Shown: piece after piece, positions 1 through 64,000 of the stretch
How the letters are laid out: each line of letters begins with the position of its first letter
How positions within the stretch are numbered: the first letter of the stretch is position 1
Assembly (NCBI GenBank): GCA_021818335.1
Contig: JAKAEJ010000001.1
Location: 1 to 64,000 of the forward strand
DNA from: Pseudomonadota bacterium
GTDB taxonomy: Bacteria; Pseudomonadota; Gammaproteobacteria; Xanthomonadales; Rhodanobacteraceae
Reading direction: 5' to 3'
DNA length: 64,000 bases
Made by a program: the position numbers and the translations under genes
Notes under the pieces: model-generated
Told to the model about the DNA's origin: nothing
The model's input: only the letters and a program-made list of their open reading frames with translations
Database searches by the model: none

Positions 1-1
1 C

Positions 2-790
2 CAACTTGCCGGCGCAGGAGTATTGGCGCTGGCAATCCTTGCGCCCGGTATGCGCCGGGTCGATACGGAAGAAGCGCCACTGCAGTTTCGGCAATCGCTC
101 GCTGAGCGCCTGGGACACCGCCTGCTCTGGCCGGCAATCCTCATCCCGACGATAACTCTGGTGTTCGCGCTTTTTGGATCCGTGGTCCGCATCGCCGGAG
201 AGCCTCTTCTGAATCCGGCGCAACAGGCGCTCATCGGTCTTGCAGTGGCATCGCTCGTGGCAATGTTCGCTGCATGGGCAATGACCGGTGCTCCCGCCAG
301 CGCCGTCGTGCACGAAAGCAGGCGCCTGATCGACGTCCTTGGGTGGGCTGCGCTGTTGCCGCTGGTTCTTGCCGCGTTGGGCGGCTTGTTCGAGGCAGCC
401 GGCGTCGGGCATTTGCTCGCAACGCTGGTTGGCGAAGTGATTCCAACCGCAAGCTTTGGCGCGTGCGTCCTGGCCTACGGCCTCGGGATGCTGGCCTTCA
501 CAGTCATCATGGGCAATGCGTTCGCGGCGTTCCCCGTTCTGACTGCAGGCATCGGTCTGCCATTGCTGGTCCATCTGCATGGCGCGAATCCGGCGGTGGT
601 CGGGTCACTCGGCATGCTGTGCGGATATTGCGGAACCCTGTTGACCCCGATGGCGGCCAACTTCAACATCGTGCCCGTCGCACTGCTGGAGCTCGATAGC
701 CCCTGGGCCGTCATCCGCGCTCAGTGGCCTGCCGCGCTCGGCCTACTGGCATTCAACCTCCTGGCGATGTACCTGCTGGCGATGCATTAA
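2..790 (+). CDS. DUF979 family membrane protein (putative 5-oxoproline transporter subunit), 5' truncated by window
   Basis: Open frame continues to the window edge (QLAGAGVLALAILAPGM...); hydrophobic, DUF979-like; directly precedes pcp. Confidence 0.7.
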   Translation, partial: QLAGAGVLALAILAPGMRRVDTEEAPLQFRQSLAERLGHRLLWPAILIPTITLVFALFGSVVRIAGEPLLNPAQQALIGLAVASLVAMFAAWAMTGAPASAVVHESRRLIDVLGWAALLPLVLAALGGLFEAAGVGHLLATLVGEVIPTASFGACVLAYGLGMLAFTVIMGNAFAAFPVLTAGIGLPLLVHLHGANPAVVGSLGMLCGYCGTLLTPMAANFNIVPVALLELDSPWAVIRAQWPAALGLLAFNLLAMYLLAMH

Positions 791-841
791 TCACGGTGCG
801 GCGGTACGATCCTGATCGCACCCATCCCGCGTGCCCCCGAC

Positions 842-1510
842 ATGACCCCAATTCGCCACCGGCCGCCGGTGCTCCTAACCGGCTTTGACCCATTTGCCGG
901 TGAAGCGGTCAATCCTTCCTGGGAGGCCGTGCGCAGCCTGGATGGCTCGCGCATCGGGGGCCATCGGATCGTGGCTTGCCAGTTACCGACATCGTTCGGC
1001 CGTGCCCCCCGCGCACTGCGCAACGCGTTGCGTGAGCTGCAACCCGCGGGGGTGGTCTGTGTCGGCCAAGCCGGCGGACGCACGCATATCTCGCTTGAAC
1101 GGGTCGCAATCAATGTCTGCGACGCGCGAATTACCGACAATGATGGCGCCCAGCCGCGCAATGAGCCCGTCGCGAGCGGGGGGCCGGATGCCTATTTCAC
1201 CCGCTTGCCACTGCCAGCATGCCTCGCGTCGCTGCATCTCGCCGGCATTCCTGCTGAAATCTCGAATACGGCGGGGACGTACGTCTGCAATCAGGTCATG
1301 TATGCGCTTTTGCATGCCCTGCGGGCACGGCGCAAGGTGCCTGCGGGGTTCGTGCACATACCCTATCTTCCTTCGCAGGCAGTCGCGCATCGCGGGGCCC
1401 CGAGCATGTCGCCTGACCTGGTTCGTTCCGCCCTGCGCATCCTCGTCTCCGTCATGCTCAATCCAAGCAAATACCCGGCCGCTACCCCGCCCTCTGGCCG
1501 CGAAGAATGA
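842..1510 (+). CDS. pcp: pyroglutamyl-peptidase I (pyrrolidone-carboxylate peptidase)
   Basis: LLTGFDPFAGEAVNPSWEAV, VGQAGGR, SNTAGTYVCNQVMY motifs. Confidence 0.93.
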   Translation: MTPIRHRPPVLLTGFDPFAGEAVNPSWEAVRSLDGSRIGGHRIVACQLPTSFGRAPRALRNALRELQPAGVVCVGQAGGRTHISLERVAINVCDARITDNDGAQPRNEPVASGGPDAYFTRLPLPACLASLHLAGIPAEISNTAGTYVCNQVMYALLHALRARRKVPAGFVHIPYLPSQAVAHRGAPSMSPDLVRSALRILVSVMLNPSKYPAATPPSGREE

Positions 1511-1538
1511 ACACGACGCAACAGCGCCCACGCACAGG

Positions 1539-3833
<2,295 letters not shown>

Positions 3834-3837
<4 letters not shown>

Positions 3838-4967
3838 GGCTGTTCTCCGCCAGTGGTCGCACTTGCCGCGATACCGGGCGAAGGTGCCGACGCCCCTCCC
3901 GCTGGCGTTGAGCCAGAGGGCGATCGCTGTAGCAGTGCACCAGCGCCGGGAATCAGCGCGCTGGGCGCAGCAGGCGCCGCGCCGGCCCCAGATTTCAGCG
4001 GCAAATAGATCAGGTTCCGGCCATTGTTCTCGTCCAGCACCTTGGTATTGGCGGCCATGACCTTCTCAATCGTCTGCAGCCATAGCCACTTGCGCGTGAT
4101 CTGGGGGGCGGCCTGGTACTGCTTGAGCATCAGGAGGAAGCGCTGCGCCTCTCCCTGCGCATGGGCCTCACTCGAAGCCTGATAAGCCTGGGCGTCGGCA
4201 ACAATGCGGGCCGCCTGTCCACGCGCCTCGGGCAGGATCTTGCTGGCGTAGGCCTTTGCCTCGTTCTCGATCCTCTGCTTATCCTCCCGCGCTTTGTTCA
4301 CGTCATCAAAGGCATCCTTGACCTCGGCCGGTGGCGCGATGTTCTGGAAATTGACCTCGGTGATCGTGATCCCGGCGTGATAGCTGTCGAGCAACTTCTG
4401 CAAGTCGCGCTGAGTCGTGACCACCATCGCCGCCCCCTGCCCGGAGAGGATGGTGTCCATGGTGCTTGCGCCAACGACGCGGCGCACGACCGATTCGGCC
4501 GCTTGATTCACGGTCGCATCCGGATCCTGCAGCGAAAACAGGTACTGTTCGGCATTGTTGACCTGATACTGAACATTAAAGTCAACCTGAACGATATTTT
4601 CGTCCTTGGTCAGCATCTGTTGCTTGTCCGAGACAGACCGCACCGAGGTCATGTCGACCTTCCGGACCATCTCGATGGGCCTCGGCAGGACGAAGTGGAA
4701 GCCAGGGCCAACGGTGCTGGAATAGGCGCCGAACCGCGTGACCACGCCGACCTGGCTCGTATTCACCACCGTCCATGAATCGAACAGGAGCCAAGCCAGC
4801 ACCAAGGCAACGACAATCGTGCCGATGCCTCCCGCGCCACCGCCGCGCAGCCCAGCCAGCATCTGGCGCAGTCGTCGCAGCCAGGCATCGAAGTCGGGGC
4901 CCTTGCCACTGCCACCGCCGCGTCCCCATGGATCGCGTCGACCACCGCCGGGTTCGTTCCAGGCCAT
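3834..4967 (-). CDS. hflK: FtsH protease modulator HflK (SPFH)
   Basis: Gly-rich N-terminus, single TM, SPFH domain. Confidence 0.95.
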
Positions 4968-5104
4968 TGCCTTTACTCGTCAGGGGGAGTTGTGCCCGCA
5001 GCACGGTCCGCGACGCATCGGAGCGCTCCGGTCCGCCCAGCACCTGCACAGCGCGCTAGTTTAGCAGCCGTGCTGCGGCAAGATCGCAGTGCATCGGATT
5101 GCAT

Positions 5105-6361
5105 TTACGCGGATGTCTCCAGCAAGCGGGCGAGCACTTCGGCGCCTTCGCCGCGCAAGGGCTCGAGCATGGACCGCGGCGCATCGATCTGCAGGTGCCA
5201 GCCACACTCGTCGAAATGCTCGGCTGCGATGGCACCAAGGACCTTCAGCCGGGCATGGAGTCGTCCGCTGGCGGCGTCCAGATGCAGGGTTCCGTGCACG
5301 CGGTCACGGGCCAGACGCGCGACCATGGCGTCTCTGAGGAGCTCGATGCCTGCGCCTCTTGCAGCCGCCAGCCACACCCTCTTTGGCCCGTGCAACGGGT
5401 CATGCTCCACCGAGGCCGGCTTGTCCAGCAAGTCGATTTTGTTGAAAACCGACAGTTGCGGCACTTCCCCCGCCCCGATTTCGTCCAACACCGCATTGAC
5501 GACATCGATATGGCGCTCGCGCTCTGGATCGGCCGCATCCGTCACGTGCAGGAGCAAATCGGCATCCCTCGCTTCCGCGAGCGTCGCCCTGAACGCCGCG
5601 ACCAGATCGTGTGGCAGCCTCCGCACGAAGCCGACCGTGTCGGCGACGACGACGGGACCGCAGGGCAAATCCGGGATGCGCCGCACCGTCGGGTCAAGCG
5701 TCGCGAACAATTGGTCGGCCGCATAGACGGCGGACCGAGTCAATGCGTTGAACAAAGTCGACTTCCCGGCATTCGTATAGCCGACCAATGCCACCCGGGG
5801 CATCCCTGCCGCCAGTCGCGCGCGTCGTTGCTGGCCGCGTTGGGTTCGCACCCTTTCGAGGCGCTTCTGAAGTTGCCGAACGCGCTCGGCCAACAGCCGG
5901 CGGTCGGTTTCCAGCTGTGTCTCGCCGGGACCGCGCAACCCGATGCCGCCGCGCTGGCGTTCAAGGTGGGTCCACCCACGCACCAGCCGGGTCGCCAGAT
6001 GCTTCAGTTGCGCGAGCTCGACCTCGAGTTTGCCTTCATGCGAGCGGGCGCGCTGGGCGAATATGTCCAGGATCAGGCCCGTGCGATCGACGACCCGTAC
6101 GCCCAAGTGGGCCTCGAGGTTGCGCTCCTGGACAGGACTGAGCGCATGATCGACCAACACCAGATCGGCCTCCAACACCTGAACGAGGTGCCTGAGCTCA
6201 TCGGCCTTGCCGCTTCCGATATAGAACTTGGGGCTGGGGCGTTCAACCCGGGCCGAAACTCGCTCCAGCACTTCAGCGCCCGCCGAGCGCGCGAGCTCCT
6301 CGAATTCACGAGCGTCGGCCTCGGCCTCTAGGTCCGCGCGCGCGTGCGGCAGAACCAGCAC
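5105..6361 (-). CDS. hflX: ribosome-associated GTPase HflX
   Basis: GxGKxxEL region, GYTNAGKSTLFN, DTVGFVRRLP, downstream of hfq. Confidence 0.96.
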   Translation of the reverse strand: MLVLPHARADLEAEADAREFEELARSAGAEVLERVSARVERPSPKFYIGSGKADELRHLVQVLEADLVLVDHALSPVQERNLEAHLGVRVVDRTGLILDIFAQRARSHEGKLEVELAQLKHLATRLVRGWTHLERQRGGIGLRGPGETQLETDRRLLAERVRQLQKRLERVRTQRGQQRRARLAAGMPRVALVGYTNAGKSTLFNALTRSAVYAADQLFATLDPTVRRIPDLPCGPVVVADTVGFVRRLPHDLVAAFRATLAEARDADLLLHVTDAADPERERHIDVVNAVLDEIGAGEVPQLSVFNKIDLLDKPASVEHDPLHGPKRVWLAAARGAGIELLRDAMVARLARDRVHGTLHLDAASGRLHARLKVLGAIAAEHFDECGWHLQIDAPRSMLEPLRGEGAEVLARLLETSA

Positions 6362-6399
6362 CGCCCGCTCGCCTTTCTTGCCGCGATCAAAAAGTGCTT

Positions 6400-6660
6400 T
6401 CAGGGCTTCTCGTCCTGCGACTCGGTCGCGCTTTCATCGTCTTCGCCGCCGATGCGAACCGCACGCGCCGGCACGACGGTGGAAATTGCATGCTTGTACA
6501 CCATCTGGCTGACCTGATTGCGCAGCAGCACAACAAACTGGTCAAACGATTCAATGGTTCCCTGAAGCTTGATTCCATTGACCAGGTAAACCGAGACGGG
6601 TATGCGCTCGCGGCGCAGCACGTTGAGAAACGGATCTTGCAATGATTGTCCTTTTGACAT
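6400..6660 (-). CDS. hfq: RNA chaperone Hfq
   Basis: [34 protein letters not shown]...VYKHAISTV. Confidence 0.98.
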
Positions 6661-6731
6661 GACGCTGAGCCCTCACTCGCGGGCCGGCCAAAAGATCACG
6701 TCGCACCGGCGACGGTCCCGACCCAACGACA

Positions 6732-7718
6732 TCAGTTTAACCCATGGCGGCCACCATGCCGGTGCTGTGGGGGGGCCAGGAACTCCGCAACGAGCTCAAT
6801 GGCGTTGGCGACGGCGTTCGGTTTGAACGGATCCTGATCGCACACACCTTCTTCGCCCCGAAGCCACGTCAACTGTCTTTTCGCTAATTGGCGACTAGCG
6901 TGCAGCGATAGGGTGCGGAACGTGTCGAAATCGCACTCGCCAGCCAGATGGGACCACGCTTGCCGGTAACCAACAGCGCGCATCGCCGGTAAATCCGCTT
7001 TGAGGTCGCCCCGCGCCCGCAGCCGCTCGACCTCGCCAAGAAAGCCCGCGACGAGCATGGCATCAAAACGCTGCACAATGCGCTGCCGAAGCTGCTCTCG
7101 ATCCGTCGGGATCAGCGCCAATTTCAGGATTCGCCACGGCAGCGGCGCCCTGGACTGTTGGTGCAGTTGGCTGAGTGGCATCCCGGTCAGTTCGATGACC
7201 TCGAGCGCGCGCTGTATCCGCTGCGGGTCATTCGGTCGGATTCGCGCAGCCGCCGCAGGATCGAGGGTGGCTAATCGCGCATGCAACATCGACCAGCCCA
7301 CTTCACGGGCTTCCTGGGCCAAGCGCGCGCGCAATTCGGGCTGGGCCGCGGGCAGCGGTGAAAGACCCATCTCGAGTGCGCGGAAATAAAGTCCAGTGCC
7401 CCCTACGAGCACGGGTATGCGACCTGTGGCGTGCGCAGCGCGCATCGCATCAAGCGCATCGAGACGGAAGTCGGCTGCGGAGTAAGGTTCAAGTGGGTCG
7501 CGCAAGTCCATGAGCGCATGCGGGTAGCGTGCACGCAATGCCGCGTCGGGCTTGGCCGTTCCGATATCCATGCCCCGGTAGACGAGCGCGGAGTCGACGC
7601 TGATCAGGCTTACCGGGAACGCATCAGCCAATTGGCAGGCCAACGCGGTCTTGCCGCTGGCCGTCGGACCCATGACAAACACGGCCGCCGGCAGGTCCTT
7701 GTCGGGCTCGGCGTTCAT
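6732..7718 (-). CDS. miaA: tRNA dimethylallyltransferase
   Basis: MGPTASGKTALA; start taken at MNAEPDK (7718), which overlaps the upstream TGA. Confidence 0.95.
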   Translation of the reverse strand: MNAEPDKDLPAAVFVMGPTASGKTALACQLADAFPVSLISVDSALVYRGMDIGTAKPDAALRARYPHALMDLRDPLEPYSAADFRLDALDAMRAAHATGRIPVLVGGTGLYFRALEMGLSPLPAAQPELRARLAQEAREVGWSMLHARLATLDPAAAARIRPNDPQRIQRALEVIELTGMPLSQLHQQSRAPLPWRILKLALIPTDREQLRQRIVQRFDAMLVAGFLGEVERLRARGDLKADLPAMRAVGYRQAWSHLAGECDFDTFRTLSLHASRQLAKRQLTWLRGEEGVCDQDPFKPNAVANAIELVAEFLAPPQHRHGGRHGLN

Positions 7719-9325
7719 GACCACTGCTCTGGAATGAACGTGGCCAGTTCCGGAAGATGTGGCGCCCATCCTTTCCATGCGTCTACCGCTTTCGCGTGCA
7801 CGGGTTGGCGCGCCTGCCAGACGCTGGCGGTACGGATCGGCGTCGCCGAATCTGCGGACGACGATGCCGGTCCTAATCCCAGGAACGCAAGGATCTCGGC
7901 GAGCACGCCGTCGGTCTCGCGAACCAGCCTTTCGTAGTCGACGTCGATCATGGGCACCGACAGCGTCACGCGCCAGTGTTCCATCAGCCTGGCCTCGCCC
8001 CGACCGAACGCTGCGATGTCCTCGAATGCATACGCGTAGCCATTGTCGCTGTGTGCAAACATTTGCCGAAATATGGATAGCGACGTGTCGCGCGCATCGC
8101 GGCGACAATGAATGACGCGCACGCCAGGCAGTAGCGCCGAGGCCATGCCAAGGTGCCGAAAATTCAGTGGATTTTTGTCGATGATGACGCGTGCGGGCGC
8201 ATCATCGCGGCGCAACTGGGCCGCGTAGTATGCAGCGGCTTCGGTCAGTTTGGCGGGAGCCCGGCCCCCGGTTTCCACGTGCAGGGCCAGCTCGGAAAGC
8301 CAATTCAGCTCGCCGCGGCTCCGAACCTGAGGATGGCGCTCCAGCAAGCTAGCCACGAGCGTCGTGCCGGTTCGCGGAAGACCCACGATCAGAACCGGCG
8401 TGAACTCGAGTCGCTTCGCTACCGCAGTCGGTGGCGGAATGCCGATCTGGCGATTGATGAACGCGTCGAAGCCCGACGCCGACCATTGCATCCGCAAGCG
8501 CATTGCAGCGTTGCTTTTGCGTAATTGCTGGGCCGCGCCAGCCAAGTCGCCCAGGTCGGCGAGAACCTTCGCCCAGGCGAAGCGTGCCGCAAGGCCTGCG
8601 TCGCCATCAATCGGCAACGATCGTGCCGCGAGTTCAATCGCTCGCGCATCGGGTTCATCACCGGATCTAAATGCATGCACGCCCGCCAACCGCAGCCAGC
8701 CGGAAGCAAAATCGGGTTGCAACGCGACTGCGCGGCGCAAGTGCACGCGAGCCTGCTCGAATCGGCCCAACTCAGCGGCCAACTCTCCCGACACCCCGTG
8801 GAGTTCGGCATCGTCCGGGGCGTCGCGCAACGCCGCTTGCGCCAGTTCCAGAGCAGGCCTTACGGCTTCGCACTCGCGCAGGAAGACCAGGGTTTCGCGT
8901 ATTCGAGCCGGATCAGGCAACACCGGCAAGCCTTCCAGAGCAACCTGCGCTGCAGCCTGCAGGCGGCCCTCGCCGCGCAGCAGATTTGCCAGTGAAGCCA
9001 GCGCGCCCGCATGCGCGGGCTGCACCGCCAATACCGCCCGAAGTTCACGCTCGGCCGCCTGTCGCTCTCCGATCATTCGCAGCGCGTTGCCCAGGTGATA
9101 TCGCAAGCCCACGAGATTCGGGTGCCTCGCAAGGCCTTCTTCCGCCAATGCCACGACGGCACCGGGCATTCCCTGCTTCAACATCCCAAGCGCGATGGCT
9201 TCCCAGTCGACGCCGGTCGCCTGCCCATCGAGCACTGCTTGGAGCAGCGCTTCGTAGGCTGAACGCGCGCCACGGCGCTGCACATCGTCACGGTAGATCG
9301 CGAGCAACCGGTCCTGATCGATCAT
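7715..9325 (-). CDS. TPR-repeat sulfotransferase family protein
   Basis: N-terminal TPR-like repeats; PAPS-type loop VLIVGLPRTGTTLVASLLERHP; start MIDQDRL with ATGA overlap. Confidence 0.85.
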   Translation of the reverse strand: MIDQDRLLAIYRDDVQRRGARSAYEALLQAVLDGQATGVDWEAIALGMLKQGMPGAVVALAEEGLARHPNLVGLRYHLGNALRMIGERQAAERELRAVLAVQPAHAGALASLANLLRGEGRLQAAAQVALEGLPVLPDPARIRETLVFLRECEAVRPALELAQAALRDAPDDAELHGVSGELAAELGRFEQARVHLRRAVALQPDFASGWLRLAGVHAFRSGDEPDARAIELAARSLPIDGDAGLAARFAWAKVLADLGDLAGAAQQLRKSNAAMRLRMQWSASGFDAFINRQIGIPPPTAVAKRLEFTPVLIVGLPRTGTTLVASLLERHPQVRSRGELNWLSELALHVETGGRAPAKLTEAAAYYAAQLRRDDAPARVIIDKNPLNFRHLGMASALLPGVRVIHCRRDARDTSLSIFRQMFAHSDNGYAYAFEDIAAFGRGEARLMEHWRVTLSVPMIDVDYERLVRETDGVLAEILAFLGLGPASSSADSATPIRTASVWQARQPVHAKAVDAWKGWAPHLPELATFIPEQWS

Positions 9326-10008
9326 GCGTGCTTCCGCGCGTGTTCGACCACGCGCCACAGGTAAAAGCCGGCAAGGCTGCGATAGGGCGCCCAACGGGCA
9401 CCACGAACTGCCAACTCACGGGGCGTGGGGGCCTCGGACATGCGGTCGACCAGTGCAGCACCCATTCGCACCCCCAAGTCATCGATCGGCAGCACATCCG
9501 GCCGGCCCAGGCGAAACATTAATAGCATCTCAACCGTCCATCGGCCGACGCCACGCACTTTCGTCAGCGAAGCGATGATGGCGGCATCTTCCATGCGCTC
9601 GAGTTGTCTCGCGGAGGGTATGGCACCAGCGCGCGCATGCCCCGCCAGGTCGCGCAATGCCGCAAGTTTGCCAGCGGAAACGCCAGACGCACGCAGCATT
9701 TCATCGGTCTGCGCATCGATGCCTCCAGCAGAAATTCGATTGCGGGGCATCAGCGCCGCCACGCGTGACGTGATCGTCGCGGCGGCACGGCCCGAAAGTT
9801 GCTGGTGGAGGATCGACCGCGCCAGCGCATCGACGGTTTCGAATCGTGCTGTGAAATCGAGTTGCAGCGGACCAATGCGCTGCATCCATTTGGCGAGCCG
9901 CCTGTCGCAGCGCTGGAGATGCGCGCACGCAGCCTCCAAATCAAACCCACGCGCGATGCGTGTCCCCATTGTTCGACCTACGCCCAGCGCCGACTCGCGA
10001 GAAGTCAT
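9322..10008 (-). CDS. DNA-3-methyladenine glycosylase II-like (HhH-GPD)
   Basis: SILHQQLSGRAAATI, HhH region KVRGVGRWTVEMLLMFRLGRPDVLPIDDLGV; start MTSRES at 10008. Confidence 0.88.
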   Translation of the reverse strand: MTSRESALGVGRTMGTRIARGFDLEAACAHLQRCDRRLAKWMQRIGPLQLDFTARFETVDALARSILHQQLSGRAAATITSRVAALMPRNRISAGGIDAQTDEMLRASGVSAGKLAALRDLAGHARAGAIPSARQLERMEDAAIIASLTKVRGVGRWTVEMLLMFRLGRPDVLPIDDLGVRMGAALVDRMSEAPTPRELAVRGARWAPYRSLAGFYLWRVVEHARKHA

Positions 10009-10031
10009 TGTCTTCGGCGATCCATGCGACC

Positions 10032-10430
10032 TCAACTGCGAGGCCCGACTGCAGCGATACCCAACGCAATCCAGCCAGCCATGAGCGCCAAACCTCCCAA
10101 AGGGGTGAGAACACCGATGCCACGAGGCGCCCCCAGTGCCAGCGCATAAAGACTGCCGCAGAACAGCAGCATGCCGAACCCGAACCCCGCGCAAGCAGTG
10201 CGGCGCGCCTGTCCGTCGGGCAGGGCCAGTAGCGTCAGCGCGAGCGCCAGGGCATGCCAGAATTGAAATTGCACTGCCGTCTGCCAGACCGCCAGCATTG
10301 TGGGTGCCAGCCTTCCCTGGAGCAGGTGGGCGCCAATCGCGCCCAGCGCCACCGCGCTCGCCCCGGGCACAGCGATCCAGAAGCGTTCATGGGATTTGCC
10401 CCGGCGAAGTTCATGCACGGGCCTCTTCAT
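10032..10430 (-). CDS. DUF423 family membrane protein
   Basis: ALGAIGAHLL, VWQTAVQFQFWHALAL, FCGSLYALALG. Confidence 0.88.
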   Translation of the reverse strand: MKRPVHELRRGKSHERFWIAVPGASAVALGAIGAHLLQGRLAPTMLAVWQTAVQFQFWHALALALTLLALPDGQARRTACAGFGFGMLLFCGSLYALALGAPRGIGVLTPLGGLALMAGWIALGIAAVGPRS

Positions 10431-11494
10431 GGAAATCCTCCAGTCGAATCGTCGGCATGCCGAGCGGGAAGCGCCGATTCAGCTGCATTGCCAAGGCCAC
10501 CGCGGATCGCTGACGGCGGGTAAAGCGCCATGTTGAGCAGCGCCCAGATTCCCGAAGGCAACCGCCAAGTATGGGCGCTGACGCGTGCCGCCGTCTCGGC
10601 AAGACCGGCGGCGGCAGCGGCCGGCAGCCCACCTGCCGGGCCCTGGATGTCGAGATCGCCCAACGGTCGTCCCCGCGCGTCCCGCCAAGCCATGAGCGTC
10701 AGCAGGCTGCCGTCACTGAGCAGCGCCCGCAACTGAATCGCGTGCGCCGGCGGCCCCGCGTAGGGCTGCACTCCTGTGTAGTCGAACCCGTCGAACATGC
10801 CCAGCAGCAGCACGCCAACCGCAAGCGGTTGGTGCAGATGCGCCGGCGCCACGCGCACGCGGGGGGTTCCTTCGAGGCTGCGGTCGACCAAGAATCGCTG
10901 GCCTCCCTGTCCGAGGAGATCAACCTGCAATACTGCGCTTGCCGGTAGCGACAGCAAGGGGTGGGGCATCCAGTCGACTGCGCGCGGCGATGCCGTCAGG
11001 TCGCCCTCAACGAGCAATGCCTGCTTGCTGCCGCGACGGCGAACGAAGGTTCCGGCGAGACGCGGTTCGTAGCGGCCTATAAGGAGTCGCGGCAGGCCGG
11101 TCACTCCCAAGAGCTCAACACTCGTACCTGCCCCGGGCTGGCCGGGATTCGCCACGCCCAGCAGGCCGTATTGCGCGGGTCTCCGCGTACGGGGCGCCAG
11201 AATGCGCGCCTCCGCAAGCCGGTCGAGCCACTCCCGAACACGCGCGTCATCGGCCGCCTCGCGCGCCGGCAGCACCTGCCAGCGACCATCTTTACGCCGC
11301 AACAGGAGCGATTTTCCGGATGTCTGGATGCGAACTCCGCTGACGAGGCTTCGGATCGCACTCATGTGCGGCATCAGTCGCCGTTGGGCAAGTGCAATCG
11401 GCGTGCCGTAGCCTGCGGGAACCCGCAAATGCACGGCAATCGCCATCGTCAGGATCGCAAGCACAACCAGGAATGCAAGGCGAAAGCGGCTCAT
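10427..11494 (-). CDS. DUF4340-like protein associated with a Gld-type ABC exporter
   Basis: Position after gldG-like gene with ATGA overlap; N-terminal TM; DUF4340-like content. Confidence 0.65.
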   Translation of the reverse strand: MSRFRLAFLVVLAILTMAIAVHLRVPAGYGTPIALAQRRLMPHMSAIRSLVSGVRIQTSGKSLLLRRKDGRWQVLPAREAADDARVREWLDRLAEARILAPRTRRPAQYGLLGVANPGQPGAGTSVELLGVTGLPRLLIGRYEPRLAGTFVRRRGSKQALLVEGDLTASPRAVDWMPHPLLSLPASAVLQVDLLGQGGQRFLVDRSLEGTPRVRVAPAHLHQPLAVGVLLLGMFDGFDYTGVQPYAGPPAHAIQLRALLSDGSLLTLMAWRDARGRPLGDLDIQGPAGGLPAAAAAGLAETAARVSAHTWRLPSGIWALLNMALYPPSAIRGGLGNAAESALPARHADDSTGGFP

Positions 11495-13311
11495 CCGCGC
11501 CCTCGACGCCGTGCGCGCATCAATACGGCAGCGACAGCCAACAGGAGGAGGAAACCGGGCATCAGGAGGAGATTGGCGAGTTCAACCCGAAATCGCAGGC
11601 GATCGACCCGTTCATCGACCTCACGCTCGTCACGACGCAACGCGTCGCGAATTCGCTCGCGCTCTTCGCTCGCACTGTGAAATTCGCCCAAATCTGTGCT
11701 GGCGGCGGCGCCAGGGATGCTGCGCGCCTGCTCAATTTCAAGCAGGCGCCGATCAACCGCCTCGAGCTGGCGGCGCAGCATGCCCTGACGCGCATGCATG
11801 GCCCGCTCGTCTCCCTCGCGTAACGCCATCAATCGGGTCAACGGCCTCGCATCCATCTCTCGACCACGAATGGATATCAACGCACTGGATCCGGTGAGAT
11901 TGTCGACGGTATTCAGGAGGAAGTCGCCATTGTTGGCCACGGGATCAGTGAGGATTTGGTCGAGGAAACGAAGTTTCCTAACCCACAATGCATTGCTGAG
12001 GATGTCCGTATCGGCGACCAAGACAATATCGGCCGGCTTCGATCCTCCCGCCATCCTCCCCGTCAGTCGCGCGGCAAGCACAAAGCGGCCACGGGAACCA
12101 TCCTCCGACGCCAGCACTCGTCGCGCGTCATCCGTTTCATCGAATATCCGCGATACGGGGACGGCCGTTGCATCACCACTGGACTGCAACAAGGGAACCA
12201 TCCGCAGGTTCGCATGCTCGATCTGTTCGAAGCTGCCGGATGTTGCCACATTGATCTTGTGCAAGCCCGCCGTCACGACGTCGTCGCGACTGAGCTCGGC
12301 GGGCCCGAGACCCAGCAGCGCAGCCTGTGGTGCACTGTCTGCAATGGATCCGGCACCGGCGGCAAGTTCCGGATCGATGACCACGCGATCAGGGTCGAAC
12401 GCGACGCCCCATCGCAGGAACAGTGGGCGCAGTGCATTCCACGTTGCCCGCGCGCTTGCCACGGCCTGCATCGGAGGCAGGGTTTCCGGGTCTGGGTCGA
12501 TGAACACCGCGAGATGGCCGCCGCGAAGAACGTAGTCGCGAATCGCGGCAACTGCCTGCGACGAAAGTTGGTCGGGCTGCACGAGAAGCAGTGCGCGCAG
12601 ATCCCTAGGAACCGTCCGCAACGTCCGGCCGTCGAGAACCTGCACCCTGAACAATTGGTCTAGCTCCTGGAAGGCAGTCCATGGCGGTGCCGATCCATCT
12701 TGCCCGTCGGTTACGCCCTCGACTGGGAGGCCGCTGATCAGACCAACACGGGACCGCTGCGAGGTCACCAGTTCATGGATGAGCCGTGCAATGGCGTACT
12801 CGAGGAACGCCCGGCGATCAGGCTGCAGGAACGGAATGACTGAGATCCCTGTGGTTGCGTTGGTCCCCACAAGACCGAAGATGACGCGCTGGCGGTCGGG
12901 ACCGATGGGCGGCGCACTCAGCCCTGCGGCCAGCGCCCGCTCTTCGGACTGGGAACCCGGCTTGGGATCCACCCACTGGACCTGCACCTTGCCCCTTGAT
13001 ACGCGCTGCACTTCGGCCAGGACCATGCGGACGTGCGCTGCGTAATCACTGAGCGCCGGCAGTGCGCCCGCCGACTGCTTGGAAAAGTAGAGCGTCAGAA
13101 GCACGGGCTCTTCGGGCGACCGCGCAATCTGGATGGTTCCCGGAGCCAGCGTGTACTGGTGATGGTCGGTCAGATCCACTCGCCAGCCTTCAAGCAACCG
13201 CGTAGCCAGCAGGACCAGTGCGAGATAGAGGGTCGCCAAGGCCACGGCAGCCAGGAGGCTCTTCAGAACGCCGGCGAAGCGCCGACGATTCACCGGCGCG
13301 GCTCCCAGCAT
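11491..13311 (-). CDS. GldG-like ABC transporter auxiliary component
   Basis: N-terminal TM, VDLTDHHQYTLAPGT, long soluble domain and C-terminal TM. Confidence 0.8.
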   Translation of the reverse strand: MLGAAPVNRRRFAGVLKSLLAAVALATLYLALVLLATRLLEGWRVDLTDHHQYTLAPGTIQIARSPEEPVLLTLYFSKQSAGALPALSDYAAHVRMVLAEVQRVSRGKVQVQWVDPKPGSQSEERALAAGLSAPPIGPDRQRVIFGLVGTNATTGISVIPFLQPDRRAFLEYAIARLIHELVTSQRSRVGLISGLPVEGVTDGQDGSAPPWTAFQELDQLFRVQVLDGRTLRTVPRDLRALLLVQPDQLSSQAVAAIRDYVLRGGHLAVFIDPDPETLPPMQAVASARATWNALRPLFLRWGVAFDPDRVVIDPELAAGAGSIADSAPQAALLGLGPAELSRDDVVTAGLHKINVATSGSFEQIEHANLRMVPLLQSSGDATAVPVSRIFDETDDARRVLASEDGSRGRFVLAARLTGRMAGGSKPADIVLVADTDILSNALWVRKLRFLDQILTDPVANNGDFLLNTVDNLTGSSALISIRGREMDARPLTRLMALREGDERAMHARQGMLRRQLEAVDRRLLEIEQARSIPGAAASTDLGEFHSASEERERIRDALRRDEREVDERVDRLRFRVELANLLLMPGFLLLLAVAAVLMRARRRGRG

Positions 13312-14024
13312 TGCAGGATCAGGCTCGCACCGCCTAGCCAGACCAGGGTCGTGAGGACGAAATACGCCAGATCGCCTGCGCCCAGGACGCCCCGCGCCAT
13401 CGGACCAAAGTGCGCCAGCATGTCCAGCGCTGCCGATGCACGCACGACGAAAGGCGGCAGTGCAAATTGCGATCCGAGCATCGACGCATCACCCAATACC
13501 AGATAGCCGACCGACGCCAGCATCGCGCCCACGAATGCGGTCACCTCGTCACGTGCAAGTTGCGCAGCAACTGTGGCCACGGCAAGCGACGCGCCGCCCA
13601 GCAATGCGCTGCCGAGGTAGCCGACCAGAATGGCGCGATTGTCCGGCTGGCCCAAGTAGTTCACCGTCAGCCATAGAGGCATGGTCGAAATCAGGGCCAG
13701 CAGGAGCCATAGCCATGCCGCAGCGTATTTGCCGATCAGCAGCGCCGATGGACGCATGGGAAGCGAGCGCAGCAGCTCCAGCGTGCCCTGCGAGCGCTCC
13801 TCGGCCCACAAGCCCATGGCAAGCGCTGCCGTCAACGGCGCAAGCATCCAGGGCATCTCGCTAAAAAGGATCGTCAAGTCGGCACGACCCTTGGCGAAGA
13901 AGTGCCCGGGGAAAAATACGCCAACAGTAGCCGACAGCGAGAAGGCAGCCATTAGCACCCAGTTGCCGGGACGCGTCGCGCGTCCGCGAAGCTCGTGCAG
14001 GATCACCGTTCCGGTGCTACTCAC
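13290..14024 (-). CDS. ABC-2 type permease (GldF-like)
   Basis: Six-TM-like hydrophobic pattern, ERSQGTLELLRSLPM motif; coupled to ATPase. Confidence 0.85.
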   Translation of the reverse strand: MSSTGTVILHELRGRATRPGNWVLMAAFSLSATVGVFFPGHFFAKGRADLTILFSEMPWMLAPLTAALAMGLWAEERSQGTLELLRSLPMRPSALLIGKYAAAWLWLLLALISTMPLWLTVNYLGQPDNRAILVGYLGSALLGGASLAVATVAAQLARDEVTAFVGAMLASVGYLVLGDASMLGSQFALPPFVVRASAALDMLAHFGPMARGVLGAGDLAYFVLTTLVWLGGASLILQCWEPRR

Positions 14025-14992
14025 GCCTCGCCCTCCAAGGCGGCATCAGCCTCGGTGAGACTGTTGAACACGTCCTCCAGTCGTCCCGGTTCCAGCGTCA
14101 GCTCCGAGGGCTGTACGCCATAGTTCGCGAGCAGCGCCTGGACTTTCGGCAACAGTTCCCGCCCCGGCTTCGACAGGACGGTGACGCGGCCGCTGCAGGG
14201 GTCGACCTCGATCGTGTCAACCTCGGGCAGAAGGCCAAGGGCCGCGCGCGCCGGACCGGCGGCGACTGCACTGAAACTGACGGCTCCGCGGTAGCGCGAG
14301 CGAGCCCGGAGCCCCCCCGGGGTGTCGTCGAGAACCAACCGCCCGCGCGACAGGAGGCCGAGCCTTGTACATTGCGGGACCATGTCATCGAGGCGTTGGG
14401 TTGCAACGACAATGGCGCGATCCCGTGAAAGACTGCGCAGCAACGCTCGTACGCTGGCCTGCTCACCAGGGTCAAGGCCATCCCCCGGCTCGTCAAGCAA
14501 CAGAACAGGCGGATCATGCAGGATCGCCTGGGCAATGCCAACACGACATCGCTGCCCCCTGGTCAGCGATGCAACTGGTCGGGCAAGCACGGGTTCGATG
14601 TCGAGCGCAAGGACCGTTTCTTCATAGCGCCGCACCAGTTGGGCGCGGCGCAATCCGCGCAATCGCGCCAGGTAGAGCAAGAGGGCTTGCACCGTTACGT
14701 GCCCGTAGAGCGGCGCACCTTCCGGAAGATAGCCGAGTCTGCGCCGCGCCAGCCGAGGTGCGCGCGCGAGGTCGTGGCCGTCGATGCGGACTATTCCGGC
14801 ATCGGGCATCAGGACGCCGGCCAACAGCCGCAGGACCGTGGTCTTGCCGGCACCATTGCGGCCCAGCAACCCGATCATCTGCCCCTTCTGCACGCGCAGG
14901 GTCAGGTCACCCACGACGCATCGCCCGCCGAACCAGCGTGTAAGGCCTTCGACCTCGATCACGGCGGCTGACCGCCCGGGGCGCCGCACCAC
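14021..14992 (-). CDS. ABC transporter ATP-binding protein (GldA-like)
   Basis: Walker A GLLGRNGAGKTT, signature SLTRGQRCRVGIAQA, Walker B VLLLDEPGDGLDP. Confidence 0.93.
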   Translation of the reverse strand: MVRRPGRSAAVIEVEGLTRWFGGRCVVGDLTLRVQKGQMIGLLGRNGAGKTTVLRLLAGVLMPDAGIVRIDGHDLARAPRLARRRLGYLPEGAPLYGHVTVQALLLYLARLRGLRRAQLVRRYEETVLALDIEPVLARPVASLTRGQRCRVGIAQAILHDPPVLLLDEPGDGLDPGEQASVRALLRSLSRDRAIVVATQRLDDMVPQCTRLGLLSRGRLVLDDTPGGLRARSRYRGAVSFSAVAAGPARAALGLLPEVDTIEVDPCSGRVTVLSKPGRELLPKVQALLANYGVQPSELTLEPGRLEDVFNSLTEADAALEGEA

Positions 14993-15052
14993 GCCCGCCC
15001 GGAAGTCAGGGGCCGGCGCGGTGCGATCATCACTGCAACGCGAGCGGCTGGA

Positions 15053-16360
15053 TCAACCTGCGGTCGCAGCCGAGGCCGGCACGGCTGCACTGGCCGCTGG
15101 CGCGGCCGATGAGGCAGTCCCAACGCTTGCAGCGGGTGCCGGCGCGGCGCTCGAAGCGGGTGCGGGCGGCGAGCTCGCTTGCCCCGGCACTGCCGCGGGC
15201 CCCCACGACAACGGCAGGTAGACTTTGTAGCTACCCTCGCCCGTATTCGGGTCAACGGCCTGCACGACGACGTCATAGAAACGATGCGCATTCGGATCGA
15301 AGCCATAGCCATGCGTCTGGGCATAGGCTTGGAGGTTGTAGCGCATCAGGGGCAACGCCGCCGGGTTGGCATTCTCTAGGTCGCCCTCGAGCGCCTTGCC
15401 GCCGAATGCCATGCGTGCCATCACATTGCCATCGACGATCAATGCGCCGTTCTTTTCCCACGTACCTGGTGCTGCACTTCCGCTGGTGTCCGCTGCGCCC
15501 GGCTGGGTCAAGTCGTAAGGCTGGCCGCCAATGGACAGCGTGCTGGCGTTGATCGGGACCGCCACGTCGAACACGTAGTTCTGGTCACCGAAGTCCGTGG
15601 TGATCGTGATCCGCGGGCCAGCCGCCTTGACGCCAAGCTTCTTCATCGCTGCGTCAATTTCGCCAAGCGCCTTCTGAGTTGCGGTGTCGACTTCCTCGTT
15701 GGTCCGCTTGGCATGGGTGGACACAAACAGGATCGGTTCGGGCGTCGTCTCGACGATTCGCGGATGAACCTGGTCGTAGTCAACGTTTTGGATCGACGCC
15801 AAGACGTTCTGGAGATTGCTGAGCGTGTACTGGACAAAGGAAGCGGGCTCACCATGGATGTAGAGCCGCGAATAACGGTCGAGCAAGTTCCAGCCATAGT
15901 TGACACGGTAGCGCATGGTGACCCGGACCAGTCGGTCGTCGCTGCCCGACCGGTTCACTTCAATCACGAAACGCTTGTCGTGGCCCGACCAGCCATTTTT
16001 CAGCGCCCATTCGATCTCGGCGCTGCCCTGCAGGGACACCTTGCCAGGACCGGGTTCGTCCTTGGTGATGGTCAACGAACCGTTGCCGACCTTGGGGTCG
16101 TTGCTGGTCCAGCTCGTTTCCGCGCCGACGCCATAGGCAGGCCCGGAATAGGTGAATTGCGTCGCCGGGTCATAGGCACGCAACACACCGTAATCAGGGA
16201 AGCGACGGAAGTTGCTGAGTATGTCGTACACCTGCCGCAGGTCATGGCTGACCTCGATGCTCCGGGAGGTGGATCCGTGGTCTGGCATCAATACGCCCAC
16301 CACCAGATAGAGGATCGCCACCATGATCAGGGCGACGATGAATTCAAGGACACGCATCAT
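15053..16360 (-). CDS. SRPBCC / polyketide cyclase-like membrane-anchored protein with Ala/Pro/Ser-rich tail
   Basis: N-terminal TM, SRPBCC-like start (STSRSIEVSHDLRQVYDILSNFRRFPDY), low-complexity C-terminus. Confidence 0.7.
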   Translation of the reverse strand: MMRVLEFIVALIMVAILYLVVGVLMPDHGSTSRSIEVSHDLRQVYDILSNFRRFPDYGVLRAYDPATQFTYSGPAYGVGAETSWTSNDPKVGNGSLTITKDEPGPGKVSLQGSAEIEWALKNGWSGHDKRFVIEVNRSGSDDRLVRVTMRYRVNYGWNLLDRYSRLYIHGEPASFVQYTLSNLQNVLASIQNVDYDQVHPRIVETTPEPILFVSTHAKRTNEEVDTATQKALGEIDAAMKKLGVKAAGPRITITTDFGDQNYVFDVAVPINASTLSIGGQPYDLTQPGAADTSGSAAPGTWEKNGALIVDGNVMARMAFGGKALEGDLENANPAALPLMRYNLQAYAQTHGYGFDPNAHRFYDVVVQAVDPNTGEGSYKVYLPLSWGPAAVPGQASSPPAPASSAAPAPAASVGTASSAAPAASAAVPASAATAG

Positions 16361-16518
16361 TCGGACAGTCTCCGCAGCCTACGGGGCCGGCGGGGACGCC
16401 GGCGGGTTGGGCACCAGCCGGGGTGCCTGACCCGCGGCTGAAGGACGGATGGTAACGGCAAGCCGTTGCCCGCGCCATCGGCGCCGCGACAAACCAGGTC
16501 CGCCGCCATAGGCATAAC

Positions 16519-17160
16519 TCAGACAATGCCCAGTTCCAGCGCCTTGAGTACCGCCCGGGTGCGGTCGCGCACCCCGAACTTGGACAGGATGTTTGAAACG
16601 TGGTTCTTGACGGTGCCTTCCGCCACGGTCAGGGAGTTGGCGATCTCCTTGTTGCTGTAACCGCCAGCCATGAGCCGCAGGATCTCCGTCTCCCGCTCGG
16701 TCAGCGGGTCCGGTTGTTCGAGACTGCGAAAGGACGTGCCGACGCGCTCGATGCCCGCCTTGAGCCGCTGCGTGACGGCCGGCGACACCAGCGAGCCGCC
16801 CGCGGCCACGGTGTGGACCGCCTCAACCAGTTGTTCGAGCGACACGTCCTTCAGTAGGTACCCCCGGGCGCCCGACTTCAGCCCGGCCAGCACCAACTGG
16901 TCGTCATCGAACGTCGTCAGAATCACCGTCGGGGGAACCGCGCCCTTCGCCCCCAACGCCTGCAGCACCTCGATGCCATTCATGCCCGGCATCCGCATGT
17001 CCAGCAGCACGACGTCAGGCCGCACTCTTGGGATGACATCGAGCGCTTGCTCCCCATCCGCGCATTCGGCCACGACGCGTATGTCCTCAGCCAATTCCAG
17101 CAGCGACCGGATACCTTGGCGAACGAGGTTCTGGTCGTCTACGAGGCAGACATTGATCAT
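16519..17160 (-). CDS. NarL/FixJ-family response regulator
   Basis: REC MINVCLVDDQNLVRQGI; LuxR HTH LTERETEILRLMAGGYSNKEIANSL; ATGA overlap with kinase. Confidence 0.95.
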   Translation of the reverse strand: MINVCLVDDQNLVRQGIRSLLELAEDIRVVAECADGEQALDVIPRVRPDVVLLDMRMPGMNGIEVLQALGAKGAVPPTVILTTFDDDQLVLAGLKSGARGYLLKDVSLEQLVEAVHTVAAGGSLVSPAVTQRLKAGIERVGTSFRSLEQPDPLTERETEILRLMAGGYSNKEIANSLTVAEGTVKNHVSNILSKFGVRDRTRAVLKALELGIV

Positions 17161-18341
17161 GCTGACTTCTCCACCGGCAGCCACGCCGTTAGCGAAAACC
17201 CTTGGCCCGGCTCGGCACGCAGCGCCAGTCGCCCACCCACCGCCGCCAATCGCTCGCGCATGCCGTTCAATCCGTTGCCCGGGCGGATCTTAGCCACGCC
17301 GCGCCCATCGTCACGTGCGTCCAGTCGCACTTCCCCACCGGCAGAGTGACTGAATTCGAGCCAAAGATTACGCGCACCGGAATGGCGCGCCGTGTTCGTC
17401 AGAACCTCCTGGACCATGCGCAACATGACCTGGGCACGCTGGGGATCGTCGACGCTGAACGCCGGCGGCAGCTTCAGGTGCACGTTCAGCATCGGCACGC
17501 CCTCGATCAGGCTCCGCAAAGCTTGGCTCAGGTCCAGAGCCTCACCCTGGCGCAGCTCGCTGACCACTTCGCGCACGTCACCGAGCAATTGCTTGGCAAC
17601 GGCTTGCGCCTGGCGAACGGACTCCACCGCGTCCGGCTGGACGCGGTGGCTGGCAACTTCGAGATTCAACGTCAGCGCCGTCAGATGGTGACCAACTAGG
17701 TCATGCAGTTCACGGGCAATCCGCATGCGCTCACCAATACGGCTCGACTCGGCCAGCAGCGCCCGTGTGGCACGCAACTCGCTGTTCAGGCGCCGCTGCT
17801 CCTCGCGCGCCTCGTCCTGCTGTCGGGCGACAGTCGATGTGACGAACATGAGTGCCGCAAACCCCAGGTAAAGCGCCGCCTGCAGCATAGCCGTTCCCCA
17901 ACCGAATCCAGGGAAATCGCGGAACACTGGGATGAGAGCGAGATTTTGCAGGAGCAGCCATGCAACGCCAACTGGCACAGGGAGGGTCCAGGGCAACGCA
18001 ACCGCGACCACGACAAGCAGCAGTGCCGAAAGGCCGCTATGACTGAACCAGCCAACACCAATCGCCGTGGCCGTGAGGATGCCGAGGCCCAGGATTTTCA
18101 ACACAGGGTGCCGCCGGGATCCAAGGCGTCGCGTCAGCAGCCAATAAGTGACGCCAAATAACGCATAACTGCACAACAACAGAAGCAGGCCGATGTCAGG
18201 GTGGCTCAAGCCGCTGACGCGCTTCAACGTCCAGTCAATGCGCAGCAGCGGGATGCCAGTGCACAGGTAGGTGAACAATCCGGCGTAACGCAGGAGCCTG
18301 GTATGGTCGGGTATGGGCCAGCGCACATTCCCATAATGCAC
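17157..18341 (-). CDS. sensor histidine kinase (HisKA_3 type)
   Basis: Multi-TM N-terminus; RIARELHDLVGHHLTALTLNLEVA; HATPase region. Confidence 0.92.
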   Translation of the reverse strand: MHYGNVRWPIPDHTRLLRYAGLFTYLCTGIPLLRIDWTLKRVSGLSHPDIGLLLLLCSYALFGVTYWLLTRRLGSRRHPVLKILGLGILTATAIGVGWFSHSGLSALLLVVVAVALPWTLPVPVGVAWLLLQNLALIPVFRDFPGFGWGTAMLQAALYLGFAALMFVTSTVARQQDEAREEQRRLNSELRATRALLAESSRIGERMRIARELHDLVGHHLTALTLNLEVASHRVQPDAVESVRQAQAVAKQLLGDVREVVSELRQGEALDLSQALRSLIEGVPMLNVHLKLPPAFSVDDPQRAQVMLRMVQEVLTNTARHSGARNLWLEFSHSAGGEVRLDARDDGRGVAKIRPGNGLNGMRERLAAVGGRLALRAEPGQGFSLTAWLPVEKSA

Positions 18342-18452
18342 GGCCGCCGCTTCGACGCAAGCTCTGCATGAATCGACTTGGCGGCTCGTGCCGACATGCG
18401 ATAATCACGGCACTGCGGGGATCATGCCCAAGCCTCGCGCGGAGAATGATGC

Positions 18453-19061
18453 ATGTCCCTGGTGCTGCGCGACGCGTGCGAGGCCGATCTTGACGCCGTG
18501 CTGGCAATCAACAATGCCGCCGGCCCCGGCATCTTGCCGATGGATCAGGCCCGACTGCGCCATCTGTTCGACTGGGCGGACTATTTCCGGGTTGCCGAAC
18601 TCGATGGACACGCAGCCGGATTCCTGATCGCGCTTCGAGAGCATGCGGCTTACGACAGCCCCAATTTCCGCTGGTTTGCGGAGCGGCATCCGGCGTTCGT
18701 CTACATCGATCGGGTCGTAATTGCCGGAAACATGCGTGGTCGCGGGCTTGGCAGGGTGTTCTACGCCGACGTGCACAGTTTCGCGGAAGTTCGCGTGCCT
18801 CTCCTCGCTTGCGAGGTCTTCCTAGAGCCGCCTAATGACGCGGTCGTGCTGTTCCACGGCACTTATGGCTTTCGCGAGCTTGGCCAGCAGGTGATGCCGG
18901 GTACCGGACGCCGCGTGAGCCTGCTCGGAAAGGAGCTTTGCAGCTTCCCGTTCGCCCGTGACACTTACCTTGCACAGGGCCACCTACCCGACTTGCCTTG
19001 GCTGCGGGGTCGAAAAGTGCCGGCGCACGCTCACCCATCCGCGCGGGCGGCAAGGGGCTGA
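18453..19061 (+). CDS. GNAT family N-acetyltransferase
   Basis: VIAGNMRGRGLGRVFYADV acetyl-CoA-binding-like motif. Confidence 0.8.
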   Translation: MSLVLRDACEADLDAVLAINNAAGPGILPMDQARLRHLFDWADYFRVAELDGHAAGFLIALREHAAYDSPNFRWFAERHPAFVYIDRVVIAGNMRGRGLGRVFYADVHSFAEVRVPLLACEVFLEPPNDAVVLFHGTYGFRELGQQVMPGTGRRVSLLGKELCSFPFARDTYLAQGHLPDLPWLRGRKVPAHAHPSARAARG

Positions 19062-19065
19062 ATGC

Positions 19066-19812
19066 ATGGGTACGGAGACGGTCGCGGACCCCGCCTGCGA
19101 ACTCCGCTTCGGCCAGGTTGGCATCGCCAGCGTCCGCGTGCTCGTGAATGACCCAGCGGCGCTGTGCGCGGCGCTCGCGGAACGTGTGCTCAAGGCGCCC
19201 CAATTATTCGCGCGCGCCGCTGTCGTGCTCGATCTTAGCCATCTCGCGAACGATCCGGGCCGCGAAGATGTCTTCGCATTGCTATCGGCGGTGCGCGAGG
19301 CTGGCATGCTGCCAGTCGCACTGGCTTACGGGACCAGTCATATCGAAGCGCTGGCACGAGCGCTGGACCTGCCGCTGATCGCGAAGTTCCGCGCCGGCTA
19401 CGAGCCACATGGCGAACCCGTTGCGACCGCTACCGCGCCGGCGAACTCCGTCCACGCGCCTCCCGAGCCGAACGCGGCCGCCACGATGGGTTCGATGCAC
19501 CATGCCCAACCCGTTCGATCGGGCCAGCAGGTCTATGCCGAGGGACGCGACTTGGTCATTGCCGGCCATGTCGCAGCGGGCGCCGAGGTCATCAGCGATG
19601 GCAACATCCACATCTACGGCAGTCTGCGCGGTCGCGCGCTGGCTGGCGCCAGCGGCAACCCGGGCGCGCGCATCTATTGCCAGAGCTTCCATGCCGAACT
19701 GGTCTCAATTGCGGGCCGATACCGTACCTTCGAGCAAATACCGGAGGATCTTGCAGGGCGATCCGTGCAATGCTGGCTGGATGGGGAAAAACTGGTCGTC
19801 GCACGGCTCTAG
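19066..19812 (+). CDS. minC: septum site-determining protein MinC
   Basis: MinC C-terminal VRSGQQVYAEGRDLVIAGHVAAGAEVISDGNIHIYG; followed by minD/minE. Confidence 0.96.
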   Translation: MGTETVADPACELRFGQVGIASVRVLVNDPAALCAALAERVLKAPQLFARAAVVLDLSHLANDPGREDVFALLSAVREAGMLPVALAYGTSHIEALARALDLPLIAKFRAGYEPHGEPVATATAPANSVHAPPEPNAAATMGSMHHAQPVRSGQQVYAEGRDLVIAGHVAAGAEVISDGNIHIYGSLRGRALAGASGNPGARIYCQSFHAELVSIAGRYRTFEQIPEDLAGRSVQCWLDGEKLVVARL

Positions 19813-19927
19813 CGCCGCGCACGGCTTTGATGGCGTTCGACACGGACGCTGGCGCCGTACGAGCGACAGCGCCAGTGCGGCAAACTGCGGCAGGATATGT
19901 CAGCGTGAATCGGCAGGAGATCAGACC

Positions 19928-20740
19928 TTGACAGAAACCATCGTCGTCACATCGGGCAAAGGTGGCGTGGGCAAGACCACGACCAGCGCATCGCTGGCCA
20001 CCGGGCTGGCTGCACAGGGCAAGAAGGTGGCCGTGATCGACTTCGACGTCGGTCTGCGCAATCTCGACCTGATCATGGGTTGCGAGCGACGTGTGGTCTA
20101 TGACTTCGTCAACGTCATCCATCAGGAGGCAACACTCAAGCAAGCGTTGATCAGGGACAAGCGCCACGAAAACCTCTTCGTCCTGGCCGCATCGCAGACG
20201 CGCGACAAGGATGCGTTGACGCAGGAAGGCGTCCAGCGGGTCCTCGAGGAACTGGGCAAGGAGGGTTTCGATTACATCGTCTGCGACTCGCCCGCCGGCA
20301 TCGAGAAAGGTGCCTCTCTGGCGATGTATTTCGCGGACCGCGCGCTGGTCGTGGTCAACCCGGAGGTGTCCAGCGTCCGCGATTCGGATCGCATCCTCGG
20401 CCTTCTGGCCAGCAAGACGCGCAAGGGTGAGTCAGGCCAGGGCGGTGTCCCCGCGCATCTTTTGCTGACGCGCTACAACCCCGTCCGCGTCGAATCGGGC
20501 CAAATGCTGGGCATCAAGGACGTGGAAGAGGTCCTCGGCCTGCCCGTGATCGGCGTCATCCCCGAGCATGAGAGCGTGCTGATGGCGTCCAACCAGGGTG
20601 TCCCCGTGATCCTGGACGAGGGCTCGCTGGCTGGTCAGGCCTACGTGGATGCGATTGCGCGGCTGCTGGGTGAGAGTCGGCCGATGCGGTTCATCGACGC
20701 GCCGAAGAAGGGACTGTTCAAGCGCATGTTCGGGAGCTGA
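19928..20740 (+). CDS. minD: septum site-determining protein MinD (TTG start)
   Basis: [28 protein letters not shown]; start inferred at TTG 19928 with an upstream AGGAGA. Confidence 0.96.
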
Positions 20741-20742
20741 AC

Positions 20743-21012
20743 ATGGGTATCCTCGATTTCCTCAAATCGCGGCCAAAAAACACTGCCACCATCGCCAAGG
20801 AGCGGCTGCGCATCATCGTGGCGCAGGAGCGTTCCTCACGGAACACGCCCGACTACCTGCCGATGCTGCGCACCGAGTTGCTGGCTGTCATTCGCAAATA
20901 CGTGCATGTCGATCTCGATGCCATAAATATCCAGGTGGAACGCGACGGAGAACATGAGGTCCTGGAGCTCTCGGTGGCGCTGCCCGAGCACAAGACGGAC
21001 ACCACCGCCTGA
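20743..21012 (+). CDS. minE: cell division topological specificity factor MinE
   Basis: [30 protein letters not shown]. Confidence 0.96.
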
Positions 21013-21154
21013 TCCCGGGACGGTGCCAGCGTGCTGGGATCGGTTACGGCAACCTTGCACGCTGGCTTTTGATGGCACAGGCATCGGTCGGCATGCGATC
21101 GGCATCACGTTGACGACCCGGTCGGCGCCTGGCGGCGCACACGGTACCCACTGA

Positions 21155-21625
21155 ATGAACGATGTCCTGCGACTTCGCGACACTGGATTCGACGCTCCTC
21201 GATCCCTGCTGGCACGGTACGGCATCAGGTTCACCAAGGTCGCCTCCGGCCAGGCGATACCAGGCAGCTACTGGGGTGACTGCGAGGCGGGAGTCATCGG
21301 CGCCCGCGTCTACGCGCGCGATGACACGCCCGTGCACTCGCTACTGCACGAGGCCTGCCACCTGATCGTGCTGCCGCCCGAGAAGCGGGTACAGGTTCAT
21401 ACGAACGCCACCGACTCCATCGAGGAGGAGGATGCGACGTGCTACCTCCAGATCGTGCTGTCCAACGAACTACCTGGCGTGGGGACCGCCCGCATGCAGG
21501 CCGACATGGATGCGTGGGGCTACAGCTTCCGCCTCGGGAGCGCGAGGGCATGGTTCGAGCAAGACGCATCTGAAGCGCGGTTACTCCTCGAGCAGCGCGG
21601 CCTGCTGCCGGCCAAGGCCGGCTGA
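21155..21625 (+). CDS. uncharacterised protein with HExxH (LLHEACH) motif, putative metallopeptidase
   Basis: [19 protein letters not shown] ... [13 protein letters not shown]; no named family recognised. Confidence 0.7.
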
Positions 21626-21671
21626 TCGCGGTGCATCTAGAATCGACAACCCATCACAAGGCGCGAGCGAC

Positions 21672-22769
21672 ATGGCCTTTGACAGCATCCCGGAAATCCT
21701 CGAAGACATCCGTGCGGGCCGCATGGTGATCATGGTCGATGACGAGGACCGCGAAAACGAAGGCGATCTGATCATGGCCGCGGGCAAGGTTAGGCCCGAG
21801 GACATCAACTTCATGGCTCGCGAGGGGCGCGGCCTCATCTGTCTGGCACTGACGGAGCAACGCTGCCGGCGCCTGAATCTTCGACCCATGGTCAGCGACA
21901 ACACGTCACCTCACCACACGAATTTCACCGTCTCGATCGAGGCCGCGGAGGGCGTCACGACAGGGATCTCGGCATATGACCGTGCGCATACGGTACGAGT
22001 TGCCGTGGCGGAGAGCACGCAGCCGACCGATCTTGCGCAGCCGGGTCACGTCTTTCCCCTCATGGCACAACCGGGCGGCGTGCTCACCCGTGCCGGCCAC
22101 ACCGAAGCGGCCAGTGACCTGGCAGGCCTCGCTGGCCTAGAGCCTGCAGGCGTGTTGGTTGAGATCCTGAACCCCGACGGCAGCATGGCGCGACGGCCTC
22201 AACTGGAGGTCTTTGCAAAGCTGCATGGCCTGCGCATCGGCACGATCGCGGACCTGATCCGTTACCGTCTCGGCACGGAAAAGACCATCGAACGAGCCTA
22301 TGAGATGCCGGTGCAGACGGAGGTAGGCCCATTCCATCTGGTCGCCTATCGCGATCTGCTGCGTCGCGGCCTGCATTTTGCCCTGGTGCGGGGCGACGTG
22401 TCCGGGGATCGGCCCGTGCTCGTCAGGGTGCATGCGCGAAATACGCTATCTGACGTGCTTCACCTCGTTCGCGAAGACCTTGGGTTGACGCTGACCGCGG
22501 CGCTACGCCAAATCGCCGACGAGAATCGCGGCGTCGTCGTTGTACTTGCCGGTGACGAGGGTACCGACGCCCTGCTGCAGCGCCTGCAGGGTCCAGTGGC
22601 CCAGGAGAGCAGTCGCCAGGCCGTGCACCAGGAGTGGCGCCAGTTGGGTCAAGGCGCGCAGATACTGGCAGATCTTGGTGTTCGACAGCTCCGCGTGCTG
22701 GGCACCCCACGCAAGCTGGTGGGCTTGGCTGGGTTTGGTCTCGAGGTCGTCGAGTACACCAATGCCTGA
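21672..22769 (+). CDS. ribB: 3,4-dihydroxy-2-butanone-4-phosphate synthase with degenerate GTP cyclohydrolase II-like domain
   Basis: [29 protein letters not shown]-terminal domain lacks GCHII zinc cysteines. Confidence 0.93.
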
Positions 22770-22924
22770 CCAGCGCGTTTGAGCAGGCCATCCCGACTGG
22801 ATCGATGGCAACTGCGTCGGCACTCCATTTGCCCGGCACTCCAAGACGGCTAAGGCTCCGCAATGGGCGTCACGCGGCCAGTGACCCGTGCATGGGGCCT
22901 GGCGCACCTGCCAGACCAGCGGGT

Positions 22925-24727
22925 TCAGCGCCCTCGCAGGAACAGGCGGTCGAGTTCGGCCAATGACAGCTGTACCCAGGTGGGCCTGCCGTGATTGCAC
23001 TGTCCGCTGCGCTCGGTCGCTTCCATCTCGCGCAACAGGGCATCCATTTCCGCAATCGTCAGGCGCCGCCCCGCACGAACGGAACCATGGCATGCAAGCG
23101 TGGCCAGCAACTCGTTCTCGATCTCCTCCAGGCGGCGCGAATTGCCATGGATGGCCAGTTCAGCCAGGACATCATGGGCAAGCTGCGCGGCGTCCGCCTC
23201 CGCCAACAGGGCCGGCACGCTGGTGACCCGAACCTGCTCAGGGCCTGCCCGAGACAACTCCAGCCCATAGCCAGCAAGTGCCTCCGCGTGATCTTCGGCA
23301 GCGGCGGCTTCAGTCACGCTGACAGCCAGCATCAGCGGGACCAATAATCGCTGCGCGCGCAATCCGGCAGCGGCTCGACCCGACTTAAGGTGTTCGTAGG
23401 TGATGCGCTCATGGGCCGCATGCATGTCTACCAAGACAAGGCCGCGGTCGTTCTCGGCAAGTACATACGCGCCCTTGAGCTGGGCCAGTGCATGCCCCAA
23501 CGGCGGCGCCACCCCGGTGACCCCCGCAGCGGCCGGCAATGGTTCGCGCTCCGCGGCGTCGTGTCGGGAATCAACCCGCACTGTGCCGGCGAGCCGCAAA
23601 GCAGCCTGGTAGCCTTCGGTCGCCTCGATCGCGCGGCGCGCCCCCGGTTCGATCGCAGGCTCCATGGAGCCCGCAAGACTGGCGCGCAACGCCTGCGCAT
23701 TGGCCCTGGCGAGCCCAAGTCCCTCACCTGCCCGGGCGCCTGCCAGCGCCTTGTGGAGTACGTGGAACAGCAGATCATGGACCAAGCGCTGGTCGCGAAA
23801 GCGAACCTCGCTCTTGGCCGGATGCACGTTGACATCGACGCCCGCGGGGTCCAGGTCAAGGAACAGGACATAGGCCGGATGCCGCCCATGGAAGAGCACG
23901 TCGCTGTAGGCTTGGCGAAGCGCGTGCGTAACCGCCCGGTCCCTGACCAAGCGGCGATTGACGTAAAAATACTGGCGATCGGCCTGCGCCCGCGCCGCTG
24001 ACGGCAGGCCGAGCCAACCGTACAGTCGCATGCCCGCGCCCTCATGTTCGACCTGCAGGCAGCTCGCGGCGAATTCTTCTCCCAACAGCATTGCAGCGCG
24101 CGCGAGATGCGCGTGTTCATCGTCCGCCGCACGCAGCGTGCGAACGGCGCGCCCATCGTGGGACAGCGTGAACCCGATGCCGGGATTCGCCAACGCGATC
24201 GCCTTCACCAACTCGTCGATATGACCAAACTCCGTGCGCTCGGCCTTCAGGAATTTCCGGCGCGCCGGCACGTCATGGAAAAGATCGCGAACTTCGACAC
24301 AGGTGCCTGGCGGATGCGCCGCGGGCATCGGCCCCTCGCAATGTCCGCCGCGGACGTCGATGCGCGCGGCTGTGTCCGCGCCCCTCGGCCGCGAAACGAG
24401 GGCGAAGCGCGAAACCGACGCAATTGAGGCCAATGCCTCGCCACGGAAGCCCATCGTGGCAACGCGCAACAGATCGTCAAAGCTAGAAATCTTGCTGGTG
24501 GCATGTGCTGCCACCGCCAAGGGCAGTTCGTCGGCGAGGATCCCGGCGCCATCGTCTCGCACGCGGAGCAGTCGCATGCCGCCCCCTTCGACGTCGATGT
24601 CGACGCGTCGCGCCCCGGCATCCAGGCTGTTTTCGACCAGCTCCTTGGCGACCGACGCCGGGCGTTCGACGACTTCGCCGGCGGCAATCTGGTTGATCAG
24701 GGTATTGGAAAGTACGCGGATGGACAT
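22925..24727 (-). CDS. mutL: DNA mismatch repair endonuclease MutL
   Basis: MSIRVLSNTLINQIAAGEVVERPASVAKELVENSLDAG; C-terminal DMHAAHERITYE and GQCNHGRPTW motifs. Confidence 0.97.
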   Translation of the reverse strand: MSIRVLSNTLINQIAAGEVVERPASVAKELVENSLDAGARRVDIDVEGGGMRLLRVRDDGAGILADELPLAVAAHATSKISSFDDLLRVATMGFRGEALASIASVSRFALVSRPRGADTAARIDVRGGHCEGPMPAAHPPGTCVEVRDLFHDVPARRKFLKAERTEFGHIDELVKAIALANPGIGFTLSHDGRAVRTLRAADDEHAHLARAAMLLGEEFAASCLQVEHEGAGMRLYGWLGLPSAARAQADRQYFYVNRRLVRDRAVTHALRQAYSDVLFHGRHPAYVLFLDLDPAGVDVNVHPAKSEVRFRDQRLVHDLLFHVLHKALAGARAGEGLGLARANAQALRASLAGSMEPAIEPGARRAIEATEGYQAALRLAGTVRVDSRHDAAEREPLPAAAGVTGVAPPLGHALAQLKGAYVLAENDRGLVLVDMHAAHERITYEHLKSGRAAAGLRAQRLLVPLMLAVSVTEAAAAEDHAEALAGYGLELSRAGPEQVRVTSVPALLAEADAAQLAHDVLAELAIHGNSRRLEEIENELLATLACHGSVRAGRRLTIAEMDALLREMEATERSGQCNHGRPTWVQLSLAELDRLFLRGR

Positions 24728-24767
24728 GCTGCACTCGCGGCTGTTGCCGGAAGCATAGCCGCCCGCG

Positions 24768-26054
24768 TCACTGCACGGGGTCACCGTCGAGGATGGCAAG
24801 CGCACGCGCGCCAGGTCCTTTCAGACGATCCCGGCGCTGCTCCGTCTCAGCGGTTCGCATGCGCTTGGCGGCCTGGTAGGCAAACCAGGTACCGGGTGGC
24901 GGTGTAGACATGAAGAAGCGCTTCACACCCACGAGGATCGACGAGGCCAGCCGATCCTGGAATTTCGGGTTCGCCAACCGCAAGGCATCCCGACGATCGG
25001 TGACGAACGCTGTCTCAATCAGCATCGACGGTACGTCGGGTGCGCGCAGAACCACGAAATTGGCATGTTCAACACCGGCGCGGTAAAGCGGCTCGATCCG
25101 CCCGATGGACTGGAGCACGTCACTCGCGGCGCGACGGCTTGCATCCATCGTGACGCCCTGCGATAGGCTCAGGAGCACGGAAGCCAGCGACGACTGCTGG
25201 TCATGAAGATTGACACCGCCAACCAGCTTGAACGAGTCGTTTTCGCTCTGCGCGAGGAGCTTCGCCGCAGTGCTGCTGGCGCCCTTGGTGGACAGGATCC
25301 AAACGGATCCGCCACGCGTGTTGCAGTCGTCCGGGCAGGCGTTGGCGTGAATCGATATGAACATGTCGGCCTTGGCATTCCGAGCGATCTCTCGACGCTG
25401 ATCCAGCGTGACGTAATAGTCCCCGGTACGCGTCAAGACGGCCTTCATTCCCGGCTGCGCGTCGACCATCCGGGCGAGGTCCTTGGCGACGGCGAGCGTG
25501 ACGTTCTTCTCTTCGATCCCGTCGTAGCCAATGGCACCGGTGTCATGGCCGCCGTGGCCCGGATCAATGACAACGACGACCTTGCGTCCACCTTCGGGCA
25601 TTTGCGCCAGCTCGGGCGCCTGCACCGCGCTGACCTTGCCGTCAGGCGTCAGTTCCAGAACCAACTGGTAGCCCGGGGAATCGGTTGTCGGCGGCAACAG
25701 GAAGCTGCGTGGACGAACCGCGTTGTCCATGTCGAACACCAGGCGCACGCCCTCGTCGGGCCGAGCGCCCGTGCGTATATCCTCGACCAGGCCGACACCT
25801 TTCGGCGCTTCGAAGCCTGGAGCAAGGCGGCTCTTCCGCAGGTCGAGCACGACACGGTCCGGCCCCTGCAACTGAAACAGCTTGTAATCAACGCGTCCGT
25901 CCAGGAGGAGGACCGCACGCGTGCGATTCGCAGTGGGGGCCGACAGGTGCATCGCATGGATCACCACCGGGCTTGCGGCGCAAACAGGCGTCCATGCCAG
26001 CGCCGTGAACACGGCCAGCACGAACACCGCAGCAATCGCCGGAATGGTCCGCAT
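24768..26054 (-). CDS. amiC: N-acetylmuramoyl-L-alanine amidase (AMIN plus Amidase_3)
   Basis: VVVIDPGHGGHDTGAIG, FISIHANACPD, signal peptide, AMIN-like N-terminus. Confidence 0.93.
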   Translation of the reverse strand: MRTIPAIAAVFVLAVFTALAWTPVCAASPVVIHAMHLSAPTANRTRAVLLLDGRVDYKLFQLQGPDRVVLDLRKSRLAPGFEAPKGVGLVEDIRTGARPDEGVRLVFDMDNAVRPRSFLLPPTTDSPGYQLVLELTPDGKVSAVQAPELAQMPEGGRKVVVVIDPGHGGHDTGAIGYDGIEEKNVTLAVAKDLARMVDAQPGMKAVLTRTGDYYVTLDQRREIARNAKADMFISIHANACPDDCNTRGGSVWILSTKGASSTAAKLLAQSENDSFKLVGGVNLHDQQSSLASVLLSLSQGVTMDASRRAASDVLQSIGRIEPLYRAGVEHANFVVLRAPDVPSMLIETAFVTDRRDALRLANPKFQDRLASSILVGVKRFFMSTPPPGTWFAYQAAKRMRTAETEQRRDRLKGPGARALAILDGDPVQ

Positions 26055-26226
26055 GCGCCGGATTCAACTGCAAGGCGGCGTGATTTGCAAGCATTTTCCC
26101 TTTCTAATCCGATACCTGTGTAAATATCGTCACAATTAGCTTGAAATCATGTAATCCTCGCCGTGTGCGCCCCACGCGTCACCGTCGCGCCCATGCGTCC
26201 GACTGATCCCCCCCCCTCCCGCGCCG

Positions 26227-26754
26227 TCAGGCTCTCGGCGCCGCATCCGCGCACGTCCCCATCGGGCGCTCGCCGGCTGGATCCATCGCCGCCAACTGAT
26301 GCAACCAGGCATGGGCCCGCGCACTGAGCGGCAGGATGCGCGCATGCCGACCGTCGGCCTCAGGGGCCTGGGAGAAGTGAATCTCGAGGTCCGCTGGCGG
26401 GAGCGCGGGCCCGCCGCGCTCGGGCCACTCCACGAGTACTACGGCGCCGGGCGCCCACAGTGCATCGAGTCCCAGATAATCCATCTCGTCGGCATCCGCA
26501 ATGCGGTAGAGATCGAGATGCCATGCGTCGTTACCGGACGGGAGGGGATAATGCTCGACGAGGCTGTACGTCGGGCTCTTGATTCGCTCCTTGACGCCCA
26601 GCGCACGCAACAAGCTCCGCGCGAACGTCGTCTTGCCAGCGCCCAGGTCGCCGCGAAGCCAGACAATGCCGCCTGCAGCCACGACGGCGGCAAGTTGGCA
26701 TGCAAGCGCATGCGTCGCGTCGACATCGGGCAACTCGCGTTGGAGCTCACCCAT
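26227..26754 (-). CDS. tsaE: tRNA threonylcarbamoyladenosine biosynthesis ATPase TsaE
   Basis: LRGDLGAGKTTFARSLLRALGV, SPTYSLVEHY, HLDLYRI. Confidence 0.95.
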   Translation of the reverse strand: MGELQRELPDVDATHALACQLAAVVAAGGIVWLRGDLGAGKTTFARSLLRALGVKERIKSPTYSLVEHYPLPSGNDAWHLDLYRIADADEMDYLGLDALWAPGAVVLVEWPERGGPALPPADLEIHFSQAPEADGRHARILPLSARAHAWLHQLAAMDPAGERPMGTCADAAPRA

Positions 26755-26756
26755 CC

Positions 26757-28226
26757 TCAGACCGTCCGATTGACGAGCATGCGCACATGGGGAAGCAGGT
26801 CGCTCGCGATCATGCCCCGCTCTCCGCCCGCCTGTGCGGCCCTGTCACCCGCCCGCGCATGAAGGCTGACGCCCAGCCTGGCAGCATCCCACGCCGCGAG
26901 GCCCTGCGCACGCAATGCGGCAATCATGCCAGTGAGCACGTCACCCGTGCCGCCGCTGGCCATCCCGGGATTGCCCTCGGAGCAAACCTCGATGCGACCG
27001 GATCCGCAGGCAACCAGCGTGCCGGCACCCTTCAACACCACCACTGCGCCGGTATGCTTCGCCAAGTCAACCGCAGCGGCGAACCGATTGGCTTCGATGG
27101 TCTCCGTCGTGCATCCAAGGAGCCGTGCGGCCTCACCGGGATGCGGTGTGATCACGCATTCAGGCGGCAGCGTCCGGGGTACCCGCGCCAGCAAGTTCAA
27201 TGCATCGGCATCCAGCACGAGAGGCTTGCCTGCTGCGAGCGCCGCATCCAGCAGGCCCGCGGACCAGGCAAGTTGCCCTAGGCCCGGACCCACTGCGAGC
27301 ACGCTCGCGCGCGCGAGCGGGACCACAAGCCCGGACGCGTCACCCACACAGTGCACCATCAACTCCGGGCGATGTGCCATGGCCGCCGGCAAACCGGCCG
27401 GTGCGATGGCCAAGCTGACCAAGCCGGCTCCAGTGCGCAAGGCAGCCTCCCCCGCCAACCAGGCAGCGCCCGAAAAGCCGGTGCTTCCGCCAATCACGAG
27501 GACGTGGCCGAAGCTGCCTTTGTGCGCGTCGCGCGCGCGCATCGCCATGGGCGGCGGAGCCAGAAGCACGATCTCCGTATGGGGCATCATGTCCGGGGGA
27601 ATCGCTAGGCCATCGAGAAGCAGCTCACCGCAGCAAGCCCTAGCGCGACCCGTGAACAATCCCTGTTTCCAGGCCACGAAACTCAATGTGACCGTGGCCC
27701 GCACGACAGCGCCCTGCGCACCGCCGGTATCGGCATCAAGGCCTGATGGGACGTCCAGCGACAGCACTGGCGCGGCCAGACCGTTCAGTGCCTTGATCCA
27801 CTGCGCAGCCAGACCACCGGGCGCGCGTGCCAGGCCGATTCCGAAGAGCGCATCGACATAAAGATCCGCCACTGGCAACGACGCGGTCGCCTCGACCCAA
27901 TCGACTCCTGCGCGCCGCGCCTGTTCCCGAGCCTGATTGGCGGCGTCGCTGCGATCGCCACCCGTCACTTCGGCAATGCTCACGCTGCGCCCGGCTTGCC
28001 GGGCGAGCGCGGCCAGCCAGAGCCCGTCGCCGCCGTTGTTTCCGGGCCCAGCCAGGACATGGATCCTTCGCGCCTCGGGCCAGCGTCGCTGGATCAGCTG
28101 CCATCCCGCATCCGCAGCGCGGCGCATCATTTGGACCGCGGGTATGCCGGCAGCGATCGCTGCGCGCTCGATCTCGCGCACTTGGTCGGCACGATAAAGC
28201 GCTATCCGGGAAGCGTTCTTCTGCAC
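26757..28226 (-). CDS. nnr: bifunctional NAD(P)H-hydrate epimerase / dehydratase
   Basis: VLAGPGNNGGDGL, NPGMASGGTGDVLTGMIAAL; start could be GTG 28226 or further upstream at 28262. Confidence 0.93.
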   Translation of the reverse strand: MQKNASRIALYRADQVREIERAAIAAGIPAVQMMRRAADAGWQLIQRRWPEARRIHVLAGPGNNGGDGLWLAALARQAGRSVSIAEVTGGDRSDAANQAREQARRAGVDWVEATASLPVADLYVDALFGIGLARAPGGLAAQWIKALNGLAAPVLSLDVPSGLDADTGGAQGAVVRATVTLSFVAWKQGLFTGRARACCGELLLDGLAIPPDMMPHTEIVLLAPPPMAMRARDAHKGSFGHVLVIGGSTGFSGAAWLAGEAALRTGAGLVSLAIAPAGLPAAMAHRPELMVHCVGDASGLVVPLARASVLAVGPGLGQLAWSAGLLDAALAAGKPLVLDADALNLLARVPRTLPPECVITPHPGEAARLLGCTTETIEANRFAAAVDLAKHTGAVVVLKGAGTLVACGSGRIEVCSEGNPGMASGGTGDVLTGMIAALRAQGLAAWDAARLGVSLHARAGDRAAQAGGERGMIASDLLPHVRMLVNRTV

Positions 28227-28246
28227 GGACTGATTATGATGGCCAA

Positions 28247-29359
28247 GTGGACAACACTGCATCCGCTTGCGCGCCAGATTACGCTGCGCTGCGACACCGA
28301 ATTGACGGGTGGGCGCGGGAGCTGGGCTTCAGCGCGACCGGGGTGGCCGGTCTGGAATTGGCGGAAGATTCGGCACACCTTGCAGCATGGCTGGCGCAAG
28401 GCCGCCATGGAAGCATGGATTACATGGCTCGCCACGGAGTCCTGCGATCCGATCCCGCATCGCTCCATCCGGGGACGCTGAGGGTCATCTCGGTGAGGAT
28501 GGATTACTGGCCGAACGAGGCCGCGCCTGCGTGGGAGACGCTTGGCGACACTACACGTGCCTACATCGCCCGCTACGCGTTGGGTCGGGACTACCACGGC
28601 CTGATGCGCAAACGGATACGCAAGCTGGCGGACCGCATCGCCTCTGAAGTCGGACCATTCAACTGTCGCGCGTTCGTCGACTCAGCGCCCGTGCTGGAGA
28701 AGGCGCTGGGGCGCAATGCTGGGCTTGGCTGGATTGGCAAGAACACGCTGCTGCTGTCGCGCACGGCGGGCTCCTATTTTTTCCTGGGCGAATTGTTCAC
28801 CGATCTACCCCTGCCGTTGGACGGCCAGCCGGACGACCACTGCGGCAGTTGCGTTCGCTGCATGGCCATCTGCCCTACGCGCGCCATCACGGCGCCCCGG
28901 CAATTGGACGCACGGCGCTGCATCGCATATCTGACCATCGAGCACAGAGGCTCGATCCCAGAGGAACTACGACCGCTCATGGGCAATCGTATTTTCGGCT
29001 GCGACGACTGCCAGCTCGTCTGCCCGTGGAATCGTTACGCAAAAGCGAGCAAGGTTCCCGATTTTGCTCCCCGCCATGGATTGGACACGATGCTGCTGGT
29101 CGACTTGATGGCGTGGGACGAGTCGACATGGAGCGCGCGCACCGAAGGCATGGCGTTGCGCCGGACAGGCTACCCGGGTTGGCTGCGGAATGTCGCCATT
29201 GCATTGGGCAACGCACCGCAAGACAGCGCGGCCCTCGCTGCACTGGCCGCGCGCGCGCAACACGACAATCCAATGGTGCGCGAGCATGTGGCATGGGCAC
29301 TCGGCAGGCAAACGCGAGGAGGCAATCCGCCCGCCAAATCCATCACAGCGCCCAGCTGA
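28247..29359 (+). CDS. queG: epoxyqueuosine reductase (GTG start)
   Basis: LGWIGKNTLLLS, CGSCVRCMAICPTRAI, GCDDCQLVCPWN; start inferred at GTG 28247. Confidence 0.95.
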   Translation: MDNTASACAPDYAALRHRIDGWARELGFSATGVAGLELAEDSAHLAAWLAQGRHGSMDYMARHGVLRSDPASLHPGTLRVISVRMDYWPNEAAPAWETLGDTTRAYIARYALGRDYHGLMRKRIRKLADRIASEVGPFNCRAFVDSAPVLEKALGRNAGLGWIGKNTLLLSRTAGSYFFLGELFTDLPLPLDGQPDDHCGSCVRCMAICPTRAITAPRQLDARRCIAYLTIEHRGSIPEELRPLMGNRIFGCDDCQLVCPWNRYAKASKVPDFAPRHGLDTMLLVDLMAWDESTWSARTEGMALRRTGYPGWLRNVAIALGNAPQDSAALAALAARAQHDNPMVREHVAWALGRQTRGGNPPAKSITAPS

Positions 29360-29374
29360 CGATCGATTCCCGCA

Positions 29375-29836
29375 TTAGCCGAGGACGGAGTCGTCGGTAC
29401 CGCCAAGGGCTTGCAGGATCGGGCACTGCTCGGGCGCCCCATGACCAGGACAGGCATCGATCAGCTCGCGCAAACCACGCCGGATGCGATTGAGTTCACG
29501 AACCCGCCGGTCTAGATCCGCAAGCCGCTCAATTGCCCGCTGTCTCACGGCTTCCACGCCGCCTTCGCGGTCTTCAGACAGCGCCAGCAAATCCCGGATT
29601 TCGTCAAGGCGGAAGCCCAGTGCCTTGGCGCGACGGATAAAGCGCAGACGGACCACCACGCCACGGTCGTAGACGCGATAACCCGAGGCTCGGCGTCGCG
29701 GTGCGGGCAACAGGCCCTCGCGCTCGTAGAAACGGATGGTATCGATGGCGACGCCGCTGCCGCGCGCGACCGTACCGATGCTGAGGCTTCCCGTCGCGCC
29801 AGAGGCCGGATTGGTGCGCTTTCCACGCAGGTCCAT
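29375..29836 (-). CDS. MerR-family regulator, heavy-metal-responsive type
   Basis: SIGTVARGSGVAIDTIRFYEREGLLPAP; C-terminal CPGHGAPEQCPIL metal-binding-like motif. Confidence 0.88.
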   Translation of the reverse strand: MDLRGKRTNPASGATGSLSIGTVARGSGVAIDTIRFYEREGLLPAPRRRASGYRVYDRGVVVRLRFIRRAKALGFRLDEIRDLLALSEDREGGVEAVRQRAIERLADLDRRVRELNRIRRGLRELIDACPGHGAPEQCPILQALGGTDDSVLG

Positions 29837-29840
29837 GGCC

Positions 29841-29880
29841 CTCACCTTAAGCCCGGCATGGGCTTCACCGTCAAGCCCAC
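29841..29880 (-). promoter_or_regulatory. MerR-type promoter with 19-bp spacer
   Basis: TTGACG-N19-TAAGGT with AAGCCC-ATGCC-GGGCTT dyad; -10 ends 7 nt before the merR ATG. Confidence 0.75.
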
Positions 29881-29956
29881 CCGGCCAAGGACATCTGCGC
29901 CATCTCACCGCATCCCGCCGAAATAGCAACGATGGCGCTCGATGCGACACTGGACG

Positions 29957-29974
29957 CTGTCATCATCCGGTCAC
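29957..29974 (+). promoter_or_regulatory. candidate Pho box upstream of GT4 glycosyltransferase
   Basis: CTGTCAT-CATC-CGGTCAC; further half-site CTGTCAC at 30011-30017. Confidence 0.6.
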
Positions 29975-30140
29975 CTTTCATTCAACATCGCGCCACGCTC
30001 GTGTTACAAGCTGTCACGGCCAGTAAGCGCGGCGCCGGGCGACGCAATGCCGGAACGCCTTGCAGGCTGGTCGTATGGCTGCCCTGTGCTCGGGCAGTCA
30101 GCGGAAGCTTCCCCCGCGGCATCGCCTTGGAGCCGGGTTC

Positions 30141-31301
30141 ATGCGCATCGCCATCGTCAGCGAAACCTACCCGCCCGAAATCAATGGCGTTGCCCTCACG
30201 GTCCACGCATTGGCCGAGGGACTGGCTTCGCGGGACCACGCGGTCGAAGTCATTCGCCCGCGCCAAGCTGGCCCCCATGTTCCCAATCGCAGTGATCGGG
30301 CGCAGTCGTTGCTGCTGCCGGGCATGGCGTTGCCGCGCTACCCGGGACTCCGCATGGGGTTCCCTGCCGCCGCCCGTCTCCGGCGGCACTGGGCCCAACA
30401 ACGACCCGACGCGGTTTACGTAGCCACCGAAGGCCCACTGGGCGATTCGGCAGTCCGCGCGGCGCGAAGCCTGGATATCGCCGTCGCCACCGGCTTCCAC
30501 ACTCGCTTTGACCACTACATGGCGCATTACGTTGCGGCCGCGCTCGAGCCGGTCGCCCGCGCCTGGCTGCGTCGATTCCATCGCCGCGCGCAGGCAGTGC
30601 TGGTCCCCACGAGGGCGCTAAAGGATGAATTGACGGCCATGGGCCTCGTCAACGCCCGGCTCTTGCGACGCACCGTCGACACGCGCCTCTTCACACCGAC
30701 GCGCCGTAGCGAGGCGCTGCGTGCACGGTGGGGCGTGGACGCACAGACCCCTGTGGCCATCTATGTGGGGCGGCTGGCCCCGGAGAAAAATCTGGACCTT
30801 GCCGTGCAGGCTTTCGCCGCATTCGCGGCACGCAATCCTGGCGCGCGCTATGTCTGGGTCGGCGAGGGTCCCGAGCGCACTGCCCTGGCGGCCGCGCATC
30901 CCGAATTCATTTTTGCCGGCGTGCAACGCGAGGAATCCCTGGCGCAGCACTACGCCAGCGCAGACGCATTCCTGTTTCCGAGCCTGAGCGAGACATTCGG
31001 CAACGTGGTCTTGGAGGCCATGGCGAGCGGCCTCGCCGTGCTCGCCTTCGATCACGCGGCAGCGCACGAGCACCTGCGTCATGACATCAACGGCTTGCGC
31101 GTGGCTGCGGGCGACCGCGATGCCTTTGTCAGCGCTGCCTTCCAGCTAGGCCAGGATGCCGCATTGCGCGCGCGCCTCGGCCAAGCGGCACGGGCGGCGG
31201 TCGAAGCGTACAGCCCGGACGCTCTCACCTCGGACTTCGAAAACTTGCTCAGCGAACTAGCCGCTGAATTGCGTCATGGCCAGCCTGCCACCGCCGCTTA
31301 G
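30141..31301 (+). CDS. GT4-family glycosyltransferase (MgtA/SqdX-like)
   Basis: MRIAIVSETYPPEINGVALTVHALAEGL; VGRLAPEKNLDL; FPSLSETFGNVVLEAMASG. Confidence 0.9.
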   Translation: MRIAIVSETYPPEINGVALTVHALAEGLASRDHAVEVIRPRQAGPHVPNRSDRAQSLLLPGMALPRYPGLRMGFPAAARLRRHWAQQRPDAVYVATEGPLGDSAVRAARSLDIAVATGFHTRFDHYMAHYVAAALEPVARAWLRRFHRRAQAVLVPTRALKDELTAMGLVNARLLRRTVDTRLFTPTRRSEALRARWGVDAQTPVAIYVGRLAPEKNLDLAVQAFAAFAARNPGARYVWVGEGPERTALAAAHPEFIFAGVQREESLAQHYASADAFLFPSLSETFGNVVLEAMASGLAVLAFDHAAAHEHLRHDINGLRVAAGDRDAFVSAAFQLGQDAALRARLGQAARAAVEAYSPDALTSDFENLLSELAAELRHGQPATAA

Positions 31302-31833
31302 CCGACCTCGCCCGGTTCTTGGGCTCAGGTTATGCCAGCGCGCCAATCGCTGGGGCGCACAGCGTGCCGTGCGCACCTTCTTCAGTGGCGTCAGCCGGCT
31401 GGGTGATGGTCTGTTCTGGTATGCACTCATGGCTGCCTTGAGCCTGTTCGGTGGCACCCGCGGTTTGCGGGCTACCGCTTCGATGGCGGTTGCCGGGCTG
31501 CTTGCGCTCGGCCTTTACTGGGTGCTCAAGAAGCTGACGCGGCGACCCCGGCCATTCCGGAGCGTGGTCGGCATCGTCGCCCACCTGCCGCCACTGGACG
31601 AGTTCAGCTTTCCATCGGGCCACACGCTGCAGGCGGTCAGCTTCACCATGGTGGCTTGTGCCTGGTTTCCTGTACTGATGGTGCCGCTGCTGATCTTCAC
31701 GCTCCTTGTTGCGGCCTCGCGCATTGTGCTCGGCCTCCATTATCCCGGCGACGTGCTCGCGGCAGCAGGCATAGGCCTGGCACTGGGCGGTGCGGTTCTG
31801 TCGATCGGCATCCTGATGGGCTTTGTTCCCTGA
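31276..31833 (+). CDS. PAP2-family (lipid) phosphatase
   Basis: KKLTRRPRPFRS, FPSGHTLQA, ASRIVLGLHYPGDVLA phosphatase motifs. Confidence 0.9.
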   Translation: MASLPPPLSRPRPVLGLRLCQRANRWGAQRAVRTFFSGVSRLGDGLFWYALMAALSLFGGTRGLRATASMAVAGLLALGLYWVLKKLTRRPRPFRSVVGIVAHLPPLDEFSFPSGHTLQAVSFTMVACAWFPVLMVPLLIFTLLVAASRIVLGLHYPGDVLAAAGIGLALGGAVLSIGILMGFVP

Positions 31834-31845
31834 CCCTATTGGCCC

Positions 31846-32667
31846 GTGCTTCAGCGGACCGCCTGCTACCCTTGCGGGATGCGCAGAACGACCTCCATCG
31901 AGCCACATCGTGCCGGCTCACGCCAACCGATCCCGTCCAAGCCCGCACAGGGCAATCGCGGACGCCTGAGGAGGCTCTCGCGGCCCGCCGTCACGATGCT
32001 ATTCGGACGACTGGCAAGCCTTGATCCGGAGCCTCGAACCGAACTGCACTTCCGCAATGCGTTCGAGTTGCTCGTCGCCGTGGTGCTGTCGGCGCAGTCC
32101 ACCGACGTTGGCGTCAACAAGGTGACGCCGCGGCTGTTTGCGCGGGCCCCGACGCCGGCCGCCCTGCTCGAGCTGGGCGAAGTTCAAGCGGCCCGGCTAA
32201 TCGGATCGTTGGGCCTTTTCCGGAGCAAGGCGCGCCACCTCATCGGACTCAGCCGGCTGCTGGTCGATCGCCATCAGGGCAAGGTACCGGATTCCCGGGA
32301 AGCACTCGAGTCCTTGCCGGGGGTTGGACGAAAGACCGCCAACGTGGTTCTGAACGTCGCGTTCGGCCAGCCCACGATTGCCGTGGATACGCATATCTTC
32401 CGCGTCGCCAATCGCACGGGTCTTGCGCCTGGGCGCACCGTGCTCGATGTCGAGCGCGGTCTGAATGAAGTCGTGCCCCCAGCCTTTCGCCAGCACGCGC
32501 ATCACTGGCTGATCCTGCATGGACGTTATGTTTGCAAGGCGCGAAAACCGGATTGCGGCCGGTGCGTGCTGAATGACCTCTGCTTGTGGCCGGAAAAAAA
32601 CGGCGGCGGGCCGGAAGCCCGCCGCCATTCGTCACCAGGGCAAGTCGATCGCGCTCAGAACGCGTAG
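31846..32667 (+). CDS. nth: endonuclease III (the true start is probably MTMLFGRL or close to it)
   Basis: LLVAVVLSAQSTDVGVNKVTP, LPGVGRKTANVVLN, CKARKPDCGRCVLNDLC FeS motif. Confidence 0.95.
   Translation: MLQRTACYPCGMRRTTSIEPHRAGSRQPIPSKPAQGNRGRLRRLSRPAVTMLFGRLASLDPEPRTELHFRNAFELLVAVVLSAQSTDVGVNKVTPRLFARAPTPAALLELGEVQAARLIGSLGLFRSKARHLIGLSRLLVDRHQGKVPDSREALESLPGVGRKTANVVLNVAFGQPTIAVDTHIFRVANRTGLAPGRTVLDVERGLNEVVPPAFRQHAHHWLILHGRYVCKARKPDCGRCVLNDLCLWPEKNGGGPEARRHSSPGQVDRAQNA
32594..32626 (-). terminator. Rho-independent terminator for the minus-strand porin, inside the 3' end of nth
   Basis: Minus strand: GGCGGCGGGC-TTCCG-GCCCGCCGCC then G and T7; perfect 10-bp stem. Confidence 0.85.
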
Positions 32668-33956
32668 GTGACCATCACGCGGTTATACGTGAAGGGCTTG
32701 TTGCCGGGATTCAGGCCCAAACCGCCATCGGCCTGCTCAATTCGGTCACGCAGGGTCAGTCCCTTCAGGTACCCGTCGAGCTTGTAGATGACATCAAAAT
32801 ACGTGTTGTGGCTATTGCCTCTGTTGGTCGTCGTGTAGTCCGCATACGCGGCGATGACCTGAAGGTTGTCTAGGATGTTGTAGGTGAACTTGACCTTCCA
32901 GGCGTGCCCTGGCCCCATTTCGACCAGGCCGCGGATCATCGACGTGGTGTATAGCGGATCCGTGGCATAGGCAGCGGTGTAAGGCGAGATGATGGCCCCG
33001 CCCCCGATGGCGCCAGATTCGTTTTGGATCTTGTTGTAGGCGACGGAGATGCTGCCGCGCGGAATATCGAGACCGGCGATGACGCCCCATGCTCCAGCCT
33101 TGACGCGCGTGCCGCCGACGCCAAACTGCTTGACGTTGTTTTCGACCAGGTAGTTGTTGCCGCCGCTGGTCTCATCGACGTACTGCGCGCCAACGAACGG
33201 GTTGAAGCCGGTGCCCGTCTTGAGGGTATAGCTACCCTCGAGGTAGCCCATCCGCGCGAAGTTCAGAAAGTTGTAGTACCAAGCTTGGCCCTTGAAACCG
33301 GCATTGGCATAGCTCGTGCCGAGCGCCCAGGTGCCGTTGGCCTCGTGCGCGGTGGCTGGCAGGCCGCCGATGCCACCGTACATCGCATCGCCGGCATAGG
33401 TCGATGGATAGTAAAGGTTGTCCGAGAAGACACCGCCGGAGGTGCGGCTCTTCCAGCCGAAACTCCGCAGCGCGTAGATGTCCCAGCCCTTGGCAGGCAT
33501 GAACACTGCGGAAATGGCGTTGTAGGACGCCGGGATCACGCGCGAATCGCTGCCGCCCATCCACGGGGTATTGAGATACTGGTAACCGGCGCGGATTTGC
33601 ATCAGCGCGTTCTTGTATTGCAGATAGGCTTGGCTCGCAGCGCTGACGGAATCGGAAACGCCCATCAAGGTGCTGTCGACATTCGTCGGCGTCGTACCAA
33701 ACGAATTGGCCGTGGCGAAGGAAGCGCCCAAGCTAAAACCATTCAAGCTGCCAGTCTGCATGTCGACCAAGGCAGCACCCGAGAAAGCGGATAAGTTGCT
33801 TCCGCCGCCATGGAAATCCCGAGTGAAGTAGTAGGCACGCAACTGCCCATCGATGTGACCTTGCGTGAAAAGGTCGCTAAGCGCGTCAGCGTGCGCCGCA
33901 AGGCTGGTGCTGGCAAGCACGGCCGCCACCGCCGCGCCGATGAGGTGTTTACGCAT
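32655..33956 (-). CDS. OprD-like outer-membrane porin
   Basis: Signal peptide; HIDGQLRAYYFTRDFHGG; aromatic-rich beta-barrel pattern; C-terminal YAF. Confidence 0.8.
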   Translation of the reverse strand: MRKHLIGAAVAAVLASTSLAAHADALSDLFTQGHIDGQLRAYYFTRDFHGGGSNLSAFSGAALVDMQTGSLNGFSLGASFATANSFGTTPTNVDSTLMGVSDSVSAASQAYLQYKNALMQIRAGYQYLNTPWMGGSDSRVIPASYNAISAVFMPAKGWDIYALRSFGWKSRTSGGVFSDNLYYPSTYAGDAMYGGIGGLPATAHEANGTWALGTSYANAGFKGQAWYYNFLNFARMGYLEGSYTLKTGTGFNPFVGAQYVDETSGGNNYLVENNVKQFGVGGTRVKAGAWGVIAGLDIPRGSISVAYNKIQNESGAIGGGAIISPYTAAYATDPLYTTSMIRGLVEMGPGHAWKVKFTYNILDNLQVIAAYADYTTTNRGNSHNTYFDVIYKLDGYLKGLTLRDRIEQADGGLGLNPGNKPFTYNRVMVTYAF

Positions 33957-34017
33957 GATGCGGGTCTCCTGAGGAATGCAGAGTGGATAAAGCGTTTTGT
34001 CGCATGTGAGTCGACGC

Positions 34018-34035
34018 TAATATTGCTAAATATTA
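34018..34035. promoter_or_regulatory. AT-rich inverted repeat TAATATT-GCTA-AATATTA upstream of porin
   Basis: Perfect 7-bp inverted repeat in a GC-rich genome. Confidence 0.4.
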
Positions 34036-34073
34036 ATGTTGCCGTTACGGTCGCGAAATAATCCCATTGAAAG

Positions 34074-34091
34074 ATGACAACGGGATGACCG
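34074..34091 (-). promoter_or_regulatory. candidate Pho box upstream of the OprD-like porin
   Basis: Minus strand CGGTCAT-CCCG-TTGTCAT; GATTAT lies 10 nt downstream. Confidence 0.5.
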
Positions 34092-34145
34092 TCGAACGCG
34101 ATCGCAACCGGCGGATCGCAGGGAAGTCGCTGGTAAGCTTGGGCG

Positions 34146-34784
34146 ATGCCGGGATCGATACCGCTCGCACAACGCTTCCGCGGCTTCCTGCCGGTGATCG
34201 TCGATGTCGAAACGGGCGGCTTCGAGGCGCAGCGTCATGCCCTGCTCGAGATCGCCGCGGTGATTCCTCAGATGGATGCGTCCGGCCAACTGGCGCCGGC
34301 CCAGACCATTTCCACCCACGTCCAGCCCTTCCCCGGCAGCCTGCTGGATCCCAAATCCCTCGAAGTCAACGGCATCCGGCCGGACCACCCGCTCCGCATC
34401 GCACTTCCGGAGCCGGAGGCGCTGGAGCATGTCTTTGCCCCCGTTCGCCAGGCCGTGCGAGCCGCCGGATGCCAGCGCGCCATCCTCGTCGGACACAACG
34501 CGGCCTTCGACCTGGGATTCCTGAACGCCGCCATCGCGCGCAGTGGCTCCAAGCGCAGCCCGTTCCATCCATTCAGTTGCTTCGACACGGTAAGCCTGGC
34601 AGGCCTCGCTTACGGCCAGACTGTTCTGGCACGAGCCCTTCAGGCCGCCGGGCTGGCCTGGGATGCGAGCCAGGCCCACTCCGCCGTCTACGACGCCGAG
34701 CGCACGGCGGAATTGTTCTGCCTCATCGTCAACACCTGGCTGCAACTCAGCATGGATCGGCCCGGCGAAGCGCCGGAAGGCTGA
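34146..34784 (+). CDS. rnt: ribonuclease T
   Basis: [56 protein letters not shown]. Confidence 0.94.
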
Positions 34785-34938
34785 CCATCGCTTGCCGTGC
34801 AGCTGGGACCCAGCAGCGGCCGAGCACCACGACGCCATGAGACGCATCGCCATTCGGGGAGGGACTGCGGGGGGCCATGGGCTTGCGGCGACTGCCAGCG
34901 TTGCGATCTTATATTACGGTTCGTATACATAGGTCCAG

Positions 34939-34956
34939 CTGCCATCCTCCTGTCAC
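34939..34956 (+). promoter_or_regulatory. candidate Pho box upstream of pstS
   Basis: CTGCCAT-CCTC-CTGTCAC, 63 nt before pstS; an inverted half-site GTGACAG follows at 34965-34971. Confidence 0.75.
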
Positions 34957-35019
34957 ATAATGGCGTGACAGTGGCGCCGGCCTCGCGGCCCAACCTTCAC
35001 CAACCTACTGGATTACGCC

Positions 35020-36096
35020 ATGACGCAACGTTCGCAGAACGCGCGCCGCCACGCGCCCCGCCTCGCGATGCTGGCCGCCGCCGGCCTGCTGGCTGTCGGC
35101 AGCGCCACCGCCGCCACCGTCACACTCAATGAAACCGGCTCGAGCCTGCTCTATCCGTTGTTCAACCTCTGGGTCCCTGCCTACACGAAGGCCAACCCGG
35201 GCGTGCGGATCAATACCGCCTCGACCGGCAGCGGCACGGGCATCGCCCAGAGCATTCAAGGACTCGTGCAGTTTGGCGCGTCCGATGCCTACCTGAGCAA
35301 TGCACAGATGATGAAGAACCCCGAGATGCTCAACATCCCGGTGGCGATTTCTTCGCAAATGATCAATTACAACGTGCCTGGTCTGAACAGCGTCCACCTC
35401 AAGCTCAGCGGGACGCTGCTTGCTGGCATGTATGACGGGCGCATCCAATATTGGGATAACGCTGCCATCAAGCGCCTCAACCCCGGAGTCGCCTTGCCCC
35501 ACCACCTGATCGTGACCGTGCACCGCACCGATGGCAGCGGCGATACGTTCATGTTCTCGCAGTTTCTCAGCTTCACCGACAAGATGTGGGAACAGAAGGT
35601 AGGCTATGGGACTTCCGTGAACTGGCCGGCCGTCGCCGGAGCGATTGGCGCAAATGGCAACCCCGGCATGGTTAGCGCGCTCAAGACCACCCCCTATTCG
35701 GTCGCCTATGTCGGCGTGAGCTTCAAGGGCCAGACCGACAAGGATGGTCTCGGCGAGGCTGCGCTGCAGAACCGGGCTGGCAAATTCGTCATGATCAATG
35801 AACGGACCGTGCCGGCGGCTGCGGCGGCCATGGTCCCGAAGACCCCGAAGGACGAGCGCATCAGCATGATCTACGCGCCTGGGGCCGAGTCGTACCCGAT
35901 CATCAATTACGAGTACGTCATGGTCAAATCGAACCAGCCAAATGCGCAAATGGCGGCTGAAATCAAGAAATTCCTGACCTGGGCAGTGAGTCCAAGCGGC
36001 GGCAATTCGCTGGCTTTCCTGAAGCAGGTGAACTTCCTGCCGCTCCCGGCCTCTGCTCGCATGCTGACCCTTCAGCAGATCAACAAGATCCGCTGA
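35020..36096 (+). CDS. pstS: phosphate ABC transporter substrate-binding protein PstS
   Basis: Signal peptide; NETGSSLLYPLFNLW; HRTDGSGDTFMFSQFL; pst synteny. Confidence 0.95.
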   Translation: MTQRSQNARRHAPRLAMLAAAGLLAVGSATAATVTLNETGSSLLYPLFNLWVPAYTKANPGVRINTASTGSGTGIAQSIQGLVQFGASDAYLSNAQMMKNPEMLNIPVAISSQMINYNVPGLNSVHLKLSGTLLAGMYDGRIQYWDNAAIKRLNPGVALPHHLIVTVHRTDGSGDTFMFSQFLSFTDKMWEQKVGYGTSVNWPAVAGAIGANGNPGMVSALKTTPYSVAYVGVSFKGQTDKDGLGEAALQNRAGKFVMINERTVPAAAAAMVPKTPKDERISMIYAPGAESYPIINYEYVMVKSNQPNAQMAAEIKKFLTWAVSPSGGNSLAFLKQVNFLPLPASARMLTLQQINKIR

Positions 36097-36116
36097 GTGA
36101 AACTCTGAGGCAAATC

Positions 36117-36147
36117 CGGGGTCACTGTCAGGACGACAGTGGCCCCG
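36117..36147 (+). promoter_or_regulatory. pstS-pstC intercistronic stem-loop
   Basis: CGGGGTCACTGTC-AGGAC-GACAGTGGCCCCG: 13-bp stem with one G-U pair; no T-tract follows. Confidence 0.8.
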
Positions 36148-36158
36148 ATTCGTGACCA

Positions 36159-37121
36159 ATGCGCACCAGCGATGCCCTCTTTCGCACGACGGTGACCGCT
36201 GTCGCTGCGTTGATCCCGTTGATCTTGCTGGCGTTGCTGGCGTTCCTTGTCCACGATTCGTGGCCCGCACTTCGCTTCAACGGTTTTCATTTCCTGACGC
36301 GCAACGCGTGGAATCTGGGCAACCAGTACGGCGATCCCGTCACCGTGCACGGGGAACTGGTGATGCCGGGAGCTTCCTTCGCGATCCTTTTCCTGATCGT
36401 TGGCACCCTGGCCAGCTCGCTGATCGCCCTGCTCCTGGCCGTACCGTTGGGCATCGGGGCCGCCGTATTCCTCGCCGAGGCGGTTCCCCCGCGCATCCGG
36501 ACCTACGCATCGCTGTTGGTCGAACTGCTCGCCTCGGTGCCAAGTGTGGTCTTCGGCTTGTGGGGCTACGTCCTGCTCATTCCCCTACTCGCGAGACACG
36601 TCTATCCGCATCTCGCGCACTGGTTCGGGTTCATTCCCTTCTTTGGAGCTCCTTCCGGCAGCGGCTATGGACTGTTGACCGCCGGAATCGTGCTCGCACT
36701 GATGTGTGTCCCACTCATTGCCGCAAACCTGCGCGAGGCGATAGAGAGCACGCCGCAGGCCTTGCGGGAAGCGGGCCTGGCCGTCGGCGCCACGCGCTTC
36801 GAGGTCGTACGCAAGATCGTGCTGCCGCGCTTACGGCTGCCTCTGATCGGCGTCAGCACGCTCGCTTTGGGACGTGCTCTCGGCGAAACCATGGCGGTAC
36901 TGATGATCAGCGGCAATGCGCTGAACATCCTCCCGCAGAACGTCTACAGCCCGATCTCGACCATGGCTTCATTCATGGTCTCCCAGCTAGATAGCGCCCT
37001 GCAGGATCCAACCAACATGGCGGTGCACAGCATTTCCGAGATCGGCCTTGCCCTGCTGCTGCTGTCGCTCGTCGTCAACGCGATGGCACGGCTGTTGGTA
37101 CCCCGGGATCTTGGCGCATGA
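36159..37121 (+). CDS. pstC: phosphate ABC transporter permease PstC
   Basis: TM permease; GATRFEVVRKIVLPRLRLPLIGVSTLALGRALGETMAV. Confidence 0.95.
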   Translation: MRTSDALFRTTVTAVAALIPLILLALLAFLVHDSWPALRFNGFHFLTRNAWNLGNQYGDPVTVHGELVMPGASFAILFLIVGTLASSLIALLLAVPLGIGAAVFLAEAVPPRIRTYASLLVELLASVPSVVFGLWGYVLLIPLLARHVYPHLAHWFGFIPFFGAPSGSGYGLLTAGIVLALMCVPLIAANLREAIESTPQALREAGLAVGATRFEVVRKIVLPRLRLPLIGVSTLALGRALGETMAVLMISGNALNILPQNVYSPISTMASFMVSQLDSALQDPTNMAVHSISEIGLALLLLSLVVNAMARLLVPRDLGA

Positions 37122-38014
37122 GCGCGCTGCCGGATGCATTGGCCAAGGCGCGCGCCCTCGCCACCGAGCGCCGCCTGCGCACGCGTGCATTGAGCAGCTG
37201 GATCGGCTGGGCCGCGAGCGCCTTGGCGTTCGGCTTGCTGGCCCTCGCCCTGCTGGACATCCTTTACGTCGTTTTCCGACGCGGTTTCTCCGCACTCAAC
37301 TGGCAATTGTTCGTCACGCCCACGAGCGGCACTGCAGGTGGACTGCTCAATGCCATCGAAGGCAGTGCGCTTCTGACCTTCGGCGCGCTGCTGCTGGCCG
37401 TCCCCGTGGGCGTGCTCGGCGGAATCTTCGTCAGCGAGTTCAACCGCGACCCCTTTGCGCGAACCGTTCGCTTCGTGGCCGACGTCCTGGTCGGCGTGCC
37501 ATCTATCGTCTTCGGCCTGTTTGGGTACCTGACCATGGTCACCACGCTGGACTGGCATTTCTCGCTGGCTGCCGGCTGCATCACCTTGGCCATGATGATC
37601 GCGCCCTACATTCTTCGCACGACCGAACTGGCGATGCGGGGCGTACCGGCGGAACTGCGCGAAGCTGGCTATGCCCTCGGCGCCAGCCAGGCCAACCTCG
37701 TCGCGCGCGTGCTGCTCCGCGAATGCGCGCCGAGGGTGCTGACCGGCATACTGCTGGCAATGGCCATTTCGATGGGTGAAACGGCCCCGCTGATCTACAC
37801 CGTGAACTGGTCCAACTACTACTGGAGCGGCCATCTCACGCATGAACCCGTGGCATATCTGACCTATGTGATCTGGTCATTCATCAACGAGCCGTTCACA
37901 GCCGCCCATGCGCTGGCCTATGCGGCGGCGCTACTTATTACGCTGTTCGTCCTCGCCATCACCCTGTTGGCCCGGCTGTCCATCAATCGCCTCGCTGTTC
38001 GTCGGGCCCCATGA
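37118..38014 (+). CDS. pstA: phosphate ABC transporter permease PstA
   Basis: GASQANLVARVLLRECAPRVLTGILLAMAISMGETAPL; ATGA overlap with pstC. Confidence 0.95.
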   Translation: MSALPDALAKARALATERRLRTRALSSWIGWAASALAFGLLALALLDILYVVFRRGFSALNWQLFVTPTSGTAGGLLNAIEGSALLTFGALLLAVPVGVLGGIFVSEFNRDPFARTVRFVADVLVGVPSIVFGLFGYLTMVTTLDWHFSLAAGCITLAMMIAPYILRTTELAMRGVPAELREAGYALGASQANLVARVLLRECAPRVLTGILLAMAISMGETAPLIYTVNWSNYYWSGHLTHEPVAYLTYVIWSFINEPFTAAHALAYAAALLITLFVLAITLLARLSINRLAVRRAP

Positions 38015-38245
38015 CGGCGTGGATCGAAGCGCCGGATGGCGCGATCGCCCGCAATCGTGCGCCCGCGCGAGCCGCGCGATCGCGGGCCGCAGCAGCTAGG
38101 TCAGCCCGGACGCTGCTGCGCCCTCGCATGACCGCTTATGATCACCGGCTCGCAATGGCGCGGAGCGGCGGGTTCGCCGCTGCCGCACCCACGCGCATCC
38201 CCTGCCTGCACTTGCGGCCGCGCCCGGTCCGCACCAAGGTGACCC

Positions 38246-39049
38246 ATGACTGATGCCGCTGTCGATCCCCATATGCCGCCAATGGCGGCTCCCGTTGCAA
38301 CGAAGATCGCGGTGCGTCGCCTGGATTTTTTCTATCAGAGCTTTCATGCGCTCAAAAGCGTCACGATGGACGTTCCTGAACGCCAGGTCACGGCAATCAT
38401 CGGGCCCTCGGGATGCGGCAAGTCCACGCTGCTGCGGATCTTCAACCGCATCTATGCGATCTATCCAAAGCTCGTCGCGCGCGGCGAAGTGCTGCTGGAC
38501 GGTGAGAACATCCTCGATGCACGCTATCCCCTTAACAGGCTACGCAGCAAAGTGGGCATGGTTTTCCAGAAGCCCGTTCCATTCCCGATGTCCATTTACG
38601 AGAACATCGCCTACGGTATCCGGCATCATGAGCGCCTGGCCCGTCCGCAAATGGATGATCGCGTTGAGCAGGCGCTTCGTCAGGCCGCCCTGTGGGACGA
38701 GGCGAAGGACAAGCTTAAGCAGAGCGCGCTAGGCCTCTCCGGGGGCCAACAGCAGCGACTTTGCATTGCGCGCGCAATCGCCCTCAAGCCGGAAGTGCTG
38801 CTGCTCGACGAACCCACATCGGCCCTGGACCCGATTGCAACCGGTCGCATTGAGCAGTTGATCGAAGAGCTCAAGCGCGAATTCACGATTGTCATCGTGA
38901 CCCACAACATGCAACAAGCGGCTCGTGTTTCCGACAAGACGGCGTTCATGTACATGGGTGAATTGATCGAGTTCGGGGACACGGAAAAAATCTTCACGAC
39001 ACCCGACAAAAAGCAGACCGAAGATTACGTCACCGGACGCTTCGGCTAA
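38246..39049 (+). CDS. pstB: phosphate ABC transporter ATP-binding protein PstB
   Basis: [49 protein letters not shown]. Confidence 0.97.
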
Positions 39050-39073
39050 TTCGGGCATTCAGAGGAAGCCACC

Positions 39074-39802
39074 ATGCCGACCGGCAGCGACCATATCCTG
39101 CGCAGTTACGACGAGGAACTTGCGCGCCTCAAGGGCGAGCTGGCGCGAATGGGCCAGATTGCAGTGGCCCAGATCGAAGCGTCGATGGACGTCCTGGAGC
39201 GACGTGACAGTCGTGCGGCGGAACGCGTGATCCTCAATGACGAAGCGATCGACCAAATCGAAACGTCGGTCAGCCATGACGTGCTTCTGTTGCTGGCGCG
39301 CCGGCAGCCCATGGCTCGTGACCTCCGCGAAGTCATGGCGGCACTGCGCATTGCTGCCGACATCGAGCGCATCGGCGACTATGCGGCCAATGTGGCCAAG
39401 CGCAGCATGGCGCTGAATCTCAGCGCGCCGATCGCACCCGCAGCCAATCTGCCGGCACTTGCAGAGACAGCCGTCGACCTTGTCCGCGACGTGCTGACCG
39501 CTTACCAGGATGGCAACGCTGACCTGGCACGCGCCGTCTGGGAACGCGATGTCGAGCTGGACGCCCTTTATACGTCGCTGTTTCGCGAGTTGTTGACGTA
39601 CATGATGGAAGATCCGCGCAACATCACACCGTCAACGCATGTACTGTTCATGGCCAAGAACATCGAGCGGATTGGCGATCATGCAACCAACATTGCCGAA
39701 AATGTCTGGTTTCTCGTCACTGGAACCCCATTGCAGGAGCCGCGCAAGAAGGGTGACCTCAGTTCGACCACGGTGATCGATCCGGACCAGCCGACGCGCT
39801 GA
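39074..39802 (+). CDS. phoU: phosphate signalling regulator PhoU
   Basis: PhoU repeats; IERIGDYAANVAKR, IERIGDHATNIAENV. Confidence 0.96.
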   Translation: MPTGSDHILRSYDEELARLKGELARMGQIAVAQIEASMDVLERRDSRAAERVILNDEAIDQIETSVSHDVLLLLARRQPMARDLREVMAALRIAADIERIGDYAANVAKRSMALNLSAPIAPAANLPALAETAVDLVRDVLTAYQDGNADLARAVWERDVELDALYTSLFRELLTYMMEDPRNITPSTHVLFMAKNIERIGDHATNIAENVWFLVTGTPLQEPRKKGDLSSTTVIDPDQPTR

Positions 39803-39982
39803 TTGCGCCGGCGGAAAATGTCCTTCGCCCGCAGGATGCCAAAGCCAATTGCCGCTCCGCGCGTGGCCGCGTAGAGTTCAGACTTGGGCCTGGCCGGCTG
39901 CGCCGCCCCGACCACGCTACGAAGCGGGGATGCGGTCATCGTTCCCCGAGAGGTCACCCGACGACTTGATGGTGGAGGCTTC

Positions 39983-40954
39983 ATGATCCTGAACAGCATT
40001 ACTGACGCCATCGGCCGCACGCCCGTCGTGCATATCAATAGGCTGGCGCCGCCTGGCGTTGAAATGTACGTCAAGGTCGAGGCGTTCAACCCCGGGGGAT
40101 CGGTCAAGGATCGTCTTGCGCTTGCGGTTATCCTGGACGCTGAGCGCAGCGGTGCGCTCAAGCCTGGACAGACCGTCGTCGAGGCGACCTCGGGCAACAC
40201 AGGAGTCGCGCTGGCCATGGTCTGCGCTTCGCGCGGCTACCCATTCGTCGCATTCATGACCGAGACGTTCTCGATCGAGCGCCGGAAGTTGATGCGCGCC
40301 TATGGCGCCAAGGTGATTCTCACGCCAGCCGCGGAGCGTGGCACCGGGATGGTTCGCCGCGCACAGGAATTCGCCGATCGCCATGGCGCATTCCTGACGC
40401 GTCAGTTCGACAATCCGGCAAATCCGGCATGGCACCGCAACACGACGGCCGCCGAAATCCTTCAGGATTTCGCAGGACGGCGCCTCGATTATTTCGTTTC
40501 CGGATGGGGCACCGGCGGCACACTCAGCGGCGTTGGCCAGATGCTGCGACTGGCTCGTCCGGACGTTGAGACCATCGCCGCCGAACCGGCCAATGCCGCC
40601 CTGCTGGAGGGCGGGGAGTGGCACCCCCACAAGATCCAGGGCTGGACGCCGGATTTCGTGCCCGGTGTCCTGGACCGATCCGTGGTGCAGCGTATCGTGA
40701 CGGTGGGCGAGGACGATGCCCGGGAACAAGCGCGCGCGCTGGCGCGAGAGGAAGGCCTGCTAGTCGGGCTGTCCTGCGGCGGCACTTTCGCTGCGGCCCT
40801 GCAGGTTGCACGGCAGGCGCAGCCCGGAAGCGTGCTGCTGGCCATGCTGCCGGACACGGGAGAACGCTACCTAACGACCTGGCTTTTCGAAGGCGTCAAC
40901 GAAGGCTCGGATGATGGCTGGTTGCAATCGCTGGACCGTGGCACCAACCCCTAG
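39983..40954 (+). CDS. O-acetylserine sulfhydrylase / cysteine synthase
   Basis: AFNPGGSVKDRLAL, ATSGNTGVALAMV, GWGTGGTLSGVGQ; RBS GGTGGAGG. Confidence 0.93.
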   Translation: MILNSITDAIGRTPVVHINRLAPPGVEMYVKVEAFNPGGSVKDRLALAVILDAERSGALKPGQTVVEATSGNTGVALAMVCASRGYPFVAFMTETFSIERRKLMRAYGAKVILTPAAERGTGMVRRAQEFADRHGAFLTRQFDNPANPAWHRNTTAAEILQDFAGRRLDYFVSGWGTGGTLSGVGQMLRLARPDVETIAAEPANAALLEGGEWHPHKIQGWTPDFVPGVLDRSVVQRIVTVGEDDAREQARALAREEGLLVGLSCGGTFAAALQVARQAQPGSVLLAMLPDTGERYLTTWLFEGVNEGSDDGWLQSLDRGTNP

Positions 40955-41220
40955 CGGAACAGGTGCGCGCGGCGTTTTCGTCGCGCGCCTGAAGCCATCC
41001 CGTACAAGCTGATCGTGAACCAGGCCAGCTCCAGCGCGAACGCCGGCCAATTGAACGTGCCGAGCACCAGCGAAACAATCACGGCTAGCGCGCCCAGCGC
41101 GTTGCAGAACTGGTTGCCAAGTCCATCGCCACGCAAGCGACCCGACTGCACCAAGAAATAGGCGAGCACGATCAGTGCCGCTCCTGCAAAACCGACGTAA
41201 TCAAACCATTGCAACGTCAT
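40951..41220 (-). CDS. small multi-TM membrane protein (about 89 aa)
   Basis: MTLQWFDYVGFAGAALIVLAYFLVQSGRL...; start 41220. Confidence 0.7.
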   Translation of the reverse strand: MTLQWFDYVGFAGAALIVLAYFLVQSGRLRGDGLGNQFCNALGALAVIVSLVLGTFNWPAFALELAWFTISLYGMASGARRKRRAHLFR

Positions 41221-41978
41221 GCTCGCCTCCCGCAGCGCCGCTGCCGCAGCGCCTCGAACAGGGCAATGCCGGCCGCGACCGATACATTCAGACTTTCCAT
41301 GGCGCCCGCCATGGGAATGCACGCCCTATAGTCACATGCGTCTCGGGTCAATCGACGCATACCTTCGCCCTCGGCACCCAGGACTAGCGCCGACGGAACG
41401 GTGAGGTCGATCTGGTCCAGCGGGCGCGCGCCATCGACTGCGCTATCCAGTGCCACCAACCAGACCCCGGCGTCTTTCAGCGCCGCCAGCGTGCGCGACA
41501 GATTGGTAACCTGCAGAAGCGGCACGTGCTCAGCGCCACCGGCAGCGGCACGGCGCGCGACAGGCGTCAGGCCAACGGCGCGGTCACGCGGGACAATCAC
41601 GGCCGTCGCCGCGGCCGCGGCCGCCGAGCGCATGCAGGCACCGAGGTTATGGGGGTCGGTCACGCCATCCAGCACCAGAAGGAGTGCCTCGCGGCCGGCT
41701 GCATCCAGTAATTCCGGCAATGTCTGCTCGCTATGCACCGCTGCGGCGACGCATTGCGCCGCGATGCCCTGATGGCGCGCACCCGACGCCACTCGATCCA
41801 GCGCCGATCGCGGCCGCAGCTCCACGGCGATGCCTTGGCGACGCGCCAAGTCGGTCAGGACGGCCAGTCGGGCATTCTGCGCGTCACGCTCGATCCAGAT
41901 TTCCCGCACACGCATCGCCCCTTCGCCGAGAACGGCCTCGACGGGATTGATGCCGACAATCCATTCCGACTTCATCAA
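41217..41978 (-). CDS. rlmB: 23S rRNA (guanosine-2'-O-)-methyltransferase RlmB
   Basis: SpoU-type: LVLDGVTDPHNLGACMRSA, LVLGAEGEGMRRLTRDACD; adjacent to rnr. Confidence 0.95.
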   Translation of the reverse strand: MMKSEWIVGINPVEAVLGEGAMRVREIWIERDAQNARLAVLTDLARRQGIAVELRPRSALDRVASGARHQGIAAQCVAAAVHSEQTLPELLDAAGREALLLVLDGVTDPHNLGACMRSAAAAAATAVIVPRDRAVGLTPVARRAAAGGAEHVPLLQVTNLSRTLAALKDAGVWLVALDSAVDGARPLDQIDLTVPSALVLGAEGEGMRRLTRDACDYRACIPMAGAMESLNVSVAAGIALFEALRQRRCGRRA

Positions 41979-44212
41979 GTCCGACCCTCGACCAGCTTCA
42001 GGTCGATCTTCCGATCCTCAAGGCTAGCGCGCAGCACCTGGACCTGCACCCGATCGCCCAGTCGCCAGGCTCGACGGGTACGCTCGCCGCTCAGTAGCCG
42101 GCGCTGGGCGTCGAAATGGTAGTAATCGGCGGGTAGCTGGGTGACATGTACCAAGCCGCTGATTCGTGTCTCGACCATTTCGACAAAGAGGCCAAAGGAC
42201 GTGACACCGGTTACGACACCTGCATATCGCGCCCCAACGTGACGCTCCATGAACGCGCACCGATACCGCTCGTCAACTTCCCGCTCCGCTTCATCGGCGA
42301 CACGCTCACGACGAGAACACCTTTGCGCAAGGCCCGCCATCTCTTCCTGTGAGTATCGGTAGTCGTCTCTCGGGCTGCCCGCAAGAACATGGCCAATGGC
42401 ACGATGCACCAGCAGGTCCGGATAACGCCGAATCGGCGACGTGAAGTGCGTGTAGGCTTCCAGCGCCAATCCGAAGTGGCCGCCATTCTGCGCCTGATAG
42501 ATGGCCAGAGACTGGACGCGAAGCAACACCGACTGCAAGAGCAAGGCTTCCGGGCGGGTCCGTATGCGCGCCAGCAGGTGTGCGAAATCACTGGGCTTCA
42601 CTGCATCCCATGCGGGAAGGCGAAGCTTGAATTCCCTCAGGAATTCAGCAAGTTCCGTATACTTTTCCTGAGGTGGCTTGTCGTGAACGCGGTACGGCGC
42701 CGGCACATGACGGCGGGACAGAAATCGGGCTGCCTGCACGTTGGCAGCAATCATGCATTCCTCGATCAGCCGGTGCGCGTCATTACGCTCGTACGCGCCA
42801 AGCGCCTGCACTTCGCCCGACGCGTCGAGGCGAAACTGCATTTCAAGCCCATCGAACTCGATAGCACCCCGCTCTGTCCGCGCGGCGGCGAGCACGCGAT
42901 AAAGCGCGTGCAGGTCGTTCACTGCCGGCCAAAGGGACCCAAGCGCCGCCCTCGCAGAGGGCTCGCCACTCAATGCCTGCCAAACCTGGGTATAGGTCAG
43001 CCTCGCGTGCGACCGAATCACGGCGCGCATGAAACGTGCCCGCCTGACCTGCCCCGTGTCATCGATCCGCATCTCGCAGACCAATGCAAGGCGGTCGACC
43101 TCGGGATTCAGTGAACAGACGCCGTTGGAAAGTACTTCGGGAAGCATCGGCACCACGAATCCCGGGAAGTAAACGGACGTACCACGGGCCTCGGCTTCTC
43201 GATCCAATGCGCTGCCTACGGGCACGTAGTGGGATACATCCGCGATGGCAACCCACAATCGGAACCCGCCGCCCGCCAATGGCTTGGCATAGACCGCATC
43301 GTCGAAATCGCGAGCATCCTCGCCATCGATCGTCACCAGTGGCAGCGTCCGCAAATCCTCGCGTCCCACATGCATCGTCGGATCCACGAACAATGGCTGC
43401 GCAGCTGCCTCATCGCTGGCTGCTTCCGGCCACTGCTGCGGCAGGTCATGCGCTGCAATGGCCATGCGCACGATGAGCGAAGGCGTGAGCCGTTCGCCCA
43501 GAACCTCGATGATGCGGCCGATCGGTCCGCGCAACCCGTCGGGCGGATCGGTGATCTCCGCTACGACGATCTGGCCGTCCTGCGCACCCAACTGCAGGCC
43601 GGGTGGAATAAGCAGCGGCTGGGCCAGCCGCCGGTCATCCGGCACTACGGTCACGATGCCACGTGCATGCACGGCACGGCCCACCAGTCGCGGACTGCGC
43701 CGCTCCAGAATTTCAATGATCGCGCCTTGCCGACGACCACGTCGGTCGACCCCAACCACGCTCGCCAGCGCTCGGTCTCCATGCAATACCTTGCGCATTT
43801 CCAGCGGCGCCAGGTACAAGTCATCGCCACCGCCATCGTCACGCAGGAAGCCATACCCCTCGGCATTGGCGATGACCTGTCCGGAAATCAGATCCAGCTT
43901 GCGGACCGGCGCATAGCCACCGCGGCGATTGAGCAGCAGCTGGCCATCCCGCAACATGGCGGCCAACCGCTTGCCAAGTGCAGCGCGCCGTTCCTCGTCG
44001 TCGAGACCAAGGCCCGACGCGATGGCCTCGCCCGTCATCGGCGCTGCGTGCTTGTCCAGCAGCAGGAGGATCGCTTCTCGGCTGGGGATCGGCCGCTCGT
44101 ATCGCGCGGCTTCGCGGGCCGCCTGCGGGTCGCGCACGCCCGAGGCATTCCGCGATGCAGATGCACGCGGCTTGTTCTTGCCGCGGCGCTTGCCGCGATC
44201 AGAGTGTGTCAT
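41975..44212 (-). CDS. rnr: ribonuclease R
   Basis: RNB domain TIDGEDARDFDDAVYA, HFTSPIRRYPDLLVHR, C-terminal S1 domain; start MTHSDRGK. Confidence 0.96.
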   Translation of the reverse strand: MTHSDRGKRRGKNKPRASASRNASGVRDPQAAREAARYERPIPSREAILLLLDKHAAPMTGEAIASGLGLDDEERRAALGKRLAAMLRDGQLLLNRRGGYAPVRKLDLISGQVIANAEGYGFLRDDGGGDDLYLAPLEMRKVLHGDRALASVVGVDRRGRRQGAIIEILERRSPRLVGRAVHARGIVTVVPDDRRLAQPLLIPPGLQLGAQDGQIVVAEITDPPDGLRGPIGRIIEVLGERLTPSLIVRMAIAAHDLPQQWPEAASDEAAAQPLFVDPTMHVGREDLRTLPLVTIDGEDARDFDDAVYAKPLAGGGFRLWVAIADVSHYVPVGSALDREAEARGTSVYFPGFVVPMLPEVLSNGVCSLNPEVDRLALVCEMRIDDTGQVRRARFMRAVIRSHARLTYTQVWQALSGEPSARAALGSLWPAVNDLHALYRVLAAARTERGAIEFDGLEMQFRLDASGEVQALGAYERNDAHRLIEECMIAANVQAARFLSRRHVPAPYRVHDKPPQEKYTELAEFLREFKLRLPAWDAVKPSDFAHLLARIRTRPEALLLQSVLLRVQSLAIYQAQNGGHFGLALEAYTHFTSPIRRYPDLLVHRAIGHVLAGSPRDDYRYSQEEMAGLAQRCSRRERVADEAEREVDERYRCAFMERHVGARYAGVVTGVTSFGLFVEMVETRISGLVHVTQLPADYYHFDAQRRLLSGERTRRAWRLGDRVQVQVLRASLEDRKIDLKLVEGRT

Positions 44213-44335
44213 GCGGGCAGCCTCGCCGACGCAGTGCCGAATTGCAAGCCGCACGCGTTGACAAAGCCCTGTGGCAGACCTAGATTACGCGGCTCGCGCG
44301 CGCCTGAACGGCCTACGGGAGCATGCGATACACCT

Positions 44336-44420
<85 letters not shown>

Positions 44421-44427
44421 ATATACG

Positions 44428-44466
44428 ACGCCAAGCTACGGAAACGCTTGGCGTTTTTATTTTTTG
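44428..44466 (+). terminator. Rho-independent terminator after tRNA-Leu
   Basis: 9-bp stem ACGCCAAGC/GCTTGGCGT followed by TTTTATTTTTT. Confidence 0.9.
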
Positions 44467-44991
44467 CTCCGCCACTGCACATTGGTGGCGGCACAGTGGG
44501 CGGCTCTCTGCAATGCGCCGTTGGCGCGCAAGCAGTCGGACCAGCGGCGTCCTCGGTATTGCCTCGTGCGGTTCGTCCTTTCGGCAAGGACAATGCGTCG
44601 CAGAGGCCTCCCCGCAATAGTTCAGCGCGCACGGGCGTCCAGGCGTCTGCGCGACCCGGCTCGACCCATGCCATCACCCTGATCAAGGCTGGCCGCGCGC
44701 TTCCGCAGTCGAGGAACGGTCGAGTACCGACCCCGGCCAATCAAAGACCATCGCATCGCGCGGCCAGCCATGCCATCGGCGGATCGACACACCGAGGCCG
44801 ATCCAGTCACTGAGCCACCATCGCGCCACGGTTCCGCAGTTTCCCCGCGCGGTGACCCGCCATGATCGTGGGCGCAGTCCGGGCAGTGTCCGGCACTGTG
44901 CGATCGCTCCCTGTTGCGGTGCAACTGCCTGCAACAGACAACGCATGGCTGCTTGGTACACTCGTACCATGCATTTCGATGCGCTCCGGCC

Positions 44992-46308
44992 ATGCTGACC
45001 GAACTGGGGATGGTGCTCCTCCTGGCGATGGCCAATGGCTTTTTCGCTCTTTCCGAAATGGCTATCGTCACCGCAAGACGCTCGCGGCTGAAGCAGATGG
45101 CGCGCACGAGCACCCGCGCCGCGCTCGCACTCAGGCTGGCGCAGTCGCCAGAACACTTCCTTTCAACGGTCCAGGTCGGCATCACCTTGATTGCGATCGT
45201 TACGGGCGTCGTCACGGGCGCCAACATCGGCGATCACATCATGCTGTGGCTGAAGGGGCTCGGCTGGATGCCCCTGCTTCCTTATGCGCGTCCCCTGGGC
45301 TACATGGTCGGGATTTCCCTGATCACGTATCTCAACATCGTGATCGGCGAACTCGTCCCCAAACGCCTGGCGCTGGTTGCACCCGAGAAAGTGGCTCTAT
45401 TGGTCGGCGCACCCATGCTCGCATTGGCGCGTGCAGGGGCACCCATCGTTTACTTGCTGAATACCTCTAGCAATGCGCTCTTGCGTCTTTTGCGGCTCGG
45501 CCGCGCAGTACCGGAGCGCATTACCGAGGATGAAATCCGGTTGCTTGTCGCGGAAAGCGCCGAGCAAGGCGTGCTGGATGAAGATGAACGCGCAATGGTC
45601 AGCCGCGTACTGCGCCTCGGCGACCGCAGCGTCGGCAGCGTCATGACCCCGCGCACACGTGTCGCATGGCTCGATGCAGCCGCGGGACTGGATGAAAACC
45701 TCGCGACTCTGCGCACGACGCCTTATTCGCGCTACCCCGTCTATCGCGCCAGTGAAAAGGAAATCCTGGGCGTCCTCGAGGTCAAGAGCCTCCTCGAGCC
45801 GCTAACGCGCGGGGAAACGCAAATCAATCTGTTTCGGACGCTTGCCAGGCCGCTGTACGTTCCAAGCAGCGCACGCGCGCTGGATCTGCTGGAACAATTC
45901 CGGGACGCCCCGACGCCACTGGCCCTGGTGGTGGACGAGTACGGCGACATCGAAGGCCTCGTCACCTTCAACAACCTGCTCGAAGCAGTCGTCGGACGAC
46001 CGGTACCTGGAGCCGGCGATACGGCTGACAAGGCCGATGTCGTGCGTCGCGCCGATGGTAGCTTCAGCCTGGACGGCGCGCTGTCCATTGAGGATCTCCG
46101 CGACTTGCTTGGCGAGGTTCAACTCCCGGAGGAACCTGACCTTGAGTACCACACCGTCGCCGGATTGATCATCGCGCGACTCGGACGCATTCCGGCTCTG
46201 GGCGAAATCGTTGAGTGGCAGGGCTTGCGCTTCGAGGTCCTCGATCTTGATGGTGCGAGGATCGACCGGGTGTTGCTGAGCCTGCGACCCCAGGATCCTG
46301 GGTCATGA
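44992..46308 (+). CDS. hemolysin-family / CNNM-CBS-CorC_HlyC membrane protein
   Basis: CNNM domain, PTLNIVIGELVPKRLAL-like region (ITYLNIVIGELVPKRLAL), VMTPRTRVAWLD CBS, CorC_HlyC C-terminus. Confidence 0.93.
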   Translation: MLTELGMVLLLAMANGFFALSEMAIVTARRSRLKQMARTSTRAALALRLAQSPEHFLSTVQVGITLIAIVTGVVTGANIGDHIMLWLKGLGWMPLLPYARPLGYMVGISLITYLNIVIGELVPKRLALVAPEKVALLVGAPMLALARAGAPIVYLLNTSSNALLRLLRLGRAVPERITEDEIRLLVAESAEQGVLDEDERAMVSRVLRLGDRSVGSVMTPRTRVAWLDAAAGLDENLATLRTTPYSRYPVYRASEKEILGVLEVKSLLEPLTRGETQINLFRTLARPLYVPSSARALDLLEQFRDAPTPLALVVDEYGDIEGLVTFNNLLEAVVGRPVPGAGDTADKADVVRRADGSFSLDGALSIEDLRDLLGEVQLPEEPDLEYHTVAGLIIARLGRIPALGEIVEWQGLRFEVLDLDGARIDRVLLSLRPQDPGS

Positions 46309-46910
46309 GCCCGGGCGTCCATGCGGCACGTACCAGCTCGCTGCTCCAGGCGGCGCTGGCTGAACAAACCGGATCGCACATCCGGCTGGGCGACTTGGTC
46401 ACGCCACTGCATGAACGTGGGTTCGGATTCCTTCTGCTGATCCTCGCACTGCCCAACTTCGTGCCAGTACCCATCGGCATTGGCGGGCCCATGGGCGTGC
46501 TCGTGGCGTTGGTCGGCGCTCAGATGCTGATTGGCCTGACGCAACCCTGGCTGCCGACGCGACTTGCCGACGTCCGCATCGCCCATGCCACCGCTGAGAA
46601 AGTCCTTGGATTCGGCCTGCCGTTGCTGACGCGGCTGGAGAAACTGGCACGACCGCGGCTCGAGGTCCTGACCTACCGACCGGCCAGCCTCATCACGGGG
46701 CTCCTTCTCCTGATCGTCGGAGGTTTGCTGGCGCTGCCTATTCCTTTCACGAACTGGCCTATCGGCTTCCTGTTGCTTGTCTGCGCAATCGCCCTGATGG
46801 AACGAGACGGTGCACTGCTGCTGGCAGCATGGCTGGGATCCCTCGCAGGCGTCGGCGCATTCGCCAGCCTGGGCGGTGCCCTCTGGCATTACATCCGACA
46901 AGCGTTCTGA
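46305..46910 (+). CDS. ExoD-family membrane protein
   Basis: RGFGFLLLILALPNFVPVPIGIGG; ATGA overlap with upstream gene. Confidence 0.88.
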   Translation: MSPGVHAARTSSLLQAALAEQTGSHIRLGDLVTPLHERGFGFLLLILALPNFVPVPIGIGGPMGVLVALVGAQMLIGLTQPWLPTRLADVRIAHATAEKVLGFGLPLLTRLEKLARPRLEVLTYRPASLITGLLLLIVGGLLALPIPFTNWPIGFLLLVCAIALMERDGALLLAAWLGSLAGVGAFASLGGALWHYIRQAF

Positions 46911-46914
46911 CCAC

Positions 46915-47226
46915 TCAACTGAAGAGTTGCAGCAGGGCCCAAGACAGGCCAAGCACGATGTATCCGGCCAGCAACCAGAAATTCCGATCCAGATAGGGCT
47001 CCCCGGTTTCCCGGACCAGTGGACCGCAGTGCGCAGCAAACCAGTCCGGGACGATGAGCATCGCCATGCCAGCTGCCGGCATCACCAGCACCATGACGAA
47101 TTCCCGAGCCAGCAGCAAGACGCCTGCGCCAGGCGGCATCCAGAGCATGGGGAACCACTGCCTGAGGTGCAGAATGACCCACGGCCAGTAGATCAGGGCA
47201 CCGATACCGAGCATCCTCGATCCCAT
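46915..47226 (-). CDS. small uncharacterised membrane protein
   Basis: 103-aa hydrophobic ORF immediately after trmJ on the same strand; convergent with exoD-like gene. Confidence 0.6.
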   Translation of the reverse strand: MGSRMLGIGALIYWPWVILHLRQWFPMLWMPPGAGVLLLAREFVMVLVMPAAGMAMLIVPDWFAAHCGPLVRETGEPYLDRNFWLLAGYIVLGLSWALLQLFS

Positions 47227-47229
47227 CGT

Positions 47230-47994
47230 TCAATCCCTTTCGGCTGCACGGGCCAGCCGTGCCATCCGCTCGGCATCGGAAAGGACGCCATGCAGGATGC
47301 GCAGTTCTCGGACGCTGGGTTGCGCCCGCAGGAAAAGCCTGCGCAGGCGTCGCTCGATCGTGAAGGGTGCTCGCCCCTTGTGAAAATCAATGGCCACGAG
47401 CGCCTGCCAGAGGTGATTGAAAAACGATTCCAGGTCGGCCAGCTTCGCTGGTAGATCCGCATTGTCGATGCCGGGCAATGGCGGGGCATCCGAGGGTGCC
47501 AGTGCGGACATGCGCAACTCGTACGCCATGACTTGCACGGCTTGGGCGAGATTGAGGGAGCTGAAGTCATCCACGCTGGGGATGCGCACCATGGCCTGGC
47601 ACCGAGCCAGTTCGTCATTATCCAGGCCTGTACGCTCGTTGCCGAACAACAGCGCAACTTGACCTCCGGACGCGGCATGCGCGTTGGCGCGGGCCGCTGC
47701 CGTACGGGGATCGTGTTCCTCCATAACCACACCCCGGCGACGCGCGCTCAGTCCTAACGCCAAGGTGCATCCCGCGAGAGCAGTGTCGAGATCCGCATGA
47801 ACAGCCGCCGTCTCGAGCAGCGCATCGGCCCCTGCGGCCAGCGCCGTGGCGTCTGCGTCAGGGAAATGACGTGGCGATACCAGCGACATTCGAGTCAGGC
47901 CCATCGTCCGCAGCGCCCGCGCCGCGGCCCCAATGTTCCCTGGATGCTGTGGACGCACCAGGACACACAGCACATTTGCCTGCACGTTGCTCAT
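47230..47994 (-). CDS. trmJ: tRNA (Cm/Um32) methyltransferase TrmJ
   Basis: [55 protein letters not shown]. Confidence 0.95.
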
Positions 47995-48084
47995 GACCCG
48001 ATCGCCGCGCGCACGTGCCGTCGCTGGCATAATGCCCGGGCTGCACCCGCTGCGACCCCGCTCTTTACAGTTTCCAATCTGCCC

Positions 48085-48888
48085 ATGCCCAGACCCGCCA
48101 TCACGGTTGCGGTACGCGCCGCACGCGCCGCCGGCAACGTCATCCTGCGCTACCAGAATCGCGTCGAGGGCCTTGCCATCGTCGAGAAGCAGCGCATGGA
48201 TTTCGCCAGCGAAGTTGATCGACTCGCCGAAGCTGAAATCATACGCGAGGTCCACCGCTCCTATCCCGACCATGGCATCCTCGCCGAGGAATCCGGGCAG
48301 ATTGGCAAGGGTCGGTCCACGTGGGTCATTGACCCGTTGGATGGCACTCACAACTACCTGCGGGGCATCCCGCACTGCTGTGTGTCCATTGCGCTCGTCG
48401 AACGAGGCGAGCCAACCCATGGCGTCATATTCGATCCCTTTCGCAATGAATTGTTCACCGCGAGCAAGGGTGATGGCGCCTTTCTCAACGACCGCAGGAT
48501 GCGCGTCAGCAAGCGTGATGGACTCGAAGGCGCGATGATTGCCACTGGTTTTCCCTACCGCCAGCGCCCCCATCTCGACGTGCAATTAGGCATGGTGCGC
48601 GCGCTCCTTGCCGAAGCCGAAGACTTGCGTCGCAGCGGCTCAGCAGCGTTGGATCTCGCCTACGTGGCGAGCGGGCGTTTCGACGGCTACTTTGAAATCG
48701 GTCTCAAACCATGGGATCTGGCGGCTGGATGCCTCCTGGTTCGGGAGGCCGGTGGCCGCTACAGCGACTTCGCGGGCCGCGAGGGCCTGCCCGCGAGCGG
48801 CAATATCGTGGCAGGCAACCTCGCAGTGACCAAAGGCATGCTGGCGGCCATCAGACCGCTTGCGCCACCCTCGCTTCTACAGGCCTGA
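48085..48888 (+). CDS. suhB: inositol monophosphatase family protein SuhB
   Basis: [50 protein letters not shown]; divergent from trmJ. Confidence 0.95.
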
Positions 48889-48964
48889 AGTCGCCGATCA
48901 CGCGTCATCCCCTGCTCGCCCGTTCTATCGCCGCGCAGCGAACGGCATCCGCTAGCGCATTGCC

Positions 48965-49387
48965 TTACATGTCATGTTTCGCCAACGTGTATCCGCGCTG
49001 CTGGTAGGTGCGCCAGCGGGTGCGTGAGCCAGCACGTGCGTCGGCCTCGGCAGGGACAACTTCCAGAAGTCGGGCGCAATCGCGATCACACGCGTCCTCG
49101 CGCAAATTCACCACCGCTTCGCGATCAGGTGTCTCAACGCCGGGGGGCACGATCAGCACCGCCGTGTCATCGTCGTCGGTGTCGCCGGCAATCTGGTGGG
49201 GAATGAAAGCGTCGTCATCGAAGCTCCACAGAAGCTCGTCGAGGGCTTCGGCCTCGGCAACATCACGCACGAGGACCAGGACCCGCAGGCCCCTCGCGTG
49301 GGCGCGCCTAACCAGCTCGCAAACGAGCAATAATGGCTGCGCACGAAAGCGCGGCTTTTCGATGAGATAGAAGTCTGCCTGAGGCAT
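48965..49387 (-). CDS. holC: DNA polymerase III chi subunit
   Basis: ADFYLI, VCELVRRAHARGLRVLVLV, LDELLWSFDDDAFIPHQ. Confidence 0.92.
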   Translation of the reverse strand: MPQADFYLIEKPRFRAQPLLLVCELVRRAHARGLRVLVLVRDVAEAEALDELLWSFDDDAFIPHQIAGDTDDDDTAVLIVPPGVETPDREAVVNLREDACDRDCARLLEVVPAEADARAGSRTRWRTYQQRGYTLAKHDM

Positions 49388-49446
49388 GACTGAAGGTTAA
49401 CCGCGCGCGACGCGCGGGTCACCATACGGCACGCGACGACGAAGGC

Positions 49447-50769
49447 TCACCGCGTGGATTCACGTTGGGCATCGGGTAACAGGATGCGAACGCACAAGCC
49501 AGCGCCTTCCCAATTCGCCAGACTGATGCGCCCGCCATGCGCCTCGACGATTTCTCGCGCCAGGGCGAGACCCAGTCCGCTGCCACTGCGCTTGGTCGAA
49601 TAGAAGGGCATCAATGCCTGCGCTAGAACCGCCTCGCTCATCCCGCTTCCGCGGTCTCGGATTTCAATTCGCCACAGCGAGTCAATCAATTGGACCTCGA
49701 GTTCCACCGCAGCTTCCGGACCACCGGCTTCGTGGGCGTTCTTCACCAGGTTCAGAAGCGCCTGCTCCATCTGCGCTGGGTCAACGGAAACGGACGCGTC
49801 CGGAATCGGGTACGGCAAGCGGAAGGAAGCGTGTGCCGCCAGAGCATCGATCAGGGCTGACCATTTCACGGCCTCGCGGCGCGGAGCGGGAAGTTTCGCG
49901 ATTTGCGCATAGTCAGCAATGAAGCGGTGCAAATGCTGTGCTCGCTCGCCGATGCGGGCAAATACGTCCGGCAATGACGCGACCTGTCCGCGGCGTGCCA
50001 TTTCAGCCCCGGGATGCGCCAAAGACGTGATCGGAGCCAACGAATTGTTGAGCTCGTGGCTGATGACGCGGATAACTTTCTTCCACACCGCCACTTCAGC
50101 GCGCGCCAGCTCGCGCGTCATCCGCCGCAGCAAATAGAGGCGGTGCGGGACGCCCTGAAGTCTGAAACCGCGCTGCGCCAGGTGGTATCGCTCCTCCATG
50201 CCGTCGATCTCAAGCATGAAAAGACCGTCATCTCCGGCTGCCAGCGCGTTCCGCAGCGGTGCGGGAAGTCCCTCAAGCAGCACCATGAACGACTCACCTG
50301 CCAGACCGCGGCCACCACCAAGCAACCGACGGGCAGCCAGATTGCACAGTGCGATGCGGTCATGACCGTCCACCAGCCATAGCGCCACGGGCGTGTGTTG
50401 CAACACCGTGTCCAGAAGTAACTCGCGCTGCGCCAGATGCTGATTGCGGGTACGCAACGCCATGCCGAGTGCATTGTGTGCTTCGATCAGCGCTCCCATT
50501 TCGTCGCGCCTGCGCAAGGCAATGCCGAAGCTGAAGTCCCCGTCCCAATAGCTGGCGATTGCGCTGTCCAGCGCACGCAAGAGACGCCGGTTAGGCTGCA
50601 TCAGCGAACTTGCGATCCAGAGAAGCAGCGGCAACAAAACCATCGCCGCTACGGCCACGGCCCAAGGCGGTGCAAGCAGCGATTCGAGCATGACAACCAT
50701 TGCTGCGCCGGCCAGCGAGGAAAGCCACAACAACAGAGCAAGCTTGCCTGCGAGCGAAAATACGCGCAT
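49447..50769 (-). CDS. NtrY-like sensor histidine kinase
   Basis: TM N-terminus, HAMP/PAS region, KVIRVISHELNNSLAPITSLA H-box, GSGLGLALAREIVEAHGG. Confidence 0.93.
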   Translation of the reverse strand: MRVFSLAGKLALLLWLSSLAGAAMVVMLESLLAPPWAVAVAAMVLLPLLLWIASSLMQPNRRLLRALDSAIASYWDGDFSFGIALRRRDEMGALIEAHNALGMALRTRNQHLAQRELLLDTVLQHTPVALWLVDGHDRIALCNLAARRLLGGGRGLAGESFMVLLEGLPAPLRNALAAGDDGLFMLEIDGMEERYHLAQRGFRLQGVPHRLYLLRRMTRELARAEVAVWKKVIRVISHELNNSLAPITSLAHPGAEMARRGQVASLPDVFARIGERAQHLHRFIADYAQIAKLPAPRREAVKWSALIDALAAHASFRLPYPIPDASVSVDPAQMEQALLNLVKNAHEAGGPEAAVELEVQLIDSLWRIEIRDRGSGMSEAVLAQALMPFYSTKRSGSGLGLALAREIVEAHGGRISLANWEGAGLCVRILLPDAQRESTR

Positions 50770-52112
50770 CAGCCGGGAGTCATCCGGTAATGCTGCATCC
50801 GCCTATAGAGCGCCTGCCGCGAGAGGCCAAGCCGTTGCGCGGCCCGCGCGATGACGCCGCCGCTCAGACGCAACGCTTCCTCGATCGCCGCCCGGCCTGG
50901 CTCTTCGAGATCGCGCGCGCCTTGGGCTCGTTCTGCCAGCACAGGCAGCGCGAGATCCGTGGCTCGCACGAGCCCATCGCGGCACAGAAGACGCGCCCGC
51001 TCGAGGACATTGCGCAACTCGCGCACGTTCCCTGACCAGCGATGCGCCAACAGTGCGTCGCGGGCTTCATCGTCAAGCGCGCAAGCGCCTCCGAGAAAGT
51101 GTTCGGCCAGCGGCAGCACATCGTCGTGGCGGGCCGAAAGAGGCGGCAAGGAAATTTCTATGACGTTCAGTCGATAGTACAGATCTTCGCGGAATTGCCC
51201 TGCCCGGGCCATCGCACGCAGGTCGGCATTCGTCGCGCTGATGATGCGTACGCGCGCGCAGCGCGTACGACCTGACCCCAGGCGCTCGTATTGCCCGGAC
51301 TCGAGCACCCGCAGCAACTTGGCCTGGCTGGAGGGCGGCAGGTTGCCTATTTCGTCGAGAAAGAGCGTCCCCCCGTCTGCTTGCTCAAAACGGCCCTCAC
51401 GGGCACGAGTGATACCCGTATATGCGCCTGCCTCTGCACCAAACAACTCGGCTTCAATCAGGCTTTCCGGTAGTGCTCCGCAGTTGACGGCTACCATGGG
51501 ACCGCCGCGTACGGCTGAATTGGCGTGGACGATGTCGGCGATTCGCTCCTTCCCGGAGCCGTTGGGACCCGTAAGCAGGATCGGTACGGCACTGGGCGCA
51601 ACCTGGCAGACCAGCTCCAGAACCTGCAGCATTGCATCGGAAGCGAACACCAGACCACGGAGATCGCAGTGGGCTTCAAGCCTCTCGCGACGATCCCTGC
51701 GCATGCGCCGATGCTCTTCAAGTGCACGGTTGGCATCTGCAAGTTCGAGCAGGTTCTCAACCGTCGCCAACAGACGCGTGTCGTCCCATGGCTTGGAGAG
51801 GTAATCGGCAGCACCGGCATTGATCAGTCTGACGGCCGCATCCAGGCGGGTCCAGCCCGTCAGCAGGATCACCGGCAAATCGGGACGCCCGACGCGCAAA
51901 GCGTGGAATAGTGCCTAGCCCTCTGATCCAGATGTGGTGTCCCCGCTGAAATTCATGTCGGCGATGACAAGATCCACCGCTTCCTCGCGGAGCCGATTGA
52001 GCCCCGCCTCGGGTGTCGGCGCGCCCAGTGTCCGGATTTCGTGCAGGGCGAACAGCGTGGTTAGCGCGTCAATCACGGCCGCATTGTCGTCAACGACGAG
52101 AACTGTGCGCAT
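50769..52112 (-). pseudogene. NtrX-like sigma54 response regulator with an in-frame TAG at 51915-51917 in the REC domain
   Basis: MRTVLVVDDN...VIADMNFSGDTTSGSEG-*-ALFHALRVGRPDLPVILLTGW continues in the same frame; AAA+ and Fis-type HTH intact. Confidence 0.85.
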
Positions 52113-52122
52113 CACGCGATGC

Positions 52123-52791
52123 CTAGGGATGGGCGCGCACGGTGGACAAGAGGGCGAAGGCACCACCCCATGCGATCTGCGCACCGATGCAAAGAAGTAT
52201 GAACGAGATCAGTTGCTGCACGCCATTGAACGCACTTCGCGGGAGCATGCGCCCCAACTTCGGGGCGTACCGATAGCACACGTACACCAGCGCGGCTAGC
52301 AACGAGGCGCCCAGCAGGATGCCGACGTGCGCCAGCAGCGTGGCCTGAATACTGTGCCGCGTGGCCTGTGCTGAAAGCGTCAGCACCACAACGATGGTGC
52401 CGGGCCCGACGGTCAGGGGAAAGGTAAACGGGTAGAACGCACGCTCGAGTACCGCCTCTTCGTCGCTCGCACCGGGCGTAGGGGCCGCCTCCTTGCCTCC
52501 GGAACTCAGCATTTTCCACCCCATTGCCGCGAGGGTCAGCCCACCCCCCACCTGCACAACCGGGAGTGAAATCCCGAAGAACCGCAGGATCCCCTGGCCG
52601 AGCAGTTCAGTGACCAGGATGAATACCAGCATCATCACCGTGACCCGCAGCGCCAGGCGCCTGAAAACCGGCTCGGGTGCCTCGCCCACCATACCCAGGA
52701 TGATCAGGGCGGTGCCGACAGGATTGATGACCGGCAGCAATGCCGCGAATGCGAGCGGCAGCGTATCCAGTTCGTGCAGAATGTGCTCCAT
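52123..52791 (-). CDS. MarC/NAAT family membrane protein
   Basis: LLPVINPVGTALIIL, FTFPLTVGPGTIVVVLTLS. Confidence 0.92.
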   Translation of the reverse strand: MEHILHELDTLPLAFAALLPVINPVGTALIILGMVGEAPEPVFRRLALRVTVMMLVFILVTELLGQGILRFFGISLPVVQVGGGLTLAAMGWKMLSSGGKEAAPTPGASDEEAVLERAFYPFTFPLTVGPGTIVVVLTLSAQATRHSIQATLLAHVGILLGASLLAALVYVCYRYAPKLGRMLPRSAFNGVQQLISFILLCIGAQIAWGGAFALLSTVRAHP

Positions 52792-53210
52792 CAGCCAGCC
52801 GCAGCTCGCGCAAGTTCCGTGAAAACCTGAACCAGCAGCGCCACCTGCATGACCATACCGAGCGCGAATGCGGGACCGCGCTTGGCTGCGTCGCGGAGGT
52901 AAGACGCCACGTACCAGGCCCGGGCGACCAGCCAGACCGCTCCAAACATCGCGGCAAGTCGGACATCCCCCAACCACGCCGCGAGTGCGAAAGTGGGCAG
53001 GAACATGAGCGCGGCCTCCTGTGTATTGGCCTGCACCCGGAAAGCACGATCGAACGCCGGATGACCGCCGGTAGCGGGTGCGCGGATGCCGTACTTTCCG
53101 CGCGCTCGCGCGACGACGACGGCCGTCACCAGCAGAAGGACGACGGTGAGTGCAACGATCAAGGCTGCCAGCAGCATGGTGGCCATTCCCCATTGGTTGG
53201 CGATCAGCAT
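52791..53210 (-). CDS. MAPEG family protein
   Basis: RVQANTQEAALMFLPTFALAAWLGD; ATGA overlap with marC-like gene. Confidence 0.88.
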   Translation of the reverse strand: MLIANQWGMATMLLAALIVALTVVLLLVTAVVVARARGKYGIRAPATGGHPAFDRAFRVQANTQEAALMFLPTFALAAWLGDVRLAAMFGAVWLVARAWYVASYLRDAAKRGPAFALGMVMQVALLVQVFTELARAAAG

Positions 53211-53333
53211 AACCGGCTTGCGGTCGGGTGCATGCTGGTTGGCCAGGGAACGTCCAATTGGAACCGCGAAGCGAAGGTGCGGTCTGAATCCTTATCCACG
53301 GACTCCGGCGACCCGGCCATCGGGAGTAAACAC

Positions 53334-53552
53334 ATGTTCGGTATGACGACCGCGGCATTGCTATGGGGTACGGTATTCGGCGCGATTGGCACAGGCTACT
53401 TCGTCTACGGCAAGCGGCAGGGCGAAGCACTGTGGCTGATCAGCGGCCTGCTTCTCGGGGGCGCCATGTTCTTCGTCTACAGCTCAGGTTGGGTCATCGT
53501 CGTGGGCCTGCTGCTGACGCTGCTGCCGTGGATCTGGCGGCGTTTCACCTGA
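53334..53552 (+). CDS. small two-TM membrane protein (72 aa)
   Basis: MFGMTTAALLWGTVFGAIGTGYFVYGKRQGEALWLISGLLLGGAMFFV... Confidence 0.65.
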   Translation: MFGMTTAALLWGTVFGAIGTGYFVYGKRQGEALWLISGLLLGGAMFFVYSSGWVIVVGLLLTLLPWIWRRFT

Positions 53553-53576
53553 TCCATCCGCGCTTGCCTCCGACGT

Positions 53577-55013
53577 TCAGGCCGCGTGGCGCAGTGTCGC
53601 GCGCAGCGCATCCAGCCACCGCACGACGCGCGCGACCAGATGCGCATCGAGCACGTCACCGGGCTGCGGCATGACACAGGCGATCGCCCTGCCCGTGCAG
53701 CGGGTCAGATCGTGGGTCATGTCGGGGAACTGCGCCAGCGTCGCCTGCGGCGCAGCGCGTGCGAGGCGCTGGCCATTGCCCGGCAACACCTGTACATCCT
53801 TGCCGCCCTGCGTGATCAGCATGGGCACATGTATGGCGCGCGCGAGTTGCGCCGGGTCGACGTCGATTTCGCTGCGCAGCAGAGCCGCGGCGGGGGCAAA
53901 CAGCCGCGCGAACGGATTGCGCGCCAGCGCGCCGCTCAGGCTCAGGCTGACGCCATGACTGTGCCGAATGGCGGCCAGCGTCGCGGCGATCTGCGCGCGT
54001 TCCCGCGCGATCTGCGCGGGGCTCGCGCCGCGCAACCTGGCTTCGGCGATGGCCTGGCCTGCGATGATCCGCGCCAAGGGCTTGCCCGGACCTTCCAGCG
54101 AAATCACGCCGGCGATCTTCAAGCCAGGCGCTGCGGCCAGCGCGATCAAACCGCCTTCGGAATGGCCCGCGAGGACGATTTCGTGCGGATCGATCGCTGG
54201 CTGCCGTGCCAGCCAAGTCACCAGGTCGCGCGTGTTCTGCACATAAGTCGCCAGCGTCACGTCGTTGCCATTGCCGGTGCTCGGCGCCAGGCCCAGCTTG
54301 TTGTAGCGCAATACGGCGTAGTCCTTGCACGTCAGGTCGTAGGCTAGTTGCTGATACATGGAGTTGCCCAGCGCGCCAGGCGCATTGCCGTTTTCGTCGA
54401 CCGGCCCGGAACCCGGCAACAGCAGCACCGCCGCAAACGGACCGGCCCCGTCGCGCGGCAATGTGAGCGTGCCGCGCAACACCGCGCCGGTCGAATCCAC
54501 CGCGACCGGCTGCGCACGCAGGCATGCTGCCTGCCGCGCCAGACGCGCGGCCACGGCGCCGGCGGGCTGCAGTGCTGTCCGGCTCAGCGCCACTGGCACG
54601 ATGTGCAATCCGGCCAAGTCGCCGCGCGCGTCGTAGCTGAACAGCAGGCCCAGCGTGGCGTGGCTGAAGCGCAGCGGCACCAGCACGTTGTGATACGGCG
54701 CTGGCGCCGATGCCGCGACGGCCGCGCCGTGGCCCTGATACGCGCCATTCTGCTGCTTCAACTGTTGCCACAGCTGATGCAGTTTTTCGGGCGGCAAACC
54801 CTGACGCATGGCCGCAGTGAAGCCATGCGTCGCCGCAACCCAGCGATCGGCTGCCAGCGCCGTGAGCATGGCCAGCGCCACTTGCGCATCGGGCACTGCG
54901 CGCGCCGTCGCGATCGCGACTGCCACTGGTTGCGCAACAGGCGCGGGCGCGTCGACGATCAGCGCCCATGCCAGCGACAGGCCAATTATCAGAGTGCGGT
55001 GCGGTTTCATCAC
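53577..55013 (-). CDS. secreted alpha/beta hydrolase with N-terminal DUF3887-like domain
   Basis: Signal peptide; LLPGSGPVDENGNAPG, VLAGHSEGGLIAL, ITQGGKDVQV. Confidence 0.88.
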   Translation of the reverse strand: MMKPHRTLIIGLSLAWALIVDAPAPVAQPVAVAIATARAVPDAQVALAMLTALAADRWVAATHGFTAAMRQGLPPEKLHQLWQQLKQQNGAYQGHGAAVAASAPAPYHNVLVPLRFSHATLGLLFSYDARGDLAGLHIVPVALSRTALQPAGAVAARLARQAACLRAQPVAVDSTGAVLRGTLTLPRDGAGPFAAVLLLPGSGPVDENGNAPGALGNSMYQQLAYDLTCKDYAVLRYNKLGLAPSTGNGNDVTLATYVQNTRDLVTWLARQPAIDPHEIVLAGHSEGGLIALAAAPGLKIAGVISLEGPGKPLARIIAGQAIAEARLRGASPAQIARERAQIAATLAAIRHSHGVSLSLSGALARNPFARLFAPAAALLRSEIDVDPAQLARAIHVPMLITQGGKDVQVLPGNGQRLARAAPQATLAQFPDMTHDLTRCTGRAIACVMPQPGDVLDAHLVARVVRWLDALRATLRHAA

Positions 55014-55046
55014 CTACCTCCTTGCAGGTTTGCCGAATTGCGCAAC

Positions 55047-55237
55047 TCAGCGCGCGCGCTGGAACACCAGGTGCACGCTGAGATCGGGGTTTTCTGCGTG
55101 CACGATCTGCAGAACGCCCAGCCCTCGCGCCCGGCGTCGTTCAATGCCGTCTGCAGCGCGTCGTCGGCGATGCCGCCGATGAAGGTGCGCTTGAGTCGGA
55201 TCACGCGATACTCGTAGCGGGTGTCGTTATCGGTCAT
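55047..55237 (-). pseudogene. DUF4177-like protein with apparent 1-nt frameshift near 55115
   Basis: Frame 1 MTDNDTRYEYRVIRLKRTFIGGIADDALQTALNDAGREGWA; then another frame VLQIVHAENPDLSVHLVFQRAR-stop. Confidence 0.75.
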
Positions 55238-55280
55238 CTCGGATGTTCCGATGCGGATCAAAAGAGGCCGCGGCGCAGAC

Positions 55281-55457
55281 TCAAGGCTGCGGCTTGCGCT
55301 TGCCTTTCGGCAGGCGTCCGGCCTGGCGCAGCGCCTCGCGCAGCACGTATTCGATCTGCGCGTTGAGGCTGCGCAACTCGTCGTCGGACCAGCGCTGCAC
55401 CGCCGCCATGATTTCGGCGTTGATGCGCAGTGGATAGGCTTTTTTAGCGTCGTTCAT
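55281..55457 (-). CDS. Arc/ribbon-helix-helix-like DNA-binding protein (58 aa; below ORF-track cutoff)
   Basis: Manual translation: [58 protein letters not shown]. Confidence 0.8.
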
Positions 55458-55815
55458 GCCGGCCTGGGGGTGAAACCGGATAACGCCGTGCGATGCGCGG
55501 CACGCCGATCACCAGCGCGATGACCATCAGCACCGCCGGCGTCGCCGTGGTCAGCGCCAGCCAGGGCACGATCTCGCGTGGCACGACGGCCAGCGCCGTC
55601 GAAGTTGCCAGCATCACCAGGCCCATCAGGTACAGCCAACGCGCCACATAGCGACCCACCGCGTGCTGCCCTTCGAGCGCGACCTGGTTCCAGTCGATGA
55701 TGCCGTGCGCCAGCCCGACCGGGCCGCCGCGCCGGATCAGGGCAACCACGATGAACAGCAGCACGCCCGTCAGCGCGAGCGGGAGTGCGTTGAGCAGGTG
55801 TGGCAGCGCCGTCAT
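55444..55815 (-). CDS. uncharacterised multi-TM membrane protein
   Basis: Hydrophobic 123-aa ORF between SPFH and RHH genes, overlapping the RHH start. Confidence 0.7.
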
Positions 55816-55887
55816 GCCCCTGTCTCCGGGTAACGGCCCGATCGGCCGTGAACGCAGTGTCGTGTCCGGACGATCCGGGCGTGGTGC

Positions 55888-56754
55888 TCAGCCACTGTAG
55901 AGCGTGCCGGCGTTGACCACCGGCTGTGTGGCGCGATCGCCGCACAGCACCACCAGCAGGTTGGCGACGATGGCCGCCTTGCGTTCCGGGTCCAGCTCCA
56001 CCACGCCATCGACTTCGAGGCGCTTCAGCGCCATCTGCGCCATGCCCACCGCGCCCTCGACGATGCGCTCGCGCGCAGCGACGATGGCATTGGCCTGCTG
56101 CCGCTGCAGCATCACCTGCGCGATCTCCGGCGCGTAGGCCAGGTGGCTGATGCGCGCTTCGATCACCATGAGCCCAGCTTTCTCCAACCGCGCCTGGATC
56201 TGCTCGCGCAGGTGCTGGTTTACCTCCTCGCCGTGGCTGCGCAGCGAAGGGCGCTGGTCGTGCGAGTCGTAGGCGTAGTTTTGCGCCATCTGCCGCAGCG
56301 CCGACTCGCTCTGGATCTTCAGGAAGCTCTCGTAGTCCTGCACCTCGAACACCGCTTCGTAGGACTCGACCACCTGCCATACCACCACCGCGGCGATCTC
56401 GATGGGGTTGCCATCGGCGTCGTTGACCTTGAGCTTGTCGGAGTCGAAATTGCGCACGCGCAGGCTGAGCGCACGCCTGGAATAGAACGGATTGGTCCAG
56501 CGTAGTCCCGGCTCGCGCACGCTGCCGGCATAGCGCCCGAATAACTGCAGCACGCGCGCCTCGTTGGGCTGCACCTGGAAGAACCCGCCGAGCAGGAACA
56601 GCCACAGCACGCTCAACGCGACCGGCAGGACGATACCCGCAGGATCGGCGTCTTTCAGGACGGCGAACCACCACCATGCCAGCAGCAGGCCAGCAACGAT
56701 CAGCGCCAGCAGCGTGGCGATGCCCGGCAGCGAAAACCCCTTGCGTTCGTTCAC
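55888..56754 (-). CDS. SPFH/prohibitin-domain membrane protein (GTG start)
   Basis: Two N-terminal TMs; FFQVQPNEARVLQLFGRYAGSVREPGLRW...; RBS AAGGAGG. Confidence 0.9.
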   Translation of the reverse strand: MNERKGFSLPGIATLLALIVAGLLLAWWWFAVLKDADPAGIVLPVALSVLWLFLLGGFFQVQPNEARVLQLFGRYAGSVREPGLRWTNPFYSRRALSLRVRNFDSDKLKVNDADGNPIEIAAVVVWQVVESYEAVFEVQDYESFLKIQSESALRQMAQNYAYDSHDQRPSLRSHGEEVNQHLREQIQARLEKAGLMVIEARISHLAYAPEIAQVMLQRQQANAIVAARERIVEGAVGMAQMALKRLEVDGVVELDPERKAAIVANLLVVLCGDRATQPVVNAGTLYSG

Positions 56755-56781
56755 GGCGTCCTCCTTCGTTTCCTTTATATT

Positions 56782-56798
56782 GATATCACTTAGATATC
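56782..56798. promoter_or_regulatory. candidate operator GATATC-ACTTA-GATATC in the SPFH promoter
   Basis: Two GATATC copies 11 bp apart between plausible -35 and -10 elements of the SPFH operon. Confidence 0.5.
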
Positions 56799-56856
56799 GT
56801 TAATGCAAGCCCGTCGCGCTTGTCGGTCCAACCGGCGGTGCGGACGAGAACACTGG

Positions 56857-57070
56857 ATCCCGGCTCGGCGCTGCGCGCCGTCCGGGATGACGTCGAATGA
56901 GAGGGGCGCCTCCGGAGTTACGCCGAATGAGGAAATACACCGGCAGGGATGACCTCGAACGAGAGGAGCGCCGCTCAGGATGGCATCAGGAAGCGGGGGC
57001 GCTGTCCGCGAGGACACCAAATGGGAGGAGACGTCGGCAGGGATGACGTAATTGAGGGGCACGCCGTCCG
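56857..57070. repeat. palindromic (REP-like) element plus about six degenerate 30-33 bp tandem units
   Basis: Stem ATCCCGG..CGGCGC/GCGCCG.CCGGGAT; units near 56884, 56914, 56946, 56977, 57010, 57040 resembling GGGATGACNTCGAANGAGAGG. Confidence 0.75.
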
Positions 57071-57120
57071 CGGTGCACCTCCGGAAAATCGCAATGCGCT
57101 CGTCCCGAGCGCCGAGACGA

Positions 57121-58317
57121 TCAGCCCGGCGGCTCGGTGCACTCGATTTGGATGGCCGCGGCGGCGGCGCGCACCTTGGTGCGTGCCTGCTCCACGTCGA
57201 GCCCGCGCGCCAGCGTCACCGCCATGCGGCGGCGACCCTTGATCTCCGGCTTGCCGAAAATGCGCAACTGCGTATCCGGCTCGCGCAAGGCCTCGGCGAT
57301 GCCGTGGTAGCGCGGCGCACGACCGCCGCCCTCGGCCAGCACCGCGCAGGATGCGCTGGGGCCGAACGCGCGCAGCGCGGGAATGGGCAGGCCGAGAATG
57401 GCGCGCGCGTGCAGCGCGAATTCGGAAAGATCCTGCGACACCAGCGTCACCAGGCCGGTGTCATGCGGGCGCGGACTGACCTCGGAGAAGATCACCTCCG
57501 CGCCGCGCACGAAAAACTCCACCCCGAACACGCCGCGACCGCCCAGCGCGCCGGTGATGGCGGCCGCCTGCCGCTGCGCCGCGGCCAGGGCGGCCGCCTT
57601 CATCGCCTGCGGCTGCCACGACTCGCGGTAGTCGCCGTCCTCCTGACGATGGCCGACGGGGTCGCAGAACAGCGTGCCGCCGGCGTGGCGCACGGTCAGC
57701 AGGGTGATCTCGAAGTCGAATTCCACGAAACCCTCGACGATCACCCGCCCCTGTCCGGCACGGCCGCCCTGTTGCGCGTAGGCCCAGGCGCGATCGCGGT
57801 CGGCCGGACCTCGCACCACGCTCTGCCCCTTGCCGGAAGAACTCATCACCGGCTTGACCACGCAGGGATAGCACAGCGCATCCACCGCCGCGTCGAACTC
57901 GGCGCGCGTTCCGCAGAACCGGTAGGGCGAGGTGGGCAGGCCCAATTCCTCGGCGGCGAGGCGGCGGATGCCCTCGCGGTCCATGGTCAGCCGCACCGCG
58001 CGCGCGGTGGGCACCACGGCATAGCCCTCGGTCTCGAGCCGCTCCAGCGTGGGCGTGTGGATGGCCTCGATCTCGGGCACGATCAGCGCGGGGCGCTCGC
58101 TTTCGACCACGCGGCGCAGCGCGGCGCCGTCGAGCATGTCGATCACGTGGCTGCGGTGCGCCACCTGCATGGCCGGCGCGTGCGCGTAGCGATCCACCGC
58201 GATCACCTCGCAGGCCAGCCGCTGCAGCTCGATCGCCACCTCTTTGCCCAGCTCGCCCGCGCCCAGCAGCAGCACGCGGCACGCGGTGTCAGTATGTGGC
58301 GTACCGAAAGCGGTCAT
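57121..58317 (-). CDS. purT: formate-dependent phosphoribosylglycinamide formyltransferase
   Basis: [48 protein letters not shown]. Confidence 0.97.
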
Positions 58318-58384
58318 GGCGGAATCCGTTGCGGGCGAGGCCATGATTGTACGTGCGCCCACCCGCCGCCCCGCCCGGCCGCGC

Positions 58385-59275
58385 TCAATAACCGCCCAGT
58401 TTCACCAGCAGGTGCTTGGCCAGATGCCCGTGCAGCCAGCCGACGCCGCGCGCCAGATGCAGCACCACGAAGAACAGCAGCACGCCGCCCACCATCGAGC
58501 AAAGCAGCTGCCAGCCGTGCCAGAAATACTGCATGTTGTCGATAGTGACCGGCGCGATGCCGAACTGCTGCAGCACTGGTACGGCGACCAGACCCAGGCT
58601 CACCGCCAGACCGGTGACTGCCACGGTGAAGTACGCGATGCCGAGCGGCAGCATCAGCAGCAGATACAGGAGCGTGCCCCAGGTGCGCGGGTCGGTGAAC
58701 ATGGCGCCGATGCGCTTGAGCAGCGGCAGCTCACGCGCCGATGCGGCCGGGCGCCGCGGCATGCGCACGCCCAGCATCACCTCGACCAGACGCCCCTCGA
58801 CCAGCGCCAGCAGGCGCACGCTGGCGAAGAACAGGATGATGAACGGGATGCCGACGATCAGTATGGCAAGGCCCGCCGAGAGGCCGAGCCCGGTCACCGT
58901 CCAGGTGAAGTAGAAGATGCCGGTGGCCAGCGCCAGCAACATGTAGAACAGCGCGCCATAAGTACGCGCGTCGGCGATCACGCCGAAGAAGCGCGCCAGT
59001 GCCCCGCGCGGCGCCTGTGGCCGCGGCGGACGCAGCGCGCGCTGTACCTTGATTTCGGTGTCGCGGTAAATCTCCGCGACCTCTTCCGGTGCACCGTAGC
59101 TACCGGCCACGCGCGCCAACATCGCCGCTTCGGTTTGCTCGGGATGCTCGGCCAGTTCGCTGCGCAGGTGCTCCTCGGCGTCGAACAGCGCGTCCTGGAT
59201 CATGGCCGGATCGGCGCCGGTGAGCGCCGCGCGCAACTGCTGCAGGTATTCGGCGATAGTGTTGGGCGTGGTCAT
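58385..59275 (-). CDS. multi-TM DUF1700/putative-sensor-domain membrane protein
   Basis: [12 protein letters not shown]...[15 protein letters not shown]-terminus; duplicated TM modules; ATGA overlap with padR. Confidence 0.75.
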
Positions 59276-59688
59276 GCGTGCTCCCCTCCAAGAATGGTGT
59301 CGACGATGCGCCGCGCTGCGCGCCAGCGCGTGGTGCATTGCGCCAGGGCCTCGCGGCCCAGCGCGGTGATCCGGTAGTAGCGGCGCGGCGGCCCACTCAG
59401 CGATGGCTGCACCTCGCTGCTCAGCAGGGCCGCCGCCTCCAGCCCGCGCAGCACCGGATACAGCGCACCCTGCTTGCCGGTGAGCGCAGCGCCGGCGTCG
59501 CGCTCCAGGCGCTTGGCGATCTGGTAGCCGTAAAGTGGCTCGCCGGCGGCAAGCACGCCCAGCAACGTCAGCGCGGTGATGCCCGAAGCCAGTTCCTTGT
59601 CGAACTTTCGCACGAAAGCTTCCACGCCATTGGCATCGGCCGTGCCGGGAGCCCTTTCGTTCGGATGTCGTTCGGCAGCCACGGTCAC
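59272..59688 (-). CDS. PadR-family transcriptional regulator (GTG start)
   Basis: LLGVLAAGEPLYGYQIAKRLE...GKQGALYPVLRGLEAAALL. Confidence 0.92.
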   Translation of the reverse strand: MTVAAERHPNERAPGTADANGVEAFVRKFDKELASGITALTLLGVLAAGEPLYGYQIAKRLERDAGAALTGKQGALYPVLRGLEAAALLSSEVQPSLSGPPRRYYRITALGREALAQCTTRWRAARRIVDTILGGEHA

Positions 59689-59698
59689 GGCACCTGCT

Positions 59699-59740
59699 CG
59701 CTAGATCGAACTCAATACTATTGTTATTCTCGATCTAGCG
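59699..59740. promoter_or_regulatory. perfect 11-bp inverted repeat upstream of padR (candidate operator)
   Basis: CGCTAGATCGA-N20-TCGATCTAGCG; arm centres 31 bp apart. Confidence 0.75.
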
Positions 59741-59795
59741 AACATGCCATAAGTCACGCCCGAGCAATGCCATTTCGATCCAGAGCGGAATCTTT

Positions 59796-59813
59796 CTGGC
59801 ATCCACCTGTCAC
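59796..59813 (+). promoter_or_regulatory. candidate Pho box upstream of the phosphoesterase
   Basis: CTGGCAT-CCAC-CTGTCAC; CAGAAT exactly 10 nt downstream; start codon 40 nt downstream. Confidence 0.65.
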
Positions 59814-59853
59814 AGACCCGTTGCAGAATTGCCCCGCAATCAGAGGACCGCTC

Positions 59854-60963
59854 ATGAAATTCCGCGCCGCCATCGCCATCACGGCTTTCTTGCTTCTTGC
59901 TACGGCGGGGATCTCGCTGCCGCGGAGCGCGCGAGCGGAGTCTGCCGTCGCGCCCGTGCGCCACGTGTTCGTCGTCGTTCTCGAAAACGAGCCGTTCGGC
60001 ATCACCTTCGGGCCCAAGTCGCTGGCACCCTACCTCGCGCACACGCTGCCCGCGCAAGGGGCGCTCCTCAAGCAGTACTACGCCATCGGGCACAACAGCC
60101 TCGACAACTACATCGCCTTGATCAGCGGCCAGGCGCCTAATCCCGACACCCAGCATGACTGTCACCGTTACGTGCCTCTCAAACCTGGCAATCGCGGTCC
60201 GCATGGCCAGGCACTAGGAACGGGTTGCGTGTACCCGAAATGGGTCAAGACCCTGCCGGACCAACTGGAGGCGACGCATCTAACCTGGCGTGGCTACTTC
60301 CAAGACATGGGCAAGGATCCCTCGCGCGAGGCCATGACGTGTGCCCACGTACCACTCGGTGCCAAGGATTGGACCGAACTGGCCACTGGCAGTGACGAAT
60401 ACGCAGCAAAACACGATCCGTTCGTTTACTTCGCATCGATTGTCGACAATCGCCCGCGTTGCGACGCCCACGTCGTCAACCTCGACCACCTGCGAATGGA
60501 CCTTCGCAGCATTGCCACCACGGCCAACTACAACTTCATCGTGCCCGATCTATGCGACGACGGCCACGACGCCCCCTGTGCCGACGGACAACCGGGTGGA
60601 CTGGTCTCCGCGAACGCATGGCTCCGCAAATGGGTCCCGATCATCACCGCCTCGCCCGCTTTCAAGAAGGATGGCCTGCTGCTGATCACCTTCGACGAAG
60701 GAGCGAGCGGCAATGCCTGCTGTGGCGAGCGCGGACAGCCCGGTGGACCGCGACCGGGCCGTTTTGGCCCCGGCGGTGGCCGTATCGGCGCCGTTGCGCT
60801 GTCGCCTTTCATCGTGCCCGGAACAGTTTCCGAGCATCGTTACAATCACTACGCATTCCTTCGCACAGTCGAAGACTTCTTTGGGCTGACGCACCTCGGC
60901 TATGCGTCTGGCAAGGCTGTTCACCCGTTTGGCCGTGACGTATTCACGGCCGTGCCGCGGTAG
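59854..60963 (+). CDS. secreted phosphoesterase-family protein (phospholipase C / acid phosphatase-like)
   Basis: Signal peptide; HVFVVVLENEPFG; GHNSLDNYIALISGQAPNPDTQHDC; LLITFDEG. Confidence 0.88.
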   Translation: MKFRAAIAITAFLLLATAGISLPRSARAESAVAPVRHVFVVVLENEPFGITFGPKSLAPYLAHTLPAQGALLKQYYAIGHNSLDNYIALISGQAPNPDTQHDCHRYVPLKPGNRGPHGQALGTGCVYPKWVKTLPDQLEATHLTWRGYFQDMGKDPSREAMTCAHVPLGAKDWTELATGSDEYAAKHDPFVYFASIVDNRPRCDAHVVNLDHLRMDLRSIATTANYNFIVPDLCDDGHDAPCADGQPGGLVSANAWLRKWVPIITASPAFKKDGLLLITFDEGASGNACCGERGQPGGPRPGRFGPGGGRIGAVALSPFIVPGTVSEHRYNHYAFLRTVEDFFGLTHLGYASGKAVHPFGRDVFTAVPR

Positions 60964-60980
60964 GAACCATCTCGACGACC

Positions 60981-61912
60981 ATGCGTCAGAAAAACCATCA
61001 TCCGCGCCACGGCAAGGAAATGCGCTGGCCATGGCTGGCGATGCTGGCGCTGGCTTTTTCCACCCCGGTGGCGGCACGGGGCATGACGAGATCCTTGCGG
61101 ATGCACCGTCTTCGGCCTGGCGCACTCTGAAACCGGACGACCTGCTTGTCATGCAGTTGCCGCAGGGACGCGTCGTGATTGAATTGGCGCCTCAATTCGC
61201 CCCCGATCACGTCGCTGCCATTAAACAACTTGCAGCCGCGCACTACTGGGATGGACTGGCGATCACCCGAGTCCAGGATAATTTCGTCGTCCAGTGGGGC
61301 GACCCTGCTGCCGGTACGGCGCGCCAACACCCGCTGCCAGCGAATCTGCCACGACTTCTGCCACCCGAATACACGCGGAGCACCCAGGACCTTGATTTCA
61401 TGCGCCTGCAAGACGGCGACATTTATGCTCCCGCGGTCGGATTTGTCCGCGGATTCCCCGTTGGCGAGGATCCTCGCACCGGCCGCGCCTGGCTGTTGCA
61501 CTGTTATGGCATGGTCGGCGTCGGCCGGGACGACCCGCCCGATACGGGTGATGGCACCCAGCTATATGCCGTCATTGGACAGGCGCCACGCCAACTCGAC
61601 CGCAACCTCGCGGTCATCGGTCGCGTAGTCCAGGGGATGGACATCCTTTCGGCGCTTCCACGGGGACGTGGTGCGCTTGGCGTGTACCGGAACGCCTCGC
61701 ATCGCACGCCGATCATCAGCTTGCGCCTCGCAAGCTCCCAGCCAGCTGCCAACCAACCCCACCTTCAGGTGCTTCGCACGGCGTCGGCGACATTTGCAAA
61801 CCTGCTGGCAAACCGTCGGCATCGTGCGAATTCATGGTTCGTCTATCGGCCTGACCGCGTTTCGGTATGCAACGTACCCTTGCCGGTCCGGTTCATCCCG
61901 CCCAAGCCTTGA
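60981..61912 (+). pseudogene. periplasmic cyclophilin-type peptidyl-prolyl isomerase, frameshifted between signal peptide and domain
   Basis: Signal peptide in one frame (MRQKNHHPRHGKEMRWPWLAMLALAFSTPVAARG), PPIase domain (DDLLVMQLPQGRVVIELAPQFAPDHVAAIKQL) in another; junction near GGGG 61078-61081. Confidence 0.75.
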
Positions 61913-62157
61913 ATGGCGCTCGACCCACCAAATCCGTGAATCTTCCCGATGTTGCACGGTCAATGTACGCTGCGAAGCCCGACAGTACCCGGCAACTCGT
62001 GCACGCCTTTTCCAACCCGCCGTCATCGCACCTTGACCCGTTCACCCAAATGACCGGCCGACACAACCTGGAGTGCGGCTCGTGGCCACGCGCATCCAGG
62101 CATTGGCGCAGATGCACGCACGGGATGAGGGCAGGACGTCCACCGGGCATAGAACGC

Positions 62158-63015
62158 ATGCGAGCTCTGTGCGCCATTGCATTGGCGGCCATCACGCTGA
62201 CAGCCGCCTGCACCGCAGAAGCCGCATCAAAGCCGGCGCACTGCATCTCTCCCGGCAATCCGGGCTACGCCCTGACCTACCGTCCGGCGAACATTGCAGG
62301 ACATCCAGAATTGAACCGCGGCGACGCGAATGCCCTGCTGGATCTCGCAGGAATTGGCCGAAGCGTGGGTCGCTTGGCTGGCGATGGTTCGCACTGGCTG
62401 ACGCTGAAGTGGCTGCGAGCCCGCGCCGAACATGGTGATCGAACTGCGCAGTACGAACTCGGCGTTCGCCATGCACTCGGCCAAGGAGTCCGGCGGAGCG
62501 ATGCGCGCGCGGCACAGTGGTTCCGCGCAGCAGCGGCCCAGGGGGACCCCGCGGCAGCCAATGACCTGGGGGTGCTGGCCGCGGAAGGCAGCGGCGTGCC
62601 GCAAAGCTACAGCAACGCGCAGCGATGGTTCGAGGCCGCCGCGCGCCGTGGCTTTCCCCAAGCGCAGTACAACTTGGGCGTATTGTTCGCGCGTGGCAAG
62701 GGCGTGCCGCGGTCATCGGTACTTGCCGCAGTCTGGTTCAAGCGGGCGGCAGAACAGGGGCTCGCGCAAGCGCAACAGGCGCTCGCTGGCGTGCTGGCAC
62801 AAGGCGCACCCGGGATACAACGCGATGCGCCCACCGCCTACTTCTGGCTTGTCCTCGTCAAGGCAGCCATGCCCATGGCTGACCCACGATTGGGTTGCCT
62901 GAAGCTGCAAATGCGAGGTCTGGAATCACAAATCGGATTCACCGCCACGAAAGCCGCGCAACAAGCCGCTCTTTCGTGGTGGCGGGCACACCGAGCGCTT
63001 CATGCAACCCCATGA
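62158..63015 (+). CDS. secreted Sel1-repeat protein
   Basis: Signal peptide; Sel1-like repeats AQYELGVRHALGQGVRRSDARAAQWFRAAAAQG. Confidence 0.88.
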   Translation: MRALCAIALAAITLTAACTAEAASKPAHCISPGNPGYALTYRPANIAGHPELNRGDANALLDLAGIGRSVGRLAGDGSHWLTLKWLRARAEHGDRTAQYELGVRHALGQGVRRSDARAAQWFRAAAAQGDPAAANDLGVLAAEGSGVPQSYSNAQRWFEAAARRGFPQAQYNLGVLFARGKGVPRSSVLAAVWFKRAAEQGLAQAQQALAGVLAQGAPGIQRDAPTAYFWLVLVKAAMPMADPRLGCLKLQMRGLESQIGFTATKAAQQAALSWWRAHRALHATP

Positions 63016-63764
63016 CCATGGATACCCAATATAGCCATGATCTTGACCGTGTTGCATTAGGTCCCTGGCGCGCGCTGGCCCTGCTGGCAGTGTACTTCAC
63101 ACTGCAAATTGCCGCCGCACTGGCGCTGCGGAGCCTTGGCATGCTGCCAAGCCTCCGCCAAGCGGCGTTCGCACACCCCTCGGCCAGCGCGACGCTGGCC
63201 GAAGTCCTGGTGCTGGCTGCCGTGCCGGTCCTGCTACTGGCGCGATACATCTGGCCCTTACGCTGGCAAATGGCCGCCCTTCCGGGGTTTGGCGTGCGCT
63301 GGCCCGGCTGGCGCTGGATCGGCGCGGGGGTACTGCTGGCCCTGCTGATGCTGCCAATTGTTCTGGGCTTGAATGCGGCGCTGTTCCCGAAACAGGGAGT
63401 GACGCAGTCCGTTCTGGCGATTTTCGATCAAGCCCACTGGTGGATGAGGGTACTGCTCACATTGATGATCGTGCTTCTCGCGCCGTTTGTCGAAGAACTG
63501 TTGTTCCGAGGCGTGCTCCTCGCCGGATTCAGCGAACGATTGCCGCTGCGTTGGGCGGTCGCTCTCAGCGTGCTCCTGTTCGCGTTTGCCCACCTGCCGG
63601 ATACGGGTGGCCACTGGCAGGTTTTGCCCGGGCTACTGGCATTGGCGTTTGGACTCGTCTGGCTTCGCCTTCGTTCCGGTTCTCTGCTTCCCAGTTACGT
63701 AACACACGCGCTCTACAACGCAGCCGTACTCACGCTTGCCTTGGCGCCGCTCCTGCATGGCTAG
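63012..63764 (+). CDS. CPBP-family intramembrane (glutamic) protease
   Basis: VEELLFRGVLLAGF, FAFAHLPD motifs; ATGA overlap with Sel1 gene. Confidence 0.9.
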   Translation: MTMDTQYSHDLDRVALGPWRALALLAVYFTLQIAAALALRSLGMLPSLRQAAFAHPSASATLAEVLVLAAVPVLLLARYIWPLRWQMAALPGFGVRWPGWRWIGAGVLLALLMLPIVLGLNAALFPKQGVTQSVLAIFDQAHWWMRVLLTLMIVLLAPFVEELLFRGVLLAGFSERLPLRWAVALSVLLFAFAHLPDTGGHWQVLPGLLALAFGLVWLRLRSGSLLPSYVTHALYNAAVLTLALAPLLHG

Positions 63765-63900
63765 ACGAAAGGCTGATGGTCGCTACAGCCGACTCCGCGA
63801 AACAGCCATTCGCGCCTGATGTCGCAACCTATCTGTTGACCATGTGGCACGCGTCTGCAAATGGTTGAGAATGGAACCCAGCCAACGCTGGAGAATTCCA

Positions 63901-64000
63901 ATGGCCAAGATCAATATCCCGCGCGCGCCCACGCGATTCGGCACGAGTTATCCCGCACCATTTGACGGCCCATGCCGTGAACGTCGACGGTGGCGGCTCG
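63901..64000 (+). CDS. cupin-domain-like protein, 3' truncated by window
   Basis: MAKINIPRAPTRFGTSYPAPFDGPCRERRRWRL resembles N-termini of small cupin proteins. Confidence 0.5.
   Translation, partial: MAKINIPRAPTRFGTSYPAPFDGPCRERRRWRL

Follow-up and report, generated by a model that had tools for sequence, protein, structure and literature searches.

The window, a 64,000-nucleotide stretch of contig JAKAEJ010000001.1 (assembly GCA_021818335.1, Rhodanobacteraceae), contains a GT4 glycosyltransferase gene and, downstream of it, a PAP2 phosphatase gene, both on the plus strand and preceded by a Pho-box-like site that reads CTGTCATCATCCGGTCAC on the plus strand at 29957-29974. The genome comprises 2,193,607 bases and is 77% complete, and, judged by GT4, it is closest to metagenome-assembled Proteobacteria and Rhodanobacteraceae. 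The features of the locus are as follows:

29375-29839, minus strand: MerR-family gene, the divergent neighbour upstream of GT4
29957-29974, plus strand: Pho box with half-sites CTGTCAT-CATC-CGGTCAC, matching 13 of 14 positions and kept upstream of orthologs
29979-29996, plus strand: third and fourth half-sites CATTCAA and GCGCCAC, weaker, in 11-bp phase, recognised from sequence and logo
30007-30012, plus strand: putative -10-like element CAAGCT, 10 bp past the fourth half-site, suggested by the logo
30141-31301, plus strand: GT4 gene (ATG at 30141, stop codon ending at 31301), 386 amino acids, Pfam PF13439/PF13692
31276-31833, plus strand: PAP2 gene, 185 amino acids, PF01569, integral-membrane

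The two reading frames overlap by 26 bp. The first-pass annotation had placed GT4 and PAP2 next on the plus strand with this overlap and had described CTGTCAT-CATC-CGGTCAC as one mismatch from CTGTCATN4CTGTCAC; coordinates and sequence agree on both points. Located 3' of PAP2 are nth, an Opr-like porin gene, an exonuclease-like gene and pstS-pstC-pstA, and a PhoB gene is present in the genome (352.6 bits against a curated cut-off of 296.2). A weaker Pho-box-like site (34074-34091, minus strand, 12/14) lies upstream of the porin gene (32655-33956, minus strand) and is kept in two loci of the same group (L039, 12/14; L040, 13/14); judged from these sites, a phosphate-limitation porin is possible.

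Pho box and promoter anatomy

Sites were counted at two stringencies. At up to three mismatches, 6 matches were found in the window against 4.07 expected, a loose count that is not special on its own. At up to one mismatch to CTGTCATN4CTGTCAC, the whole genome held only three sites (29957, 34939 and 59796), of which the second precedes pstS (ATG 35020). Permitting T or C as the final base of both half-sites brought three sites in the window to 13/14, compared with 0.2 in shuffles. The site at 59796-59813 (13/14) precedes a PF04185 phosphoesterase CDS (plus strand, ATG at about 59855) with a signal-like N-terminus, and the operon, pstS and phosphoesterase sites make up a Pho cluster on one contig.

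Conservation was assessed in 78 GT4 loci taken from genome records. Upstream of the GT4 start, at approximately 50-90 bp, the box recurs in these loci far beyond what shuffles give. Scores of the best site in the 130 bp before the start averaged 10.9/14 against 8.45 in dinucleotide shuffles (largest shuffled-set mean, 8.68/14), and a site of at least 11/14 was found within that distance in 54 of the 78 loci against 0.87 expected from shuffles and 0/78 in the coding control; since the loci are related, the counts are not those of independent events. The box was also present at the Pseudomonas matsuisoli, Acinetobacter baumannii and P. aeruginosa PA0842 loci, and some orthologs (e.g., L030, L034 and L095) were without a clear box. 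A chance match was rejected on this conservation upstream of orthologs. Assignment of the box to the divergent MerR gene was likewise rejected: MerR occurs in 2 of 80 loci and the box stays with GT4. The distance from box to GT4 ATG is 184 bp here versus about 80 bp in most relatives; this species and genomes G002 and G005 carry roughly 100 bp of extra sequence between box and GT4 start (here 29975-30140) compared with G008, G011 and G012 of the same genus.

Tandem CTGTCAT-type 7-mers with an 11-bp period occupy 29957-29974, and a logo of 46 anchored loci shows four phased half-sites, the two further, weaker ones being shared at +22 and +33, with CA conserved at +26/27 and positions +37 to +39 conserved less strongly. 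The -10-like motif has A at +51 in 87% of these loci, and C at +54 and T at +55 are each found in 67%; anchoring selects the first two half-sites and neither the other two nor this motif. The spacing of CAAGCT is as expected for a -10 element, yet its match to TATAAT is weak. Read from sequence, the promoter anatomy appears to be of the PhoB-activated type, and PhoB would bind at 29957-29996. The earlier reading of a Pho-box-like promoter gains from conservation of the box in 78 loci and from its being one of three near-perfect sites genome-wide. In A. baumannii, a GT4-PAP2 pair (L127:3854-5728) lies behind four phased Pho half-sites.

Assignment of the GT4 and PAP2 proteins

The GT4 protein was compared with plasmid records by tblastn and matched a P. 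aeruginosa gene with 48.5% identity and 97% query coverage (325 bits). The matched gene directly follows plcH (annotated as a phosphocholine-specific phospholipase C) and plcR, and we take it to be PA0842 from the plcH-plcR gene order on the PAO1 map. Identity to PlcP-linked Agt1 enzymes was 34-35%. A maximum-likelihood tree joined PA0842, the A. baumannii GT4 and the window GT4 with other PAP2-linked GT4s in one clade (100/100), separate from the PlcP-linked Agt1 enzymes (100/99) and from an actinobacterial MgtA-like group (100/99) whose members are unannotated; other GT4s of the same genomes, of LPS/EPS type, fell outside the Agt2 clade. Some outgroup branches of this tree, which covered Agt2-clade, Agt1, actinobacterial MgtA-like and other GT4s, are long. 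The first-pass annotation had called the protein an MgtA/SqdX-like GT4; of the characterised enzymes compared, the nearest to it is P. aeruginosa Agt2. A phylogenetic position among LPS/EPS GT4s, which it had named as speaking against its lipid reading, was not found; the protein groups with PA0842/Agt2 instead. An LPS/EPS-type GT4 was accordingly rejected on the tree, and a PIM mannosyltransferase on PDB matches to PimA/PimB of only 41-49 bits versus 325 for PA0842.

Catalytic residues of the GT4 were identified from alignments (H120, R211, K216 and E284-x7-E292, with D at 284 in Agt1), and the predicted structure had a pLDDT of 88. A list of residues that set the Agt2 clade apart from Agt1 yields no tested determinant of sugar choice. 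The top NCBIfam match, at 145 bits against a cut-off of 480, was a GlcNAc-phosphatidylglycerol synthase model, and NDP-sugar dehydrogenases, possible donor suppliers, are encoded in the genome. PA0842/Agt2 has a Pho box, is induced at low phosphate, and on expression in E. coli makes glucuronosyl-diacylglycerol (PMC8528852). By clade membership, the window GT4 is predicted to be an Agt2-type UDP-sugar:diacylglycerol glycosyltransferase, probably a glucuronosyltransferase.

In the PAP2 protein, PF01569 scored 67.5 bits (cut-off 27.2), and the catalytic motifs KX6RP, PSGH and SRX5HX3D were all intact. The structural model (pLDDT 92) had Aquifex LpxE as its nearest solved fold, followed by B. subtilis PgpB/YodM. 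LpxE was both the top Foldseek match (E 6.3e-6, TM 0.81 on target) and the best single-sequence PDB match, whereas a profile search returned E. coli PgpB first, above LpxE. Aquifex LpxE acts on lipid A, C55-PP and PGP, and its structure resembles that of YodM, a PGP phosphatase (PMC6581854); the substrates of E. coli PgpB include phosphatidic acid (PMC7413402). Because folds of the LpxE/PgpB type act on several lipids, the fold leaves more than one substrate in view. PAP2 enzymes that make diacylglycerol are known in bacteria (Streptomyces coelicolor Lpp alpha/beta, PMC3599759), and fold, intact motifs, linkage to GT4 and replacement by PlcP (below) together suggest that this PAP2 is a phosphatidic acid phosphatase supplying diacylglycerol.

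Operon partners and rival explanations

PAP2 adjoins GT4 in 78 of 80 loci, while each other neighbour from the window occurs in at most 4 of 80. Among 41 relatives, a PAP2 ortholog was present in 32/32 genomes with an Agt2-type GT4 and in 2/9 without one (Fisher p 1.6e-6, which ignores relatedness). These two are G031, which has a PlcP-Agt1 pair, and G028, in which the ortholog lies beside an Agt1-like GT4; the remaining 7 of 41 have neither gene. The G028 locus (L154, G028:C112:8000-10500) has PAP2 and Agt1-like GT4 on opposite strands and is a second Agt-PAP2 pairing. Both PAP2-less loci of the 80 are from Rhodocyclaceae and carry PlcP in the PAP2 slot after the Agt2-type GT4 (L113:4194-4901 and L117:1400-2155; 49-50% identical to P. 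aeruginosa PlcP), which fits the earlier description of the pair as a variant of the PlcP/Agt route.

Of 369 genomes sampled across the class, 42 carried an Agt2-type GT4. PAP2 was next to GT4 in 32 of these, PlcP and then PAP2 followed in 3, both were nearby in 1, and neither was adjacent in 6. In one of the six class genomes without adjacent PAP2, the locus is cut at a contig end. PlcP was present in 31/42 genomes with the Agt2-type GT4 versus 104/369 overall (Fisher p 7e-11, ignoring relatedness). Of the 42, the 11 that lack PlcP each have PAP2, and PlcP is present in each of the 6 where PAP2 does not adjoin GT4; taken alone, this pattern of never lacking both is not significant (p 0.17). 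PlcP and PAP2 both occur somewhere in 25 of the 42, and strict exclusivity was rejected on this count and on three loci (L182, L185 and L187) with GT4, PlcP and PAP2 in a row on the same strand; for the same reasons, PAP2 is no simple exclusive substitute for PlcP. PlcP was not found in the present genome (77% complete), nor in the near-complete GT4-PAP2 genomes G011, G012 and G007 of the same genus, and was found in other relatives. Many Xanthomonadales have PlcP-like proteins that are 40-45% identical, most without a strong Pho box. At L169, an Agt2-type GT4 without PAP2 is followed by a gene that, by a look at its sequence, encodes a PlsC-like acyltransferase. In these comparisons, the usual partner of the Agt2-type GT4 is a PAP2 lipid phosphatase and not the PlcP lipase described so far; the earlier reading of the locus is largely supported.

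Four other accounts of the locus were weighed. PAP2 could be an LpxE-like lipid A phosphatase working at low phosphate, with GT4 making a glycolipid or decorating lipid A, so that the two genes would share a regulon and not a pathway. Its similar size and the Foldseek and single-sequence PDB results point this way, and where one operon carries both PlcP and PAP2, another job for PAP2 is conceivable; but PgpB outranks LpxE by profile, the likeness of LpxE to the PGP phosphatase YodM (PMC6581854) makes the fold indecisive, PlcP takes the PAP2 slot in two genomes, and PAP2 is gained and lost together with GT4. We consider this account unlikely, though the most probable of the four. It is distinctly less probable that the Pho-regulated GT4 glycosylates another lipid, ceramide or phosphatidylglycerol, and that PAP2 serves that lipid. 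Caulobacter Sgt1/Sgt2 are PhoB-regulated, ceramide-specific glycosyltransferases (PMC6445935), and the NCBIfam model that scores highest for GT4 is a GlcNAc-phosphatidylglycerol synthase; against this, the characterised clade member PA0842 uses diacylglycerol (PMC8528852), and PlcP, the alternative operon partner, is a diacylglycerol-making lipase.

A marginally lower probability was given to UppP/YbjG-like recycling of undecaprenyl diphosphate by PAP2, with GT4 acting on an undecaprenyl-linked or exopolysaccharide glycan. The best NCBIfam match of PAP2 is an undecaprenyl-diphosphatase model, and C55-PP is a further substrate of PgpB- and LpxE-type enzymes (PMC6581854, PMC7413402). That match, however, is far under the curated cut-off (61 versus 250 bits), GT4 lies in the Agt2 lipid clade apart from other GT4s, there is no fixed glycan cluster because neighbours are not conserved in the 80 loci, and neither Pho control nor replacement by PlcP would be expected. 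Least probable by a wide margin is a chance Pho-like site and an operon free of phosphate regulation: the loose count in the window and the orthologs without a clear box favour it, but the box is conserved in 78 loci as well as at the Pseudomonas, Acinetobacter and PA0842 loci, and near-perfect sites are rare genome-wide.

Proposed pathway and comparison with known systems

The reading we consider probable is that of a PhoB-controlled two-gene GT4-PAP2 operon for membrane glycolipid synthesis at phosphate limitation. At low phosphate, PhoB would bind the tandem half-sites at 29957-29996 and activate transcription of GT4 and PAP2. PAP2 would dephosphorylate phosphatidic acid, and perhaps related lipid phosphates, to diacylglycerol and released phosphate, and GT4 would transfer a sugar to the diacylglycerol, by analogy with PA0842 most likely glucuronic acid from UDP-glucuronate. 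The product would be an anionic, phosphorus-free glycolipid in place of phosphatidylglycerol. Box, promoter anatomy, GT4 clade, PAP2 linkage and partner replacement are observed at the locus and among its relatives; from them we infer PhoB activation at low phosphate, formation of diacylglycerol from phosphatidic acid by PAP2, and its glycosylation by GT4.

The cytoplasm is where Agt-type enzymes using nucleotide-sugar donors operate. In PgpB-type PAP2 enzymes the active site faces the periplasm (PMC7413402), and the pathway would therefore require passage of diacylglycerol across the bilayer. The substrate of PAP2 is the weakest step of the proposal: PAP2 co-occurs with PlcP, its active site is likely to be periplasmic, and it resembles LpxE. 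With somewhat better than even confidence, the pair may represent an undescribed and widespread branch in Gammaproteobacteria, independent of PlcP, in which a dedicated PAP2 converts phosphatidic acid to diacylglycerol for an Agt2-type glucuronosyltransferase; under the same reading, phosphatidic acid would come from new synthesis or from turnover on the periplasmic side, and the branch would span Xanthomonadales, Acinetobacter, Thiobacillus and part of Pseudomonas.

Genome surveys assign low-phosphate lipid remodelling largely via plcP. The pair supplies a predicted sugar-lipid enzyme and a candidate diacylglycerol source, and if the proposal is true, such remodelling through Agt2-PAP2 would also be predicted for most members of the Xanthomonadales (Xanthomonas, Stenotrophomonas, Lysobacter, Rhodanobacter and Dyella), for Acinetobacter and for other environmental bacteria, some of them lacking plcP. 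A. baumannii makes an unidentified lipid, U3, at low phosphate (PMC11828411), to which its GT4-PAP2 pair may relate. A Pho-controlled hydrolase paired with a GT4 is already known as PlcP-Agt (PMC4796936, PMC8528852), and a phosphatidate phosphatase as diacylglycerol source was raised by Sebastian et al. as a possibility for cyanobacteria (PMC4796936). No description of a PAP2-Agt pair or operon was found in the literature searched, most subscription journals being outside its scope, and searches for PAP2 together with PlcP, or with PhoB and glycosyltransferases, returned nothing relevant.

Among known systems, P. aeruginosa Agt2 (PA0842, in PlcP-Agt1/Agt2 lipid renovation, PMC8528852) shares the GT4 clade, the Pho box and the presumed diacylglycerol acceptor; it differs in following plcH-plcR without an adjoining PAP2 in a genome that has PlcP, whereas here PAP2 overlaps GT4 and PlcP was not found in the 77% complete genome. 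Bacterial PAP2 phosphatidic acid phosphatases (PgpB; S. coelicolor Lpp alpha/beta, PMC3599759) share superfamily, intact motifs and integral-membrane character, but the known ones act in PG/C55-P or triacylglycerol synthesis, and a Pho-controlled glycolipid operon was found described for none of them. LpxE, the lipid A 1-phosphatase, is the closest solved fold and of like size; it differs in its low identity (25%) and in that the window PAP2 is linked to a glycolipid-type GT4. Alphaproteobacteria and marine bacteria have a PlcP-Agt operon (PMC4796936) that likewise combines a Pho-controlled, diacylglycerol-producing hydrolase with a GT4, which makes MGDG/GADG, but its hydrolase is the metallophospholipase PlcP where the present locus has PAP2, and the window GT4, at about 34% identity to Agt1-type enzymes, belongs to the Agt2 clade.
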